Shown piece by piece: positions 1-64,000 of a stretch of 64,000 nt of DNA. The stretch's first letter is position 1, and each line of letters opens with the position of its first letter. Source of the stretch: Providencia huaxiensis (GTDB lineage: Bacteria; Pseudomonadota; Gammaproteobacteria; Enterobacterales; Enterobacteriaceae); the NCBI RefSeq assembly GCF_002843235.3, contig NZ_CP031123.2:2356001-2420000 (forward strand). The letters are read 5' to 3'. Made by a program: the position numbers and the translations under genes. The notes beneath the pieces are model-generated. The model saw nothing but the letters and a program-made list of their open reading frames with translations, ran no database searches and was not told where the DNA came from.

Positions 1-1
1 G

Positions 2-70
2 TACCAAGCTGACCTCGGTGTAACTCAACATCCTGAAAATAACACGCCTCACATTTATTTGCGTCACTAA
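2..70 (+). CDS. C-terminal end of an unidentified protein (cut by window edge)
   Basis: An open frame enters from the left edge and ends at a TAA at 68-70, giving 22 residues ending in PHIYLRH. The codons look coding, and a weak stem-loop follows at 83-120, as expected at a gene end. Too little is present to name the protein. Confidence 0.4.
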   Translation, partial: YQADLGVTQHPENNTPHIYLRH

Positions 71-372
71 CTTAGGCTTAATAAGCACTTTATTTAACCC
101 ATTTTAAAGGTAAGGTGCTTTGTTATTTAGATCTTATTAAAAAATCATCAAGTCATATCTATTTTAATATTTAACTAATAGATTTAATAATCTTAATTTT
201 TATATCAATAACCTTTACTCCCTTAGTGCACTTCAGTTAATAAAATAGTTATTAGCCTAAAAATGAGTAAAATCTATATAATCTATTAATAAAACCTTAA
301 ACTTCAAAAATAAATCTCAAGTACTTTCACTTAGAATACCTTGGCATCGTGTAGGTATTTCAAAGGGTTTAC
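71..372. other. AT-rich intergenic region with weak stem-loop
   Basis: About 300 bases with no convincing gene. AAGCAC at 83-88 can pair with GTGCTT at 115-120, followed by a T-rich stretch, so it may end the upstream gene. The rest is very AT-rich and probably contains the promoter of the small gene at 373; I could not place -35/-10 boxes with confidence. Confidence 0.4.
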
Positions 373-585
373 ATGGAAAATAACATTATTGAAACATTAA
401 TTGAGTTAACACATCGTGGAAATGATGATGTTAAAATTGCAGCTATTTCAGCCTTAGGTGATTATAAAGTCACCGTTGAACAACAAAATGCAATCAATCG
501 CTTACTTGAACTCTGTAAAGACCCTAATAGAGATGTTGCAGTGTCTGCAATAAAAGCATTAAGTAAACTCTCTGAACATTTTTAA
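373..585 (+). CDS. Small HEAT-repeat-like protein, copy 1
   Basis: A 70-residue, mostly helical protein with no signal peptide or membrane segment. Two helical hairpins can be read, the first around residues 17-30 (NDDVKIAAISALGD) and the second around 50-66 (DPNRDVAVSAIKALSKL). The alternating D/V/A/I/L pattern is that of HEAT repeats, which usually bind other proteins. An AAGGG ribosome binding site lies 5 bases before the ATG. A paralogue at 859-1077 is identical at 45 of 67 aligned residues, so this is a tandem duplication. With only two repeats it would be an unusually small HEAT protein, perhaps an oligomer or a partner-binding adaptor. The function is unknown. Confidence 0.7.
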   Translation: MENNIIETLIELTHRGNDDVKIAAISALGDYKVTVEQQNAINRLLELCKDPNRDVAVSAIKALSKLSEHF

Positions 586-659
586 TCTAAAATCAATATC
601 TTTCATTAATACTTTTTAAAACCAAAAGCTTTTAATTGAATCTCACCACCTCTCTAGTA

Positions 660-707
660 GCTAACGGATGAATAGATAGTGATATTTCCACTTGTTCATC
701 CGTTAGC
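660..707. repeat. Perfect 13-bp inverted repeat between the HEAT-like paralogues
   Basis: GCTAACGGATGAA at 660-672 is matched by its exact reverse complement at 695-707, and an inner AGTG/CACT pair can extend the stem. No clear T-run follows on the + strand, so it may be a weak terminator, an mRNA stability element or a protein site. It separates the two paralogous genes. Confidence 0.6.
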
Positions 708-858
708 TCCCCTCCATATTAACCAACACTCATATTAGTTGTGTTTTTTGATATTAATAAACCATTTCTTTTAGTAGCATTCCCAACATTGAGATTAGTA
801 TTTGAAAAAAATGAGTTTTAATTAGCTTATTTATTAATACCCATAAGTAGGATAATAA

Positions 859-1077
859 ATGGATAGCAAAGTCATCAATACATTACTTGATTTAACAAAA
901 AGAAAAAATGATGATGTGAAAATAGCCGCCATATCCGCTTTAGGTGATTGTAATATACGGCTAAAACAACATAGTACGATTAATCGGCTGCTTGAATTAT
1001 GTAATGACCCAAATAAAGATGTCGCAATCAGTGCCATTAAAGCAATAAGCAAGCTCTCATACGGGGGCTTCGAATAG
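859..1077 (+). CDS. Small HEAT-repeat-like protein, copy 2
   Basis: A 72-residue paralogue of the protein at 373-585. The core NDDVKIAAISALGD is conserved exactly, as is INRLLELC, and the DPNKDVA.SAIKA helix is retained. An AGGA ribosome binding site lies just upstream of the ATG. Divergence is concentrated in residues 31-40 and at the C-terminus (YGGFE instead of EHF), which suggests a conserved scaffold with variable edges. It ends convergently with frmB, with a hairpin between them. Both copies remain open and have ribosome binding sites, so both are probably expressed. The role is unknown. Confidence 0.7.
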   Translation: MDSKVINTLLDLTKRKNDDVKIAAISALGDCNIRLKQHSTINRLLELCNDPNKDVAISAIKAISKLSYGGFE

Positions 1078-1110
1078 TGATTTAGTCTTATTATGGTAAA
1101 ATTATAGAAA

Positions 1111-1147
1111 TAGTTAGGTGAAACCAATTATTGGTCCCACCTAGTTA
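1111..1147. terminator. Bidirectional hairpin between HEAT copy 2 and frmB
   Basis: TAGTTAGGTG (1111-1120) pairs with CACCTAGTTA (1138-1147) with two G-U pairs, and an inner ACCAA/TTGGT stem extends it. It lies exactly between two convergent genes. Confidence 0.55.
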
Positions 1148-1150
1148 TAT

Positions 1151-1987
1151 TTAGCGATTATCGTTTAAATAGCGAGCATGAAATGCAATATGCTCACCAA
1201 TAAAGCTACTAATAAAGTAGTAGCTGTGATCATAGCCATCACGAAGATTCAATCGATATTCAAATTGCTTTTTGTCACAAACACCAGCAAATAACTCAGG
1301 TTTTAATTGCTCTTGATAAAAAGGATCCGCAGTGCCTACATCCACTAAAATAGGTGGGATAGACTCAGATTTTTCAATCAGTTCAACTGTATCATATTGG
1401 GACCAACTACCCGTATCTTCCCCCAAATAAGCCGTAAAGGCTTTTCGTCCCCAAGGAACTTGGGTTGGCGCAACAATCGGAGAAAATGCAGATAAACTAC
1501 AATATCGACCTGGGTTACGTAAGCCAATCATTAAAGCCCCATGCCCTCCCATTGAATGGCCAAAAATAGAGCGTTTATCCGTTACAGGCAAATGCGTTTC
1601 AACTAAAGCGGGTAACTCAGATACGATATAATCATACATTTTGTAATGATTGCGCCATGGCGCTTGCTGAGCATTCACATAAAAACCTGCACCTTGCCCT
1701 AAATCATATGCCTCGTCATCAGCGACCTCAGCACCACGAGGGCTGGTATCTGGTGCAATTAAGATCACGCCATATTCTGCCGCAAATTGTTGGGCTCCCG
1801 CCTTAGTGATAAAGTTTTGTTCATTACAGGTTAACCCTGATAACCAATAAATCACTGGGCAAGGCGCTGTTTTCGCTTGTGGCGGTAGGTAGACGGCAAA
1901 CTTCATTTCACAGCCGAGTACGGTGGATTGATGTTGATAAACATCCTGCCAGCCCCCAAAGCACGCATGGCGTTCAATTCTCTCCAT
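1151..1987 (-). CDS. frmB: S-formylglutathione hydrolase FrmB
   Basis: Hydrolyses S-formylglutathione to formate and glutathione, the second step of glutathione-dependent formaldehyde detoxification. It is an alpha/beta hydrolase of the esterase D family: the nucleophile motif GHSMGG has its serine at about residue 145, and long stretches such as LTCNEQNFITK and YDHSYYFISSFIGEH match E. coli FrmB. I place the start at the ATG at 1987 (278 aa), since AAGGAG overlaps the frmA stop region 8 bases before it; the frame is open further upstream, but into frmA. It is the last gene of the frmRAB operon, 10 bases after frmA. Confidence 0.96.
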   Translation of the reverse strand: MERIERHACFGGWQDVYQHQSTVLGCEMKFAVYLPPQAKTAPCPVIYWLSGLTCNEQNFITKAGAQQFAAEYGVILIAPDTSPRGAEVADDEAYDLGQGAGFYVNAQQAPWRNHYKMYDYIVSELPALVETHLPVTDKRSIFGHSMGGHGALMIGLRNPGRYCSLSAFSPIVAPTQVPWGRKAFTAYLGEDTGSWSQYDTVELIEKSESIPPILVDVGTADPFYQEQLKPELFAGVCDKKQFEYRLNLRDGYDHSYYFISSFIGEHIAFHARYLNDNR

Positions 1988-1997
1988 CAAAGACTCC

Positions 1998-3125
<1,128 letters not shown>

Positions 3126-3398
3126 TTACCGCAAATATGTTCGAATTAATGAGATAGCGTCGTCTACAGAGTCTTTTTGCAACTGTGTTGTCGCAGACTC
3201 CTGAAGCCCTTCTCGTAAATGACTCTCTAATACCCCAGCCATCAAGCCATTAACTGCACCGCGAATAGCAGCAATTTGTTGTAAAATGGCTGCACATTCA
3301 ACTTCATCTTCCAAGGCCGACTCCAAGGCAAGCAATTGCCCTTTCAACTTTCTGACCCGTGTAAGGACTGCTTTTTTTTCTTTTGGGGAATGTGGCAT
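3126..3398 (-). CDS. frmR: Formaldehyde-responsive repressor FrmR
   Basis: A 90-residue DUF156/CsoR-RcnR family regulator. It keeps the features tied to formaldehyde sensing in FrmR: Pro2 after the start methionine and Cys35 (VECAAIL). In the family, formaldehyde crosslinks these two residues and releases the repressor from DNA. The core LQQIAAIRGAVNGLMA is nearly identical to E. coli FrmR. It is first gene of the frmRAB operon, and its upstream region contains a probable operator at 3414-3440, so the operon should be autoregulated. Confidence 0.95.
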   Translation of the reverse strand: MPHSPKEKKAVLTRVRKLKGQLLALESALEDEVECAAILQQIAAIRGAVNGLMAGVLESHLREGLQESATTQLQKDSVDDAISLIRTYLR

Positions 3399-3413
3399 AT
3401 TTAAGCCCCTTTG

Positions 3414-3440
3414 ATATACATAGGGGGAGTATAGTATTAG
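3414..3440 (-). promoter_or_regulatory. Probable FrmR operator
   Basis: Sixteen bases upstream of frmR, a five-G tract (3423-3427) is flanked by AT-rich arms, ATATACATA on one side and AGTATAGTAT on the other. This is the layout of FrmR/RcnR-type operators, a short G/C tract inside AT inverted arms, and it resembles the E. coli frm operator. Confidence 0.65.
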
Positions 3441-3566
3441 TCAGATTATCTGTACAGAATTCCTTATTTTTATGACCAAAAAAGACAAAATAATACCCAG
3501 TGGAAAAGTGAAACAGTAAAACACCAATATCGAGCTTTACTGTCTCCAATTAGGAATAGATCAACG

Positions 3567-4484
3567 CTACAACAAGTTGAAGTATTTATCTGGCTGGTAC
3601 TGAGGGGGAAGTGGTTTAATATCTAACATATCCAATGCATTACGTTCAATACTATTACAAATGGCATTAAGCGGTAAATCATTTGCAGCAATCCCAAAAG
3701 GATCCTCAAGTTCCTCCGCTAATGCATCCCACGCTAAGAAGGTATAAGAAATAAAAACAGACACAAATGGCGTCATAAAATGCAAGTCAACGACCAATGC
3801 AAAAGGAAGTAATGAACAAAATAAGTAGACTGTTCGCTGCAAAATGAGTGTATAAGCAAATGGGATCGGTGTATTCGAAATCCGCTCACAGCCACCAAGT
3901 ACCTCCGATAGCGCATTAATATCTTTATTAATGGCTTGAAAGAGCACATCACTGATGACTTTTTTATCGCGTAATTCCCCCACCTTTAGGCCAATCTGCA
4001 ATAATATTCGGCTAGTGGGAAACGGACTTTGGATAACTTCATCAAAAATAGCTCGGGGTAGCAACCTATACAAATCAATGACTGGGCTGGTTTTTCTTAA
4101 TTCATGTTTAAGGCTCCAACCAAAAGCGATCAATAAATTAGCAAATTCCTTTTGAGCTGATGGGTCATTGGGTAATAATCCTTTAATATTTCTTAGAATA
4201 TTTCTTTGGTTGATCAATAACGAAGCCCAAAGCGTCCTAGCCTCAATCAAGCGGCTATAACATGCGTTATTACGAAAACCTAGGAATATTGCGATAGCAA
4301 TCCCTAGCAAACTAAAAGGGGCTATCGTTAAGTGTATACCTAATCGTTCGTACCATTGAAAACTGAGTACAGCCACGATGGATATCATTATATTTAGAGA
4401 AAGCCGAAATGTTATTTTTGACAGTACAGAACCATGCCAGTCAAATAACCGAAAAAACCAGTGTTGATGAGGGCGAATAACCAT
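3567..4484 (-). CDS. yneE: Bestrophin-like inner-membrane protein YneE
   Basis: A 305-residue member of the bestrophin/UPF0187 family, whose characterised bacterial members form pentameric anion or cation channels. The N-terminus (RPHQHWFFRLF) and the segments LGFRNNACYSRLIEAR and CERISNTPIPFAYTLILQRT match E. coli YneE closely. Hydrophobic stretches near residues 28-70 and 210-255 fit the membrane helices of the family. No strong ribosome binding site precedes the ATG. It stands alone downstream of the DUF1090 gene, and nothing nearby suggests a substrate. Confidence 0.85.
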   Translation of the reverse strand: MVIRPHQHWFFRLFDWHGSVLSKITFRLSLNIMISIVAVLSFQWYERLGIHLTIAPFSLLGIAIAIFLGFRNNACYSRLIEARTLWASLLINQRNILRNIKGLLPNDPSAQKEFANLLIAFGWSLKHELRKTSPVIDLYRLLPRAIFDEVIQSPFPTSRILLQIGLKVGELRDKKVISDVLFQAINKDINALSEVLGGCERISNTPIPFAYTLILQRTVYLFCSLLPFALVVDLHFMTPFVSVFISYTFLAWDALAEELEDPFGIAANDLPLNAICNSIERNALDMLDIKPLPPQYQPDKYFNLL

Positions 4485-4669
4485 AAGAAGACATATTGTG
4501 TTAAGAAAACGACATTAACTTATTATTTCATTGATTAATTCAATACGCTAGCGCCAAACAAAAATTAAAGTGAAAGTTACTCTAATTATAACAAGCTGCA
4601 ATAGTGCTAAATTCATCCAACACGGTTTTATTCTATAAATAATATTGGGTTTTAATATTACCTATTACA

Positions 4670-4996
4670 TTATTTTTTAGCGGCTTTTAAGCGTTCGATT
4701 TCATCTTGTAACGCCTCTATCTGCTGCTCTAAATGATCAGTTTCAGTAAAACTATATCGATGATTTAGTTTAGTTGGGCCTGTCGCTCCAGAATAATGGT
4801 CATAGCAGTTATTTTGTACATTTGAAATCGCACGCTCTAATCCTGCAACCCTATTTCGATTCCCATGCATTTTGGCATATTTTAGTTGTTTTTCTAGTTG
4901 ATAGATTTTTTTATCACAACCATAGTATTTATAACTTGCTTGAGCGGATACTGGAATAATCAGTGTTGATAAAATTATTAACAGTATTTTTTTCAT
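4670..4996 (-). CDS. DUF1090 (YqjC-like) periplasmic protein
   Basis: A 108-residue secreted protein. Residues 1-20 form a signal peptide (MKKILLIILSTLIIPVSAQA) with cleavage expected after AQA. The mature part has the DUF1090 pattern of two cysteines (YGCDKK and NNCYDH) flanking a charged helical region with HGN and VAGLERAI, as in E. coli YqjC. The C-terminus (HLEQQIEALQDEIERLKAAKK) is a short coiled coil. YqjC belongs to an envelope-associated set in E. coli; a precise role is not known. Confidence 0.8.
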   Translation of the reverse strand: MKKILLIILSTLIIPVSAQASYKYYGCDKKIYQLEKQLKYAKMHGNRNRVAGLERAISNVQNNCYDHYSGATGPTKLNHRYSFTETDHLEQQIEALQDEIERLKAAKK

Positions 4997-5552
4997 ATTA
5001 CATTCCTAATTCAAGAAATAATTTACCAGTAACTATTTCATCACTTTGACACATTATTAATATAGGTAAGCTCCTAATTTAGCTTAAGCAAGATAAATAT
5101 AACGAGCAATTCAAGTAAACCAACTAAAAATGATAACCGCAATTTATTATTAACATAGGAAAGCAAATGAAATCATTTTTTCACATGATTTATTACAGAC
5201 AGACATATTTTTCCCTGATACTTTACAGCTAAAGGATTTCTCTACAAGGATGTAGCCCGTTTTTTGTATTTCAATAGATTGATAATACATGTTTTACTGA
5301 GTCGCCCATAAAAAAACATATCAGTTTAATTAATCCATAACTCACATTTTACCGTTTATACGGCTGGAATTATTCATTTATATTTATTTCCATCAAAAAC
5401 ACTTATTTAAATTGTCGGAATTTATTACTTTCGATGAAATCTGATTCAGAATAGGTCGAAACGTTCTTCCCCTGTCATATTTATTTTGCGATGATTAACT
5501 TAGTATGGATATACTCTTTGATTAAAAGAAGATCACATCAAATGAGAGTCGC
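4997..5552. other. Long AT-rich intergenic region
   Basis: 556 bases between divergently transcribed genes. It should hold the promoters of both the DUF1090 gene and the desaturase gene. The only coding candidate is a 21-codon frame at 5167-5232. I see no RNA gene or repeat in it. Confidence 0.5.
5167..5232 (+). CDS. Candidate 21-residue small protein
   Basis: An ATG at 5167 has AGGA exactly 6 bases upstream and opens a frame ending at TAA 5230-5232. The peptide begins MKSFFHMIYYRQ and ends SLILYS; it is hydrophobic and aromatic with a few basic residues, the composition of small membrane-associated peptides. In DNA this AT-rich such a frame can occur by chance. No relative is known to me. 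Confidence 0.25.
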   Translation: MKSFFHMIYYRQTYFSLILYS

Positions 5553-6650
5553 ATGCATCACACTGAATTCGAACTCACGTTCTCAAATGCTAACGAACAA
5601 CAATTTCATATCGCATTAAAACAAGCAAGTCAGGAATATCTGCAAGCTAAACAAGATCACGTGTATGCCAGCCTAGCTGACCTTACTATAATTGGAGTCT
5701 TATTTATTGTTGCCCTTCTGAGTTATCTTCCAACACTCATGACAACATCTACCTCAATTTACATATTGTCCTATTTTGTATTTGTTTTACTTATCATGTT
5801 ATTAAATGTAATTGGCCAGCACGATGCCTGCCACAATACCCTATTTAAATCAGGCTGGAAAAATCGGTTATTTGGCCGTTTGGTGACATTGCCATTAGGC
5901 TTAGAACCGGAGTTTTGGCGTACACGTCACGTTCATTATCACCATCACTACGCCAACATCGAACATTACGATTTAGACACTGAAGAAAATGGTATATTCC
6001 GCCAAACGCCATTTCAACGGTGGCGGCCTTTTATGAAATATCAGCATATTTATTGGCCTTTCATTGCATCGTTGTCACTCACATGGATAGCTCTCGTATT
6101 TGATTGGTCCGATAGGACTGGGAAAACACGCTTAAAGACGCAGAAAGTACTCGAGGGTAAACTGGGCTGGGGGCTATTTTTAGGCAGCAAAATATGCCAT
6201 TTAATACTGATGCTCGGCCTCCCGTTGTTCGTAGCTCACAGCCATGGGATCAGCTTAGCAACAATATTTATCACTTACTTATTGAGCCAAATGGTCGCAT
6301 CCATTTTTGTAATTTATTTATTACTAGGCACACATTGGGCAGAGACACAGTTTTTCACTGCGCCTGAAGATAAACAAATTCAGCATGGCTGGTACCACCA
6401 TAATTTTGTCACGGCTTGTGACTGGCTACCTACCCCCCACTATTTATGGCGTTTAACAGGGGGATTAAACTACCACCTTACACATCATATTTTTCCTCAT
6501 TGGCATCATCGTCACTACCCTGCTTTAGCTCAAATTTTAGCTAAGCTGGCGCAACAATATGATATGCCATACCGCTGTATTGATTACAAACAACTCGTTG
6601 CGGCTCAAATACGATTCCTAAAAAAAATGGGGCAACCGCCATTACAGTAA
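5553..6650 (+). CDS. Membrane fatty acid desaturase
   Basis: A 365-residue integral membrane di-iron desaturase. The three histidine boxes that bind the two irons are visible: HDACH near residue 91, HVHYHHH near residue 129, and HLTHH near residue 307. Hydrophobic segments lie around residues 45-85, 170-185 and 215-260. The family inserts double bonds into acyl chains using O2 and an electron donor; substrate and position cannot be read from sequence. A GAG element precedes the ATG at 5553. Enterobacteria normally make unsaturated fatty acids through FabA/FabB, so an aerobic desaturase is an accessory trait. It is monocistronic and ends in a strong hairpin. Confidence 0.85.
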   Translation: MHHTEFELTFSNANEQQFHIALKQASQEYLQAKQDHVYASLADLTIIGVLFIVALLSYLPTLMTTSTSIYILSYFVFVLLIMLLNVIGQHDACHNTLFKSGWKNRLFGRLVTLPLGLEPEFWRTRHVHYHHHYANIEHYDLDTEENGIFRQTPFQRWRPFMKYQHIYWPFIASLSLTWIALVFDWSDRTGKTRLKTQKVLEGKLGWGLFLGSKICHLILMLGLPLFVAHSHGISLATIFITYLLSQMVASIFVIYLLLGTHWAETQFFTAPEDKQIQHGWYHHNFVTACDWLPTPHYLWRLTGGLNYHLTHHIFPHWHHRHYPALAQILAKLAQQYDMPYRCIDYKQLVAAQIRFLKKMGQPPLQ

Positions 6651-6688
6651 GAATATTAGTCATTTTGAAAATAATAACCTTCTCAATT

Positions 6689-6720
6689 ATTATCTCTGAG
6701 CCCACGGGTTTAGAGATAAT
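6689..6720 (+). terminator. Strong hairpin after the desaturase gene
   Basis: ATTATCTCTGAGCCC (6689-6703) pairs along its length with GGGTTTAGAGATAAT (6706-6720), using two G-U pairs; the innermost pair must open to make a loop. It starts 39 bases after the stop codon. Confidence 0.6.
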
Positions 6721-7006
6721 ATCTAAATAAACCCTTAAGGTTTATCTTCCTTACCTTTGTTACACTTTAAATAGCAATTTCCACATTATTAATGTCGAAT
6801 AATTAAAACAATCGATTGAATTATTGATATAAAAGCAGACAGATTCCCGGCTATTATTAACAAAATGGCTGTTATTTATCTTTTGTTTACTATTTATTGA
6901 TTAAGAGATTATTAAATTGGTCGTTACATTTATTGATGCTTTATTTAAGTTATAAAAAATATAATCAAATAAAAATTAGATTTCATTTACACACTACAAT
7001 ATTAGA
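6721..7006. other. AT-rich intergenic DNA
   Basis: About 290 bases of very AT-rich DNA before the ATP-grasp gene. It presumably carries the promoter, but I see no gene, repeat or named site. Confidence 0.4.
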
Positions 7007-7966
7007 ATGGTTGGTGCTCGCATGAAAAAAGCAGAGTATTTTATAAAAAAATTACGTACACTCATTATGAGTGATAATATCTATCTCTCTAATAAATTCA
7101 CTAAAAAACTCAATTATCGCCCTGACTTTAAAGCACCAAAAAGCTTTAATGAGAAGGTCAACTTTAGAATGCTACGAGATAAAAATCCATTATATTCACA
7201 ATTTGCGGATAAACTCACCGTTAGAGAATATATTTCCCGAACAATAGGAAATGAATATTTAGTTCCTATTATAGCTACTTATAAAAATGTCGATGAAATT
7301 GATATAAATAAACTGCCAGAGCGTTTTGTTTTAAAATGCAATCATGATAGTGGCAGTAGCATTATTTGTCGCAATAAAGCGCAATTTGATTGGCCAAAAG
7401 CTAAAAGCAAATTGGATTTTCACTTAACTAAAAATCTTTACTATATTACTCGAGAGCGCCATTATAAAACGATTCCCGCACAGATTATGTGTGAAGAATA
7501 TATTGATTTATTCGCTAATAAAAACCGAAAGTTAGTGCCTGAAACATGCAGGATCCACTGCTTCTCTGGCAAGCCTGTCTATGCAGAGATTGACTACTCC
7601 GATGAATTTGGCAATGAATTTATTAATATTTACGATACCAACTGGCAATTGCAACCCGTGACTTTTGGTTATCCAAACATGATGGAACCCGTATCTGAGC
7701 CACCATTATTCAAAGAAATGTTACGGTTAGCAGAAATACTCGTCACACCCTTTGATTATTGCCGAGCTGACTTTTTGATGTCTGATGAAAATACGTTGTA
7801 TTTCAGTGAACTCACTTTCGCCCCAAATGCAGGCAGAACAGAAATATCACCCCTGTCATGGGATTTCAAATTGGGAGAACTTTGGGAACAACGTATTGTA
7901 CGTAACACAAGGCATTTACCCATCGAAGCACAACTTGCACCTTCAGCTGCAAGTAAAAAGAAATAA
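7007..7966 (+). CDS. TupA-like ATP-grasp protein (polysaccharide/glycan-associated)
   Basis: A 319-residue protein of the TupA-like ATP-grasp family, often found in capsule, O-antigen and teichuronopeptide loci and thought to ligate amino acids or modify sugars. Family hallmarks are FNEKVNFRMLRD near the N-terminus, FVLKCNHDSGS (nucleotide-binding lysine), CEEYID, and FDYCRADFLM...LYFSELTFAPNAG near the C-terminus, the last carrying the acidic metal ligands. An alternative ATG lies at 7022 (MKKAEY); neither start has a convincing ribosome binding site. The gene is alone and not in a surface-polysaccharide cluster, and its low GC suggests acquisition. Confidence 0.75.
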   Translation: MVGARMKKAEYFIKKLRTLIMSDNIYLSNKFTKKLNYRPDFKAPKSFNEKVNFRMLRDKNPLYSQFADKLTVREYISRTIGNEYLVPIIATYKNVDEIDINKLPERFVLKCNHDSGSSIICRNKAQFDWPKAKSKLDFHLTKNLYYITRERHYKTIPAQIMCEEYIDLFANKNRKLVPETCRIHCFSGKPVYAEIDYSDEFGNEFINIYDTNWQLQPVTFGYPNMMEPVSEPPLFKEMLRLAEILVTPFDYCRADFLMSDENTLYFSELTFAPNAGRTEISPLSWDFKLGELWEQRIVRNTRHLPIEAQLAPSAASKKK

Positions 7967-7978
7967 TTAAAACGTAAA

Positions 7979-8008
7979 AAAGGCTCTGAGATAACTCACA
8001 GAGCCTTT
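7979..8008. terminator. Bidirectional terminator
   Basis: AAAGGCTCTG (7979-7988) pairs perfectly with CAGAGCCTTT (7999-8008), with A- and T-rich flanks on both sides. It lies between convergent genes and can serve both. Confidence 0.85.
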
Positions 8009-8034
8009 TATTAATCAGTTTTATGTCGACAAAA

Positions 8035-9198
8035 TTAATTTGCTAACACACTGGCTTTGCGGCGTAAGCTAGCAATTAACATATAAATTGCAGTCACTAA
8101 CAGCACAATAAAGAAGAAATTCACTAACCCATTATATTGGCCTAAGAACGTCCCCGCAGCGATAGGTCCCATCGCTGAACCAATACTGTAACTAAACAGC
8201 ATCACTTGGGTTGCAGCAACAATATAGGAGGAGTCTAAGCCATCACACGCTAACGTTATCGCTACAGGGTATAAGGCAAAAGTTGACATACCGAGTAACG
8301 CTAAAGCGACAATCATCACCAAGTAGTCACTCGAAATATAAATAACCCCCATAGCAAAAACACCTAATAATGAAACCATGGCAAGCAATAAGGTTTTACT
8401 CATTAAAATAGATAATTTGCTAACAACTGGCTGTATTAACATCCCACCAAGAATAATTGAAGCCATCAACACCCCCACTTGGTCGGTGGTGAACTGGTCT
8501 TTTTTCAATGATAACGGCATTAACCCATAGATAGTCCCCATGGTAATACCAGAAACCATACAACCAATAATTGCAGGTTTACTTAAACGAGCAATTTTCT
8601 TCAATGACAATTTTTGATGTGAACCACTATCTGGCTGGCCTTGACGTACCAATAACGGTGGCATTACCGCTAATAATAATAGCCCTAGTACCACCATAAA
8701 CGGATAGGCACCATGGGTTCCAATGACACCAATAGCAAGCTGCCCAAGCGTTGTTCCGCCATACAATGACGTCATATAAAAACTTAAACGCTTAGCGCGC
8801 TCTTTCGGGTTATCACCAATCAATAACCAAGATTCGACAACCACAAAAATACCCGCTACTGCTACCCCCGCAATTAAGCGGTTCGGTAACCAAGATTCAA
8901 TGGTCGGTGCCCATGGCAGTACGATAACTGTCGCGGCAAGCATCAATAAGAAACCTATAAATGCAAGGCGATGGCCTATTTTGGCAATAACTGGTTCAAT
9001 TAACATTGAGCCAATTAATAGACCAATATAATACGCGCTCGCTAACCAGCCCGCATATTGCGTATCAATACCAAAGCTTCCCATCGATAATGGGATTAAG
9101 CTCATTAAATAACCCGATGCAATAGCAAAAATCGTTAACCCTGCAACAGGAACGAATGCATTGTCGCGTTTGCGCATGATAGTAGTGGACTGATTCAC
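8035..9198 (-). CDS. Major facilitator superfamily transporter, YcaD-like
   Basis: A 12-helix inner-membrane MFS permease. The segments GWLASAYYIGLLIGSMLIEPVIAKIGHR, covering helix 2 and the loop 2-3 motif, and RLIAGVAVAGIFVVVESWLL resemble the YcaD branch. The substrate is unknown. I place the start at the GTG at 9198 because GGAG lies 8 bases before it; the frame stays open to a TTG at 9240, and an ATG at 9177 is a further possibility. A CRP-like site lies about 200 bases upstream. It is monocistronic and convergent with the ATP-grasp gene. Confidence 0.8.
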   Translation of the reverse strand: MNQSTTIMRKRDNAFVPVAGLTIFAIASGYLMSLIPLSMGSFGIDTQYAGWLASAYYIGLLIGSMLIEPVIAKIGHRLAFIGFLLMLAATVIVLPWAPTIESWLPNRLIAGVAVAGIFVVVESWLLIGDNPKERAKRLSFYMTSLYGGTTLGQLAIGVIGTHGAYPFMVVLGLLLLAVMPPLLVRQGQPDSGSHQKLSLKKIARLSKPAIIGCMVSGITMGTIYGLMPLSLKKDQFTTDQVGVLMASIILGGMLIQPVVSKLSILMSKTLLLAMVSLLGVFAMGVIYISSDYLVMIVALALLGMSTFALYPVAITLACDGLDSSYIVAATQVMLFSYSIGSAMGPIAAGTFLGQYNGLVNFFFIVLLVTAIYMLIASLRRKASVLAN

Positions 9199-9240
9199 GC
9201 CCCACTCTCCAACTAACAAAATAAATAATATGCGCTGCAA

Positions 9241-9767
9241 CTACATCGTAGAATACGACAACATTGTGTTCCTAATTAAAGAACACATTTCGGCGATTAG
9301 TGCAGTAGTAAAAAAACAAAGATAAGACTAATTTGAGCGCAATATAGAACGTTCAATCATGAAGTTAAAATGAGAAAATCTAATGGTGACTAACAAAATA
9401 ATTTATGTGAGAAAAATCACGTTTTTTATGTCAGCGAATCCAGATCAAAAATGGCAGAAAAAAGAAGATAATCACTTAAAAAACAGCCAATTATAAAAAC
9501 CGCAAATAAAGCCACCTCTGTTACTTTTAGATACAACTTAAACTAAATATAAAATACCTAAAAAGTGCTTAATCACAAAAAAAACTATTTATTGTTTTCT
9601 CCTGCTGCATAAGCTGATCGATGAAGCAAATTCACCTTGCTCAATTTACTAAAACAATTTATTTCACTTTTTAATTAAAATAGAGAAATAAATTTTCTAA
9701 TAATAAAAATTAAGCCCATTTTGATTGGTCGCCAATAAGCGGATCTCCCAGACATTTCAAAGGATGA
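9241..9767. other. AT-rich region between prpR and the MFS gene
   Basis: 527 bases, downstream of prpR and upstream of the MFS gene. The only recognisable element is a CRP-like site at 9406-9421. I see no terminator for prpR and no gene. Confidence 0.4.
9406..9421. promoter_or_regulatory. CRP-like binding site
   Basis: TGTGA-GAAAAA-TCACG matches the CRP consensus TGTGA-N6-TCACA in 9 of 10 half-site bases. It lies about 208 bases upstream of the MFS start, distant for direct activation, so an unmapped upstream promoter would be needed. Confidence 0.45.
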
Positions 9768-11357
9768 TTAGGAATGTGAAGAAAGTCGCCGCCAAAGGGT
9801 TGTCCTGCTAATACCTAAATACTGAGCTACAGCTTTGCGGTCACCATTAAACCTAGCCATCACGTCAGTGAGTGATTCCTTACTTTTATCAATAACAACC
9901 TCATGACTAGTTGCTTCCCATTTGCGCTCAGGAGACAAACTCGCTAACATTTCCTCACTGATGGCTTTTTCGGAGTATGCGCTACAATAGAGAGCCACCC
10001 GCTCCATTAAATTTCGCAGCTCACGAACATTTCCTGGCCACGCGTAATTGAGAAAATAGTCACGACAACTTAACAGCTGTTGCACGCGAAAAGCAGGGAG
10101 TGGCAAGACCAATCCAGCAAAGGCTAACTTAAGTAGCCGCTCCGCTAATACTAAAATATCATCACCACGTTCATTGAGCGCAGGCACGCGCATTCTCAGC
10201 ACCCCGAGCCGATAAAATAGATCGGCTCGAAAATGCCCTTCTTTCACCCAACGGTCTAAATCACAGTGGGTCGCACAAATGACTCGAACATTCACTTGTA
10301 GCGGTTTATACCCACCGACTCGTACTACAGAGCGTTCTTCGAGAACCCGCAACAACTTTGTTTGCAATGCGATAGGCATTTCACCAATTTCATCTAAAAA
10401 CAGAGTTCCCCCACTCGCCAATTCAAATAGTCCTGCTCGGCCACCGCGACGAGAGCCAGTAAAGGCGCCTTCTTCATAACCAAATAATTCTGCTTCTAAT
10501 AATGTTTCAGGTATCGCACCACAGTTAACAGCGACAAAAGGCATTTGCTGTTTACTACGCTTATGTTGATTAAATAAGGTATATTCGTGATGAATAGCTT
10601 GCGCCACCATCTCCTTTCCTGTTCCACTCGCGCCTTGAACCAATACTGTTGCATCAGAACGTGCATACAACATAATAGTTTGCCTAACACGCTCCATCGA
10701 TAATGACGAACCAATCAGGTCGTTTATCGTATAACGAACTTTTGCGGGGTTAGGGGGAAGGTATTTACCTTGCGAATGGTTTTCACGCCTCGACATTCGG
10801 CTTAATTCGATAGCATCTGAAAATGCTTGCTGTATGGTTTCTGTGGAATAGACAAAAACCCCAGTCATCCCCATTTCATCCGCCAAGTCCATGATTAACC
10901 CAGCCCCCACGACAACAGAAATCCCCATAGCTTTTAGTGCTTTAAGCTGAGACCTTGCATCTTCTGCCGTGACATAACTCCGCTGCTCGATTTGTAAACC
11001 AAAGCGCTGCTGAAATTCATCTAATGAAGACAACGTTTTTTTATAATTGATGATCCCGACTTTATCGCTAATCTCTCGGGCTTTAGCCAATGCTTGCATA
11101 ACATCGAAGCCACTGATTTTCACGATAATAACAGGGACTGAAACATGGCTTTTTAAATAAGCCCCATTTGAACCCGCACTGATAATGGCGTCACAGTGTC
11201 CATCCTTTAGTCGTTGACGAACAGCCTCTACCGCCTGTTCAAAACCAAGATTGAGCGGCGTGATTTCCGCTTGCTCACTAAATTCAGGGCTGATATCTCG
11301 AAACAATGTAAATAACCGGGACACTGAAACCGTCCAAATAATGGGTTTTTCCACCAT
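9768..11357 (-). CDS. prpR: Propionate catabolism activator PrpR (sigma-54 dependent)
   Basis: A sigma-54 enhancer-binding protein that activates prpBCD in response to 2-methylcitrate. It has an N-terminal PrpR sensory domain (about residues 1-190), a central AAA+ domain with Walker A GASGTGKE and the sigma-54 contact loop GAFTGSRRGG, and a C-terminal Fis-type helix-turn-helix (AVAQYLGISRTTLWRRL). I prefer the ATG at 11357, 7 bases after AAGG; a GTG directly before it is the alternative. It is divergent from prpB, with activator-like palindromes near its own start and the -24/-12 promoter of prpB between them, as expected for this system. Confidence 0.93.
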   Translation of the reverse strand: MVEKPIIWTVSVSRLFTLFRDISPEFSEQAEITPLNLGFEQAVEAVRQRLKDGHCDAIISAGSNGAYLKSHVSVPVIIVKISGFDVMQALAKAREISDKVGIINYKKTLSSLDEFQQRFGLQIEQRSYVTAEDARSQLKALKAMGISVVVGAGLIMDLADEMGMTGVFVYSTETIQQAFSDAIELSRMSRRENHSQGKYLPPNPAKVRYTINDLIGSSLSMERVRQTIMLYARSDATVLVQGASGTGKEMVAQAIHHEYTLFNQHKRSKQQMPFVAVNCGAIPETLLEAELFGYEEGAFTGSRRGGRAGLFELASGGTLFLDEIGEMPIALQTKLLRVLEERSVVRVGGYKPLQVNVRVICATHCDLDRWVKEGHFRADLFYRLGVLRMRVPALNERGDDILVLAERLLKLAFAGLVLPLPAFRVQQLLSCRDYFLNYAWPGNVRELRNLMERVALYCSAYSEKAISEEMLASLSPERKWEATSHEVVIDKSKESLTDVMARFNGDRKAVAQYLGISRTTLWRRLSSHS

Positions 11358-11376
11358 CACCCTACCTTCTCAATAC

Positions 11377-11420
11377 GTTTCAAATTTGTTTCATTTAACA
11401 ATATATGGTTTCAATGAAAC
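11377..11420 (+). promoter_or_regulatory. Candidate PrpR upstream activating sequences
   Basis: GTTTCAATGAAAC (11408-11420) is a palindrome, preceded by two more GTTTCA copies at 11377 and 11389. Repeated palindromic GTTTCA elements about 110-150 bases upstream of a sigma-54 promoter fit enhancer sites bound by PrpR. Confidence 0.6.
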
Positions 11421-11525
11421 ATGCCAACCGATTATTTTAAATTTGTTTTTCTTATCACAAATCGAGAAAATCATCACGCCATTGATTTTAAACACTTTTT
11501 ACCTGTACGTAATTTAACTCAAGGT

Positions 11526-11540
11526 TGGCACGTCAATTGC
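11526..11540 (+). promoter_or_regulatory. Sigma-54 promoter of prpBCD
   Basis: TGGCAC at 11526-11531, a five-base spacer, then TTGC at 11537-11540 is a perfect match to the -24/-12 consensus. It lies 59 bases upstream of the prpB start codon. Confidence 0.9.
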
Positions 11541-11598
11541 TATATGACTATAGTTATCTCAATTTAATTACAATTAATTAACACCACATGAGGCTATT

Positions 11599-12486
11599 AT
11601 GTCGTCATTTAGTGCAGGTCAAAAGTTTCGCGAGGCTATCACCCAAGAATCTCCACTACAGCTTGTTGGGGCCATCAATGCCAACCACGCACTCCTTGCT
11701 AAACAAGCTGGCTATAAAGCTATTTATTTATCTGGAGGTGGCGTTGCTGCTGGGTCACTGGGCATGCCGGACTTAGGTATTTCAACGTTAGATGATGTTT
11801 TAATTGATATTCGACGCATTACTGACGTATGTGACTTACCACTAATGGTTGATGCTGATATTGGCTTTGGCCCTTCTGCTTTTAATGTCGCACGCACGGT
11901 AAAATCATTTTACAAGGCGGGCGCAGCCGGGTTACATATTGAAGACCAAGTAGGCGCAAAACGCTGTGGCCATCGCCCTAATAAAGAGATTGTATCGACG
12001 CAAGAGATGGTCGACCGCATCAAAGCAGCCGTTGATGCACGAACTGATGACAGTTTTGTCATTATGGCTCGAACCGATGCATTAGCGGTCGAAGGCCTCG
12101 ATGCCGCGCTGGAACGTGCACAAGCCTACATAGAAGCCGGTGCGGATATGCTTTTTCCAGAGGCAATCACTGAACTTTCTATGTATCAACAGTTTACGAG
12201 TAATACTTCCGCTCCCGTACTGGCCAATTTAACCGAATTTGGCCAAACCCCTTTATTTACCCTTGATGAATTACGCAATGTGGGTATTGCCATTGCGCTA
12301 TATCCACTGTCTGCGTTTCGAGCCATGAATAGAGCAGCTGAACAGGTTTATACAACGTTACGTAAAGAAGGCTCGCAAAAAAGTGTCATTCCACTAATGC
12401 AGACTCGAGAAGAACTGTATCAAAGTATTCATTATTACGATTATGAACAAAAACTGGATGCACTATTTTCCCAAAAGAAATCATAA
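11599..12486 (+). CDS. prpB: 2-methylisocitrate lyase PrpB
   Basis: Cleaves 2-methylisocitrate to pyruvate and succinate, the last step of the methylcitrate cycle. The 295-residue isocitrate lyase/PEP mutase-type barrel has the catalytic loop KRCGH at residues 121-125 (Cys123) and the metal-binding DADIGFG around residue 85. A GAGG element precedes the ATG. It is the first gene of prpBCD, behind a sigma-54 promoter. Confidence 0.96.
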
Positions 12487-12544
12487 TTTTTAAACACTTA
12501 TCATTACTCAAAGTTGCATCTCTTCTGTCCCCTACAAGGAATAA

Positions 12545-13711
12545 ATGATGAATGAACAACTTAGTCGTACTGAAGCACCTCAATTTAAACCTAAAAAATC
12601 AGTTGCACTTTCTGGTGTAGCAGCTGCAAACACAGCGCTTTGTACCGTTGGACGTAATGGTAATGACCTGCATTATCGCGGGTTTGACATTCACGACTTA
12701 GCCACACAATGTGAATTTGAAGAAATCGCACATTTGCTCATCCATGACAGGCTCCCTACGGCAACTGAGCTCGTTGCATACAAAGAAAAACTACAATCCT
12801 TTCGAGGGTTACCCGCAAGTGTCAAACAAACCTTAGAATCAATACCGGCGAACGCACACCCGATGGACGTCATGCGTACAGGCGTATCAATGATGGGATG
12901 TGTGTTACCCGAAAAAGAATCACACCCTTTTTCTGGCGCTAGAGATATCGCTGACCGCTTGTTAGCGTCACTGGGTTCGATGTTGTTGTATTGGTACCAC
13001 TTTAGCCACCATGGACGACGCATTGAAACCCAAACGGATGATGATTCGATTGGCGCGCATTTTTTGCATCTATTACACGGTAAAAAGCCCCCTACTCAAT
13101 GGGAAAAATTCATGCATATTGCGGCAATTTTATACGCAGAACATGAATTTAACGCATCCACATTCGCAGCTAGGGTTATTGCGGGAACAGGCACAGATTT
13201 TTACTCTGCAATGACAGGGGCAATTGCCGCCCTGCGTGGCCCAAAACACGGTGGTGCAAATGAAGTTTCATTAGAAATTCAGCAACGTTATGCATCAATG
13301 GACGAAGCGGAACAAGATATTATCGCCCGGGTTAAAAAGAGTGAGGTTATCATTGGCTTTGGCCACCCAGTTTATACCCTCGCAGACCCTCGTCATCCCA
13401 TAATCAAATCTGTCGCCTTACAGTTATCAGAACAAAATCTAAATCGACATCTTTATACCGTTGCAGATCGCATTGAATCTGTCATGAAACGTGAAAAAAA
13501 TATGTTTCCAAACTTAGATTGGTTTTCTGCTGTGGCTTATCACCTTATGGGCATTCCCACCGCTATGTTTACTCCATTATTTGTTATGGCCCGTACCGCT
13601 GGCTGGTCAGCACATATTATTGAACAACGACAAGATAATAAAATTATTCGCCCTTCAGCCAACTATGTTGGGCCTGAAAACCAATTATTTATTCCTATAG
13701 AACAGCGTTAA
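12545..13711 (+). CDS. prpC: 2-methylcitrate synthase PrpC
   Basis: Condenses propionyl-CoA with oxaloacetate to form 2-methylcitrate. At 388 aa it has the citrate synthase fold of the short PrpC type: [10 protein letters not shown] near the N-terminus, GPKHGGANE and [10 protein letters not shown] carrying catalytic histidines, and the C-terminal [13 protein letters not shown] lies 6 bases before the first of two adjacent ATG codons (12545, 12548). It sits 58 bases after prpB and 11 bases before prpD. Confidence 0.96.
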
Positions 13712-13722
13712 AAGGTAACCTA

Positions 13723-15177
13723 ATGACAACACAAACCGTGCGTTCGCAACAAATTGAATTTGATAAAGTGATCAGCGATATTGTTGATTATGTAATGGAT
13801 TACCCGATTATTTCTGAGCTCGCCTATGATACGGCTTATCATTGCCTGCTCGACACCCTTGGTTGCGGTATGGAATCCCTTGAATACCCTGCATGTAAAA
13901 AATTATTAGGCCCTATCGTCCCGGGGACTATTGTCCCAAATGGCACAAAAATCCCAGGTACACAATTTCAATTAGACCCTGTGCAAGGCGCATTTAATCT
14001 TGGCACAATGTGCCGCTGGCTTGATTTTAATGACACTTGGCTTGCTGCCGAATGGGGACATCCATCTGATAACCTTGGCGGTATTTTAGCTACTGCGGAT
14101 TGGCTTTCACGCGAAAATATTGCGAAAGGCAAGCCCCCGCTAGTGATTAGAGATGTTTTGACGGCATTAATTAAAGCGCATGAGATTCAAGGCTGTATCG
14201 CATTAGAAAACGCCTTTAACCAAGTTGGGCTCGACCATGTTATTTTAGTCAAAGTGGCCTCAACTGCGGTTGTTTCTCATTTATTGGGCTTGGAAAGAGA
14301 GCAAATTCTCAATGCGGTCTCCCAAGCATGGATTGATGGGCACAGTCTGCGTACCTACCGCCATAGCCCCAATACAGGGTCTCGCAAATCATGGGCTGCT
14401 GGTGATGCAACATCTCGTGCGGTTCGGCTCGCTTTAATGGCTCAAAAAGGGGAGATGGGCTACCCAACGGCGTTAACCGCTAAAACCTGGGGTTTTTACG
14501 ATGTTTTATTTAATGGGCAACCACTGCGTTTTCAACGCCCTTATGGCTCATATGTCATGGAAAATGTGTTATTTAAGATTTCTTTCCCTGCTGAGTTTCA
14601 TTCCCAAACTGCAGTAGAAGCAGCGTTACAACTCCATCAAACCCTCGAAAAACTAGGAAAAACGGCTCAAGATATTGAGTCGATTGCCATACGTACCCAT
14701 GAAGCTTGTATTCGTATCATTGATAAAAAAGGCCCATTACATAATCCGGCAGATAGGGATCATTGCATCCAATATATGGTCGCTGTCCCATTAATTTTTG
14801 GTCGTCTAACGGCCGCTGATTATGAAGACAATGTTGCTAAAGACGAACGTATTGATGCATTACGTGCAAAAATGCATTGCACAGAAGATGTACAGTTCAC
14901 CCAAGACTATCATGACCCTGAAAAACGCTCGATTAGCAATGGATTAACCATTACATTGAAGGATGGGCAAGTGCTTGATGAGGTTGTTATCGAATATCCT
15001 GTTGGCCACAAGCGCCGCCGTAAAGAGGGTATGCCATTATTATTAAATAAATTTAGAGTTAATTTAGCAAGGCAATTCCCTGAGGCTCAACAAATTCGAA
15101 TTCTAACAGCCTCTCTCGATAAACCAATGCTAGAAAAAATGCCCGTTAATGAATATATGGATTTATTTGTTATTTAA
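13723..15177 (+). CDS. prpD: 2-methylcitrate dehydratase PrpD
   Basis: Dehydrates 2-methylcitrate to 2-methyl-cis-aconitate. The 484-residue length is typical of MmgE/PrpD proteins. Recognisable segments include [44 protein letters not shown] and [14 protein letters not shown]. It follows prpC by 11 bases in the same operon. No prpE (propionyl-CoA synthetase) follows: the operon ends here at a terminator shared with convergent galM, so another acyl-CoA synthetase would have to activate propionate. Confidence 0.96.
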
Positions 15178-15207
15178 GTCTAAAGCAATTATTAGCGAGC
15201 AATTCAA

Positions 15208-15235
15208 TTCAGCGCCTTAATATTGAGGCGCTGAA
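15208..15235. terminator. Hairpin between prpD and galM
   Basis: TTCAGCGCCT (15208-15217) pairs perfectly with AGGCGCTGAA (15226-15235) across an 8-base loop. It lies between two convergent genes. Confidence 0.7.
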
Positions 15236-15249
15236 CATTCACTGAGGTA

Positions 15250-16290
15250 TCAAAAAACAAATTGGTAGCGAGTTTGGTTTCGGTACACTTGTTGAGGAAA
15301 CGCAATCGAACTGTATTGTTCTCCCCACTCTGAATGGTTAATGGCATCCGCTGGAAACTGAGTTGCCAACACTACCCCTGAATAAGGGACATACGTTCGA
15401 GTTTTCCCCGATGTTGCAAGCAGGTTATTTCCACTATATACATGTAATGCAGGCTGTGTTGTTGCGATATTGAGCCATACATCCCCATTTGGCGCCCCCA
15501 GTGTTGCCACTGTCTGCTCACCGTCGGTTAATGCATCGTTTAATATAAACCCATGATCATACCCACCAACGCGGTGCTGCACATCGTCTTGTAAAAAATC
15601 TCGGCCAATACGCTTGCTTTGGCGAAAATCAAAATTGGTTTCAGCCACGTTATGCCATTCGCCCGTTGGAATACCGTCCATATCTGTCGGCAAGAATTGG
15701 TCTGCACCAATATATAAATCATGTTCCAAAGCCGTTCTGACCGAATCTTCCCCCGCTAGGTTGAAGTAGATGTGGTTCGCGAGGTTAACAGGGCAAGCTT
15801 CTGTCGATTGATAAGTATGGTGAATAACGACTTGATTATCTTCTGTGAGTTCATAGCTCACCTCAACCTCTAGCCGACCTGGAAAGCCTTGTTCACCGGC
15901 AGGAGACACTAAAGAAAAAATAGCCTTCTGGGGAGTTGGCTGAAAAATACCCCATATACGCTGGCTAAAATTATGCTTTCCACCATTCAAGCAGTGTACA
16001 CCTTGGTTATTCGCAAGCTGATAACGCTGTTCATTTAACGTGAACTGTGAATTATTTATACGGCTAGCGACTCGCCCAACGGTTGAACCAAGGTATACTC
16101 CTTGTTCCATCTGTTTCGCCATATTGGGTGACCCCAAAACAACGTCTCGTTTACCTGTTACTAATGGAAGTATACAGCTAACCCAACTAGCGCCTAGACT
16201 ACTGAGAATAATCTTCATACCATTTTGATTTGTAAGGGCAATAACCTTTGGGGCGCGAAATATCTGACATTGTTCTTGAGTTAACTGCAT
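15250..16290 (-). CDS. galM: Aldose 1-epimerase (mutarotase) GalM-like
   Basis: Interconverts alpha and beta anomers of galactose or glucose. GalM landmarks include STVGRVASRINNSQF, NHIYFNLAGE (catalytic histidine), GYDHGFIL, and the C-terminal acidic region near SGVVLATQFP. I place the start at the ATG at 16290 because GAGG lies 5 bases upstream; this gives 346 aa, the length of E. coli GalM. An in-frame ATG at 16305 lacks a ribosome binding site. It is not linked to galETK, so another aldose substrate is possible. Where E. coli has ESEF at the catalytic glutamate there is ATQF here, so activity on galactose is not assured. Confidence 0.8.
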   Translation of the reverse strand: MQLTQEQCQIFRAPKVIALTNQNGMKIILSSLGASWVSCILPLVTGKRDVVLGSPNMAKQMEQGVYLGSTVGRVASRINNSQFTLNEQRYQLANNQGVHCLNGGKHNFSQRIWGIFQPTPQKAIFSLVSPAGEQGFPGRLEVEVSYELTEDNQVVIHHTYQSTEACPVNLANHIYFNLAGEDSVRTALEHDLYIGADQFLPTDMDGIPTGEWHNVAETNFDFRQSKRIGRDFLQDDVQHRVGGYDHGFILNDALTDGEQTVATLGAPNGDVWLNIATTQPALHVYSGNNLLATSGKTRTYVPYSGVVLATQFPADAINHSEWGEQYSSIAFPQQVYRNQTRYQFVF

Positions 16291-16461
16291 TTTTTCCTCA
16301 ATCATTCAATAATTACTATAAAGAGCTGCTTGCTATATTTGCCCTTTACGTTGGAAAAATACTATATTGTGCCGTGCTGAAACAACATATTAATTTTCAC
16401 CTTGTTATCAACTAGGTGCAATAATTAATGGAGCCTTTTTACATAATAGCTTGCAATAAAA

Positions 16462-16486
16462 AACCGAGCCACTTTTATGCTCGGTT
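16462..16486 (-). terminator. Terminator of the CDF transporter gene
   Basis: On the minus strand AACCGAGC and GCTCGGTT form an 8-bp stem with a 9-base loop, followed by a T-run (T6ATT). It starts 29 bases after the stop codon at 16515. Confidence 0.85.
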
Positions 16487-16514
16487 CTTATCGGAAAATA
16501 AAATCAACCTATAA

Positions 16515-17444
16515 TTAATGCTTAATCTCTTTGTCATATGGGTCAAGGTGTGTCATGACATCCAAAATTAATGGGTTTTCCATCAGCTTTTTACGCACAT
16601 TTACCGCAATCTCATGGCCAACAGTAATACTCATATTTCCATCAAGCTCTAAATGTACATCTACCAATAAAAAGTCGCCTGACTTACGTGTTTTTAAATC
16701 ATGATACCCTGATAATTCACTGATATTATCCAAAATAGAACGGATTTCCTGCAAAGTTTCTTCATCTGCACCTTTATCCATTAAATCTTGCATGGATTGA
16801 TTGGTGAATTTAAACCCCATCCGAAAAACAAATGTCCCCACAATCAACGCGGCCAGTGGGTCAAAAATTTTAAATCCGCACAAGCTACCAACAATACCAA
16901 TAGCCACCACTAAGGAAGAAGCCGCATCAGAACGAGCATGCCATGCATTCGCCACTAACATACTGGAGTTCACTTTTTTCGCGACATGCAGCATATAGCG
17001 AAACAGCCCCTCTTTTGCGACTAAAGCAATCAGTGCGACAATCAATGCAATTGAGTGAACTTCAGGAATTAACTCAGGTTTCAGTAATTTTTCAATCGCT
17101 GACCAAACCATTCCCACACCCACAATTAATAAAATAATACCTAATATTAATGACGCACCATTTTCATAACGAAAATGGCCATATGGGTGGTCTTCATCTG
17201 GCTTTTTGTGGCTTTTCTTATTCGCTATCAACACCACAAAATCAGCAACCAAATCCGATAATGTATGAATACCGTCAGCTACTAACCCGGAAGAATGAGA
17301 AAAAACGCCAACAATTATCTGCCAAATCGATAAGAAAATATTTACGACAACACTGACTAATGTGCTTTTTTTTGCGGCTTTAAATTTTATTTGTTGAATT
17401 TCAAAATCACTTTTTTTCTGTGCTGAAGCATTATTCATAGTCAT
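16515..17444 (-). CDS. Cation diffusion facilitator (FieF/YiiP-type) metal exporter
   Basis: A 309-residue inner-membrane CDF protein that exports divalent metals such as Zn, Fe, Mn or Co in exchange for protons. Helices 2 and 5 carry the metal-site motifs ADGIHTLSDLVAD (the family D...D pair) and AWHARSDAASS (H...D). A histidine-containing loop, HPYGHFRYE, follows helix 2, and the C-terminal cytoplasmic dimerisation domain (about residues 220-305) ends at DPYDKEIKH. The start ATG has only a weak ribosome binding site; a second ATG lies two codons on. It is divergent from uspF. Metal specificity cannot be told from these motifs. Confidence 0.88.
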   Translation of the reverse strand: MTMNNASAQKKSDFEIQQIKFKAAKKSTLVSVVVNIFLSIWQIIVGVFSHSSGLVADGIHTLSDLVADFVVLIANKKSHKKPDEDHPYGHFRYENGASLILGIILLIVGVGMVWSAIEKLLKPELIPEVHSIALIVALIALVAKEGLFRYMLHVAKKVNSSMLVANAWHARSDAASSLVVAIGIVGSLCGFKIFDPLAALIVGTFVFRMGFKFTNQSMQDLMDKGADEETLQEIRSILDNISELSGYHDLKTRKSGDFLLVDVHLELDGNMSITVGHEIAVNVRKKLMENPLILDVMTHLDPYDKEIKH

Positions 17445-17550
17445 AAAATGGGTTCTTTAATGAAAAACAAAACAATTATCATTCAAATAATACATTTAAA
17501 TCAATTAGTTAAACAACTTACCGCAATATTCGCATATATTTTATTAAAAG

Positions 17551-17615
17551 TCTCTGTGTGATTTGTAAATAACACAGAGAGTTGATAATAATTATTCTTT
17601 CTTTTCAAAGAATAA
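17551..17615. repeat. Two consecutive inverted repeats in the CDF-uspF divergent region
   Basis: TCTCTGTGT (17551-17559) has its exact reverse complement at 17572-17580. Twelve bases later TTATTCTTT (17592-17600) pairs with AAAGAATAA (17607-17615). Between divergent genes these are more likely operators or leader structures than terminators. Confidence 0.5.
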
Positions 17616-17743
17616 GTTATGTCATTTTTAGATTATCGCCATAAATGCGCACGTTATAGCATTTATTACTTTTCATTTAACTTATAGTATATTGTAGATA
17701 ACCTTTTGTAATTAATTTTAAATAATACGAAAATGAGGTAGCT

Positions 17744-18181
17744 ATGTATAAAAAAATCCTAGTCCCTATTGATTTGTTAGAAGATGAATTAAACCAAGAG
17801 ATCATCAAACACGTTGAGGCACTAGCGCAACTAAGCTCAGCCGAAATTCATTTTCTATCCGTTATTCCGAGCCTTGAGTTATTTTTTGGTATTGAAATTG
17901 CCGCATTACCAGAAAGTAACAAAGATTCTGCGGAACGTTCAATCCTTGCAATGCGTGCATTAGAAGAAGTCATTAAAGATATCAAAGTTGCTGATGAACG
18001 GATCCACTGCAAAATTGGTATTGGTTCAGCTAAAGATGAAATCTTAGATTATGCGCAAGACATTAGCGCAGACCTCATTGTTGTTGGCTCTCATCACCCA
18101 AGCACTTCAACCTATCTATTAGGCTCAACAGCCTCTGCAATCGTGCGCCATGCGAAAACATCTGTCTTCGTTATTCGCTAA
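17744..18181 (+). CDS. uspF: Universal stress protein UspF
   Basis: A 145-residue single-domain universal stress protein of the UspF/G branch. The ATP-binding signature is visible near the C-terminus (VGSHHPSTSTYLLGSTASAIV), and the N-terminal KILVPIDLL strand is standard. In sequence it is close to E. coli UspF (HFLSVIPSL, TYLLGS, VRHA). GAGG lies 6 bases before the ATG. UspF is associated with stress survival and adhesion. It is monocistronic, with a terminator right after it. Confidence 0.88.
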   Translation: MYKKILVPIDLLEDELNQEIIKHVEALAQLSSAEIHFLSVIPSLELFFGIEIAALPESNKDSAERSILAMRALEEVIKDIKVADERIHCKIGIGSAKDEILDYAQDISADLIVVGSHHPSTSTYLLGSTASAIVRHAKTSVFVIR

Positions 18182-18196
18182 ATTGGTTCTATAAAA

Positions 18197-18217
18197 AATG
18201 CCGCTAAATGCGGCATT
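18197..18217. terminator. Terminator between uspF and eco
   Basis: AATGCCGC (18197-18204) and GCGGCATT (18210-18217) form a perfect 8-bp stem with a 5-base loop, flanked by A-rich and T-rich runs. It serves convergent uspF and eco. Confidence 0.85.
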
Positions 18218-18228
18218 TTCTTGAATAT

Positions 18229-18705
18229 TTATTTTGTAACTGAATCCATTAATTTATCGTCTGTAGACCAGATACGGTATTTTACTTGCATATCTTTCGG
18301 AGCATAAACCACAATCGGTAATTTGCTGTTATAACGCACAAATGCATCATCACCTAATTGAGTTGTCACAAAACGGTCTTTTGCAGGTTCAGAACACCCC
18401 ATCATAGTAGATGCAGGGCCTTTTACTTCGTCAAGTTTATAATAATCATAACCCCAGCCTTCCAACGTCTTTCTGTCTAGGTCACCCATAAACCATTGGC
18501 GGTTACAATCTGCTTTGATCGTTTTTCCAATAACTAACTCAACCATAAAGTCATTTTCATTTTGTTGCTTGGTTAATTCAATCACATGACGAGTCATACC
18601 CGATTCTGCTTTTGGGTATGGCGCGATCTTTTCCAAATCCTCCGTTGCGACTGCACATGATGAAATTAATGCCGCTGCCATTACAGATAAAATCGCTTTT
18701 TTCAT
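18229..18705 (-). CDS. eco: Ecotin, periplasmic serine protease inhibitor
   Basis: A 158-residue secreted dimeric inhibitor of trypsin-, chymotrypsin- and elastase-type proteases. A signal peptide ends near residues 18-21 (SSCAVA). The reactive-site loop STMMGC matches the E. coli STMMAC, with the P1 methionine and the disulfide cysteine retained; the partner cysteine is in KADCNRQW. TLEGWGYDYY and RYNSKLPIVVYAP are near-identical to ecotin. An AGGAA element lies before the ATG. It is a single gene, convergent with uspF. Confidence 0.95.
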   Translation of the reverse strand: MKKAILSVMAAALISSCAVATEDLEKIAPYPKAESGMTRHVIELTKQQNENDFMVELVIGKTIKADCNRQWFMGDLDRKTLEGWGYDYYKLDEVKGPASTMMGCSEPAKDRFVTTQLGDDAFVRYNSKLPIVVYAPKDMQVKYRIWSTDDKLMDSVTK

Positions 18706-18972
18706 TATTTATTCCTATCTAGAAATACAAAATCAATTTTAAAAACCAGAATTTTATACATACTAAGTCATTTACACCGTAATTATCACTATAGATGATT
18801 CTTAATTACAAAAATATAGATAACCCGGGTAAAAACAATGTAATACTACTTAATTCTAGTTGAAGGATCATAAAACTAATAAAAATTATGTAAATTACAA
18901 GCTATTTGGATGTACAAAATGTACGCTCTGTTTATACTGAATCTGAGGCTTAATATATTCTGAGGAGGTAGT

Positions 18973-19185
18973 ATGTTATCAGCAGATCAAGATTTAGTTT
19001 CAAAATTAATCTCTACGCATCCCCGTTTTCAAACGCTTTATGAAAAGCATCATCAACTCGACAAAGAAATCAGTAAATTAGAAGGCCCTTCTGGTGCTGG
19101 TTACAATGAGCATGTCGCTAAGCTAAAAAAAGAAAAATTACATCTTAAAGATGAAATGCAAAAAATAATGCTCTCGAGTCAATAG
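18973..19185 (+). CDS. ydcH: YdcH-like DUF465 protein
   Basis: A 70-residue helical protein of the DUF465/YdcH family. The pattern HPRFQTLYEKHHQLDKEISKLEGPSG followed by KLKKEKLHLKDEMQKI is diagnostic. The family forms a short coiled-coil hairpin and has no settled role. A strong AGGAGG ribosome binding site precedes the ATG, so it is probably well translated. A GTACA-AAA-TGTAC palindrome at 18912-18924 lies upstream in the promoter region. Confidence 0.88.
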   Translation: MLSADQDLVSKLISTHPRFQTLYEKHHQLDKEISKLEGPSGAGYNEHVAKLKKEKLHLKDEMQKIMLSSQ

Positions 19186-19311
19186 ACTATCACGATAACA
19201 ACATGTGTTGTTTTTCTAACATGATGAAAATAAAAAGATTAGCTAACACCCTAAAAAATGACGATGTTCTATTGTTCATTTAGTACCTAGCTAAGTATTT
19301 TTCATTCAACT

Positions 19312-19338
19312 AAAAGAGGGTAATTTTTACCCTCTTTT
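19312..19338 (+). terminator. Rho-independent terminator after ydcH
   Basis: AAAAGAGGGTAA (19312-19323) and TTACCCTCTTTT (19327-19338) form a 12-bp stem with a TTT loop and continue into more T. It lies about 125 bases after ydcH. Confidence 0.85.
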
Positions 19339-19423
19339 TTGTTACATTGAAAAACTCTTTATTTTGTTGAGCTCCATCAATAAAAGTAAGAATACATTAT
19401 CATTAACTCGCTATCCTCATATA

Positions 19424-19446
19424 AAATTGTATATTAAATGTATGTT
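19424..19446 (+). promoter_or_regulatory. Probable NsrR operator
   Basis: The sequence reads as two 11-base arms around one base, AAATTGTATAT-T-AAATGTATGTT. It fits the NsrR 11-1-11 consensus (AAnATGCATTT-n-AAATGCATnTT) well, the right arm nearly perfectly. It lies 23 bases before the start of a ygbA homologue, which in E. coli is controlled by NsrR. Confidence 0.6.
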
Positions 19447-19469
19447 TGTTTTTTATAGAGACTTATTTT

Positions 19470-19838
19470 ATGGCTGGTAAACGCATTCAACGTGAAATTA
19501 AAACGATTGAAAAAATGATAAAAATCTATGAAAAAACCTACCCCGCCCCCATAGAATCGCCTAATTTCTATCAAGAATTATTTTCCTATGCCGTTAATAG
19601 GTTAGAGAAATGCCGATATGGAGAAGAAAAACCAGCTTGTAAACAATGTCCAATCCATTGTTACCAACCCAAAATGCGAGAGCAGATGAAGCTAGTTATG
19701 CGCTGGGCTGGCCCTAAGATGCTAATCCATCACCCAATACTAGCTGTACGCCACTTACTTGATGACCGTAAACCCGTTCCTGACTTACCAGCTAAAGTGA
19801 ATAAGCGAACAGCTAAAAGCATGGGTCATGATGAGTGA
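19470..19838 (+). CDS. ygbA: YgbA-like nitrous oxide-stimulated promoter family protein
   Basis: A small basic protein, 122 aa from the ATG at 19470, of the YgbA family. It has a four-cysteine cluster (C-x8-C-x2-C-x3-C, with the core ACKQCPIHC) followed by WAGPKMLIHHPILAVRHLLDDRKPVPDL, the family signature. The cysteines may bind a metal. In E. coli ygbA is repressed by NsrR and helps recovery from nitric oxide, and a matching NsrR-like site precedes this gene. I prefer 19470 because the frame upstream has no ATG and GAG lies before this one. Confidence 0.85.
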   Translation: MAGKRIQREIKTIEKMIKIYEKTYPAPIESPNFYQELFSYAVNRLEKCRYGEEKPACKQCPIHCYQPKMREQMKLVMRWAGPKMLIHHPILAVRHLLDDRKPVPDLPAKVNKRTAKSMGHDE

Positions 19839-20572
19839 GACCCTAGCTCAAATTGGCACCCTCTATTTGAGGTTTCAAACAAAACACAGCATAAGGAGAA
19901 AAATAAGGCATAGGTAGGCTGAAAAATGATGAATAAAAAAGTAATAACATTTGAAATTATGCATAAAAATACATATTTAAAATGCCTATCAGAGCAATTG
20001 TACAAACCTATCATTATAAAAATGAGATACCTGTCGCAATAAACCCGCTATCCAGCCCTATCTTGATAAATTAATATTATCGATACGATAAGCATAATAA
20101 ATAACTCAAGTTAACAATTATTTATTACATAAATAATATTAATCAATGATGGTTTTAACGAATTTTAATATCATCATTAACATAGCTAAAATTCACATTA
20201 CTATACTAAAAATGACAATTGAGCAAAAAGTAGAAAAAAAACGCCTGTTATGCGTAAAAAACGATAACATATTAACAACCGACTAATTTTAGTATTTTAG
20301 ATTAATAACCCAAACTAAAAAAAATAATAAAAATAAAAAACCAAATAAACTTTTTTTAACACTATAAATACCGAGCTAAAACCAAGAAAAGATCGGAAAA
20401 AACATATTTGGAAACATTTATTTATATTTAGAATTACAATGTGACACAAAATTAATCGATTTATATAATTTCAACCATACTAATAACACCCATGCTTTAT
20501 ATTACCAGATGGAAATTGTTGAATATTTTATTTTGAAATTATATTTGAAATACAATTAATGAAGGTATCGTC
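19839..20572. other. Very AT-rich gene-free region
   Basis: 734 bases without a convincing gene. CTCAAAT...ATTTGAG around 19853-19877 can form a weak stem after ygbA. The rest, especially 20080-20560, is extremely AT-rich with A-tracts, the type of DNA bound by H-NS, and runs up to the AraC-type regulator gene. Confidence 0.5.
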
Positions 20573-21391
20573 ATGCAAGTAATAAATTCACCGAATCAAT
20601 ACGTAATTAAACAGATAAACATTAATAGTCACGCATCTCATAATATCATCGACTTAGAAACCAAAGGGCTTTTGATCATAGAACAAGGCTCTGTGTTACT
20701 AGAAACCCCAGCTAACTCACAACACTTAAATGAAGGTGATATTTTATATCACAAACAAGGGGCTTACTCCTTGCAACTCACCGAAGCCACAGATTGCAAA
20801 TTACTTTGGATCCCCTTAAATGATGATTTCTTGCGTAACTTCATCTCCAATCATGGTGCAGAGTTAAGCGAAATAGACCGTAATGAAGCCTTACCATGTG
20901 ATGTGATTAAATTTAATTCATCTCCTATCATTGATGAGATCAAAGCAAGCTTAAATGCATTTATCAATAATGAATACCCTGACGTCATCTTCACACTCCG
21001 AGTAAGCGAATTATTATTATTACTCAGCTACAGTGAACAAGGAGCTCTATTGTTATCTAATTTTAGGCAGCTGAGTAGTCGCCAAGTTGAGCGCTTGCAG
21101 TTATTTATGGAAAATAATTATCTTAAAGAATGGAGACTAAGTGAATTTGCACGTACTTTTGGTATGGGATTAACAACGTTTAAAGAATTGTTCAATACCG
21201 TTTATTCAACCTCACCACGCTCGTGGATTAGTGAAAAACGTATCATGTATGCACACCAGCTATTAATTAACACGACAATGAGCATTGTAGAGGTTTCAAT
21301 GGAAGCAGGCTTTTCCAGTCAATCTTACTTCACCCAAACTTATCGAAAACGATTTGGATACACACCGAGTAGATCAAGAATAGCAGCTTAA
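20573..21391 (+). CDS. AraC-family activator resembling ExsA/LcrF/VirF
   Basis: A 272-residue regulator with an N-terminal cupin-like domain (about 1-150) and a C-terminal AraC double helix-turn-helix (about 170-270). The DNA-binding part (FGMGLTTFKELFNTVYSTSP, ISEKRIMYAHQLL, MEAGFSSQSYFTQTYRKRFG) is strikingly close to ExsA and LcrF, the activators of type III secretion genes. The N-terminal domain would in that case take the anti-activator or oligomerisation role rather than bind a sugar. A GAAGG-type site precedes the ATG. No secretion genes are in the window, so it is either an orphan or acts on distant targets. Very AT-rich DNA upstream suggests H-NS silencing. Confidence 0.8.
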   Translation: MQVINSPNQYVIKQININSHASHNIIDLETKGLLIIEQGSVLLETPANSQHLNEGDILYHKQGAYSLQLTEATDCKLLWIPLNDDFLRNFISNHGAELSEIDRNEALPCDVIKFNSSPIIDEIKASLNAFINNEYPDVIFTLRVSELLLLLSYSEQGALLLSNFRQLSSRQVERLQLFMENNYLKEWRLSEFARTFGMGLTTFKELFNTVYSTSPRSWISEKRIMYAHQLLINTTMSIVEVSMEAGFSSQSYFTQTYRKRFGYTPSRSRIAA

Positions 21392-21541
21392 CCGCTCAGC
21401 AATCTTCGAACTCATGCCCTGTCAGTTATAGAAATATAATCTGGCAGAAAGGCAAGTCTCAGTCCCTTCCGTTACACAGCCATATTCACTTCTTAGACTT
21501 CTTAAATTTCTATAATCCCTTCAGATTGATATATCACAAAA

Positions 21542-21576
21542 AAAGGTAATTCGCCTTTCAGTGACAAATTACCTTT
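21542..21576 (-). terminator. Terminator of the coiled-coil protein gene
   Basis: On the minus strand AAAGGTAATT and AATTACCTTT form a 10-bp stem with a 15-base loop, followed by a run of T. It begins 25 bases after the stop codon. Confidence 0.75.
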
Positions 21577-21601
21577 AAGATGAACTCAGACAAAAGCTAT
21601 A

Positions 21602-24600
21602 TTATTTTGCTTTGATTATTTTTAAATCAATGATTGACATGGAGTTTGGTGGCACTTCTCCTGGTATACCGTCAACACCATACCCTCCTTCAGGTTTAAT
21701 ATAGACTTTAACCATACCCCCTTCCCCTGCTCGTTCTACAAAGGAATTTAATGGCGTTGGTAACTGACTATAAGGTAATGTGACCGGGTTTTGGTCGGTG
21801 TACAATACCGTAACCTTACCATCCGTTAATTGCTCTCTCATAATAAAAGTCACGTCTTTATTTTTAACATCTTTTATAGGAGAACCTGCTTGAATGATTT
21901 TATAGTAAGTGTTGCTATCGAGCTTACTGTATTTTTGAGCGGTGATTTGCTCAATAATTTTTTGGTTTTTCTTCGCATTTTCTGCGGCAACCGCTTTTGC
22001 ATCTTTGCTAGGTGGAACTCGCCCTGCCAAGCCAGTATTCGGTTTTGTGCCACTTCTCGCTTTTAATGCATCATTTTCATCTTGTAACTGAGTTATCAAT
22101 CGGTTTAATTCCATAATTTGTGATTTTAAAGTTTCATCACTCGAAATGGATTTACGCGAATCTAGCTCTGTTTGTAATTTTTTCAACTTCTCTTGTGCTG
22201 ATGCCAACTCTTTTTGAGAATTAGTTTTTAAATCACCAAGAAGTTTATTCGTCTCTGTCAGTTTTTGCTCAATCTCAGGCTGTTTCTTTGTTTTAGCCGC
22301 AATATCGCTTTCAAGTTTACTAATTTTGTCTTCTTGGGACTTAGCCTGTTTAACAAATTGCTGGTTTTGCTGCTCAAGTTTTTTCTTCTCACTTTCCTGG
22401 GCAGTCAGTGCATCATTAATTGATTTTTTCTCAGATTCCAACTTAGCTAAAGCGGCTTCTTTCTGTTTCAATAATGCAATTTGTTTATTTAAGTCTGTCG
22501 TTAACTCTTTGACTTGCTTGTCACTTGCTTGCCCTATTAGCGCCGTTTGTTTTTCAACATCTTTTTGCAACTTCAACAGATCCGCATTGGCCTGTTGCAA
22601 TTGTTTTTGAGCATCAACAAAATTCTGTTCATTTTGCTTTAAGTTTGTTTGTAATTGTTCCTGTTGCTTTTGGCTCTCAGCATATTGTTTTGATAATGTA
22701 TTTTGTGCTGCTTGCTGCTCAGCTAACTGTTTTTTCGCTATTGCTAATTCTGACTCTAACGCCACTTTCTGAGCCGCCTTCGCGGTCTGCTCGGCTAAAG
22801 AGGCTTGAATTTTGTCTGCTTGTTGCGCTTTTTGTTGCAGCTCGGCGGTCAGTTGCTGGTTTTTCTCCGCTAATACTTTTGCATCCGCTTGCTGCTTCGC
22901 TAAAGCCTCACGAGTAGTTTGGCTTTCCGTTTCCGCTTTCTTCAAACCGTCTTCTTTTTGCTTCAACAAGGCGAGTTGTTTGTTTAAATCGGCGGTCAGT
23001 GCTTTAACTTGCTGATCGCTCGCTTGATTCATTAAAGCGGTTTTCGTTTCGACTTCATTTTTTAACTTCTGTAAATCTGCATTCGCTTGCTTCAGCTGCG
23101 CCTGTGCTGTGGTGTAATTTTGCTCTTGTTGAAGGAGTTTTGCCTGCAAGTCTGCCTGCTGTTTTTCACTGTTCGCAAACTGTTTGGACAACGCATTTTG
23201 CGCAGTTTGGTGCTCGGCTAACTGTTTTTTCGCCTCAGCCAGCTCAGCTTCTAACGCCACTTTCTGAGCCGCCTTCGCGGTCTGCTCGGCTAAAGAGGCT
23301 TGAATTTTGTCTGCTTGTTGCGCTTTTTGTTGCAGCTCAGCCGTCAGTTGCTGGTTTTTCTCCGCTAATGCTTTTGCATCCGCTTGCTGCTTCGCTAAGG
23401 CTTCTCGAGTAGTTTGGCTTTCCGTTTCCGCTTTCTTCAAACCGTCTTCTTTTTGCTTCAACAAGGCGAGTTGTTTGTTTAAATCGGCGGTCAGCGCTTT
23501 AACTTGCTGATCGCTCGCTTGGCTCATCAAGGCAGTTTGTTTTTCCATATCAGCTTGGAGCTTCTGTAAATCTGCATTCGCTTGTTTCAGCTGCGCCTGT
23601 GCTGTGGTGTAATTTTGCTCTTGTTGAAGGAGTTTCGCCTGCAAGTCTGCCTGCTGTTTTTCACTGTTCGCAAACTGTTTGGACAACGCATTTTGCGCAG
23701 TTTGGTGCTCGGCTAACTGTTTTTTCGCCTCAGCCAGTTCGGCTTCTAACGCCACTTTCTGAGCCGCCTTCGCGGTCTGCTCGGCTAAAGAGGCTTGAAT
23801 TTTGTCTGCTTGTTGCGCTTTTTGTTGCAGCTCAGCCGTCAGTTGCTGGTTTTTCTCCGCTAATGCTTTTGCATCCGCTTGCTGCTTCGCTAAGGCTTCT
23901 CGAGTAGTTTGGCTTTCCGTTTCCGCTTTCTTCAAACCGTCTTCTTTTTGCTTCAACAAGGCGAGTTGTTTGTTTAAATCGGCGGTCAGTGCTTTAACTT
24001 GCTGATCGCTCGCTTGGCTCATCAAGGCGGTTTGTTTTTCCATATCCGCTTGGAGCTTCTGTAAATCTGCATTCGCTTGTTTCAGCTGCGCCTGTGCTGT
24101 GGTGTAATTTTGCTCTTGTTGAAGGAGTTTTGCCTGCAAGTCTGCCTGCAGTTTTTCACTGTTCGCAAACTGTTTGGACAACGCATTTTGCGCAGTTTGG
24201 TGCTCGGCTAACTGTTTTTTCGCCTCAGCCAGTTCGGCTTCTAACGCCACTTTCTGAGCTGCCTTCGCGGTCTGCTCGGCTAAAGAGGCTTGAATTTTAT
24301 CTGCTTGTTGCGCTTTTTGTTGCAGCTCGGCGGTCAGTTGCTGGTTTTTCTCCGCTAATGCTTTTGCATCCGCTTGCTGCTTCGCTAAAGCCTCACGAGT
24401 AGTTTGGCTTTCCGTTTCCGCTTTCTTCAAACCGTCTTCTTTTTGCTTCAACAAGGCAAGTTGTTTGTTTAAATCGGCAGTCAGTGCTTTAACTTGCTGA
24501 TCGCTCGCTTGGCTCATCAAGGCGGTTTGTTTTTCCATATCAGCTTGGAGCTTCTGTAAATCCGCATTCGCTTGTTTCAGCTGCGCCTGTGCTGTGGTGT

Positions 24601-27124
24601 AATTTTGCTCTTGTTGAAGGAGTTTTGCCTGCAAGTCTGCCTGCTGTTTTTCACTGTTCGCAAACTGTTTGGACAACGCATTTTGCGCAGTTTGGTGCTC
24701 GGCTAACTGTTTTTTCGCCTCAGCCAGCTCAGCTTCTAACGCCACTTTCTGAGCCGCCTTCGCGGTCTGCTCGGCTAAAGAGGCTTGAATTTTGTCTGCT
24801 TGTTGCGCTTTTTGTTGCAGCTCAGCCGTCAGTTGCTGGTTTTTCTCCGCTAATGCTTTTGCATCCGCTTGCTGCTTCGCTAAGGCTTCTCGAGTAGTTT
24901 GGCTTTCCGTTTCCGCTTTCTTCAAACCGTCTTCTTTTTGCTTCAACAAGGCGAGTTGTTTGTTTAAATCGGCGGTCAGCGCTTTAACTTGCTGATCGCT
25001 CGCTTGGCTCATCAAGGCAGTTTGTTTTTCCATATCAGCTTGGAGCTTCTGTAAATCTGCATTCGCTTGTTTCAGCTGCGCCTGTGCTGTGGTGTAATTT
25101 TGCTCTTGTTGAAGGAGTTTCGCCTGCAAGTCTGCCTGCTGTTTTTCACTGTTCGCAAACTGTTTGGACAACGCATTTTGCGCAGTTTGGTGCTCGGCTA
25201 ACTGTTTTTTCGCCTCAGCCAGTTCGGCTTCTAACGCCACTTTCTGAGCCGCCTTCGCGGTCTGCTCGGCTAAAGAGGCTTGAATTTTGTCTGCTTGTTG
25301 CGCTTTTTGTTGCAGCTCAGCCGTCAGTTGCTGGTTTTTCTCCGCTAATGCTTTTGCATCCGCTTGCTGCTTCGCTAAGGCTTCTCGAGTAGTTTGGCTT
25401 TCCGTTTCCGCTTTCTTCAAACCGTCTTCTTTTTGCTTCAACAAGGCGAGTTGTTTGTTTAAATCGGCGGTCAGTGCTTTAACTTGCTGATCGCTCGCTT
25501 GGCTCATCAAGGCGGTTTGTTTTTCCATATCCGCTTGGAGCTTCTGTAAATCTGCATTCGCTTGTTTCAGCTGCGCCTGTGCTGTGGTGTAATTTTGCTC
25601 TTGTTGAAGGAGTTTTGCCTGCAAGTCTGCCTGCAGTTTTTCACTGTTCGCAAACTGTTTGGACAACGCATTTTGCGCAGTTTGGTGCTCGGCTAACTGT
25701 TTTTTCGCCTCAGCCAGTTCGGCTTTTAAGGCGTTTTCTAATGCAACTTGTTGCTCTGCTTGTTCCGTTTTCTTCGCCAGAGAAACTTGAATTTTTTCTG
25801 CTAATTGTTCTTTTTCTACCAACTGAGTTTGTAATTGCTGGTTTTGTAACTCTAATAATTTACTTTTTTCTTGCTGGGCGACTAAAGACGATGCAACACC
25901 ATCTTTTTCACTTTTAACGGTCGCTAATTCATTTTCTTTCTGTTTCAACAGTTCTTTTTGCTGTAAAAGTTCAGCTGTCACTGATTTCATCAGCTCATCA
26001 GCGTTACCCGCGACTTGCAGTTGATTTTTAGATTCCAACTCTAATTTTGCAATATCCGCAGTTAGTTGCTCAATTTTCAAATTTGCAGCAGCAAATTGCT
26101 GTTCTTTATCTGCTAATTGCTGTTTAAGTTGGGCTTGTTCAACGACACTTTCATTTAATTGTTTTTCAAGTTGAGCAATCGTTTCTTGGGTTTGCTGATT
26201 TTCTTGACTCAATTGATCAAGACTATTTTGCTTTTGCTCAATTGTTTTTTGAGCATCCGCCAGTTTAGTCTTTAATGTGTCAATTAAAGATTGGTCATCT
26301 GATGAATTGACAATTGCCTGTAATTTCGCGATTTGCTCTTTACTTTTCAGAACGTCATCATTTAGTTTATCAATCTCAAATTGTTTTTCCGTAATTGTAT
26401 GCGTTAATTGCGCGATACTCTTATTATGATTAATGAGTTCAGAAACGAGTTGTTCATCATTGAGCAAATGATTATAGGCAATAAGTTGGCCTACACCTTG
26501 AGCAATACCAAACTTATATAGATGTGCTAATTGCTGACGTTCAATTAATTGCGCCAATTGCTCAAGATAAGCAGAGGTATTAATACCTGTTGGCTTGGCA
26601 AATTTAGATGCATATAAGCCGAGTGGGTCAAGAACCAATTGATATTTTGCAAAATCTTTGGCTAGATAAGCAGGATCCCATTGATTGCTTTGGAAGAAAT
26701 AAGGGTAAGACGACAATAAAATAGGGGATGCCCCATTTTCTGTCGTCACCGCACACACTTCAGAAAAAGTCGTTTTTTCCGGTTCAGCAGGCTCTGCCTT
26801 CGCAACATCTACTTTCTTCGTTGATGCCGCAGTAGATTTATTCTTCCCTGTAGCTTTGCCTTTCGTTCCTTTATTCGCTGCCGCAGATTTTTGTTTCTCT
26901 TTTGGAGCAGGAACAGTAGATAGCGAAGAAAAGATTTCATAACCCTGGTTTTGTGTATTAACTGGCAATTGTTGCTTTTGTTCTTGTACTTTGCCTTCTT
27001 TTTCCATTTGAAGATAAGTATCAAAATCATCAATTACATTGTTAAAGCGCTCTGCTTTTGGAGCATGACTAAAAAAAGTCGTAACAAGTGCCAGTGACAC
27101 ACAAAGCCTAAGGTTTATTCTCAT
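21602..27124 (-). CDS. Giant exported coiled-coil repeat protein with FKBP-like C-terminal domain
   Basis: An 1,840-residue exported protein. Residues 1-24 look like a signal peptide (MRINLRLCVSLALVTTFFSHAP); a low-complexity K/A/T region follows to about 120, then a globular part with a helical segment (about 120-240), then about 1,450 residues of heptad-patterned coiled coil. Residues 468-1457 are six consecutive 165-residue units, nearly identical in protein and DNA, followed by one degenerate unit. The last roughly 105 residues resemble an FKBP fold (PEGGYGVDGIPG, VPPNSMSIIDLKI), but the conserved active-site tryptophan region reads PLNSFV, so isomerase activity is doubtful. FkpA/Mip proteins also combine a helical N-terminus with FKBP. 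It overlaps the upstream lipoprotein gene by 4 bases (ATGA), implying translational coupling. Probably a long periplasmic or envelope-spanning rod; the function is unknown. Confidence 0.85.
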   Translation of the reverse strand: MRINLRLCVSLALVTTFFSHAPKAERFNNVIDDFDTYLQMEKEGKVQEQKQQLPVNTQNQGYEIFSSLSTVPAPKEKQKSAAANKGTKGKATGKNKSTAASTKKVDVAKAEPAEPEKTTFSEVCAVTTENGASPILLSSYPYFFQSNQWDPAYLAKDFAKYQLVLDPLGLYASKFAKPTGINTSAYLEQLAQLIERQQLAHLYKFGIAQGVGQLIAYNHLLNDEQLVSELINHNKSIAQLTHTITEKQFEIDKLNDDVLKSKEQIAKLQAIVNSSDDQSLIDTLKTKLADAQKTIEQKQNSLDQLSQENQQTQETIAQLEKQLNESVVEQAQLKQQLADKEQQFAAANLKIEQLTADIAKLELESKNQLQVAGNADELMKSVTAELLQQKELLKQKENELATVKSEKDGVASSLVAQQEKSKLLELQNQQLQTQLVEKEQLAEKIQVSLAKKTEQAEQQVALENALKAELAEAKKQLAEHQTAQNALSKQFANSEKLQADLQAKLLQQEQNYTTAQAQLKQANADLQKLQADMEKQTALMSQASDQQVKALTADLNKQLALLKQKEDGLKKAETESQTTREALAKQQADAKALAEKNQQLTAELQQKAQQADKIQASLAEQTAKAAQKVALEAELAEAKKQLAEHQTAQNALSKQFANSEKQQADLQAKLLQQEQNYTTAQAQLKQANADLQKLQADMEKQTALMSQASDQQVKALTADLNKQLALLKQKEDGLKKAETESQTTREALAKQQADAKALAEKNQQLTAELQQKAQQADKIQASLAEQTAKAAQKVALEAELAEAKKQLAEHQTAQNALSKQFANSEKQQADLQAKLLQQEQNYTTAQAQLKQANADLQKLQADMEKQTALMSQASDQQVKALTADLNKQLALLKQKEDGLKKAETESQTTREALAKQQADAKALAEKNQQLTAELQQKAQQADKIQASLAEQTAKAAQKVALEAELAEAKKQLAEHQTAQNALSKQFANSEKLQADLQAKLLQQEQNYTTAQAQLKQANADLQKLQADMEKQTALMSQASDQQVKALTADLNKQLALLKQKEDGLKKAETESQTTREALAKQQADAKALAEKNQQLTAELQQKAQQADKIQASLAEQTAKAAQKVALEAELAEAKKQLAEHQTAQNALSKQFANSEKQQADLQAKLLQQEQNYTTAQAQLKQANADLQKLQADMEKQTALMSQASDQQVKALTADLNKQLALLKQKEDGLKKAETESQTTREALAKQQADAKALAEKNQQLTAELQQKAQQADKIQASLAEQTAKAAQKVALEAELAEAKKQLAEHQTAQNALSKQFANSEKQQADLQAKLLQQEQNYTTAQAQLKQANADLQKLKNEVETKTALMNQASDQQVKALTADLNKQLALLKQKEDGLKKAETESQTTREALAKQQADAKVLAEKNQQLTAELQQKAQQADKIQASLAEQTAKAAQKVALESELAIAKKQLAEQQAAQNTLSKQYAESQKQQEQLQTNLKQNEQNFVDAQKQLQQANADLLKLQKDVEKQTALIGQASDKQVKELTTDLNKQIALLKQKEAALAKLESEKKSINDALTAQESEKKKLEQQNQQFVKQAKSQEDKISKLESDIAAKTKKQPEIEQKLTETNKLLGDLKTNSQKELASAQEKLKKLQTELDSRKSISSDETLKSQIMELNRLITQLQDENDALKARSGTKPNTGLAGRVPPSKDAKAVAAENAKKNQKIIEQITAQKYSKLDSNTYYKIIQAGSPIKDVKNKDVTFIMREQLTDGKVTVLYTDQNPVTLPYSQLPTPLNSFVERAGEGGMVKVYIKPEGGYGVDGIPGEVPPNSMSIIDLKIIKAK
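22754..25723 (-). repeat. Six tandem 495-bp coding repeats with a 1,485-bp higher-order period
   Basis: The period is exactly 495 bases (165 codons), so copy-number change keeps the frame. Copies in coding order start at 25723, 25228, 24733, 24238, 23743 and 23248. Variants recur every third copy: EKLQ appears in copies 1 and 4, EKQQ in 2, 3, 5 and 6, and the AGCTCAGC variant at the left edge of copies 3 and 6 lies 1,485 bases apart. This indicates that a three-unit block was duplicated. Copy 6 then gained its own changes (KNEVETKTALMNQ). Confidence 0.95.
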
Positions 27125-27675
27125 AATCCACTAATTTTCTTCAATGTTGATTCGGTAGACAATACTGAGTTATAACGAACTTTTGCACACAATACTTTGG
27201 TTTTAGATTCTATCGCCATTTGTAATAATTCAATTGTGTCAGGGCTAGCAGTCCCTTCAACTTGTCGATATAGACGGTTGATTTCGCTAACTTCTTTAAA
27301 TGAACCTACTAAGCGATTGTAATCTTTTGGTGAGAGTGTTTTGAGCGCGTTTAATTCTTTAACACACGTATTCAAATGAGCAAATGTTTGCTGATCAGCA
27401 CCCGCTTCACCATAAGTTGTAGAAGCAACTGGTGTACGGTTAATTGCGTTGTTTAAAACTTTTTGAGATTCAGGATAAGAGTTATCAGCCTGACCTGGAT
27501 TGGTATCAACAGTCGATTGTGTTACCGGCTGAGTGGTACTTGTATTGACTACCTGTTTACTTGGGGTATTCGGTGTTGCTGTATTGTATGAGTCTGAGCC
27601 AAATGTACAACCTGAAAGAAGAGCTGTACCTGCTATAAGCAAAGATGCAACATAAAATTTATTTTTTAAAAACAT
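27121..27675 (-). CDS. Outer-membrane-type lipoprotein upstream of the coiled-coil protein
   Basis: A 184-residue lipoprotein. The signal peptide ends in the lipobox LLSGC with the lipidated cysteine at residue 23; Thr at +2 argues for sorting to the outer membrane. A serine/threonine/proline/glutamine-rich linker (about 30-85) leads to a helical domain (about 100-184) with two cysteines (NTCVKEL, VLCAKVR). GGTAAGGT precedes the ATG. The stop codon overlaps the start of the giant coiled-coil gene, so the two are co-translated and probably work together, for example as an outer-membrane anchor for the rod. I know no named family for it. Confidence 0.8.
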   Translation of the reverse strand: MFLKNKFYVASLLIAGTALLSGCTFGSDSYNTATPNTPSKQVVNTSTTQPVTQSTVDTNPGQADNSYPESQKVLNNAINRTPVASTTYGEAGADQQTFAHLNTCVKELNALKTLSPKDYNRLVGSFKEVSEINRLYRQVEGTASPDTIELLQMAIESKTKVLCAKVRYNSVLSTESTLKKISGL

Positions 27676-28475
27676 ATGGTTACCTTACCAGCACTTTTCT
27701 TCGCTATTATAATGATGTCAAAAAAACCTAGTGTAAGCTAAAAATTAGCTATTTTCTATAAGTCCGAATGTAGAAATAGAGTCATCTCATAAATTTAGAT
27801 TAGCTTAACTTTAGTTTTAAAATTATTTTATTGCCACATTTTCATTAATTTTATGAGCTAATTCCCACTAGTCACCCTATAAAGGGATAATTCTACACCT
27901 TTGCCGTAATTTTTTATTATTTTATGTCAGAGAACGGTCGAGTTACTCTATAAACCTTGTAAGCGACCCAATTCTTTCCAAGTAAATTCTTATTTTAGTT
28001 CTGTCACCTGTAACAATTGTTAACAAATAAAATATTCACTCACAAAAAAATAAACCTTTTTCCATTTTTCAAGCTGCTAACACATTTTAAACTTGTGATA
28101 TAACAATAAACGTCATCATACAAAAAATGAGTAACCTGCTTAATTCAATTCTACAGGCTAACAATAATTAAAAATTATAAATAGGATCAAGTTTTTATCA
28201 AAATACGTATTTATTGATGCTAAAAATGCGTAATAGAGCATAGCAGTTATCTGCCATAATTACTTATATTAAATTGATACGATTCGTAACTCAAATCTAT
28301 TTTTAATAAAATACATTGATTACATAGCCATAATCACTAAAAAAACACTTTTCAGTGATTTTATTTCACCTTACTCATTTCGCGTCTAGTAAATAGTGTT
28401 TTATCTTATAACTAAAATGAACTGCTTGAATGAAACATAAGAGGAGTCAATATTGATAGCTTACAAATGTTAATA
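27676..28475. other. AT-rich region upstream of the lipoprotein operon
   Basis: 800 bases, downstream of lysS and upstream of the lipoprotein gene. It must carry the promoter of the lipoprotein/coiled-coil operon. It is strongly AT-rich and gene-free as far as I can read; possible frames are under 20 codons and lack ribosome binding sites. Confidence 0.45.
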
Positions 28476-28499
28476 TATGCCCGGTATTAACCGGGCATA
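28476..28499 (-). terminator. Hairpin after lysS
   Basis: TATGCCCGGT (28476-28485) and ACCGGGCATA (28490-28499) form a perfect 10-bp stem with a 4-base loop, 7 bases after the lysS stop codon. The T-run beyond it is poor. Confidence 0.7.
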
Positions 28500-28506
28500 A
28501 TGGCAT

Positions 28507-30024
28507 TTAAGCTTTGCTAGGACGTAAAGCTGGGAATAAAATAACATCGCGAATAGTATGACTATTAGTGAATAACATCACCATACGGTCAATACCGATA
28601 CCTAAACCTGCTGTTGGCGGCAAACCATGCTCTAATGCGGTAACATAGTCTTCATCATAGAACATTGCTTCGTCGTCGCCTTCATCTTTTTGACGAACTT
28701 GCTCTGCAAAACGTTCAGCTTGGTCTTCTGCATCGTTTAATTCCGAGAAACCGTTACCGATTTCACGACCACCAATGAAGAACTCAAAACGGTCAGTAAT
28801 GAATGGGTTATCATCATTGCGACGCGCTAATGGTGAAACCTCTGCAGGATACTCAGTGATGAATGTCGGCTGGATTAAGTGGCTCTCTGCAACCTCTTCA
28901 AAGATTTCACACTGAATGCGGCCAAGCCCCCAACTTTTCTCAATTTTGATACCAATTGATTGAGCAATTGCCACCGCTTTATCCATATCATCCAAATCAG
29001 CAACGTTGGTTTCAGGACGATATTTGCAAATCGCTTCTTTCATAGTGAGTTTGGTAAAAGGTTTACCAAAATCAAACTCTTGCTCACCATACTGAACAAC
29101 CGTGTTACCTAAAACATTTTGTGTCAATGTACGGAACAAATCTTCTGTTAGCTTGATCAGATCACGGTAATCCGCATACGCCATGTACAGTTCCATCATG
29201 GTGAATTCTGGGTTATGACGTGGAGATAAGCCTTCGTTACGGAAGTTACGGTTAATTTCAAATACACGTTCAAAACCACCAACAACTAAGCGCTTCAAGT
29301 ACAGTTCAGGCGCAATACGTAAGTACATATCGATATCTAATGCATTATGGTGAGTCACAAATGGACGCGCAGAAGCACCACCTGGAATGACTTGCATCAT
29401 TGGGGTTTCGACTTCCATAAAACCGTAACCAACCATAAAATTACGCACTTCAGCAAGGATCTTAGAACGAACAATAAAAGTATGACGAGATTCATCATTC
29501 GCGATTAAGTCAAGGTAGCGCTGACGGTAACGTGTTTCTTGGTCTGATAAACCGTGGAATTTGTCAGGTAATGGGCGCAATGCTTTGGTCAATAAACGGA
29601 CTTCATGACAATGAACAGTCAACTCACCTGTTTTGGTTTTAAATAAACGGCCTTTAGCGCCTAAAATATCGCCTAAGTCCCATTTTTTAAACTGTTCGTT
29701 ATAGATGCCTTCCGCTAAATCATCACGGGAAACATAAATCTGAATACGCCCACCAACGTCTTGTAACGTTGCGAATGATGCTTTACCCATGATACGACGA
29801 GTCATCATACGGCCAGCAATCGACACTTCAATATTTAGGTCTTCAAGCTCTTCGGATGTTTTATCATCATATTGCGCATGAATTTTATCGGAAATATCTT
29901 CACGACGAAAATCATTTGGAAATGGAATACCCTTTTCACGCAGTGCCGCTAACTTTTCTTTACGGGCTTTAAGTTCGTTATTCAAATCAGGTGCTTGTTC
30001 AACACCTTGTTGTTCCTGAGACAT
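28507..30024 (-). CDS. lysS: Lysyl-tRNA synthetase, class II
   Basis: Charges tRNA-Lys with lysine using ATP. The 505 residues equal the E. coli enzyme. An OB-fold anticodon-binding domain (about 65-145: [22 protein letters not shown]) precedes the class II catalytic domain with motif 2 ([26 protein letters not shown]) and motif 3 ([13 protein letters not shown]). GAGGAAAAA precedes the ATG. It follows prfB by 7 bases, the standard enterobacterial pair. Confidence 0.98.
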
Positions 30025-30031
30025 TTTTTCC

Positions 30032-31133
30032 TCACAGGCCAGCTTTTAAACTAGCTTCAATGAATTTATCCAAATCACCATCCAGTACGGCTTGCGTGTT
30101 ACGCGTTTCCACACCAGTACGTAAATCTTTTATTCTTGCATCATCAAGGACGTAAGAACGAATTTGACTTCCCCAGCCAATATCGGACTTATTCTCTTCC
30201 ATCGCTTGCTTGTCTGCATTTTTCTTCTGAATTTCCAGTTCGTATAACTTCGCTTTTAACTGGCGCATCGCTTGGTCTTTGTTTTTATGCTGTGAACGGT
30301 CATTTTGGCATTGCGTCACAATATTCGTTGGAATATGTGTGATACGAACCGCTGACTCTGTTTTGTTAACGTGCTGACCACCAGCACCAGAAGCACGGTA
30401 TACATCAATACGTAAATCCGCTGGATTGATTTCGATATCAATATCATCATCAACTTCAGGATAAATAAACGCAGAACTAAAAGAAGTATGACGACGCCCA
30501 CCTGAGTCAAATGGACTCTTACGGACTAAACGATGAACACCTGTTTCCGTTCTTAACCACCCGTAGGCATAGTCACCAATAATTTTGACCGTTGCCGATT
30601 TTAGCCCAGCAACATCACCATCAGACTCTTCGATAATCTCGGTTTTAAAGCCCTTTGACTCAGCCCAACGCAAGTACATGCGCAATAACATACTTGCCCA
30701 ATCTTGCGCTTCAGTACCGCCAGAACCCGCTTGTAAGTCAATGTAACAGTCTGCACTATCATATTCGCCTGAGAACATACGACGAAATTCAAGTTGCTCT
30801 AATTTGCCTTGTAATTGCTCTAACTCAGCTTCTGCTTCATTGAATGTGTCTTCATCATCCGCTTCAACCGCAAGCTCTAATAAACCTTCAACATCTTCAA
30901 GGCCTTGCGTCATCTGGTCAATTGTTTCAACAATTGCCTCAAGTGATGAACGTTCTTTACCAAGGGCTTGCGCTCTTTCGGGTTCATTCCAAACATCAGG
31001 CTGTTCAAGCTCAGCGTTGACTTCTTCTAAGCGTTCCTTCTTGGCATCATAGTCAAAGATACCCCCTCAGAACCACTGTCCGCTCAGACAGGTCCTGAAT
31101 CTTACTTTTTATTGGGTTTATTTCAAACGTCAT
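30032..31133 (-). CDS. prfB: Peptide chain release factor 2 (programmed +1 frameshift)
   Basis: Recognises UGA and UAA stop codons and releases the peptide. The coding sequence is in two frames. It starts at the ATG at 31133 and runs 26 codons ([11 protein letters not shown]...LRGYL) to an in-frame TGA at 31053-31055; a +1 shift on CTTTGAC then continues as [13 protein letters not shown] to the stop at 30032. The AGGGGG Shine-Dalgarno-like stimulator directly upstream and the CTT-TGA-C slip site match the E. coli autoregulatory signal. The GGQ motif ([14 protein letters not shown]) is present. A threonine after Met1 puts the UGA at codon 27 rather than 26. Confidence 0.97.
31053..31070 (-). 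promoter_or_regulatory. prfB recoding signal
   Basis: AGGGGG, TAT, CTT, TGA, C in the minus-strand sense: an internal Shine-Dalgarno, a slippery CUU codon and a poorly terminating UGA-C. Low RF2 allows slippage, which makes more RF2. Confidence 0.95.
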
Positions 31134-31262
31134 TTTTCAATATCTTATGGTTAGTCAAAAATATTTTTTTGTTCACAAACCGCTTAGTATAGCGGAATTT
31201 ATCTCATGTTTATAGCGCCATAAAACGCTATTTCATCGTTATTCAGTGTGTTAATTACCCGT

Positions 31263-32996
31263 TTAATCCGGCCAAATATGTTCAATCATTAATTGTACGT
31301 TTTTTTGCCCTCGAAACTCGTTTACATCCAATTTAAAGGCTATTTTAGCTTTTTTGATACTATTATCTGGCCATCGGCGCACATCAATATTAAACATTAT
31401 TGCATCTAACATTGGCCCGCCATTCACCGGCTCTAACATGAGTTTTAGATGACGCTCACCCACTAGCCTTTGCTGTAATAATTGGAATTCACCATCAAAT
31501 ACTGGCTCGGGGAATGATTGTCCCCAAGGGCCACTCTCTCGAATAAGTTCCGCTGTTTCTAAACAAAATTCATTGCGAGAAAGCTCACCATCACTCCATA
31601 TCACTCCAGCAAGTTGTTCAGGCTGAATAAGTTCCCCCATCAATAGCTCAAAGTGATGTTTAAAAGCATCAAATTTATCCACTTCAAGCGTCAAACCTGC
31701 CGCCATCGCATGACCACCGAACTTCTGCATTAACCCCGGTTGTAAGGTATTCAAGCGTTCAAGTGCATCGCGCATGTGCACCCCTTGAATAGAGCGCCCT
31801 GAACCTTTTAATAAGCCATCACCAGCAGGGGCAAATGCAATAACCGGACGATGGTATTGTTCTTTGATCCTAGAAGCCAATATCCCTACAACGCCTTGAT
31901 GCCATTCGGGGTGGTAAATGGCTAGGCCATTTGGTAACTGGTTTTCACCGTATTCGAATTGGTTAAAAAGCACGAGAGCTTCTTGCTGCATACCCGCTTC
32001 AATCTCACGGCGAGTTTGATTTAGCCCATCCAACTCATTTGCTAGTTCCCGCGCATAGGCCATATCGTCAGTCAGCAATAATTCAATGCTCACCGACATA
32101 TCATCTAACCTGCCTGCTGCATTTAATCTAGGACCAAGTGCAAAACCAAAGTCATTTGCCACTAGCCTTGATAAATCCCGCTTGGAAACCTCAACGAGGG
32201 CTTTAATACCCGCGCAACAACGCCCCGCTCTAACACGATTAAGCCCTTGATGAACTAAAATACGGTTATTTACATCAAGAGGAACCACGTCTGCGACAGT
32301 TCCCAACGCAACCAAATCAAGGTATTCGGCTAAATTAGGCTCTGCCACGCCTTGTTGCACAAACCAACCTTGCTGACGTAAATACGCACGTAATGCCGAC
32401 ATTAAATAAAATGTGACACCAACCCCTGCTAATGATTTAGAGGCAAAGCCACACTCGTTTAAATTCGGGTTGATTATCGCATCCGCAGCAGGCAAAGTTT
32501 CCCCCGGCAGATGGTGATCAGTAATAATGACATTTATTCCATAATGGCTAGCTACTTCAACGCCTTCATGGGATGAAATGCCATTATCAACGGTAATAAT
32601 GAGATTCGTTCCTTGGTTACGCGCTTCTTCAACCACCAAAGGCGTTAAACCATAACCATTTTCAAAGCGGTTCGGAACGATATAATTGATATTCCTATAT
32701 CCCATTGATTTTAAAGCTCTAATCGCTAACGCAGTACTGGTTGCTCCGTCGGCATCAAAATCCCCAACAATGGTGATAGCCTCATGTTCATTTAAAGCAC
32801 GATAAAGTAGCGGTAATGCCTTATCAATACCCGATAATGTCCGATAATCCAATAAATTGGCCGCTTTACGCTCTAACTGAGTGATATCGGTGACGCCTCG
32901 GTGTTGATAAATCCGTTGTAATAGTTCAGGCAAGCCAGGAAGTTGAGCAGCAGAACTTTGCTGCTGCCTTTGTTGTAAGAGTGTTTCTACATTCAC
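31263..32996 (-). CDS. recJ: Single-strand-specific 5'-3' exonuclease RecJ
   Basis: Degrades single-stranded DNA 5' to 3' in recombinational repair and mismatch repair. The 577 residues match the enterobacterial length. DHH phosphoesterase motifs are visible: VGDFDADGATSTA, VTDHHLPGE, and in the DHHA1 part KFGGHAMAAG. The start is GTG at 32996, as no ATG is suitably placed. It lies 9 bases after dsbC, within xerD-dsbC-recJ. Confidence 0.97.
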   Translation of the reverse strand: MNVETLLQQRQQQSSAAQLPGLPELLQRIYQHRGVTDITQLERKAANLLDYRTLSGIDKALPLLYRALNEHEAITIVGDFDADGATSTALAIRALKSMGYRNINYIVPNRFENGYGLTPLVVEEARNQGTNLIITVDNGISSHEGVEVASHYGINVIITDHHLPGETLPAADAIINPNLNECGFASKSLAGVGVTFYLMSALRAYLRQQGWFVQQGVAEPNLAEYLDLVALGTVADVVPLDVNNRILVHQGLNRVRAGRCCAGIKALVEVSKRDLSRLVANDFGFALGPRLNAAGRLDDMSVSIELLLTDDMAYARELANELDGLNQTRREIEAGMQQEALVLFNQFEYGENQLPNGLAIYHPEWHQGVVGILASRIKEQYHRPVIAFAPAGDGLLKGSGRSIQGVHMRDALERLNTLQPGLMQKFGGHAMAAGLTLEVDKFDAFKHHFELLMGELIQPEQLAGVIWSDGELSRNEFCLETAELIRESGPWGQSFPEPVFDGEFQLLQQRLVGERHLKLMLEPVNGGPMLDAIMFNIDVRRWPDNSIKKAKIAFKLDVNEFRGQKNVQLMIEHIWPD

Positions 32997-33005
32997 AATA
33001 ATTAA

Positions 33006-33710
33006 CTATTTTTCGTTGAGTAATTGAACAAGGGCATCCGGTTTCATGTAGCCAGGTAGTAATTGCCCATCCGGTAGGATGATCGCTGGTGTTCCCGTCA
33101 CTTTAAATAAATTACCCACACTCATATGTTTACTTAGGTCAATTTTGCAATCTTCAATCATGGCAATTTCCTCACCTTTAAACGCTTGAGTTAGCGCTTT
33201 TTGTGGTAGGCCATTACACCAGATAGACGCCATTTTTTTCCCTACGTCGCTGTCCGCACCTTGACGTGGATATGCAAGATAACGCACCGTGACACCTTGG
33301 CTATTTAGTTCACCAACAGATTCATGTAATTTTTTACAGTAACCACAGCTAATATCGGTAAAAACGGTCACAACATGCTTTTCCTGCGGTGCTTTAAAAA
33401 CAATCATTTCACCTTTGAGCGCTTCTACTTTTTTCATTAATGGCTGATTACTGATATTAACCGGGCTTTTACCGCTCATATCATAAATTGGCCCTTGCAA
33501 TAAATATTTGCCGTCATCAGTGATGTATACAACACCCGTTGATGTTTCAACAACATTCAGCCCAACAATGGGTGAAGGTTTAATCACTTCAACAACCATG
33601 TTGTATTTTTCCAACGTATCACGAATAACTTTTTCTTCCGTTGCCCCATAGACTGAGGAAGTCAACGTTGCAATACATGCAGCAGCCAATAATATCAATT
33701 TGCGTTTCAT
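33006..33710 (-). CDS. dsbC: Periplasmic disulfide isomerase DsbC
   Basis: Corrects wrong disulfides in periplasmic proteins; kept reduced by DsbD. The signal peptide is residues 1-22, ending VYG-A. An N-terminal dimerisation domain (about 23-85) is followed by a thioredoxin fold with the CGYC active site at 122-125, and a second cysteine pair follows (IWCNGLP and IEDCKID). I prefer the ATG at 33710 with AGGA nearby; an in-frame ATG at 33728 is the alternative. Confidence 0.96.
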   Translation of the reverse strand: MKRKLILLAAACIATLTSSVYGATEEKVIRDTLEKYNMVVEVIKPSPIVGLNVVETSTGVVYITDDGKYLLQGPIYDMSGKSPVNISNQPLMKKVEALKGEMIVFKAPQEKHVVTVFTDISCGYCKKLHESVGELNSQGVTVRYLAYPRQGADSDVGKKMASIWCNGLPQKALTQAFKGEEIAMIEDCKIDLSKHMSVGNLFKVTGTPAIILPDGQLLPGYMKPDALVQLLNEK

Positions 33711-33731
33711 AAATAGTCCTTTAATCATGCA

Positions 33732-34634
33732 TCACCCCCTTGGATGATGCTGCTCATGTAATACTCGTAACCGCTCAGTCGCTACATGAGTATAAATTTG
33801 TGTGGTTGATAGATCACTATGACCTAACAACATTTGTACCACGCGTAAGTCTGCCCCATGATTAAGTAAATGAGTTGCAAATGCGTGTCTTAAAACATGC
33901 GGTGAGAGTAGCTCGCTATCAATATGTGCAAGTACTGCGTAATATTTTATTCGGTGCCAAAACGTTTGCCGAGTCATTTTCGTGCCACGCTTACTCGGGA
34001 ATAGAATATCGCTCGTTTTGCCATTTAATAAATCTGGGCGACCTTCATCAATATATTTCTCTAGCCAATATATTGCCTCTTCCCCCAAGGGAATCAATCT
34101 TTCTTTATCGCCTTTACCGACAACACGAATAACCCCCTGCCGCAAACTAATATCTGAAAAAGTTAAACCAATTAATTCAGAAACACGCAAACCACATGCA
34201 TATAGCACTTCCAGCATCGCTTTGTCACGTAGCTCTAAAGCATCTTCGGTAGCAGGGGCATTCAATAAATCTTCAACTTGTCTTTCACTTAAATCTTTGG
34301 GCAAACGCTGCGGAATTTTGGGAGCAGCAATCACCGCTGAAGGGTCATCCAAACGGATTTTTTCCCGGTACAAATATTGAAACAACCGACGCATCGCACT
34401 TAATAAACGTGCTGAACTCGTTGCTTTATATCCACAATCAATGCGTTCAGCAAAAAAAGATTGTAGGTCAATTGATTGAACATTTTCTAAATGCAACTGA
34501 TGTGCATCAAGCCATTTATCTAATAATTGAAGGTCATTACGATAAGAAGCCAATGTATTTTCGGCTAGATCTTGTTCAAGCCAAATTGTATCAAGGAATT
34601 GTTCAATTAATGGATTAAGTTGTTTGATTTCCAC
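33732..34634 (-). CDS. xerD: Tyrosine recombinase XerD
   Basis: Works with XerC at dif to resolve chromosome dimers, activated by FtsK. At 300 aa from the GTG at 34634 it matches E. coli (298). AAGGAAG precedes this GTG, whereas the open frame extends to another GTG at 34664. The catalytic set is visible: Arg in CGLRVSELIGL, Lys in GKGDKER, HVLRHAFATHLL, the second His in LLGHSDLSTTQ and nucleophile Tyr in IYTHVAT. It heads xerD-dsbC-recJ and is divergent from fldB. Confidence 0.96.
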   Translation of the reverse strand: MEIKQLNPLIEQFLDTIWLEQDLAENTLASYRNDLQLLDKWLDAHQLHLENVQSIDLQSFFAERIDCGYKATSSARLLSAMRRLFQYLYREKIRLDDPSAVIAAPKIPQRLPKDLSERQVEDLLNAPATEDALELRDKAMLEVLYACGLRVSELIGLTFSDISLRQGVIRVVGKGDKERLIPLGEEAIYWLEKYIDEGRPDLLNGKTSDILFPSKRGTKMTRQTFWHRIKYYAVLAHIDSELLSPHVLRHAFATHLLNHGADLRVVQMLLGHSDLSTTQIYTHVATERLRVLHEQHHPRG

Positions 34635-34751
34635 GACAGATAAGCTTCCTTTAGATAATACCACACGATTCTATTATGCCTGAATGTGGCTGCTTCTGTT
34701 ACAATACATCTCTTGTGATGAAAACCATAGCTGGACATAGTAATAATATAT

Positions 34752-35270
34752 ATGAAAATAGGTCTTTTTTACGGTTCTAGTACCTGTTATACCGAAATGG
34801 TTGCAGAAAAAATACGTGATATTCTCGGCGATGATTTAGTCACACTTCATAACGTTAACGATACACCGCCGACAGAAATGGAACAGTATGATGTTCTTAT
34901 TTTGGGAATACCTACGTGGGATTTTGGTGAAATACAGGAAGATTGGCTTGAAATTTGGGAAGCGCTTCCCAATCTTAACCTCGCAAATAAAATTATTGCG
35001 ATGTATGGGCTGGGTGACCAAATAGATTATGGCGAGTGGTTTCTTGATGCCCTTGGGATGCTCTACCACCAACTGAAACCAACCGGTGCTAAATTTGTTG
35101 GCTTCTGGCCAACTGAAGGCTATACCTTTGATAGCCCTAAACCACTCAATGACACCGGTGATATGTTTGTTGGCCTTGCATTAGATGAAGTCCACCAGTT
35201 TGAACAAACTGATGAGCGCATCGCACAGTGGTGTGTACAGATTTTTGAGGAAATTGAAGCGTTGTTATAA
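34752..35270 (+). CDS. fldB: Flavodoxin FldB
   Basis: A long-chain flavodoxin of 172 residues that carries electrons on FMN. The FMN phosphate loop GSSTCYTEM is at residues 8-16, and [15 protein letters not shown] and [18 protein letters not shown] supply the flavin-stacking aromatics. It is closer to FldB than FldA of E. coli, and xerD-fldB divergence is the conserved context. The ribosome binding site is weak. Confidence 0.96.
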
Positions 35271-35282
35271 TGCAAGTATGGC

Positions 35283-35330
35283 GCAAGCTTATATTAGCTT
35301 GCTTATTGATAACCCAAAGTGAGGGTTATC
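35283..35330. terminator. Two hairpins between fldB and cptA
   Basis: GCAAGCT/AGCTTGC (35283-35302) is followed by GATAACCC/GGGTTATC (35308-35330). Both are perfect short stems between convergent genes. Confidence 0.6.
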
Positions 35331-35380
35331 TACATACTCTCAGGCTACCCATGCGGTTTATCGCCAGTGATCTTGGTAGC

Positions 35381-35791
35381 CTAGATATCAGGGTATTGCA
35401 GTAATAACTGGTTTAAATTACGCCAATTCTCTTCTGACACAGCATCTTTCGCTATCCATAAATGAACCTTTTGCGGTTTACCTTGCAAAGCTTCTAGTGT
35501 CAGCAATACCCCATAACGGCTAAGCCAAGGCGCTTTCAGTATTCTCCACTCATTTTTCTTCCATTGAACCTTATTGCCATTAACCAGTACAGCAACCCCT
35601 TTTATTTTACTGATATTTTTCTGGCTCTTTGCCCAACTCGCAACGACAACCACTAATAGCGGCAACCATATCATTGAGTTATCAGGGGACCATGGAGCCA
35701 ATAGTAAAAACATCCCAACAACCCCATGAACACAGGTTGAGAACAATTGAGTTTTCCATGAAATGGAGAGATTAGATTTCCACAGGACCAC
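35381..35791 (-). CDS. cptA: CptA (YgfX), partner of SdhE
   Basis: A 136-residue membrane protein with two close hydrophobic segments (about 17-33 and 39-52) and a soluble C-terminal part. YgfX/CptA was described in E. coli as a toxin-like protein affecting MreB and FtsZ, and in Serratia as a membrane partner of SdhE. Its start lies inside the 3' end of sdhE (20-base overlap), the standard arrangement, indicating translational coupling. Confidence 0.88.
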
Positions 35792-36038
35792 GATTTTTAT
35801 TTTTTTCCTGAATCAGTTTAATCATACGAAAAAGTTCGTCATCATCTGGGCGACCATGATTCATTAACCAATTGAATAAATCAGGGTCCGCACATTCTAA
35901 TAAACGGACAAATACCTGCTTATCGTGAGTTGTTAGGTCATCATATTCATACTCAAAAAACGGCATGATTGAAATATCTAATTCACGCATACCACGACGG
36001 CATGCCCAATGAATTCGCGCTTTATTCTCAATATCCAT
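35772..36038 (-). CDS. sdhE: Succinate dehydrogenase flavinylation factor SdhE
   Basis: Promotes covalent attachment of FAD to SdhA and FrdA. The 88 residues equal the family length, and the invariant RGMRE (RGxxE) motif is at residues 15-19. MPFFEYEYD and [10 protein letters not shown] are near-identical to E. coli. It is the first gene of the sdhE-cptA pair, divergent from ygfZ. Confidence 0.96.
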
Positions 36039-36285
36039 TCTACTACGGCCTTTTTTGCAGTTAACTGATTAGATTGATTATTTTCCATACTCTAACAGAT
36101 TATCCGCTAAGAAAACATGTTATAGACTACATTGTTGTAATTTTAGTAGTAAAATACCGTTTTTCTACAAACAGATGATAAAAAACTATTAGATAATACA
36201 GCTTCATCATAATAACTACTTGCAATGTTATCTAGCTATTTTACCATTAGGCACCTTTATCTATCAAAGAACAACAGGTGAAATC

Positions 36286-37269
36286 ATGACTAACCACATT
36301 GATAGTACACAGCAGTTTCCTCTCGGATCTCAGTCTTTACCACTCGTTTTGATTTCACTGGAAAACTGGGAACTTATTCATCTCCACGGTGCTGATGCAG
36401 AGAAATACCTGCAAGGCCAAGTGACCGCGGATATTGCCATACTCACTCAGTCACATGCATTAACAGCACACTGTGATCCCAAAGGTAAAATGTGGAGTGA
36501 TCTCCGCTTATTCCATCACTTAGACGGTTATTCATATTTATTGAGAACCAGCGTGGCCGATTCACAACTTGCTGAGCTGAAAAAATATGCAGTTTTCTCA
36601 AAAGTCACCTTTGAAAAAAAACCGGACCTAAAATTAATCGGGGTCGCAGGTAAAGGTGCAAGAGAAGCGCTGGCAACATTATTTACTGCATTACCTGACG
36701 AGCAAAACCAAGTCATTACAGACGGTGCTTCCACAATATTGCATTTTGCATTACCCACAGAGCGTTTTTTGGTGATCACCAACGAAGAAACCGCACAAAA
36801 AATGGCTCAAACCTTAGACGCTATTCAAGTTAATGATGAACAATGGCTAGCCCTTGATATCGAAGCGGGTTTTGCCGTTATCGATCAAGCAAATAGTGCC
36901 CAACATTTACCTCAAGCCACTAATTTGCAAGCCCTACCTCACGGTATCAGCTTTAAAAAAGGCTGTTATACCGGGCAAGAAATGGTTGCACGTGCAAAAT
37001 TCCGTGGTGCAAATAAACGCGCGATGTACACCTTGAAAGGCACAGGCACCACTATTCCTGTTATCGGCGAAGGTGTGGAATGGCAGCTTGGTGATAAATG
37101 GCGTCGCACAGGAACTGTTTTAGCAGCTATCCGCTTAGGTAGTGGTGAAATTTATGTACAGGTCATTATGAATAACGATATGGAAGCCGATAGCGTTTTC
37201 CGTGTTATGGGTGATGAGCAAAGTCACCTAACCATCGCACCATTACCTTATACATTAGAAGAGAATTAA
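36286..37269 (+). CDS. ygfZ: Folate-dependent Fe-S protein maintenance factor YgfZ
   Basis: A tetrahydrofolate-binding GcvT-like protein that supports certain iron-sulfur enzymes such as MiaB. The signature [13 protein letters not shown] with its essential cysteine is present. From the ATG at 36286 it has 327 aa, as in E. coli (326); AGGTGA lies just before. The frame is open further up, but without support. Twelve bases separate it from the HD-domain gene downstream. Confidence 0.95.
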
Positions 37270-37280
37270 TTGGAGTTTTT

Positions 37281-37901
37281 ATGTCATCTGCATTAGGTAG
37301 CAAGCCCGTAGAGGTGGTTAATTTTGGGGCTTTTACCGAAGTCGTCCAATTTTTAATGGAATTAGATAAACTCAAAAGCGTTTATCGTAAAAATAAGTTA
37401 TTGAACCGTGAACGCCAAGAAAATACGGCAGAGCACAGTTGGCAATTTGCGGTTGCAGCAATGAGTTTTGCACCTTATGTACAAGGCATTAATATCGAAC
37501 ATGCGATAAAGCTTGCCCTTGTGCATGACATTGTTGAAATTGACGCAGGTGATGTATTGGTCTTTGATAATGCAGCTCGTGATGCTATTCATGAAGAAGA
37601 AGTTAAAGCCGCTAACCGTATCTTTAACTTGTTGCCTAGCCCACAAGCTGAAACCCTTTTAGCATTGTGGAATGAGTACGATGCATTAGAAACGCCAGAG
37701 TCTGTCTATGCAAATGCCATTGACCGAGCGATGCCAATGCTAATGAACTTGCACAATCAAGGACAAAGTTGGGTTGAAAATAATATCCGCCTTGAGCAAG
37801 TACTCAGTAAGTGTGATTATATCGAGCAAATTCTGCCTGAATTTTATCAGCAGTTAAAATTACAGTTAGAACTCGCCCAACAAAAAGGTTGGTTGTTGTA
37901 A
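37281..37901 (+). CDS. HD-domain phosphohydrolase (HDDC2/5'-deoxynucleotidase-like)
   Basis: A 206-residue HD-superfamily protein. The metal-binding set is visible: His in NTAEHSW, HD in LALVHDIVEID with Glu/Asp (IDAGD), and Asp in NAIDRAMP. This layout fits the HDDC2/YfbR-type nucleotidases that act on deoxynucleoside monophosphates; the exact substrate is an inference. GGAG lies before the ATG, only 11 bases after ygfZ, so it is co-transcribed and terminates at a strong hairpin. Confidence 0.8.
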   Translation: MSSALGSKPVEVVNFGAFTEVVQFLMELDKLKSVYRKNKLLNRERQENTAEHSWQFAVAAMSFAPYVQGINIEHAIKLALVHDIVEIDAGDVLVFDNAARDAIHEEEVKAANRIFNLLPSPQAETLLALWNEYDALETPESVYANAIDRAMPMLMNLHNQGQSWVENNIRLEQVLSKCDYIEQILPEFYQQLKLQLELAQQKGWLL

Positions 37902-37910
37902 TTTTCGCCA

Positions 37911-37932
37911 AAAGCGGCTGAAAAGCCGCTTT
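37911..37932 (+). terminator. Terminator after the HD-domain gene
   Basis: AAAGCGGCT (37911-37919), GAAA tetraloop, AGCCGCTTT (37924-37932), then ATTT. It starts 9 bases after the stop codon. Confidence 0.88.
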
Positions 37933-38141
37933 ATTTAACGTGTTACACTCATCTAATTTATATTGTCCGTGACAAGATATACTTTTCACTAATTCATTAT
38001 TTTAATTTAAATAATAAACTACTTTATATTCTATATATAATTATTAATCTCGACTAATAAAGAAATATCAATATTAATAACTTGCTAATTATTAATATCA
38101 CTCCTATCTTTATCATTGAACATTTGCCTGAGAGGTTTAAA

Positions 38142-39038
38142 ATGCAAAAATTCAATGAATATTCAACCCCTTACCTTTTGCTACTAGATGTCCATTCACC
38201 CGCAATAATTCAATTCAATAAATCAACACATCAAACAACCCCAATTATCGAAGGACTCGGTGGAACTCCTGACGGCATTGCCATTGACCCTACTAATCGA
38301 TTAATTTATTGGAGCAATATGGGGGATGATTATGACGCTGACGATGGCTCCATCAATGTGATGAATTTTGATGGCACAAGCAGAAAAATGCTATTAGGCA
38401 ATGGAAAAGTAAGAACGCCAAAACAATTACACCTTGATTTAGTGAATCAACGATTATACTGGTGTGACCGTGAAGGCGGTATGGTTTCATCATGTCATGT
38501 CGATGGTTCTGATTTATTAATCCATGTAGCAAGGCCTCGAGATAAACACAATAACGTAGATATATTAGACCAGTGCGTTGGTATTACTGTTGATGTTGCA
38601 AATAACTGGCTCTACTGGACACAAAAAGGCACCGCTAAAGGCAATTTAGGCCGTATTTTTAGGGCACCATTAACACCTAAAACCCAGCAACCAGCCAATC
38701 AACGCACTGATATTCAATTGCTCCTTCAAGACCTACCCGAGCCTATTGATTTATTGCTTGATGAAGAAACCCATATTTTATATTGGACAGATAGAGGCGC
38801 TGAGCCCGATGGCAATAGCTTAAATTGTGCCAATATTGCTTCTGATGGATTGAGCCATTACAAAGTAATAAGCCGTGGTTTTAAAGAGGCGATTGGGCTC
38901 ACATATGATAAATCAGCACAACTAATGTATATCGCCGACCTTAATGGGGGTGTTTACCAAGTCGTTATGGAAACAGGCGAAGTGGAAAAACTATATCAAG
39001 GTAAAAATTACACGGGTATTTCACAATATTCGGGCTAG
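38142..39038 (+). CDS. YWTD/LDL-receptor class B-type beta-propeller protein
   Basis: A 298-residue protein from the ATG at 38142, which has GAGAGG 6 bases upstream. Four or five repeats carry the YWTD-like pattern: DPTNRLIYWSNMG, DLVNQRLYWCDREG, DVANNWLYWTQKG, DEETHILYWTDRG, DKSAQLMYIADLN. This predicts a six-bladed propeller. There is no signal peptide, so it should be cytoplasmic. Such bacterial proteins are often annotated only as LDL-receptor-repeat proteins, and the ligand or reaction is unknown. It is convergent with gcvP, with a shared terminator. Confidence 0.8.
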   Translation: MQKFNEYSTPYLLLLDVHSPAIIQFNKSTHQTTPIIEGLGGTPDGIAIDPTNRLIYWSNMGDDYDADDGSINVMNFDGTSRKMLLGNGKVRTPKQLHLDLVNQRLYWCDREGGMVSSCHVDGSDLLIHVARPRDKHNNVDILDQCVGITVDVANNWLYWTQKGTAKGNLGRIFRAPLTPKTQQPANQRTDIQLLLQDLPEPIDLLLDEETHILYWTDRGAEPDGNSLNCANIASDGLSHYKVISRGFKEAIGLTYDKSAQLMYIADLNGGVYQVVMETGEVEKLYQGKNYTGISQYSG

Positions 39039-39053
39039 AGATACCCATAATAA

Positions 39054-39088
39054 AGGCTTGATTTCAGTAAACTACCGAAATCAAGCCT
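39054..39088. terminator. Bidirectional terminator between propeller gene and gcvP
   Basis: AGGCTTGATTTC (39054-39065) pairs perfectly with GAAATCAAGCCT (39077-39088); 12-bp stem, 11-base loop, flanked by A and T. Confidence 0.88.
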
Positions 39089-39133
39089 AAAAACAGTTAA
39101 TTCACACTATTTAATGAAAAGCGTGATTTATTC

Positions 39134-42010
39134 CTACATATAATCTTCAATCGGTACGCACGAGCAGTGTAAATGGCGATCACCATACACATCATCAAGG
39201 CGTTTAACCGCTGGCCAGTATTTATTCGCTTTCGTTTGTGCTGTAGGGAACACGGCAAGCTCACGGCTATAACGATGTGGCCACTCCCCGGCTAACTCTG
39301 TTTGCACATGAGGCGAATTCACCAGAGGGTTATCTTCGAGTGTCCATTGGCCTTTCACTACTTGGTCAATTTCATCGCGTATAGCTAACATCGCATCAAT
39401 AAAACGGTCAATTTCCGTCATACTTTCAGACTCAGTCGGCTCAATCATTAATGTCCCTGCGACAGGGAAAGACATGGTTGGCGCATGGAAACCATAATCA
39501 ATTAAACGCTTAGCAATATCGAGCTCACTAATACCGGTATCTTTCTTTATTGGGCGCAAGTCAACAATACATTCGTGAGCCACATAACCGTCTTGCCCTG
39601 TATATAAAATGTCATAACGACCAGAAAGGCGCTTAGCAATATAGTTCGCATTTAAAATAGCCACTTGGCTAGCTTTACGTAAACCATAAGAGCCCATCAT
39701 ACGAATATACATCCAGCTAATGGGCAAAATTGATGCACTACCAAATGGAGCCGCAGATACCGCACCTTGGTCGGTTAACATTTCTTGCTCAACCACAGAA
39801 TGCCCCGGTACGAACGGTGCCAAGTGTTTTTTCACACCAATAGGCCCCATACCAGGGCCACCACCGCCGTGAGGGATACAGAATGTTTTATGTAAATTCA
39901 GGTGAGAAACATCCGCACCAATAAAGCCCGGCGTTGTTAACCCAACCTGAGCATTCATATTTGCGCCGTCAAGGTATACTTGGCCACCATATTGGTGAAT
40001 AATTTCACACACTTCACGAATACTTTCTTCATATACCCCATGTGTCGATGGGTAAGTTACCATCACACAAGAAAGTGCTTCGCTATGTTGCTGAGCTTTT
40101 TCACGTAAATCCGCTAAATCGATATTACCTTCATCATCACAACGCACTACCACCACTTCCATACCTGCCATATGCGCAGAGGCCGGGTTGGTACCATGAG
40201 CAGAAGCCGGGATCAAACAAATATTTCGTTCCCCTTCATTGCGACTTTCATGATAACGACGAATAGCCAACAAACCTGCATATTCACCTTGTGCTCCTGA
40301 GTTAGGTTGCATACAAACCGCATCATAACCGGTCAATTGCACTAACCAATGAGAAAGCTGCTCTATCATTTGGTGATAACCTTGAGCCTGCTCAGGTGGG
40401 CAGAATGGGTGTAACTCGCCAAATTCAGGCCACGTAATTGGGATCATTTCCGCTGCCGCATTGAGCTTCATCGTACAAGAACCCAGTGGGATCATCGCTT
40501 GATTTAAGGCTAAATCTTTGCGCTCTAAACTATGCATGTAGCGCATCATTTCGGTTTCACTATGGTAACGGTGAAAATTTGGATGCGCTAAAATTTCATC
40601 ATTACGTAACATAGTGCTTGGGATCGCTTGCTCTGTCGCTGAAACCGATTGGTCTAGTTTTTCAAAATCCAACTTAGTTTCAATGCCTGTGATCACCGCA
40701 AATAATTCATTTAAATCTTGGCGAGTCGTGATTTCACTAAACGTCACGCCAACTGCACCACGAATATCAGTGCGTAAATTCACTTTAGCTTTCTCAGCAC
40801 GTGCTAGCACCGCTGTTTTGTCTGCCACTTCAATACATAATGTATCAAACCAGGTTTTATGACGTGAAGTAACCCCTGCGTCTGCTAATGCTTTGGCAAA
40901 AATAGAGCTGAAGCGATGGATACGCTCAGCGATCATTTTCAGCCCTTTTGGCCCATGGTAAACCGCATACATGGCGGCAATATTGGCTAACAACACTTGG
41001 GATGTACAAATATTCGAGTTCGCTTTTTCGCGACGAATATGTTGCTCACGAGTTTGCATCGCCATACGCAGCGCGGTATTACCTGCCGCATCCCGTGAAA
41101 CGCCAATCAGACGTCCCGGCATTGCCCGCTTAAACTCATCACGACAAGCAAAGAATGCTGCATGTGGGCCACCGTAGCCCATTGGTACACCAAAACGTTG
41201 AGCTGAGCCGAATACAATGTCAGCGCCCTGCTTACCCGGAGCAGCTAACAGCACAAGAGCCATCATATCTGCAGCAACGCAGCTGACAATTTTGCGCTCT
41301 TTTAGTTGAGCAAATAGCGAACTGTAATCATGGACGTTACCTGTCGTACCGACCTGTTGAAGTAGCACACCGAAAACGCCTTCGTGTTCCAGTGCTTTCT
41401 CTGCGCTATCCACAATCACTTCAAAACCAAAAGTCCCCGCACGTGTGCGAACAACATCTAGGGTTTGCGGATGAACATCATCTGCAACAAAGAAGCGTTC
41501 TGCATCTTTCAGTTTGCTGATCCGTTTTGCCATCGCCATGGCTTCCGCTGCCGCAGTAGCTTCATCCAATAACGACGCAGAAGCGAGGTCTAAGCCGGTA
41601 AGGTCGATAGTGACCTGTTGAAAATTCAATAATGATTCTAAACGGCCTTGAGACACCTCCGGTTGATATGGCGTATAAGCGGTATACCAACCCGGGTTTT
41701 CTAATAAATTGCGCAAGATAACTGGCGGAAGCACTGCGGGTGCATAGCCCATACCAATATAGCTTTTGTAGCGCTTATTGAGTGATGCTATCGCTTTTAA
41801 TTCAGCTAAAGCTTCTTGCTCAGTTGCTCCACCACCCACTCTTGGCGGTTCTGCAAGCAGAATGGCTTTGGGGACAATTTTGTCCATCAAGGTATCTAAT
41901 GACGTTGCACCCACGGTGTCTAACATGGTTTTTAATTGTTGTTCTGATGAACCAATGTGGCGCGAAATGAATTCTGAACGGTTTTCTAATTGACTCAGTG
42001 ACATCGACAT
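39134..42010 (-). CDS. gcvP: Glycine dehydrogenase (decarboxylating), P-protein
   Basis: The PLP-dependent P-protein of the glycine cleavage system. It decarboxylates glycine and passes the aminomethyl group to lipoylated GcvH. The 958 residues match E. coli (957). The PLP lysine motif is [20 protein letters not shown], and many blocks ([29 protein letters not shown]) are family-invariant. It is the last gene of gcvTHP, separated from gcvH by 317 bases that hold an ERIC element. Confidence 0.98.
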
Positions 42011-42165
42011 ATCTGTGTTCCCATCCTTTGTCTGCTATGCATAAGTTGTAGGGCGGCTATTACGGAACTTGCGAGATAACGCTTAAAATCAATAATATTG
42101 CGGTTGTTTCTTGTTTCTTGTTTCTTACTAATTATATTTGTTCAACCCTCTAAATAGTTCACCTT

Positions 42166-42218
42166 GTGACTAGGGCGAATGAGCGAAGCCAACACCGCCA
42201 CAAGATGAAATATGACGA
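42166..42218. repeat. Partial ERIC (right half only)
   Basis: 53 bases matching 42270-42322, the right half of the adjacent ERIC element, with a few substitutions. It lies in the same orientation and ends where the full element begins, so it is a tandem partial duplication. Confidence 0.85.
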
Positions 42219-42322
42219 GGTTGTGGCTAGGCGGCAAGCAAATGAGACCCTAGGAGCATACATCAGTATGTGACTAGGGCGAGAGAGCGAAGCCAACACC
42301 GCCACAACACAAAATATGACGA
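42208..42322. repeat. ERIC (intergenic repeat unit) between gcvH and gcvP
   Basis: A 115-base element with the ERIC centre: CCCTAGGAGCATAC...GTATGTGACTAGGG is the core inverted repeat, and outer GTTGTGG/CCACAAC arms complete the dyad. It also ends in ATATGACGA, typical of ERIC. It sits in a transcribed intergenic region, where ERIC RNA can fold and affect mRNA decay. Confidence 0.85.
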
Positions 42323-42327
42323 ATAAA

Positions 42328-42720
42328 CTATTCTTCGGCTTCGATCATAGAGGTATACCCCGCCGCATCAATCAAATCCGCCAGCTCTGCGGTATCTGAT
42401 GCCTTAATACGGAAAATCCAACCTTCTTGATACGGTTGTTCATTCACGAGCTCTGGTGCGTCATTCAACTCACTATTAACCGCCACAATTTCTCCACTCA
42501 GTGGTGCGTAAATATCGGATGCCGCTTTAACTGATTCGACGACTGCAACGTCATCGCCTGCACTTACCGCAGTACCCACTTCGGGTAAATCAACAAACAC
42601 CATGTCACCCAACGTCTCTTGCGCATGTTCGGTGATACCAACTGTAAATTCACCATTACCTTCATCGCGCAGCCACTCATGTTCACGGGTGTACATTAAT
42701 TCTTTAGGTGTATTGCTCAT
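42328..42720 (-). CDS. gcvH: Glycine cleavage system H protein
   Basis: The lipoyl carrier of the glycine cleavage system. It shuttles the aminomethyl group between P-, T- and L-proteins. Lipoylated Lys65 lies in [14 protein letters not shown] choose the ATG at 42720 (130 aa); a GTG one codon earlier is also in frame, and GAGAGG precedes both. It follows gcvT by 45 bases. Confidence 0.97.
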
Positions 42721-42765
42721 CACTAGCCTCTCAATTTTTAAATTTATTAATTAGATTCGCCCAAA

Positions 42766-43860
42766 TTACACTAAGCAGTTACCTTCACGGACAAAGCCCG
42801 GTTTAACGACTTCAACTGGCATTTCTCTTTGTCTGATTTCAACAATTGCTTTGTCTTGAATTCCGTTCGGGACACGCGCTAACGCAATACTAAAACCTAG
42901 GGTTGGCGAGAAAGAGCCACTGGTTATCACCCCTTCTTGTAGTTTCCCCAGTTCATCAGTAAAGCGGACAACTTGCCCTGCACGCAGTATACCTTTTTCA
43001 CGCATCACAATACCGACAAGTTTTTCAGTACCTTGTTCGCGTAATTTTTCCAATGCTTCACGGCCAATAAATTGGCGATCTTCGGGTTTCCAAGCTACCG
43101 TCCATCCCATATTCGCGGCTAATGGCGAGATTGTTTCATCCATATCTTGCCCATATAGGTTCATACCCGCTTCAAGGCGCAAAGTATCCCGTGCCCCTAA
43201 GCCCGCTGGGTGAACCCCTGCCTTGAGCAACTTATGCCAAAATTCAATGACTTGCTCTTTAGGCATGGCAATTTCATAACCTTTTTCACCCGTATACCCA
43301 GTGGTTGCAATGAATAAATCCCCAGTTTGAACACCATAAAAGGGTTTCATTCCTTCGATGGCGCTGTTTTGTTCCGAACTGAGTAACGAATGAACCTTTT
43401 CTGGCGCTTGCGGCCCTTGAACAGCCAGTAACGCTAAATCATCGCGGACACGAATTTCAACCGCATAACCTTTAGCATGCTGTTCAATCCAAGCGAGGTC
43501 TTTATCACGTGTTGCTGAGTTTACAACGAGGCGATAAAAGTCATCAGCAAAGTAATACACAATCAGGTCATCAATAACACCACCAGAAGCATTCAGCATA
43601 CCTGTATATAAAGCTTTACCTTGTTCTGTGAGTTTATTGATATCGTTGGCGAGAAGGTAACGCAGAAAGTCACGACAGCCTTCGCCGTGTAAATCGACAA
43701 TAGTCATATGGGAAACATCAAACATCCCTGCTTCGGTTCTGACAAAATTATGTTCATTGATCTGTGAACCATAATGCAACGGCATCATCCAACCATGAAA
43801 ATCGACCATTTTTGCACCGCAGGCTATATGTTCATCATATAGTGTTGTTTGCTTTACCAT
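42766..43860 (-). CDS. gcvT: Aminomethyltransferase, glycine cleavage T-protein
   Basis: Transfers the methylene group to tetrahydrofolate and releases ammonia. From the ATG at 43860, with AGAGGG upstream, it has 364 aa, exactly as in E. coli. Start and folate-binding landmarks: [46 protein letters not shown]. The open frame continues upstream, but that part does not resemble T-protein. It is first in gcvTHP. Confidence 0.97.
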
Positions 43861-44331
43861 GAATACCCTCTTTACATTATTAATATGACAGGGTGATTGC
43901 GTGGTGAAAATTACCCATCTACAACAAAATACCTTGGTAATTTTAACCCAACGCAAACGATAACTTTTTAAAAACCTACCACTGTTTGCTGTTCTATCCT
44001 ATAAAAAAAAATAGGGCTACCATTCCTCTGTATTACTGATTGCGCTCTGATTTTGCCAGCGCTTTTTGTTAAATAATTGAGAATGATCACTCAAAATCCT
44101 TACATACAGGGTCAAATGGCGCAAAATATAACCAAAAACAGAATTTGAATGATAGCTCTGCCAATAAAACCCATCACAGCAATATAAATAAAACTAATGC
44201 GAAAAATGAATGTAATTAGTTTTTTTCAGTCATGAAGGAAAGGGAAAGTTCCGCTTTTTATACTAAAACGTAATAATAAGAATTATTTTTATGCAGAGTT
44301 CAATAATGACGCTCTGTATTTTGATATAAGA
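43861..44331. other. gcv promoter/leader region
   Basis: About 470 bases between the ubiI terminator and gcvT. It contains the gcv promoter and an inverted repeat at 43903-43949. GcvA and Lrp sites are expected here from knowledge of E. coli, but I cannot place them by eye. I see no glycine riboswitch and no gene. Confidence 0.45.
43903..43949 (-). promoter_or_regulatory. Inverted repeat in the gcvT leader
   Basis: GGTGAAAATTACC (43903-43915) and GGTAATTTTAACC (43936-43948) are reverse complements except at one position, separated by 20 bases. It lies 43-89 bases upstream of the gcvT start and could be an mRNA hairpin or a regulator site. Confidence 0.5.
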
Positions 44332-44362
44332 AAAAGGCACAATTTTATGAACTGTGCCTTTT
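44332..44362 (-). terminator. Terminator after ubiI
   Basis: On the minus strand AAAAGGCACA and TGTGCCTTTT form a 10-bp stem with an 11-base loop, ending in a T-run. It starts 11 bases after the ubiI stop codon. Confidence 0.88.
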
Positions 44363-44373
44363 GAGAAAAGGAT

Positions 44374-45603
44374 TTAGAGGGCGTCTTCGACTTGTAATTG
44401 TTCCAACCACTTAGGCATATCAAATAGCCCCATCGCATGGTTTAATAATTGCGGTTTAACCCCCGGCAAACTGTCCGCTAAGACAAGCCCAATATCACGG
44501 AGCAATTTCTTCGCAGGGTTATTACCATCAAACAACTCACGGAACCCTTGCATACCCGCTAACATCAGTGCTGCACTGTGTTTACGGCTGCGCTCGTAAT
44601 CACGCAAGTATAAATATTGACCAAAGTCTTTACCTTCACGGTGCAAACGTTTAATTTCACCGATTAGCATGGCGACATCCATAAACCCAAGGTTAACCCC
44701 TTGGCCTGCTAATGGATGGATGGTATGTGCCGCATCCCCTAACAGCGCTAAACGTTGAGCCGCAAATTGCCTTGCATAGCGCCCCGTAAGAGGAATAGTT
44801 AATCGGTCACTTTCAACTTGGCAAAGGCCAAGGTGAACATCAAGCGAAACCGCCAGTTCTTTATTAAAATCAGCAGGTTCTAAAGACTTGCGCCTTGCTG
44901 CTTCAGTAGCCGGTTGAGACCAGACAATCGAACAAAGATGTGGGTCACTTAATGGTAAAAATGCCAAAATACTTTCGCCATCAAAAGCTTGGCGAGCAAC
45001 GCCTTCGTGAGGTTTTTCAGTTCGGATCGTAGCAACTAACGCGGTATGTTCATAATCCCAAAAGGTTAATGGGATATCTGCATGGCTACGCAACCACGAG
45101 TTTGCCCCGTCAGCCCCCACAATTAACCGCGCTGTTAACATGTTTTCATCATCTAATGTAATGAAAACATCGTTTTCCCCCCACACCACTTTTTTAATCG
45201 TTGCGGGGGCTAATAATGTCACATCGCGAAGTTGCGATGCTTTTTGCCATAGGGCATCACGTACAACATTGTTCTCAACAATATGCCCTAAATGCGTTAG
45301 GTTACGTTCTTGAGCAGTAAACGTAATTCGCCCAAAACTGTCGTTATCCCAAACTTCCATGCCATTATAAGCAGAAGCTCGCATTCCTTTAATGGTTGAC
45401 CATACACCTAAGTGGGTCAGTAACTTCTCACTTGCCGCATTAATGGCAGATACCCTTAATGCATGTGGCTCTGCTGCACTGAATGGCACCTGCGGTGGAT
45501 GATTTTCAATGACCGCAACACGTAGCCCACTCCCCTCAAGCCCACAAGCGAGCGCTAACCCAACCATACCACCACCGGCGATAACCACATCAAATGATTG
45601 CAT
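44374..45603 (-). CDS. ubiI: 2-octaprenylphenol hydroxylase UbiI (VisC)
   Basis: A flavin monooxygenase that performs the C5 hydroxylation in aerobic ubiquinone synthesis. Of 409 residues, the FAD dinucleotide fold GGGMVG is at 10-15, the second FAD motif LIVGADGANSWLR is mid-protein, and LLGDAAHTIHPLAGQGVNLG binds the FAD ribityl and phosphate. AGAGGA precedes the ATG. It is last in the operon with pepP and ubiH. Confidence 0.95.
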   Translation of the reverse strand: MQSFDVVIAGGGMVGLALACGLEGSGLRVAVIENHPPQVPFSAAEPHALRVSAINAASEKLLTHLGVWSTIKGMRASAYNGMEVWDNDSFGRITFTAQERNLTHLGHIVENNVVRDALWQKASQLRDVTLLAPATIKKVVWGENDVFITLDDENMLTARLIVGADGANSWLRSHADIPLTFWDYEHTALVATIRTEKPHEGVARQAFDGESILAFLPLSDPHLCSIVWSQPATEAARRKSLEPADFNKELAVSLDVHLGLCQVESDRLTIPLTGRYARQFAAQRLALLGDAAHTIHPLAGQGVNLGFMDVAMLIGEIKRLHREGKDFGQYLYLRDYERSRKHSAALMLAGMQGFRELFDGNNPAKKLLRDIGLVLADSLPGVKPQLLNHAMGLFDMPKWLEQLQVEDAL

Positions 45604-45629
45604 ATTTTTTATTCCTCTTTATTTCGTGG

Positions 45630-46808
45630 TTATTGGTGTGCAACCCAGCCCAATGTTTGGCGAGCCAAAACATCACGAGCTGGTGGCAACATTTCCATTG
45701 CCATTAAACCTAAGTTACGCCCGACAATAAGCGGTAAACAGCGATTCGCAAATAAACGAACCAAACCGTCGGTTATCGTAACCGTTTTGTCTCTATCTTG
45801 TACCCGAGCTTGCTGGTATTGGCTTAGTAGCGAATAACGACCGATATCTTGCCCCTTCGCGTTTGCCTCTACCACAATATGAGCCAATTGCATCACGTCA
45901 CGGATACCTAAATTAAAGCCTTGCCCCGCAATAGGATGCAGGGTCTGAGCAGCGTTCCCCACTAACACGACTCGGTGACTAACTGGGTTAAGCGCTTTAC
46001 GTAATACCAGCGGATAACAATGACGCTTACCGGCCATGACGATTTCGCCTAGCCGCCAGCCGAACGCTTGCTGTAACTTACTAATAAATGTTTCATCATC
46101 CCACGCATTGATGTCTTCGGCCTGCTCCTGATGATGGCACCATACTAAAGAACTGCGCCCTTGTGACATGGGTAATAATGCCAAAGGACCGAATTCAGTA
46201 AAGCGCTCAAAGGCTTGACCTTTTGGGTCAATAGCAGTTTTCACATTGGCAATAATGGCCACTTGCCCATAATCGTCCTGTTGCCATTGCATATGACAGG
46301 CTTTGCCAATCGCAGAATGGCTGCCATCCGCAGCAATCAGTAATTCCCCAGTCACCTTATCTCCATTATCCAAGGTGACCGTAACGGCATCTTGTTCACG
46401 ATGAACATTTTCTACTTTTGCAGGGCAATAAAGAGTGACTCCGGGCGCTTTACGTAACAATGAAAACAGACGGGCGCCCGCTTCGTGTAGTTCAATAACA
46501 TTGCCTAGAGCATCGATCTGATAATCATCGGCAGCGATATTCACAAAACCAGCATGGCCTCTATCAGACACATGAACATGATTAATGGGGGTCACGCAAT
46601 CCGCTAAAGCGGACCAAACGCCTATTTTTGCTAATGACTGGCAAGTACCGTGGGCTAACGCAATCGCACGTGCGTCGAATCCCGGATGTTTGCCATCAGG
46701 CAAAGCGGCCTCGATTAGTGAAACCGATAATTTTCCTTGGCTAAGGGATGATATCGCCAGTGCTAATGTTGCACCCGCCATACCGCCCCCCACGATGATC
46801 ACATTCAT
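45630..46808 (-). CDS. ubiH: 2-octaprenyl-6-methoxyphenol hydroxylase UbiH
   Basis: A flavin monooxygenase for the C1 hydroxylation of the ubiquinone ring. At 392 aa it has GGGMAG at 7-12, LLIAADGSHSAIG, and VLVGNAAQTLHPIAGQGFNLG; the GN in place of the usual GD is the normal UbiH form. It lies between pepP (35 bases upstream) and ubiI (26 bases downstream), an order conserved in enterobacteria. Confidence 0.95.
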   Translation of the reverse strand: MNVIIVGGGMAGATLALAISSLSQGKLSVSLIEAALPDGKHPGFDARAIALAHGTCQSLAKIGVWSALADCVTPINHVHVSDRGHAGFVNIAADDYQIDALGNVIELHEAGARLFSLLRKAPGVTLYCPAKVENVHREQDAVTVTLDNGDKVTGELLIAADGSHSAIGKACHMQWQQDDYGQVAIIANVKTAIDPKGQAFERFTEFGPLALLPMSQGRSSLVWCHHQEQAEDINAWDDETFISKLQQAFGWRLGEIVMAGKRHCYPLVLRKALNPVSHRVVLVGNAAQTLHPIAGQGFNLGIRDVMQLAHIVVEANAKGQDIGRYSLLSQYQQARVQDRDKTVTITDGLVRLFANRCLPLIVGRNLGLMAMEMLPPARDVLARQTLGWVAHQ

Positions 46809-46842
46809 GCGTTGTTTATTACCTTTCTATGATGACTGATAT

Positions 46843-48165
46843 CTACCCTAAATTGTGCGTTGCAGCCGCCATTAGAGCTTCAATTTCATCAGGGTCTTTC
46901 ACGACTAAATCCGTTAAGTTTTCATTTCCGTTTTCGGTGATCACAATATCATCTTCGATACGTACACCAATACCGCGATATTGTGGCGGCACATCTGCAT
47001 CTGGAGCAATATATAAACCAGGTTCGACAGTTAATACCATCCCCACTTCAAGTATACGGTCTCGGTCTGTGCCGTAAAAACCTACGTCATGTACATCTAA
47101 CCCTAACCAATGACTTAAACCATGCATAAAGAATGGATGATATGCTTTGTTTTCGATCAATTGATCCACATCGCCTTGTAAAATTCCAAGTGCGACCAGG
47201 CCTTCAGTTTTGATACGAACAATTTCACGAGTCACTTCATGGATACTGGTTCCCGGACGATATAGCGCTAACGCGGTATTTAACGCCTTAAGGACGATAT
47301 CGTAAATTTCTCGTTGTGCTTGGCTAAATTTGCCATTAACAGGGAAAGTCCGTGTGATATCCCCTGCATAACCTTCAAACTCTGCACCCGCATCAATTAA
47401 GACTAATTCGCCATCCTTCATTAGGCTCTCATTTTCGGTGTAATGCAAAATACAGGCATTTTCACCACTACCTACAATGGAGTTGTACGAAGGAAAACGT
47501 GCACCATGGCGAGTAAATTCATGTTCTAACTCACCACAAAGTTGGTATTCATACATATTCGGTCGGCAAGTTTCCATAGCTCTGACGTGTGCTAGAGCAG
47601 AAATTCGCCCAGCCATACGCAGGGTATTAATTTCTTCTTCCGACTTAAATAAACGCATTTCATGGACAATCGGCCGCCAATCGACCAATGTTTGTGGCGC
47701 TCGTAAGTTACGACGGCTACCTTTACGTAGAATATCTAAGGCATCAAATACCAATTTATCGGCATAGGCAAACTCACCTTGTGCATGATAAACCACGTCG
47801 AGGCCATTTAGTAATTGATAAAGTTGCTCTTCTATTTCATTGAAAGGTAACGCTTTATCAACACCTAATTTTTCAGGTGCGGCGTCTTGCCCAAGGCGGC
47901 GACCAAACCAAATCTCAGCAGTTAAATCACGGACACGGTTAAAAAGAACAGTATGGCTATGTTTCTCATCGCTTTTAATCAGGACTAATACAGCTTCTGG
48001 CTCACTAAACCCCGTTAAATAAAGAAAATCGCTGTGTTGACGATACGGGTATTCGCAATCCGCATTACGTTGTGCTGAAGGCGCAGAGAAAATAATTGCT
48101 GCACTGCCTGATTGCATTTGAGCCAATAATGCATTGCGACGAGAAATAAATTCCTGTTTATTCAT
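46843..48165 (-). CDS. pepP: Xaa-Pro aminopeptidase PepP
   Basis: Removes N-terminal residues preceding proline. The 440 residues match E. coli. The N-terminal domain is followed by a pita-bread metallopeptidase fold with manganese ligands in LIDAGAEFEGYAGDITRTFP, HGLSHWLGLDVHD, TVEPGLY and GIGVRIEDD. It is first of pepP-ubiH-ubiI in this stretch and follows ygfB. Confidence 0.96.
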   Translation of the reverse strand: MNKQEFISRRNALLAQMQSGSAAIIFSAPSAQRNADCEYPYRQHSDFLYLTGFSEPEAVLVLIKSDEKHSHTVLFNRVRDLTAEIWFGRRLGQDAAPEKLGVDKALPFNEIEEQLYQLLNGLDVVYHAQGEFAYADKLVFDALDILRKGSRRNLRAPQTLVDWRPIVHEMRLFKSEEEINTLRMAGRISALAHVRAMETCRPNMYEYQLCGELEHEFTRHGARFPSYNSIVGSGENACILHYTENESLMKDGELVLIDAGAEFEGYAGDITRTFPVNGKFSQAQREIYDIVLKALNTALALYRPGTSIHEVTREIVRIKTEGLVALGILQGDVDQLIENKAYHPFFMHGLSHWLGLDVHDVGFYGTDRDRILEVGMVLTVEPGLYIAPDADVPPQYRGIGVRIEDDIVITENGNENLTDLVVKDPDEIEALMAAATHNLG

Positions 48166-48279
48166 ACCGTTTTTGCCTTATTATCAGAATAATTAGATTG
48201 CTGAATATATTGCTTGTGTTTAACCAATCACATAGCAACATACACTGGCGAAATGACTTAAATCTGGATACATCACGCT

Positions 48280-48338
48280 TTCAAGCACTTAATTTATCAA
48301 TAATAAAATATTGATTGATAAAGTTAAGTGCTTTGAAA
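48280..48338. repeat. Long near-perfect inverted repeat between ygfB and pepP
   Basis: In the minus-strand sense AAGCACTTAACTTTATCAAT pairs with ATTGATAAATTAAGTGCTT, giving 19 base pairs with one bulged C and a loop of about 12. It has no T-run, so it is more likely a processing or attenuation hairpin between ygfB and pepP than a plain terminator. Confidence 0.6.
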
Positions 48339-48355
48339 ACTCACATTAATAGAAA

Positions 48356-48934
48356 TTAATGAAGAACCGGTTTATCATTTTCCACGGCTGTTGGGCCTTT
48401 AGTCGGCTCAATCAACGCAATGTAACATAATTGCACCGCCACCCTGACATACTCAACCACTTCTTCTAACGCTTGCTCGAGTTCTTCTTGGTCTTCGTCT
48501 TCGTCATAACCAAGCATACCAATATTGCGTAAATCTGTGATAACCTCGCTTATCTCTTTTTTATCAGCCAGTTTCGGTTGTGTAACACCAACACCTAATA
48601 AAAAGTGATTTACCCAACCAGCTAGCGCATCAGCATGGTCAAAAACAGAAGCGTCTTCGTCAGGAAATAGCATAGTAAATGCAAATTCGCTGTCATCAAG
48701 TGCTTCGAATGTGGTATCGAAGAGCTCTCGCAGTGGCTGCGAAACCGTTTGTGGAAACGCTAAGCCATCGTTAGCAAGGTCATGGACCAACGTTTGCCAG
48801 CTATGGTCACGGCCCCCGCCACAGATCAACCCAGTTATTAGACCATGGATCTCCGCAGCAGTAAGTGCGATTGAGTGCTGTTGCAGTAATTTGTCCAGTG
48901 ATTCATAGTTTGGTAAAGATTTTTGTATAGACAT
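48356..48934 (-). CDS. ygfB: YgfB/YecA-family (UPF0149) protein
   Basis: A 192-residue acidic helical protein of UPF0149. Landmarks are [29 protein letters not shown] and the acidic stretch [22 protein letters not shown]. In Pseudomonas, YgfB modulates expression of ampD-type genes; no role is settled in enterobacteria. It is divergent from zapA and upstream of pepP, as in E. coli. Confidence 0.93.
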
Positions 48935-49073
48935 CTGAATTCGTCATGTTAGCTTATGATTCGTGATATGCTACCATCAAGGATAGCCGCTAGACCAGTA
49001 TGCTTTTGTCTTATCTATTAATTGCGCCAAATATGATGTATTTACGGCGAGTATTATTCAGTATGGAGGTATA

Positions 49074-49403
49074 ATGTCCGCACAACCTGTCGACATCCAG
49101 ATTTTCGGGCGCTCAATGCGAGTCAATTGCCCAGCAGAACAAAAAGAAGCCCTTCTTGAGTCGGCTAAAGAATTAGAACAACGCTTGCAAAATCTGAAAG
49201 ATAGAAGCGGTGTGACCAACACGGAACAACTTATTTTTATTGTAGCATTGAACGTCTGTCACGAATTAGCACAAGAAAAGACAAAAACGCGTGATTATGC
49301 TTATAATATGGAAGAGAAAATAAAAATGTTGCAGCTCACAATCGAACAAGCGTTGCACGATCAGGTGAAAATTACTGAGAGGCAGGTATTGCCCCTAGAG
49401 TAA
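49074..49403 (+). CDS. zapA: Cell division protein ZapA
   Basis: A 109-residue FtsZ-ring stabiliser that crosslinks FtsZ protofilaments. The N-terminal head ([15 protein letters not shown]) is followed by a C-terminal coiled coil for tetramerisation (about 55-105). GGAGG lies upstream of the ATG. The 6S RNA gene follows, and ygfB is divergent, the conserved arrangement. Confidence 0.95.
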
Positions 49404-49514
49404 ATCTGCTTATTAATCAGACACTAGTAGAAAAAAATATACAAAATTAAGGTTGCATTTTAAATCTAGTTTCGTACAATGAAATCACTGAGTAACGATA
49501 AGTTCTCAAACCAA

Positions 49515-49695
49515 ATTTCTCTGAGATGCGCGTGAGTGGGCGAGTCCCCTGAGCCGATATTTCAACTAAACAGAATGTGGTTATGGCGCTGGTGAGCATG
49601 CCTGATTCGCTCAGGAAGCCTAAAGGTTGCTAAACTGCGTTCACCTTGAACCAAGGGTTCAAGGGTTACAGCCTACAACGGCATCTTGGAGACCC
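49515..49695 (+). ncRNA. ssrS: 6S RNA (SsrS)
   Basis: About 181 bases. Both ends match E. coli 6S RNA (ATTTCTCTGAGATG at the 5' end; GGCATCTTGGAGAC at the 3' end), as do the inner blocks GTCCCCTGAGCCGATATTTC, GGTGAGCATGCC and TTCACCTTGAACCAAGGGTT. The ends pair as a closing stem. 6S RNA binds sigma-70 RNA polymerase in stationary phase. Its place between zapA and the ygfA homologue is canonical. End points are by analogy. Confidence 0.95.
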
Positions 49696-49816
49696 CCAAT
49701 TAAGTTCCTGCTTATTTTTCATTTGTTTCCTACATAACCTCTCATCTTGCGATATACTTTAAGTAATTTACTTTCTTGGTTAACTGTTTTTTATCGCATA
49801 TACAACAGGTTATCAC

Positions 49817-50410
49817 ATGCAAGACTCCCTCTCGACACAACGCCAGCAGGTACGTCAAACAATCCGTCAAGCACGTCGTCAATTAAGCGCTCAGCAGCAA
49901 TATGACGCAGCGGAACAACTCATGCATAATGCATTAAGCCACCCAAAAATTGCACAAGCCAACACTATTGCTTTGTTTCTTTCTTTTGATGGCGAAATTG
50001 ACACAAGGCCACTCATTCATGCGCTCTGGGCTGAAGGTAAACAAGTCTATCTCCCTGTTTTGCACCCCTTTAGTCGCCACCATTTATTGTTTCTTCACTA
50101 TCGCCCCGATAGCCAACTCGTTAAAAATCGATTTAATATTGATGAGCCACCGCTTGATGTCAGAGATGTGCTACCACTCGAAAAATTGGATATCATGCTT
50201 ATCCCATTAGTGGCATTTGATACTCAAGGGCAACGGTTAGGGATGGGAGGTGGGTTTTATGATAGAACGCTTGCTAATTGGCAACAAACCAGGTTTTATC
50301 CCATTGGCCTTGCCCATAATTGCCAACAAGTAGAAAAACTCCCCATAGCTCATTGGGATATTCCTTTACCCGAAATTATTACGCCGCAAAAAATATGGCG
50401 CTGGTCATAA
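49817..50410 (+). CDS. ygfA: 5-formyltetrahydrofolate cyclo-ligase (YgfA)
   Basis: Converts 5-formyl-THF to 5,10-methenyl-THF with ATP. The 197-residue protein has the family blocks RQTIRQARRQLS (substrate/nucleotide-binding basic helix), PLVAFDTQGQRLGMGGGFYDRTLA and IGLAHNCQQ. It lies directly after 6S RNA; in E. coli the two are co-transcribed and ygfA is tied to persister formation. Confidence 0.95.
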   Translation: MQDSLSTQRQQVRQTIRQARRQLSAQQQYDAAEQLMHNALSHPKIAQANTIALFLSFDGEIDTRPLIHALWAEGKQVYLPVLHPFSRHHLLFLHYRPDSQLVKNRFNIDEPPLDVRDVLPLEKLDIMLIPLVAFDTQGQRLGMGGGFYDRTLANWQQTRFYPIGLAHNCQQVEKLPIAHWDIPLPEIITPQKIWRWS

Positions 50411-50448
50411 ACACCCGCGCCATCATTTCACACACTTTTTAGCGTTAC

Positions 50449-51699
50449 TTAGAACAGTAAACGCGCACGAATGGTTCCAGGTAAATCTTTTAATTTCTGG
50501 AGTGCTTCATCTGTTTGGTTTGGCGTTTGCATTAATACATCAATAACCACATAACCTACGTTGCCTGATGTACGTAAGTACTGGCCGACAACGTTAATGT
50601 TATTTTCCGTGAAGACTTGGTTTATGCTATTCAAAATACCTGGACGGTTTTCATGAATATGCAAGAAACGGTTGGTATCTTCAGTATGCACTGGCAAAGA
50701 AACTTCAGGAAAGTTAACCGCAGATAATGTTGAACCATTATCTGAATACTTAGCCAGTTTACTTGCCACTTCTAACCCAATATTTTCTTGAGCTTCTTCT
50801 GTCGAGCCCCCAATGTGCGGTGTTAAAATCACATTGTCGAACTTAATCAATTCAGAGATAAATGGGTCATTAGGGTCATTGTTCGCAGCGGGTTCACTTG
50901 GGAATACATCCACCGCAGCACCTGATAAATGCTTGCTTTCCAACGCGGCTGCCAGTGAAGGGATATCCACGACTGTTCCACGTGATGCGTTAATGAATAT
51001 AGAGCCAGGCTTCATACGGTCGAATTGTTCTTTAGCAAACATATTCTTCGTACTTGGGGTTTCAGGCACATGTAAGCTAACCACATCGCTCATGTTCAGA
51101 AGTTCAGTTAAAGAACGAACTTGAGTTGCATTACCTAAAGGCAGTTTGTTTTCAATATCATAGAAGAAAACATTCATACCGATACCTTCAGCTAAGATCC
51201 CTAACTGAGTACCAATGTGGCCATATCCAACAATCCCAAGACGCTTACCACGCGCTTCAAAACAGCCTTTAGCTTGTTTTTCCCAAATACCGCGGTGTGC
51301 TTGCATATTGGCTTCAGGAATACGACGTAGTAAAAGTAATAATTGGCCTAATACCATTTCTGCAACGGAACGTGTATTTGAAAATGGTGCGTTAAATACA
51401 GGGATACCGCGTTTTGCCGCAGCATCTAAATCAACTTGGTTGGTGCCAATACAAAAGCAACCCACTGCAACGAGTTTTTCTGCTGCAGCGAAAATTTCTT
51501 CAGTAAGATGAGTACGGGAACGGATACCTACAAAACGTGCATCTTTAATCGCTTCTTTTAATTCTTCGTCGGATAACGCACTTTTGTGATATTCAATGTT
51601 GGTGTAGCCCGCGGCTTTTAAGTTATCAACCGCACTTTGGTGCACACCTTCTAGCAGTAAAAATTTAATTTTGTCTTTTTGCAAAGATACCTTAACCAT
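50449..51699 (-). CDS. serA: D-3-phosphoglycerate dehydrogenase
   Basis: Oxidises 3-phosphoglycerate to 3-phosphohydroxypyruvate, the first step of serine synthesis; feedback-inhibited by serine. Of 416 residues (E. coli 410), NAD binding is in GIVGYGHIGTQLG, catalysis uses the Arg in INASRGTVVD, the Glu, and the His in LTPHIGGSTEEAQ, and the ACT domain with the serine site is at about 345-416 (HIHENRPGIL). A long leader with a CRP-like site precedes it. Confidence 0.97.
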   Translation of the reverse strand: MVKVSLQKDKIKFLLLEGVHQSAVDNLKAAGYTNIEYHKSALSDEELKEAIKDARFVGIRSRTHLTEEIFAAAEKLVAVGCFCIGTNQVDLDAAAKRGIPVFNAPFSNTRSVAEMVLGQLLLLLRRIPEANMQAHRGIWEKQAKGCFEARGKRLGIVGYGHIGTQLGILAEGIGMNVFFYDIENKLPLGNATQVRSLTELLNMSDVVSLHVPETPSTKNMFAKEQFDRMKPGSIFINASRGTVVDIPSLAAALESKHLSGAAVDVFPSEPAANNDPNDPFISELIKFDNVILTPHIGGSTEEAQENIGLEVASKLAKYSDNGSTLSAVNFPEVSLPVHTEDTNRFLHIHENRPGILNSINQVFTENNINVVGQYLRTSGNVGYVVIDVLMQTPNQTDEALQKLKDLPGTIRARLLF

Positions 51700-52091
51700 T
51701 TCCCTACCCTATCGTGAACGTACTTAAGATTTATAACAGATGAACCTATGTGTTTGCCTAACATAGCTCAAGAGAGATAACATCCATCTACCTTGAGCTA
51801 TGAAGCGTATACCAACATAGCAAAAAATAGCGCAGTAGCAATACAACCGTTTGCTTAATGGATGCTAAAAAGCGCGAAGAAAAAGAAGTAAAATGGTAGA
51901 AAATCAGGGGTGGTAACACAAAATAAGGATTTTTCCTGTACAATGCCTATTTGTGTGAGATATATCACCAAAATAGCCAGACATTAAAAAAAATAAAATA
52001 AATTTCAAATTGATGATATTTATAAAACTGGTTAATTAATTTAGCTTCTATCAAATCATAGACTAATGACAAAATACCAGTAAAACAAAAA
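51700..52091. other. serA upstream region
   Basis: About 390 bases between the rpiA terminator and serA. It contains one CRP-like site at 51954-51969; Lrp sites are expected from E. coli but not recognisable by eye. No gene seen. Confidence 0.45.
51954..51969. promoter_or_regulatory. CRP-like site upstream of serA
   Basis: TGTGA-GATATA-TCACC matches the CRP consensus in 9 of 10 half-site bases. It lies about 255 bases before serA; CRP and Lrp are known to act far upstream of serA in E. coli. Confidence 0.55.
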
Positions 52092-52117
52092 AACCAGCGG
52101 GTATAACTCCACTGGCT
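52092..52117 (-). terminator. Terminator after rpiA
   Basis: In the minus-strand sense AGCCAGTGG pairs with CCGCTGGTT (two G-U pairs) across an 8-base loop, followed by seven T. It starts 28 bases after the rpiA stop codon. Confidence 0.85.
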
Positions 52118-52144
52118 TATTGGAATAATTAAATATGATATAGA

Positions 52145-52807
52145 TTATAACTTGATGGTTTTAACGCCTTCGTTTGCAGTCCCCATCAATACAACATCAG
52201 CACCGCGATTGGCGAATAACCCAACGGTCACAACCCCCGCAATCCCATTAATCGTATTTTCTAATGCCACAGGGTCAACGATATTTAAATTATGGACATC
52301 TAAAATCACATTGCCGTTGTCTGTAATCACATTTTGACGGTACTCTGGCGTACCACCCAGTTTAACCAATTCACGTGCCACATAGCTACGCGCCATTGGG
52401 ATCACTTCAACAGGCAGTGGGAATTTACCTAGTACATCAACTAACTTAGATTGGTCAACGATACAGACAAAGGTTTTTGCAATTGCGGAAACAATTTTTT
52501 CACGTGTTAAAGCCGCACCACCGCCTTTGATCATATTCATATGGTGGTCAACTTCATCAGCGCCATCAACATAAACATCTAATGAATCCACTTCATTACA
52601 ATCAAATACTGTAATACCCAGTGATTTTAATTTTTGAGTTGATGCTTCTGAGCTTGATACCGCACCTTCTATTTGGCCTTTCATTGTGGCTAATGCATCA
52701 ATGAAGTGTGAAGCCGTTGAACCCGTTCCAACACCAACAATAGTGCCCGGTTTTACGTAATCAAGTGCTGCCCAACCTACCGCTTTTTTTAATTCGTCCT
52801 GAGTCAT
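52145..52807 (-). CDS. rpiA: Ribose-5-phosphate isomerase A
   Basis: Interconverts ribose 5-phosphate and ribulose 5-phosphate. The active-site blocks [39 protein letters not shown] and [13 protein letters not shown] are invariant. I prefer the ATG at 52807 (220 aa; E. coli 219) because AAGG is optimally spaced from it; an ATG two codons earlier is possible. It is divergent from argP and upstream of serA, as in E. coli. Confidence 0.97.
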
Positions 52808-53010
52808 ACTCATGCCTTTTAAGATTTAATTGAGTCGTGATTAAGGTTATTAATAACTAGTATATACCGGACACCCAATAAGTTGCAGCTTTGTTCGCTG
52901 TATTTATGTCACGGTTCTTGGGATTTACGCCACAACAATAATATTTTTAAGTGTTGCGTGTAAAAATATGGCATAGTGCTTGGTAGAATAACAACAAGGA
53001 GATTTTTTTG

Positions 53011-53922
53011 ATGAAGCGCCCTGACTATCGCGCATTACAAGCACTGGATGCCGTTATCCGTGAACGCGGCTTTGAGCGTGCGGCTCAAAAGCTCTGCATC
53101 ACGCAATCTGCTGTGTCACAACGTATAAAGCAGTTAGAAAACCTGTTTGGGCAACCACTACTTGTGCGTACCGTTCCGCCGCACCCAACTGAACAAGGGC
53201 AAAAACTGCTAGCACTGCTTCATCAAGTTGAATTATTAGAAGAGCAATGGTTAGGTGATGAAAATAGTGGCTCAACCCCGTTGTTACTCTCACTTGCCGT
53301 CAACGCTGACAGCTTGGCAACTTGGTTTCTTCCTGCCCTAAACCCTGTATTAGGCAATAGCCCTATTCGGCTAAACATTCAGGTTGAAGATGAAACACGG
53401 ACTCAAGAACGTTTAAGACGCGGCGAGGTGGTCGGCGCTATCAGTATTCAACCCCAAGCCTTACCGGGTTGTTTAGTCGATAAACTTGGCGCACTGGACT
53501 ATATTTTTGTTGCGTCACCTGGCTTTGCGGCAAAATACTTCCCTGATGGTGTGACTCGCTCTTCGTTATTAAAAGCACCTGCGGTTGCTTTCGACCATCT
53601 AGACGATATGCACCAAGCCTTCGTACAACAAAACTTTGGTTTGTCACCGGGCAGTGTTCCATGCCATATCGTGAACTCCTCGGAAGCCTTTGTGCAGTTA
53701 GCGAAACAAGGTTCTACCTGCTGTATGATCCCACATTTGCAGATAGCCAGTGAATTAGCGAATGGTGAATTGGTTGATTTAACCCCGGGGTTATGTCAGC
53801 GACGGATGCTTTACTGGCACCGCTTCGCACCTGAAAGCCGTACAATGAAAAATGTGACTGACGCCCTATTAAAAACGGGGCGCCAGATGTTAAAACAAGA
53901 AGATGAACCCGCAAAAAGCTAG
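53011..53922 (+). CDS. argP: LysR-type regulator ArgP (IciA)
   Basis: Activates argO in response to arginine; lysine blocks release of polymerase. At 303 aa from the ATG at 53011 (AGGAG upstream), it has an N-terminal winged helix ([33 protein letters not shown]) and a C-terminal effector domain. Its target argO lies two genes downstream. Its TAG overlaps the TAG of convergent yggE in the shared tetranucleotide CTAG. Confidence 0.95.
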
Positions 53923-54653
53923 CGTTTTAATTCAAATACCACATCGACTTGGTCATTAAAATCAATACTCTGTTGTTCATAGGTCTCATCAATCTTGAGG
54001 TCTTGAGCAACAGAGGCTTTCATCGCCCCACCATAATTTCTTTCAGCCATTGGGTATGGCACCGCGGCTGGCGCATTATAGTTAATGCTATACACAGGAC
54101 CTAACTGGACATTAAAGCCTTTTGCTAAGATATTGGCTTGTTCTGTCGCATTTTTAATCGCTTGAGACCGTGCTTCATCACGATACTGTTGCGGGTTAGC
54201 CACACCAAACTGTACTGAGTTGATTTCATTGAGACCTGCGGCTAAAGCACCATCTAACAAGACATTAAGTTGGTCTAATTTCTTCACTTCCACTTCAACA
54301 GAACGTGTTGCCGTGTAGCCTTCGATGGTTGATTTTTGCTTCACGCTACTGTAATCATATTTAGGCTGAGTTCGCACATTTGCCGCGTTGATATCTTCTT
54401 TTTCAATGCCATTTTTCTTAAGAAACTCAAAATACTCTGCAACTCGCTTATCGACGCCAGCTTTCGCAGCTGCCGCATCTTTTGCAGTGACTGTCACAAG
54501 AATGTTCAGCGTCGCCATATCTGGAGTCGCTTTCACTATTGCATTACCCGAAGTTGTAATGTGTGGGCCATTGGGTAACGGGTCAGCCAAAGACATGGTA
54601 GGAACCGCAGCACCTGCTACCATCGCAGCTAAAACTAAAGATTTTAATTTCAC
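53919..54653 (-). CDS. yggE: Periplasmic SIMPL-domain (DUF541) protein YggE
   Basis: A 244-residue exported protein linked to oxidative stress tolerance in E. coli. A signal peptide (about 1-23, ending MSLA) precedes the SIMPL domain with [21 protein letters not shown] and [19 protein letters not shown] choose the GTG at 54653 because GGGAGG lies 4 bases before it; the open frame extends four codons upstream without ribosome binding site support. Its stop codon interlocks with that of argP. Confidence 0.93.
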
Positions 54654-54805
54654 AGAACCTCCCAAGAAAATTATTTATCGCTAAAAAAGGGATAATTGGT
54701 AATAAACTATCCCTGAGCTCAATTTAACAGTAACACATGAAACAAAAAGTACAGTCAGAATAATGAGAAATTGAACTTTATTGCTTGTCTGTTGAAGATA
54801 TATTG

Positions 54806-55441
54806 TTATTGAGAAATCAAACCGAGTCCCTTAAGCCCCTGTATCGCAAGTTGAAATGCAATAAACCACATCACACTCCCCACGAAAATGTTAATAATGC
54901 GCTGTGAACGCGGTTTATTTAACACAGGTGAAAACCAAGCAGCAAGTATCGCCAATGCAAAGAACCACACAAATGACGCCGTTAGTGCTCCAGCCGTAAA
55001 CCAAGGTCGTAACTGGTTTTCTAGCTGTCCACCGACACTACCTAGAACCACAAAGGTGTCTAAATAAACATGAGGATTCAGCCAAGTGACGGCAAACAGT
55101 GTAACAATCACTTTCCACCTTGTGATAGCCCGGCTTTCCGTTTGAAGTATGACCTCATCAGGGCTGAACGCTGTACGAAACGCACCATAGCCATACCACA
55201 TAAGAAATGCTACGCCAGCCCACGTGATCAATTGCATTAATATTTCAGACTGGCTGAGTAAAGCACTGCCACCAAACACACCTGCGATAATTAAAACGGT
55301 ATCACTTAAAGCGCATAATAATGCACTCATTAAATGAAACTGCTTTCGGCTTCCTTGCTGTAAGACAAATGCGTTCTGTGGTCCTAAAGGTAATATCATT
55401 GCAGCACCTAATAGCGCACCCTGTAAATAGATCGAAAACAT
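54806..55441 (-). CDS. argO: L-arginine exporter ArgO
   Basis: A 211-residue LysE-family exporter with about six membrane helices. The family signature [19 protein letters not shown] is at residues 12-30, and [19 protein letters not shown] lies mid-protein. It exports arginine and toxic analogues such as canavanine. ArgP, encoded nearby, is the known activator. Confidence 0.95.
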
Positions 55442-55600
55442 GTATTAATTCCAATTTTTTATTCAATTAATATGCATGAATATTAGCGATAAAAAGTTAT
55501 TAGTGGAAATGATTAAGTCTAATAGGTCATAAGTATCACTTATAACCAAAAATGCATCGGTAAGAAAAATATCGGGGTGGAAATATAGGAGTGAGAAATG

Positions 55601-55631
55601 AATAAGAGCCCATCGAAGACAGGCTCTTATT
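55601..55631 (-). terminator. Hairpin after mscS
   Basis: AATAAGAGCC (55601-55610) pairs perfectly with GGCTCTTATT (55622-55631), 11-base loop, 35 bases after the mscS stop codon. Confidence 0.7.
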
Positions 55632-55665
55632 TTCAGTGAAACTGCTGAATATGACTTTCTAAATA

Positions 55666-56538
55666 TTACTCTGCAGCATCTTGCTTGATAGGCGCATTTT
55701 GCTTATGAACATGAACATCCATTTGTGGGAATGGGATACCAATATTATGTTTGTCCAGAGCGCGCTTAAACTCTTCTAGCAAATCCCAATATACAGGCCA
55801 TGCATCACCATTAGTGGTCCAAAAACGCACTAAATAATTTAATGATGACGGAGCCATATCATGTAAACGGATAGTGACGCCTTTAGCATGCTGAATACGG
55901 CTATCCGCAGCGACGATATCACCTAATACTTTTTTCACCACATCAATATCAGAATCATAAGCAACACCCACAATAATATCTTGACGGCGATTAGGCTCAC
56001 GACTGGTATTAATGATGTTATCAGCAATTATCTTCCCATTAGGAATAACAATAATACGGTCATCTGCGGTTCTTAACGTCGTTGAAAATATTTGTACATT
56101 TTGCACTGTGCCTTCAACAGCACCGATTGAGACATACTCCCCCGCTTTTAGTGGCCTAAATACCACCAGCAACACACCTGCCGCAAAGTTACCCAGCGAG
56201 TTTTGTAATGCTAAGCCAACAGCTAAACCGGCCGCACCCATTACCGCGATCACAGAAGCAGTTTGTACGCCAATTTTCCCTAATACCGCAATTAAGGTGA
56301 ATGCAACAATGGTATAACGTGCTATCGCTGATAAAAAGTCACTGACTGTTGAATCAATACCTTTCATGGTCATCACGCGATGTAAACCACGCCCGACCCA
56401 TTTTGCAATCATCATCCCGACAATCAAGATAACAATTGCAGACACGATATTCACAGCATACTGAACTAACAGATCTTGGTTTGCCACAAACCAATTCGTT
56501 GCATCATTCAACGCGCCTGTAACATCATCAGTATTCAT
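55666..56538 (-). CDS. mscS: Small-conductance mechanosensitive channel MscS
   Basis: A heptameric inner-membrane channel that opens on hypo-osmotic shock. From the ATG at 56538 (AAAGGG upstream) it has 290 aa, against 286 in E. coli. The pore helix TM3 is visible as VIAVMGAAGLAVGLALQNSLGN with the glycine/alanine packing pattern, followed by the beta domain (VGVAYDSDIDVVKKVL). A TTG at 56562 is in frame but unlikely. In E. coli fbaA is next upstream; here yacL is. Confidence 0.95.
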   Translation of the reverse strand: MNTDDVTGALNDATNWFVANQDLLVQYAVNIVSAIVILIVGMMIAKWVGRGLHRVMTMKGIDSTVSDFLSAIARYTIVAFTLIAVLGKIGVQTASVIAVMGAAGLAVGLALQNSLGNFAAGVLLVVFRPLKAGEYVSIGAVEGTVQNVQIFSTTLRTADDRIIVIPNGKIIADNIINTSREPNRRQDIIVGVAYDSDIDVVKKVLGDIVAADSRIQHAKGVTIRLHDMAPSSLNYLVRFWTTNGDAWPVYWDLLEEFKRALDKHNIGIPFPQMDVHVHKQNAPIKQDAAE

Positions 56539-56680
56539 ATATATATACCCTTTAGGATCCAATTATCAATATTAACCCCAACCAGTAAATCTTTAAAAAA
56601 ACGTTTAATGGTTGGCCGTACATTGCAAATAATAGCGATGATTCATTAAAACACAAAACAAATCACTAAATAAAATTATT

Positions 56681-57046
56681 CTATCTATTTTCTATAACAA
56701 AAATTCGATAATCCTTTAGCATTAATAAGAAGTCATCAGTGCCGCAAAATGCAACACTTTCATTATCATAATAACTCATTCCTTCTTCCAACCCTTCAGT
56801 TTCAAATGATAATTGGTTGGCGCGGATCATCACTTCTTCATCATCAAGCAACAATGTATATTCGTGGCCAATAAGCTCCCATTGTTTTTCACTGCCTTTG
56901 ATTTTTTCGTAATTTTCTTCAATAGCATCTAACAGACTAAGGTCATTTTTGACCTCTTCATTAAGCCAATATCCAATAGCCTCATGATCCATCGAGAATT
57001 TAGCGGAGATAGCTCCGGTGATATCTTGGAAAAATTGGTAGTCCAT
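56681..57046 (-). CDS. yacL: YacL (UPF0231) protein
   Basis: A 121-residue acidic protein of the UPF0231 family. E. coli YacL is 120 aa and shares MDYxFxxDITG, the GHEYTL segment and EEVMIRANQLxFE...EEGMSYYDxES. It is encoded next to acnB, as here. The function is unknown. Confidence 0.92.
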   Translation of the reverse strand: MDYQFFQDITGAISAKFSMDHEAIGYWLNEEVKNDLSLLDAIEENYEKIKGSEKQWELIGHEYTLLLDDEEVMIRANQLSFETEGLEEGMSYYDNESVAFCGTDDFLLMLKDYRIFVIENR

Positions 57047-57086
57047 ATGCAGTCCCTCTACTCTTGCGTTATTGACGCTAGTATAA

Positions 57087-57287
57087 CGCGAGTCAAACCG
57101 CTTTGTTGAGAGGTATTACCAACAGAAAAAATAAAATTGAGTAATGACGTGCAAAAGCATATTGAACAACAAGGTATAAAAATTATCGAAGAGCCGGTGA
57201 ATCGGACTGGTGCTACTGGAGCAATTAGATCTATTTACTTACGTGATGTCGATTTAAATTTAATCGAAATTTCTGAATATATTTAGC
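57087..57287 (+). pseudogene. C-terminal remnant of a VOC/glyoxalase-family gene
   Basis: An open frame ending at TAG 57285-57287 encodes QKHIEQQGIKIIEEPVNRTG, then SIYLRDVDLNLIEISEYI. This is the standard C-terminal third of VOC proteins (the EGPVxRTGATGPIxSIYFRDPDGNLIEIS pattern). No intact N-terminal half precedes it: the frame is closed by TAA at 57084-57086 and the yacL start is at 57046. A short GTG-started peptide from 57150 is conceivable, but decay is likelier. It lies between divergent yacL and the acnB terminator. Confidence 0.8.
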
Positions 57288-57307
57288 GAATACACCCAAT
57301 TAAAAAA

Positions 57308-57327
57308 GGCCCCTAACATTAGGAGCC
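57308..57327 (-). terminator. Terminator after acnB
   Basis: In the minus-strand sense GGCTCCTA pairs with TAGGGGCC (one U-G pair) across a 4-base loop, followed by a six-T run. It lies 22 bases after the acnB stop codon. Confidence 0.8.
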
Positions 57328-57348
57328 TCCATAATTAATATTACCTTA

Positions 57349-59946
57349 TTACACGGCTGTTTGGAAAATCACGCCATCCGCTTTTTCGGTATATTGTGAT
57401 AACTGGTCAAAGTTCAAGTAACGGTAGGTATCCGCTGCTGTTTCATCGACCTTATCCATAAATTGCAGATATTCTGCTGGTGTTGGTAAACGACCTAATA
57501 AAGAGGCTACCGCTGCCAGTTCTGCTGATGCGAGGTAAACATTCGCACCTGTCCCTAAACGGTTCGGGAAGTTACGCGTTGAAGTGGAAACGACCGTTGC
57601 TCCATCAGCTACACGTGCTTGGTTACCCATACACAGTGAACACCCTGGAACTTCAATACGCGCACCACTCTTACCAAAGACGCTGTAGTAACCTTCTTCA
57701 GTTAATTGTGCTGCGTCCATCTTAGTTGGTGGCGCAACCCATAAACGCGTTGGTAATTGGCCTTTGTGGGAATCCAATAACTTACCTGCTGCACGGAAGT
57801 GGCCAATGTTTGTCATACAAGAACCGATGAAGACTTCATCAATTTTCTCGTTTTGCACATCAGACAATAAACGTGCGTCATCTGGGTCATTTGGTGCACA
57901 CAGAATTGGCTCTTTGATGTCATTCAGGTCAATTTCAATGACTGCTGCGTATTCCGCATCTGCATCACCTTCTAGCAGTTGTGGATCCGCTAACCAGCTT
58001 TCCATCCCTTTGATACGGCGTTCAATAGTACGACGATCACCATAGCCTTCTGCTATCATCCATTTTAATAGAACGATATTCGATTGCAGGTATTCGATAA
58101 TTGGCGCTTTATCTAATTTGATAGTACAACCCGCTGCTGAACGCTCTGCTGACGCATCCGCTAATTCAAACGCTTGTTCAACTTTCAGCTCAGGCAAACC
58201 TTCGATTTCTAAGATACGGCCAGAGAAAATGTTTTTCTTACCTTTTTTCTCTACGGTCAGTAAACCATCTTTGATTGCATACAGTGGGATTGCATGAACA
58301 AGGTCACGTAATGTGATACCCGGCTGCATTTCACCTTTAAAGCGAACCAGTACTGACTCAGGCATATCCAGAGGCATTACCCCTGTTGCTGCAGCAAATG
58401 CGACCAAACCAGAACCCGCAGGGAATGAAATACCAATTGGGAAGCGCGTATGGGAGTCACCACCTGTACCGACGGTATCAGGTAATAGCATACGGTTTAA
58501 CCAAGAGTGAATAATACCATCGCCTGGACGCAGAGAAACACCACCACGGTTCATGATGAAATCAGGTAAGGTATGGTGCGTTGTGACGTCAACAGGCTTT
58601 GGATACGCAGCAGTGTGGCAGAATGACTGCATAACCAAATCTGCAGAGAAACCAAGACAAGCCAAGTCTTTCAGCTCATCACGGGTCATTGGGCCAGTTG
58701 TATCTTGTGAACCTACAGAGGTCATTTTTGGCTCACAGTATTCACCAGGGCGAATACCTGGGCGACCGCAAGCACGACCAACCATTTTTTGTGCTAATGA
58801 GAAACCACGGTTGCTTTGTGCAACGGATTTCGCGTGACGGAATACATCTGTTGCTTCTAAGCCCAGAGATTCACGTGCTTTGCTGGTTAAACCACGGCCG
58901 ATAATCAGTGGAATACGACCACCCGCACGGACTTCGTCAATCAGCACATCTGTTTTTAATTCGAATGTTTCGAGTAGCTCACCCGTTTCATGGTTACGCA
59001 CTTCACCTTTAAATGGATAGATGTCAATTACATCACCCATATTCAGTTTAGAAACGTCCACTTCAATTGGTAATGCGCCCGCATCTTCCATTGTATTAAA
59101 GAAGATGGGTGCAATTTTGCCGCCCAATACTACCCCACCGCCACGTTTATTTGGCACAAATGGAATATCGTCACCCATAAACCATAGCACGGAGTTAGTC
59201 GCTGATTTACGAGAAGAACCAGTACCGACAACGTCACCCACGTAAGCTAGTGGGAAACCTTTCTTATTCAGCGCATCAATTTGCTTGATTGGGCCAACAT
59301 TACCCGCATCGTCTGGTTCAATACCATCGCGTGCGTTTTTCAGCATTGCTAATGCGTGTAATGGGATATCTGGACGTGACCATGCATCAGGAGCTGGCGA
59401 TAAGTCATCTGTGTTAGTTTCACCAGTCACTTTGAACACAGTTACGGTCATTTTTTCAGCTAACGCAGGGCGCTCTTTGAACCACTCGGCATTTGCCCAT
59501 GATTCAATAACTTGTTTCGCGTGAACATTTCCCGCTTTCGCTTTTTCTTCCACGTCGTAGAAGTTATCAAACATCAGTAAGGTGTGGGAAAGTGCTTTAG
59601 CGGCGATTGGCGCAAGTTTTTCGTCATCCAACGCTTCAATTAGTGCATGGATGTTATATCCGCCCTGCATAGTCCCTAGCAGTTCAATGGCTTTTTCAGG
59701 GGAGATAAGAGAAGAGGAAGTTTCGCCTTTAGCTATCGCGGCTAAAAATCCAGCTTTTACGTACGCTGCTTCGTCAACACCAGGGGGGACGCGGTTGGTC
59801 AGCAGGTCTAACAGGAAATCTTCTTCACCTTTGGGTGGGTTTTTGAGTAACTCTACCAGTGCAGCTACTTGTGACGCATCTAATGGCTTAGGGACAATCC
59901 CTTGAGCGGCACGCTCGGCTACGTGCTTACGGTATTCTTCTAGCAC
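57349..59946 (-). CDS. acnB: Aconitate hydratase B
   Basis: Isomerises citrate and isocitrate in the TCA cycle; also hydrates 2-methyl-cis-aconitate in the methylcitrate cycle, linking it to prpBCD. The 865 residues equal E. coli AcnB. An N-terminal HEAT-like domain (1-160) comes first. The [4Fe-4S] cysteines are in [12 protein letters not shown] and [11 protein letters not shown]. coli has lpd-acnB-yacL; here a VOC gene and a toxin cassette lie between lpdA and acnB. Confidence 0.98.
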
Positions 59947-60387
59947 GACGTTCTCCTCGCTTCATTGTAATTTGTATACCCGGCTGTCTGCACCATACTG
60001 ACAAAATTATCATCCGGTGCCAGGTCAGAGGAATTTGCTCGCATAATCTCAATGGCGGTAAAATTATGCCCAGCTTCGGGCGATCAGCATAGCAGAATTT
60101 AAACGTAATGTTAATTCATTCACAAGAAAGCAACATTTAACTACTAACTTTACGCCTTAACACTTCATTACTGGTTATTTTTCAGCTTAAGATACTATTA
60201 ATCATCGTAAAATGCCGAAAAAACCATACTTTTTATAATGCATTTTAAAATTTAAAGCACCCTAATTAGTGCCTTTTTTCATCAGCTATCACAAATTATA
60301 TTTTTTATCGCAATTTTATTTATATTACTAATTGATAAGGTAAATCATTGCGATTGGTTTTAATCCTTTTAAAGGTTTTAATGGATT
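59947..60387. other. acnB upstream region
   Basis: 441 bases between the VOC gene end and acnB. It should hold the acnB promoter; CRP, ArcA or RyhB-related signals are expected from E. coli, but none is clear by eye. No gene seen. Confidence 0.4.
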
Positions 60388-60741
60388 TTACCGCCCTTTT
60401 AAACCAATTAAATTGCCAAACGGGTCTTCAAGTTGGCACATTCGGTTGTTACCATCTATTAACATTGGCCCGCGGTACAGTTTTGCCCCTAGTTGAGTGA
60501 AATGCTCAAAAGCCAAATCAAAATTATCGACTTGCCAATACAATACCGTTCCTTTTTTCCCTTCACTGACTTTTTTATCCGCTTGCACCACCTCTATCGT
60601 GAAGTCTCCGACATGCAGTAAGGTGAAATCAAATTCAGGCAAGTATTCTGCCTTTGCTTGTGGAAAAGCTTGCTGATACCAAGCCAAACCTGCTTGAACA
60701 TCAGGGACATGAATTAAAATTGCAGTGGGTTTTAGTTCCAT
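60388..60741 (-). CDS. VOC-superfamily (glyoxalase/dioxygenase fold) protein
   Basis: A 117-residue protein with two beta-alpha-beta-beta-beta modules. The candidate metal ligand His10 (ILIHVPDV) and the C-terminal QLEDPFGNLIGLKG, with an acidic residue at the second metal position, fit the family. It may be a lyase, isomerase or resistance protein; substrate not inferable. It is a single gene, unrelated in detail to the VOC remnant at 57087. Confidence 0.8.
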   Translation of the reverse strand: MELKPTAILIHVPDVQAGLAWYQQAFPQAKAEYLPEFDFTLLHVGDFTIEVVQADKKVSEGKKGTVLYWQVDNFDLAFEHFTQLGAKLYRGPMLIDGNNRMCQLEDPFGNLIGLKGR

Positions 60742-60871
60742 AGCGCTTTCTTATTAATAGGTATTATTTTGTTTTAGCTTACACCAATGATTGAAAGTTA
60801 GTAAATGTAGATAAGGTGTAAACAATGGCCAAACCAGCGATTGCTTACGCCTTGAGCATCATCAAGTCAGA

Positions 60872-61156
60872 TCATTTTGCGTGTTTTTCTGATAAATAAC
60901 GAAGAATGGCTGATATATTTTTTAAGTTATATTTTACGAGTAGTTCATTTTCTTTAGCTTTACATAACATCTCATAATCAGCTTCTAACTGCCCAATATC
61001 TAACTGAGCCGGCTCATTGTAAATATCATAAATAGATTCAGAAGGTACATTCCAATAAAAATCTGCATCTAAGTCTATATTATCCATTCCCTGTACTTTC
61101 ATTTCTTTGAAAATGGCTACTATAGCCTCTTCCAGTAGACTCAGTTCTATTTTCAT
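60872..61156 (-). CDS. Small acidic protein, candidate immunity gene
   Basis: A 94-residue strongly acidic helical protein (LEEAIVAIFKEMKVQGMDN, DLDADFYWNVPSES, LDIGQLEADYEML). There is no signal peptide or membrane segment. It is last of a co-oriented AT-rich series behind the toxin gene at 61929-63227. Acidic proteins of this size downstream of polymorphic toxins are often immunity proteins, including orphans kept from older toxins. That role is inferred from position and charge only. Confidence 0.6.
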   Translation of the reverse strand: MKIELSLLEEAIVAIFKEMKVQGMDNIDLDADFYWNVPSESIYDIYNEPAQLDIGQLEADYEMLCKAKENELLVKYNLKNISAILRYLSEKHAK

Positions 61157-61230
61157 ATTTTAACCTTTACCATTCTTAATTTCATTTATGTTCTTTTCAA
61201 ATGTTTCAATTTATATTTCTAAACATTTAG

Positions 61231-61578
61231 TTAGTCATCAATAATATTAATTTCTTTATCAATTAACCGACCAAAATCTTCACTTTGTGAAATTACTGTG
61301 ATGGTTTTCTGTATTAATTCCTCAATACTAGCTTGGAGCTGTTCTGGAATTAAACATTCAACATCGTCCAATTCGCAACCTAGGTTAATTATCCCTATTA
61401 ATTTTTCATCTGAACCCATTTGTTCGAGTAGTTTAGCCAAATAAGGTTTGAAAACAAATCCTTCTGCCTCATCAATCGATATCAAATTTTTATCTAATGC
61501 AGTTAATACACCTAAAGTTAATAAGCTTATAAATTTGCTCGTCTGTTTATCACTAATACTATAATTAAGCCTAGTCAC
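61231..61578 (-). CDS. DUF3969-like protein, candidate immunity gene
   Basis: A 115-residue acidic helical protein. FISLLTLGVLTALDKNLISIDEAEGFVFKPY followed by LGCELDDVECLIPEQLQASI resembles the DUF3969 family, which is often found beside polymorphic toxins. It is third in the cassette, 96 bases after the 74-residue gene and 74 bases before the 94-residue gene. It could protect against a toxin not present here. Family assignment is from memory of the motif. Confidence 0.6.
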   Translation of the reverse strand: MTRLNYSISDKQTSKFISLLTLGVLTALDKNLISIDEAEGFVFKPYLAKLLEQMGSDEKLIGIINLGCELDDVECLIPEQLQASIEELIQKTITVISQSEDFGRLIDKEINIIDD

Positions 61579-61625
61579 CTCTTACTCCAACCACATTTAA
61601 TTTTCACATTAATGACTCTGCCACT

Positions 61626-61658
61626 TTGGTTCCCCCACGCTAAAAATGGAGGAACCAA
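61626..61658. repeat. Hairpin between the immunity candidate and the DUF3969-like gene
   Basis: TTGGTTCC (61626-61633) pairs with GGAACCAA (61651-61658); the stem continues inward after one mismatch. There is no T-run on the transcribed strand. It could mark a recombination junction or a weak attenuator. Confidence 0.5.
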
Positions 61659-61674
61659 CCTGCTTATGCGGAAA

Positions 61675-61899
61675 TTAAACTAAAGGTTCTAAACGTAAAA
61701 GATGATCTTTAGCTTTCTCTATCAATAATAAAAATTCACTGTAATTAAATTCTAAAAAACCCGAGTCAGGATAAATAATAATTTTCACCTCTTTCTTATC
61801 TTCAGACAGTGAAATTTCCCCCCACTGAACATCATTAAAAGAGAGCTCAGCATATAAATCATCTCGGCTTAAAGAACTTCCAACACTGTATTCCAACAT
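61675..61899 (-). CDS. Likely cognate immunity protein of the adjacent toxin
   Basis: A 74-residue acidic protein starting 29 bases after the toxin stop codon. The pattern SLSRDDLYAELSFNDVQWGEIS, then a beta strand with IIIYPDSGFLEFNYSEFLLLIEKAKDHLLRL, resembles small proteins that accompany toxins with the same C-terminal domain. Position, size and charge all fit immunity. An untested inference. Confidence 0.65.
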   Translation of the reverse strand: MLEYSVGSSLSRDDLYAELSFNDVQWGEISLSEDKKEVKIIIYPDSGFLEFNYSEFLLLIEKAKDHLLRLEPLV

Positions 61900-61928
61900 A
61901 AAATCCCCCCATCAATCATTTGCAAACA

Positions 61929-63227
61929 TTATGGCTCTCTAAAAACAATAAATTTCTTACCATCTATACTAAATCTTAATACCCGACCATCAGGTGATTT
62001 AGCATCAATCACTTCAATTCTTTTCCTATTTTCATAAATAGTTCTAGGTCTTATTATTACATTTGGATTATCTAATATTTCATCGATTAATGCTCTAGCT
62101 TCCTGATTCAATACTGAAGCTTTTTGGTTGGAATATGAGTATGCAGATCCTTCCCTACCCCCATGCTTTTGGAGCGATCTGCCAGCATTTGTTAAACCAT
62201 TGCGATTGATTTCTGATGCTGCTTGCTTTAGTTCTTCTTTAGAAGGAAGATCATTATTTTTTATAGAGAACTCATCAGGTTCCCACCCCTCCGGTCCTCC
62301 TGCCCCAGAGCCCCCTGCCTCTACTTTATCTGAATTTGATAACTCTTTCCCAACATTTGGATTTTTTGCTGTTTTATCTAAATCATTTGAGCAACTCATG
62401 CCAAAAGAGCAATCAAACGTTTCCGCTAGGCCATCGCGAATATTACCTAATGCCTTTTCGATACCTTTTGCAATACTGCTATCTGCTGTTTGTGTTACTT
62501 GTGAATTTGAACCAACGCCATGAGGTAATGTAGGAACATTCGGTGTGGGAACGGCAAATACACTACTTTGGGCTATTTTCAGCTTATTTAATTCATTTAC
62601 ATTAAACTGAATTTTATCCGTAATATTTTTATGTTGTCTCTTAATTTCGAGCAATTGATTTCTAGCATCACGGTCAGCTCGCTTATTAACCGCATCTATA
62701 TATAGATCTATATTATCAAAAGGAAACCTCGGTATACCCGGTATATTATCGTCAAAATCATCTGCGAGGAGCCTGTCTCTATCTTCAATTGTGCGAAATT
62801 TAAAGGTTGCTGAAATTTTTAATTTTGAGGAGTCTGAAGATTGAAAATGCCATTTGTACGTACATGGATATTTTTGTGGATCAATGATAAATTTCCAGCC
62901 AGGCGATTTTTCAATCTCCGCAATATCCTTTCTCAATATAATTAAATCATTTTCAATTAATGTTTGTTTAGATTTTAAATTATCCTTAATTTTAATCGAA
63001 GGATTTTTAAAAATGTCGACTTTGTGATTATTAACATCATCATGAATGTCAGTTAGTTTTATATTATCATAAAGATTTTCATGTAAAATACATTTTAATT
63101 TTTCATACCTCCCAGTTAAATCAATATCTTCATGAGCATTATCATAATTATTAAAATAATCATTAAGATGTTCTCTTGGATTGTTTCCCCATACAGTTAT
63201 TGTACCTAGATGTGTCACATCATCCAT
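61929..63227 (-). CDS. Polymorphic/bacteriocin-type toxin with C-terminal nuclease-like domain
   Basis: A 432-residue protein without a signal peptide. The N-terminal part (1-240) is unrecognised, beginning THLGTITVWGNNPREH and ending in a proline-rich stretch (VFAVPTPNVPTLP). A linker with glycine-rich GGSGAGGPEGW (about 305-320) leads to a C-terminal toxin-like domain (about 345-432): AGRSLQKHGGREGSAYSYS, a middle with LNQEARALIDEIL, and the ending SPDGRVLRFSIDGKKFIVFREP. This plan recurs at the C-termini of Rhs, CDI and bacteriocin toxins, where a nuclease role is suspected. No PAAR, Rhs repeats or two-partner signals are present, so the delivery route is open. A lysis gene is also absent. 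Confidence 0.7.
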   Translation of the reverse strand: MDDVTHLGTITVWGNNPREHLNDYFNNYDNAHEDIDLTGRYEKLKCILHENLYDNIKLTDIHDDVNNHKVDIFKNPSIKIKDNLKSKQTLIENDLIILRKDIAEIEKSPGWKFIIDPQKYPCTYKWHFQSSDSSKLKISATFKFRTIEDRDRLLADDFDDNIPGIPRFPFDNIDLYIDAVNKRADRDARNQLLEIKRQHKNITDKIQFNVNELNKLKIAQSSVFAVPTPNVPTLPHGVGSNSQVTQTADSSIAKGIEKALGNIRDGLAETFDCSFGMSCSNDLDKTAKNPNVGKELSNSDKVEAGGSGAGGPEGWEPDEFSIKNNDLPSKEELKQAASEINRNGLTNAGRSLQKHGGREGSAYSYSNQKASVLNQEARALIDEILDNPNVIIRPRTIYENRKRIEVIDAKSPDGRVLRFSIDGKKFIVFREP

Positions 63228-63434
63228 AAACTAACTTCCTTATTAGTTATCAATAAAAAATAGAATAAAGAAATTAGAATTTAATATTTTTATAGTCAAC
63301 TAACTGTTATTATTAATAAACATTCTATTATTTAAAATTAAATACACATTACTTATAAAATGATTAATATTGATTTTAATAAATAATTGGATAAAAGCAT
63401 GTGACTAATTGTTTATATTCACAAAAACAAAAAA
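63228..63434. other. AT-rich promoter region of the toxin cassette
   Basis: About 200 bases of very low GC between the lpdA terminator and the toxin start. It must hold the promoter if the cassette is transcribed independently, as the terminator suggests. No named operator seen. Confidence 0.4.
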
Positions 63435-63460
63435 AAGCCAACGTGTTTCCACATTGGCTT
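63435..63460 (-). terminator. Terminator after lpdA
   Basis: In the minus-strand sense AAGCCAATGTG pairs with CACGTTGGCTT (one U-G pair) around a GAAA tetraloop, followed by a T-rich tail. It lies 63 bases after the lpdA stop codon and insulates the toxin cassette. Confidence 0.9.
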
Positions 63461-63522
63461 CAATTCGCTTTGGTGATAAACAGCATACTAGAGATACTGT
63501 TTATCTATGCGATTAAAGAAAA

Positions 63523-64000
63523 TTATTTTTTCTTTTTCGCTTTTGCGTTTGGTAAATCAGTAATGCTACCTTCGTAAATTTCAGCAGCCATACCGATTGA
63601 TTCGTACAGTGTTGGGTGAGCATGGATAGTTAATGCTAAGTCTTCTGCATCACAACCCATTTCAATTGCTAAGCCGATTTCGCCCAGTAATTCACCACCG
63701 TTCACGCCGACAACCGCCCCACCGATAACACGGTTAGATTGCTTGTCGAAAATCAGTTTAGTCATACCTTCTGAGCAGTCAGATGCAATTGCACGACCTG
63801 ACGCAGCCCATGGGAAAGTTGCAACTTCATAGCTGATATTTTGTTCTTTCGCTTCTTTCTCAGTTAAACCAACCCATGCAACTTCTGGCTCAGTATAGGC
63901 GATGGATGGAATAACTTTCGGGTCAAAGTAATGTTTCAGACCAGAGATAACCTCTGCGGCAACGTGACCTTCATGAACACCTTTGTGAGCCAACATTGGT
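63523..64000 (-). CDS. lpdA: Dihydrolipoamide dehydrogenase, C-terminal part (cut by window edge)
   Basis: The E3 subunit of pyruvate and 2-oxoglutarate dehydrogenases and L-protein of the glycine cleavage system. Only the last 159 or so codons are in the window: the end of the NAD/central domain (PMLAHKGVHEGHVAAEVI) and the dimerisation domain, with the catalytic His-Glu motif HAHPTLYES near the end. The frame runs open to the right edge. The terminal KAKKKK matches lpdA of enterobacteria. Confidence 0.97.
   Translation of the reverse strand, partial: PMLAHKGVHEGHVAAEVISGLKHYFDPKVIPSIAYTEPEVAWVGLTEKEAKEQNISYEVATFPWAASGRAIASDCSEGMTKLIFDKQSNRVIGGAVVGVNGGELLGEIGLAIEMGCDAEDLALTIHAHPTLYESIGMAAEIYEGSITDLPNAKAKKKK

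Follow-up and report, generated by a model that had tools for sequence, protein, structure and literature searches.

In Periscope Proteins, long and highly similar DNA repeats build a stalk, their number varies from one related genome to another, and intragenic recombination has been proposed as their source of variation (PMC8201768, PMC9704523). The review defines them as monomeric chains attached to the cell surface and composed of repeat domains that fold individually; coiled-coil stalks that are multimeric, as in trimeric autotransporters, are placed outside the definition (PMC8201768). The 1840-aa protein reported here, which is encoded in a 64,000-nucleotide stretch of Providencia huaxiensis DNA (termed the window), resembles them in possessing a stalk of tandem repeats that are highly identical at the DNA level (six 495-bp units with 0-28 differences). 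Its repeat number may likewise be variable, with six units in its own genome, G000, and five in G012, and a difference of one unit between the proteins P0010 and P0011, set against seven P. alcalifaciens-type sequences of a single length. In contrast with them, it displays no individually folding domains but a heptad-type core periodicity of about 3.5 residues in the four unit classes tested, as judged from sequence, while the surface attachment that the definition asks for is suggested here just by a signal-peptide-like start and a lipoprotein neighbor. By the review's definition the protein is not a Periscope Protein, yet it would work like one.

Two other systems invite comparison. The FkpA/Mip-type FKBPs share with the present protein a signal-peptide-like start, a helical part and a C-terminal FKBP fold, although here seven of the eight pocket positions are lost and the FKBP_N domain is not seen in Providencia. 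Lpp and similar envelope spacers are helical and lipid-anchored; here, unlike in Lpp, rod and lipoprotein are encoded by two distinct genes, and the rod exceeds those spacers in length many times over. Among the literature matches listed, judged by title or abstract start, no description of the protein or of the gene pair was found.

Organization of the Locus

The protein is encoded by a single open frame on the minus strand (Table 1), and a search of its own genome returned one match to the gene. Within the frame, positions 22754-25723 are filled by six in-frame units, each of exactly 495 bp with zero indels, and TRF reported a single array in the whole window, located at 22686-25729 with a period of 495, 6.1 copies, 96% matches and 0% indels. 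The six exact-length coding repeats that an earlier note on this DNA had described were hence confirmed. The units are numbered in coding order. The array also contains antisense ORFs of 102-130 aa, which were rejected as a mirror of the repeat.

Table 1. Features of the repeat-bearing gene and its surroundings, in window coordinates
Feature	Position	Strand	Description
184-aa lipoprotein-like gene	27121..27675	-	upstream of the 1840-aa gene with a 4-bp overlap; lipobox Cys23, conserved Cys104 and Cys163
1840-aa gene	21602..27124	-	opens with a signal-peptide-like start and an N-terminal region, continues as a very long coiled-coil stalk and ends in an FKBP-fold domain
N-terminal region, residues 1-231	26432..27124	-	has a signal-peptide-like start; one Cys (124) beyond it
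Repeat unit 1	25229..25723	-	identical to unit 4
Repeat unit 2	24734..25228	-	identical to unit 5
Repeat unit 3	24239..24733	-	5 private sites
Repeat unit 4	23744..24238	-	identical to unit 1
Repeat unit 5	23249..23743	-	identical to unit 2
Repeat unit 6, mosaic edge unit	22754..23248	-	first 158 nt as in unit 3; 18 private sites
Edge block within unit 6 (coding positions 184-222)	23027..23065	-	largely common to edge units of G012, G005 and G006
Seventh unit, diverged	22259..22753	-	203-206 differences from units 1-6; clusters with the terminal units found in 14 further genomes
Exact 1150-bp duplicate, first copy	24576..25725	-	lag 1485
Exact 1150-bp duplicate, second copy	23091..24240	-	lag 1485
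Predicted FKBP-fold domain, isomerase pocket lost	21605..21967	-	FKBP_C match, Foldseek FkpA/LpMIP, pocket residues
Terminator-like hairpin	21542..21576	-	past the stop codon; consensus scan only

Elsewhere in the window, a TupA-like ATP-grasp protein (7007-7966, Pfam E 3.5e-48) and ecotin, of a protease inhibitor family (18229-18705, Pfam E 8e-49), were observed. A DUF3969 protein (61231-61578) lies downstream of a 432-aa ORF without a Pfam match (61929-63227), and the two may, as a guess, constitute a toxin and immunity pair.

The 1,485-bp Period and Its Age

The longest exact run in the array extends over 1150 bp at lag 1485, whereas lags 495 and 990 give runs of at most 248 bp. Pairwise comparison revealed no difference between units 1 and 4 or between units 2 and 5, while units 1 and 2 differ at 5 sites, 1 and 3 at 14, 2 and 3 at 15, and 3 and 6 at 23. 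Twelve of the 35 variable sites carry a variant common to several units, all 12 following a period of three units; of the remaining 23, 18 are found in unit 6 alone and 5 in unit 3 alone. Neither the array nor the 1150-bp run can be attributed to chance. Among the 15 possible pairings, 1-4/2-5/3-6 gives the lowest summed difference (23; next 33), a test whose p by itself can be no lower than 1/15. The motif EKLQ occurs in units 1 and 4 only, and AGCTCAGC as the unit-edge variant in units 3 (24726-24733) and 6 (23241-23248) only, the same octamer being present at four further in-array places away from the unit edges. The hidden higher-order period and the recurrence of variants in every third unit, both noticed earlier, are thereby borne out. 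The proposed kinship of opposite units holds outright for 1-4 and 2-5. For 3-6 it holds from the side of unit 6 only, which differs from each of units 1-5 at 23-28 sites, unit 3 itself being nearer to units 1, 2, 4 and 5 (14-15 differences). The cause of this looser pairing is the age of unit 6, an edge unit that bears an older edge block (coding positions 184-222).

The absence of any difference over 1150 bp sets an upper 95% bound of 0.26% on the divergence of the two copies. Between the own genome and its nearest relative G012, which share 96% DNA identity across the adjoining 6 kb, 27 of the first 1350 nt and 23 of the last 700 nt of the gene differ. Provided that gene conversion has not intervened, the duplication of the block falls into roughly the final 8-13% of the period that has elapsed since the split from G012. 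The newest event in the lineage would be this duplication of a three-unit block, giving rise to the 1,485-bp period. Of the 11 genomes in which lag-3 pairs could be used, the own genome alone shows its smallest difference at lag 3; the lag table excludes pairs that differ at more than 120 sites.

An assembler that had duplicated a three-unit block in a truly shorter array would likewise yield exact 1150-bp identity at lag 1485, and it would fit this explanation that lag 3 is lowest in 0/10 of the other genomes with usable lag-3 pairs and that the contigs of some relatives end inside the gene (G007, G016, L053 and L054). Such an artefact is nevertheless considered very improbable: the gene resides in a 4.57-Mb contig of a 4.8-Mb genome, a size that suggests long reads, the 23 differing sites between units 3 and 6 mean that the block is no plain copy, and a similar six-unit array is resolved in the complete genome of a relative (NZ_CP053896, 1838-aa frame).

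N-Terminal Region and Shaft

The single further cysteine of the N-terminal region is kept in 23/23 listed frames that cover it (21 Providencia, Morganella and G105). The alignment of this region omits G006 and G023. The fold model of this region was poor (mean pLDDT 51), and it was set aside as unfit for structure search. A sequence scan found nothing resembling a membrane span after residue 40, and the protein, rod-shaped by its sequence, is probably exported.

The stalk contains a single proline within residues 236-1690. In the 165-residue class, the core residues recur with a period of 3.51 residues, and each unit accommodates a whole number of coil steps, namely 47 per 165 residues (six genomes), and 29 per 102, 25 per 89 and 24 per 84 (one genome each). 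By our arithmetic, 165 and 102 are heptads plus one hendecad. This periodicity points to a coiled coil, which would presumably be oligomeric. Matches to the SMC family and GAS were rejected, since they fell below the cut-off and are usual for coiled coils. If each residue adds 0.15 nm, the shaft would, when straight, extend for about 216 nm, and the periplasm is far narrower than this.

The C-Terminal FKBP-Fold Domain

The domain was aligned for 20 of the 24 Providencia members and one Morganella, with G006, G007, G016 and G019 excluded. When excised, it matched FKBP_C in 21/21 members, the window domain scoring 21.3 bits, just above the Pfam cut-off of 21.1, while the whole window protein matched no FKBP model in Pfam or NCBIfam at E up to 0.01. 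Moreover, the domain profile retrieved FkpA and Mip structures, and the model of the domain (mean pLDDT 82.5) gave FkpA (TM 0.72) and LpMIP as top Foldseek hits. These profile and model results indicate that the C-terminal domain adopts an FKBP fold.

The eight isomerase pocket positions were taken from FKBP12. Seven of the eight are replaced or gapped in all 21 aligned copies, with Y82 alone kept; F36 and D37 shift between two alignments and are lost in either. All eight are intact in the FkpA-like (a frame of 253 aa) and FklB-like proteins of the same genome. The same seven positions have likewise been lost in six proteins of five further genera, two of which lack Y82 as well. As judged from these residues, the FKBP-like domain is most likely not an isomerase.

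FKBP_N was not seen among the six families of the window protein, nor among the 25 listed of 56 families for the 24 members, and is present in the relatives L086, L087 and L088. The relatives G054, G025 and G110 are matched by NCBIfam NF008150 (PRK10902, FkpA) at E 1e-25 to 1e-34 and below its cut-off. A second shaft-type protein with FKBP_N was observed in G025 (L088:1452-3917), where it bears 13-residue proline-alanine-rich repeats.

The Paired Lipoprotein-Like Gene

The gene pair recurs with the same overlap in Morganella, and in genus G105 the two genes are adjacent without overlap. The N-terminal region of the long protein was found in four of 119 sampled family genomes, which are two Providencia, Morganella and G105. 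Across 12 diverse lipoprotein members, the lipobox cysteine and two further cysteines are kept. Outside Providencia, Morganella and G105, a coiled-coil or FKBP-like neighbor was present at 11 of the 17 lipoprotein loci examined and absent at six; at two of the 11 (L099 and L102) the locus ends ahead of any FKBP part. The lipoprotein search count omits hits to the first part of the model only in other frames, and the hits G054:C15:40368, G058:C58 and G105:C97 lie outside the examined set.

Lipoprotein relatives without a shaft neighbor include L091, L092 and L096, whose neighbors we take, by eye, to be groL-, rpoD- and fliQR-like genes. Another relative (L103:1312-1794) lies near an ORF (L103:2108-3277) whose start, in our estimation, resembles an inverse-autotransporter adhesin.

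Copy Number and Unit Length Among Relatives

Homologues of the N-terminal region were detected in all 24 Providencia genomes searched, the own genome included. The period of the array is 495 bp in 14 of them, 306 bp in five and 267 bp in one, and in the remaining four it could not be judged owing to contig ends, Ns or frame breaks. Eight copies affected by breaks, Ns, an insert or contig ends (G001, G004, G007, G011, G014, G016, G019 and G023) were used in pieces only. In the G011 copy, an insert of about 1.4 kb (L029 about 2520-3885) interrupts the gene and contains an ORF that is presumably, by eye, transposase-like; G001, G019 and G023 have frame breaks.

The earlier note had expected the protein to vary between strains in steps of 165 residues. 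Whole-unit change was indeed found between relatives: the open frames of G000 and G012 measure 1842 and 1677 residues, one 165-aa unit apart, and those of G017 and G020 1842 and 1512, two units apart. The database proteins P0010 and P0011, 97% identical over 1225/1264 aligned residues, differ by one 134-aa unit and a 3-residue gap. At strain level the expectation is unsupported as stated, since seven P. alcalifaciens-type proteins (six so named and one other; 98.2-99.5% identical) are all of 1095 aa, in a search that admitted 0.55-1.75 times 1840 aa only and to which a form one 102-aa unit shorter is invisible. The whole-protein homologue search scored the 7988 candidates with most words in common and gave 11 proteins. 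A search with residues 1-231 gave nine, with no long P. rettgeri form among them, so that the database cannot settle length at strain level. No plasmid record matched the N-terminal region.

In addition to the 165-, 102- and 89-residue units of Providencia, units of 134 residues occur in P0010/P0011 and of 84 residues in Morganella, where the period is 252 bp and two records contain frames that are 1602 and 1088 residues long. Within the window protein, the 102-residue unit is best matched by residues 339-424, before the array, with 51% identity, and weaker matches are found inside the array and in unit 7; for this reason, a single ancestral stalk seems to have been amplified in different parts by different lineages. 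Shaft-bearing proteins of relatives span 301 to 1333 aa, and those of other genera comprise short whole proteins of 301 and 432 residues and longer ones with other repeats, of 822 residues (lags in multiples of 39 bp), 975 residues (lag 387 bp) and 1333 residues (lags 96 and 192 bp). That relatives lengthened the same rod with other units suggests that rod length has been evolutionarily adjusted. The shortest complete Providencia frames seen have 1058-1061 aa, the database protein P0001 has 1044 aa, and none of the Providencia copies seen lacks a long shaft.

Homogenization and Selection on the Units

A tree was constructed from 83 of the 85 units of 21 genomes, two units that are not 495 nt long having been excluded. 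Units were grouped by genome in G010 (6/6), G018 (5/5), G015 (5/5), G008 (4/4), G019 (3/3) and G021 (2/2), with support of 99-100, and a separate group (support 100) unites one unit, terminal or only, from each of 15 genomes. In the other six of the 21, no unit falls into this terminal cluster, and G005 and G006 have units that intermingle on the tree. Genome labels change 33 times on the tree against a shuffled mean of 66.5, and none of 200 shuffles was as low. According to the tree, interior units mostly cluster by species, which reveals lineage-specific homogenization; together with the identical 1150 bp, this accords with the recent expansion or homogenization that the near-identity of the units had implied. 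In G005 and G006, the flanks of the array differ at 8/1350 and 0/700 nt, units 1-6 at equal positions differ at 7-20/495, and unit 7 at none, so that the interior changes faster than the flanks.

The history proposed earlier, in which a single unit was amplified to three and the three-unit block was then duplicated, is supported in its second step. We infer that the array in this lineage was probably not begun as one unit amplified to three, because repeats of 165 aa date far back in the genus, because 15 of the 21 genomes with units have a diverged orthologue in last place, and because unit 6 retains an edge block largely common to G012_5, G005_6 and G006_6.

Estimates of dN/dS were low, at 0.04-0.06 for interior units between species (three estimable pairs), 0.09 and 0.16 for unit 7 (two pairs) and 0.02-0.16 within genomes (three pairs), four further pairs being saturated. 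They bear on the explanation that the shaft is neutral filler, lengthened by slippage and expanding without function because any helical length is tolerated. It would agree with this explanation that period and copy number vary widely across species with no length preserved, and that 4/24 Providencia copies (G001, G011, G019 and G023) carry frame breaks or an insert. The low dN/dS and the lack of a short-shaft copy among the Providencia sequences seen argue against it, and we regard it as rather unlikely.

Proposed Function of the Shaft

The reading that we favor, with a measure of confidence, is that the array forms the shaft of an exported coiled-coil protein which is co-made with the lipoprotein and carries an FKBP-fold domain at its far end, the whole acting as a spacer of adjustable length. 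Unequal recombination or slippage between the near-identical DNA units would add or remove whole units, and both the reading frame and the coil register would survive such a gain or loss, since every unit has a length that is divisible by three and matches the coil. Between the FKBP-like head and the N-terminal end, the shaft would act as a separator; the N-terminal end may be held at the outer membrane by the lipoprotein, as the overlapping gene suggests.

Several observations count against the adjustable-spacer reading: the length of about 216 nm, the 6/17 lone lipoproteins, the fixed 1095 aa in 7/7 proteins, the 6/21 genomes without a terminal-group unit, the intermixing of G005 and G006, and the broken copies. 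Because a straight rod of this length exceeds the width of the periplasm, a simple trans-periplasm spacer cannot be right, and the shaft has to take a flat or bent course or else be located extracellularly. Outside the cell, it might be an exposed surface stalk or adhesin, the length of which varies to hide or project the head, and the length of the rod fits better there than within the periplasm. The likeness to Periscope Proteins speaks for the same explanation (PMC8201768). We nonetheless find it doubtful, in that no autotransporter, barrel or sorting-signal match was obtained in Pfam/NCBIfam at E up to 0.01 and no known outer-membrane route is therefore apparent; the same search gave no match to the C-terminal membrane anchor or barrel of autotransporters, the C-terminus being FKBP-like.

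Implications

On a broader view, which is put forward tentatively as a possibility, the adjustable spacer would belong to an enterobacterial family of dead FKBPs and lipoproteins that evolves by shaft length, in which lineages have independently amplified different coil segments in frame and in register, and which would represent a coiled-coil counterpart of the Periscope Proteins and perhaps a length gauge of the envelope.

The locus provides a natural series for repeat expansion under constraint, where the same gene at the same place has been built with several unit lengths, and this series includes old end units, homogenized interiors and one very recent three-unit event. Meanwhile, a gene pair composed of a lipoprotein and a shaft-bearing, probably dead FKBP exists in several enterobacterial genera, and since the shaft-bearing proteins range from 301 to >1800 residues, the role of shaft length is directly testable.
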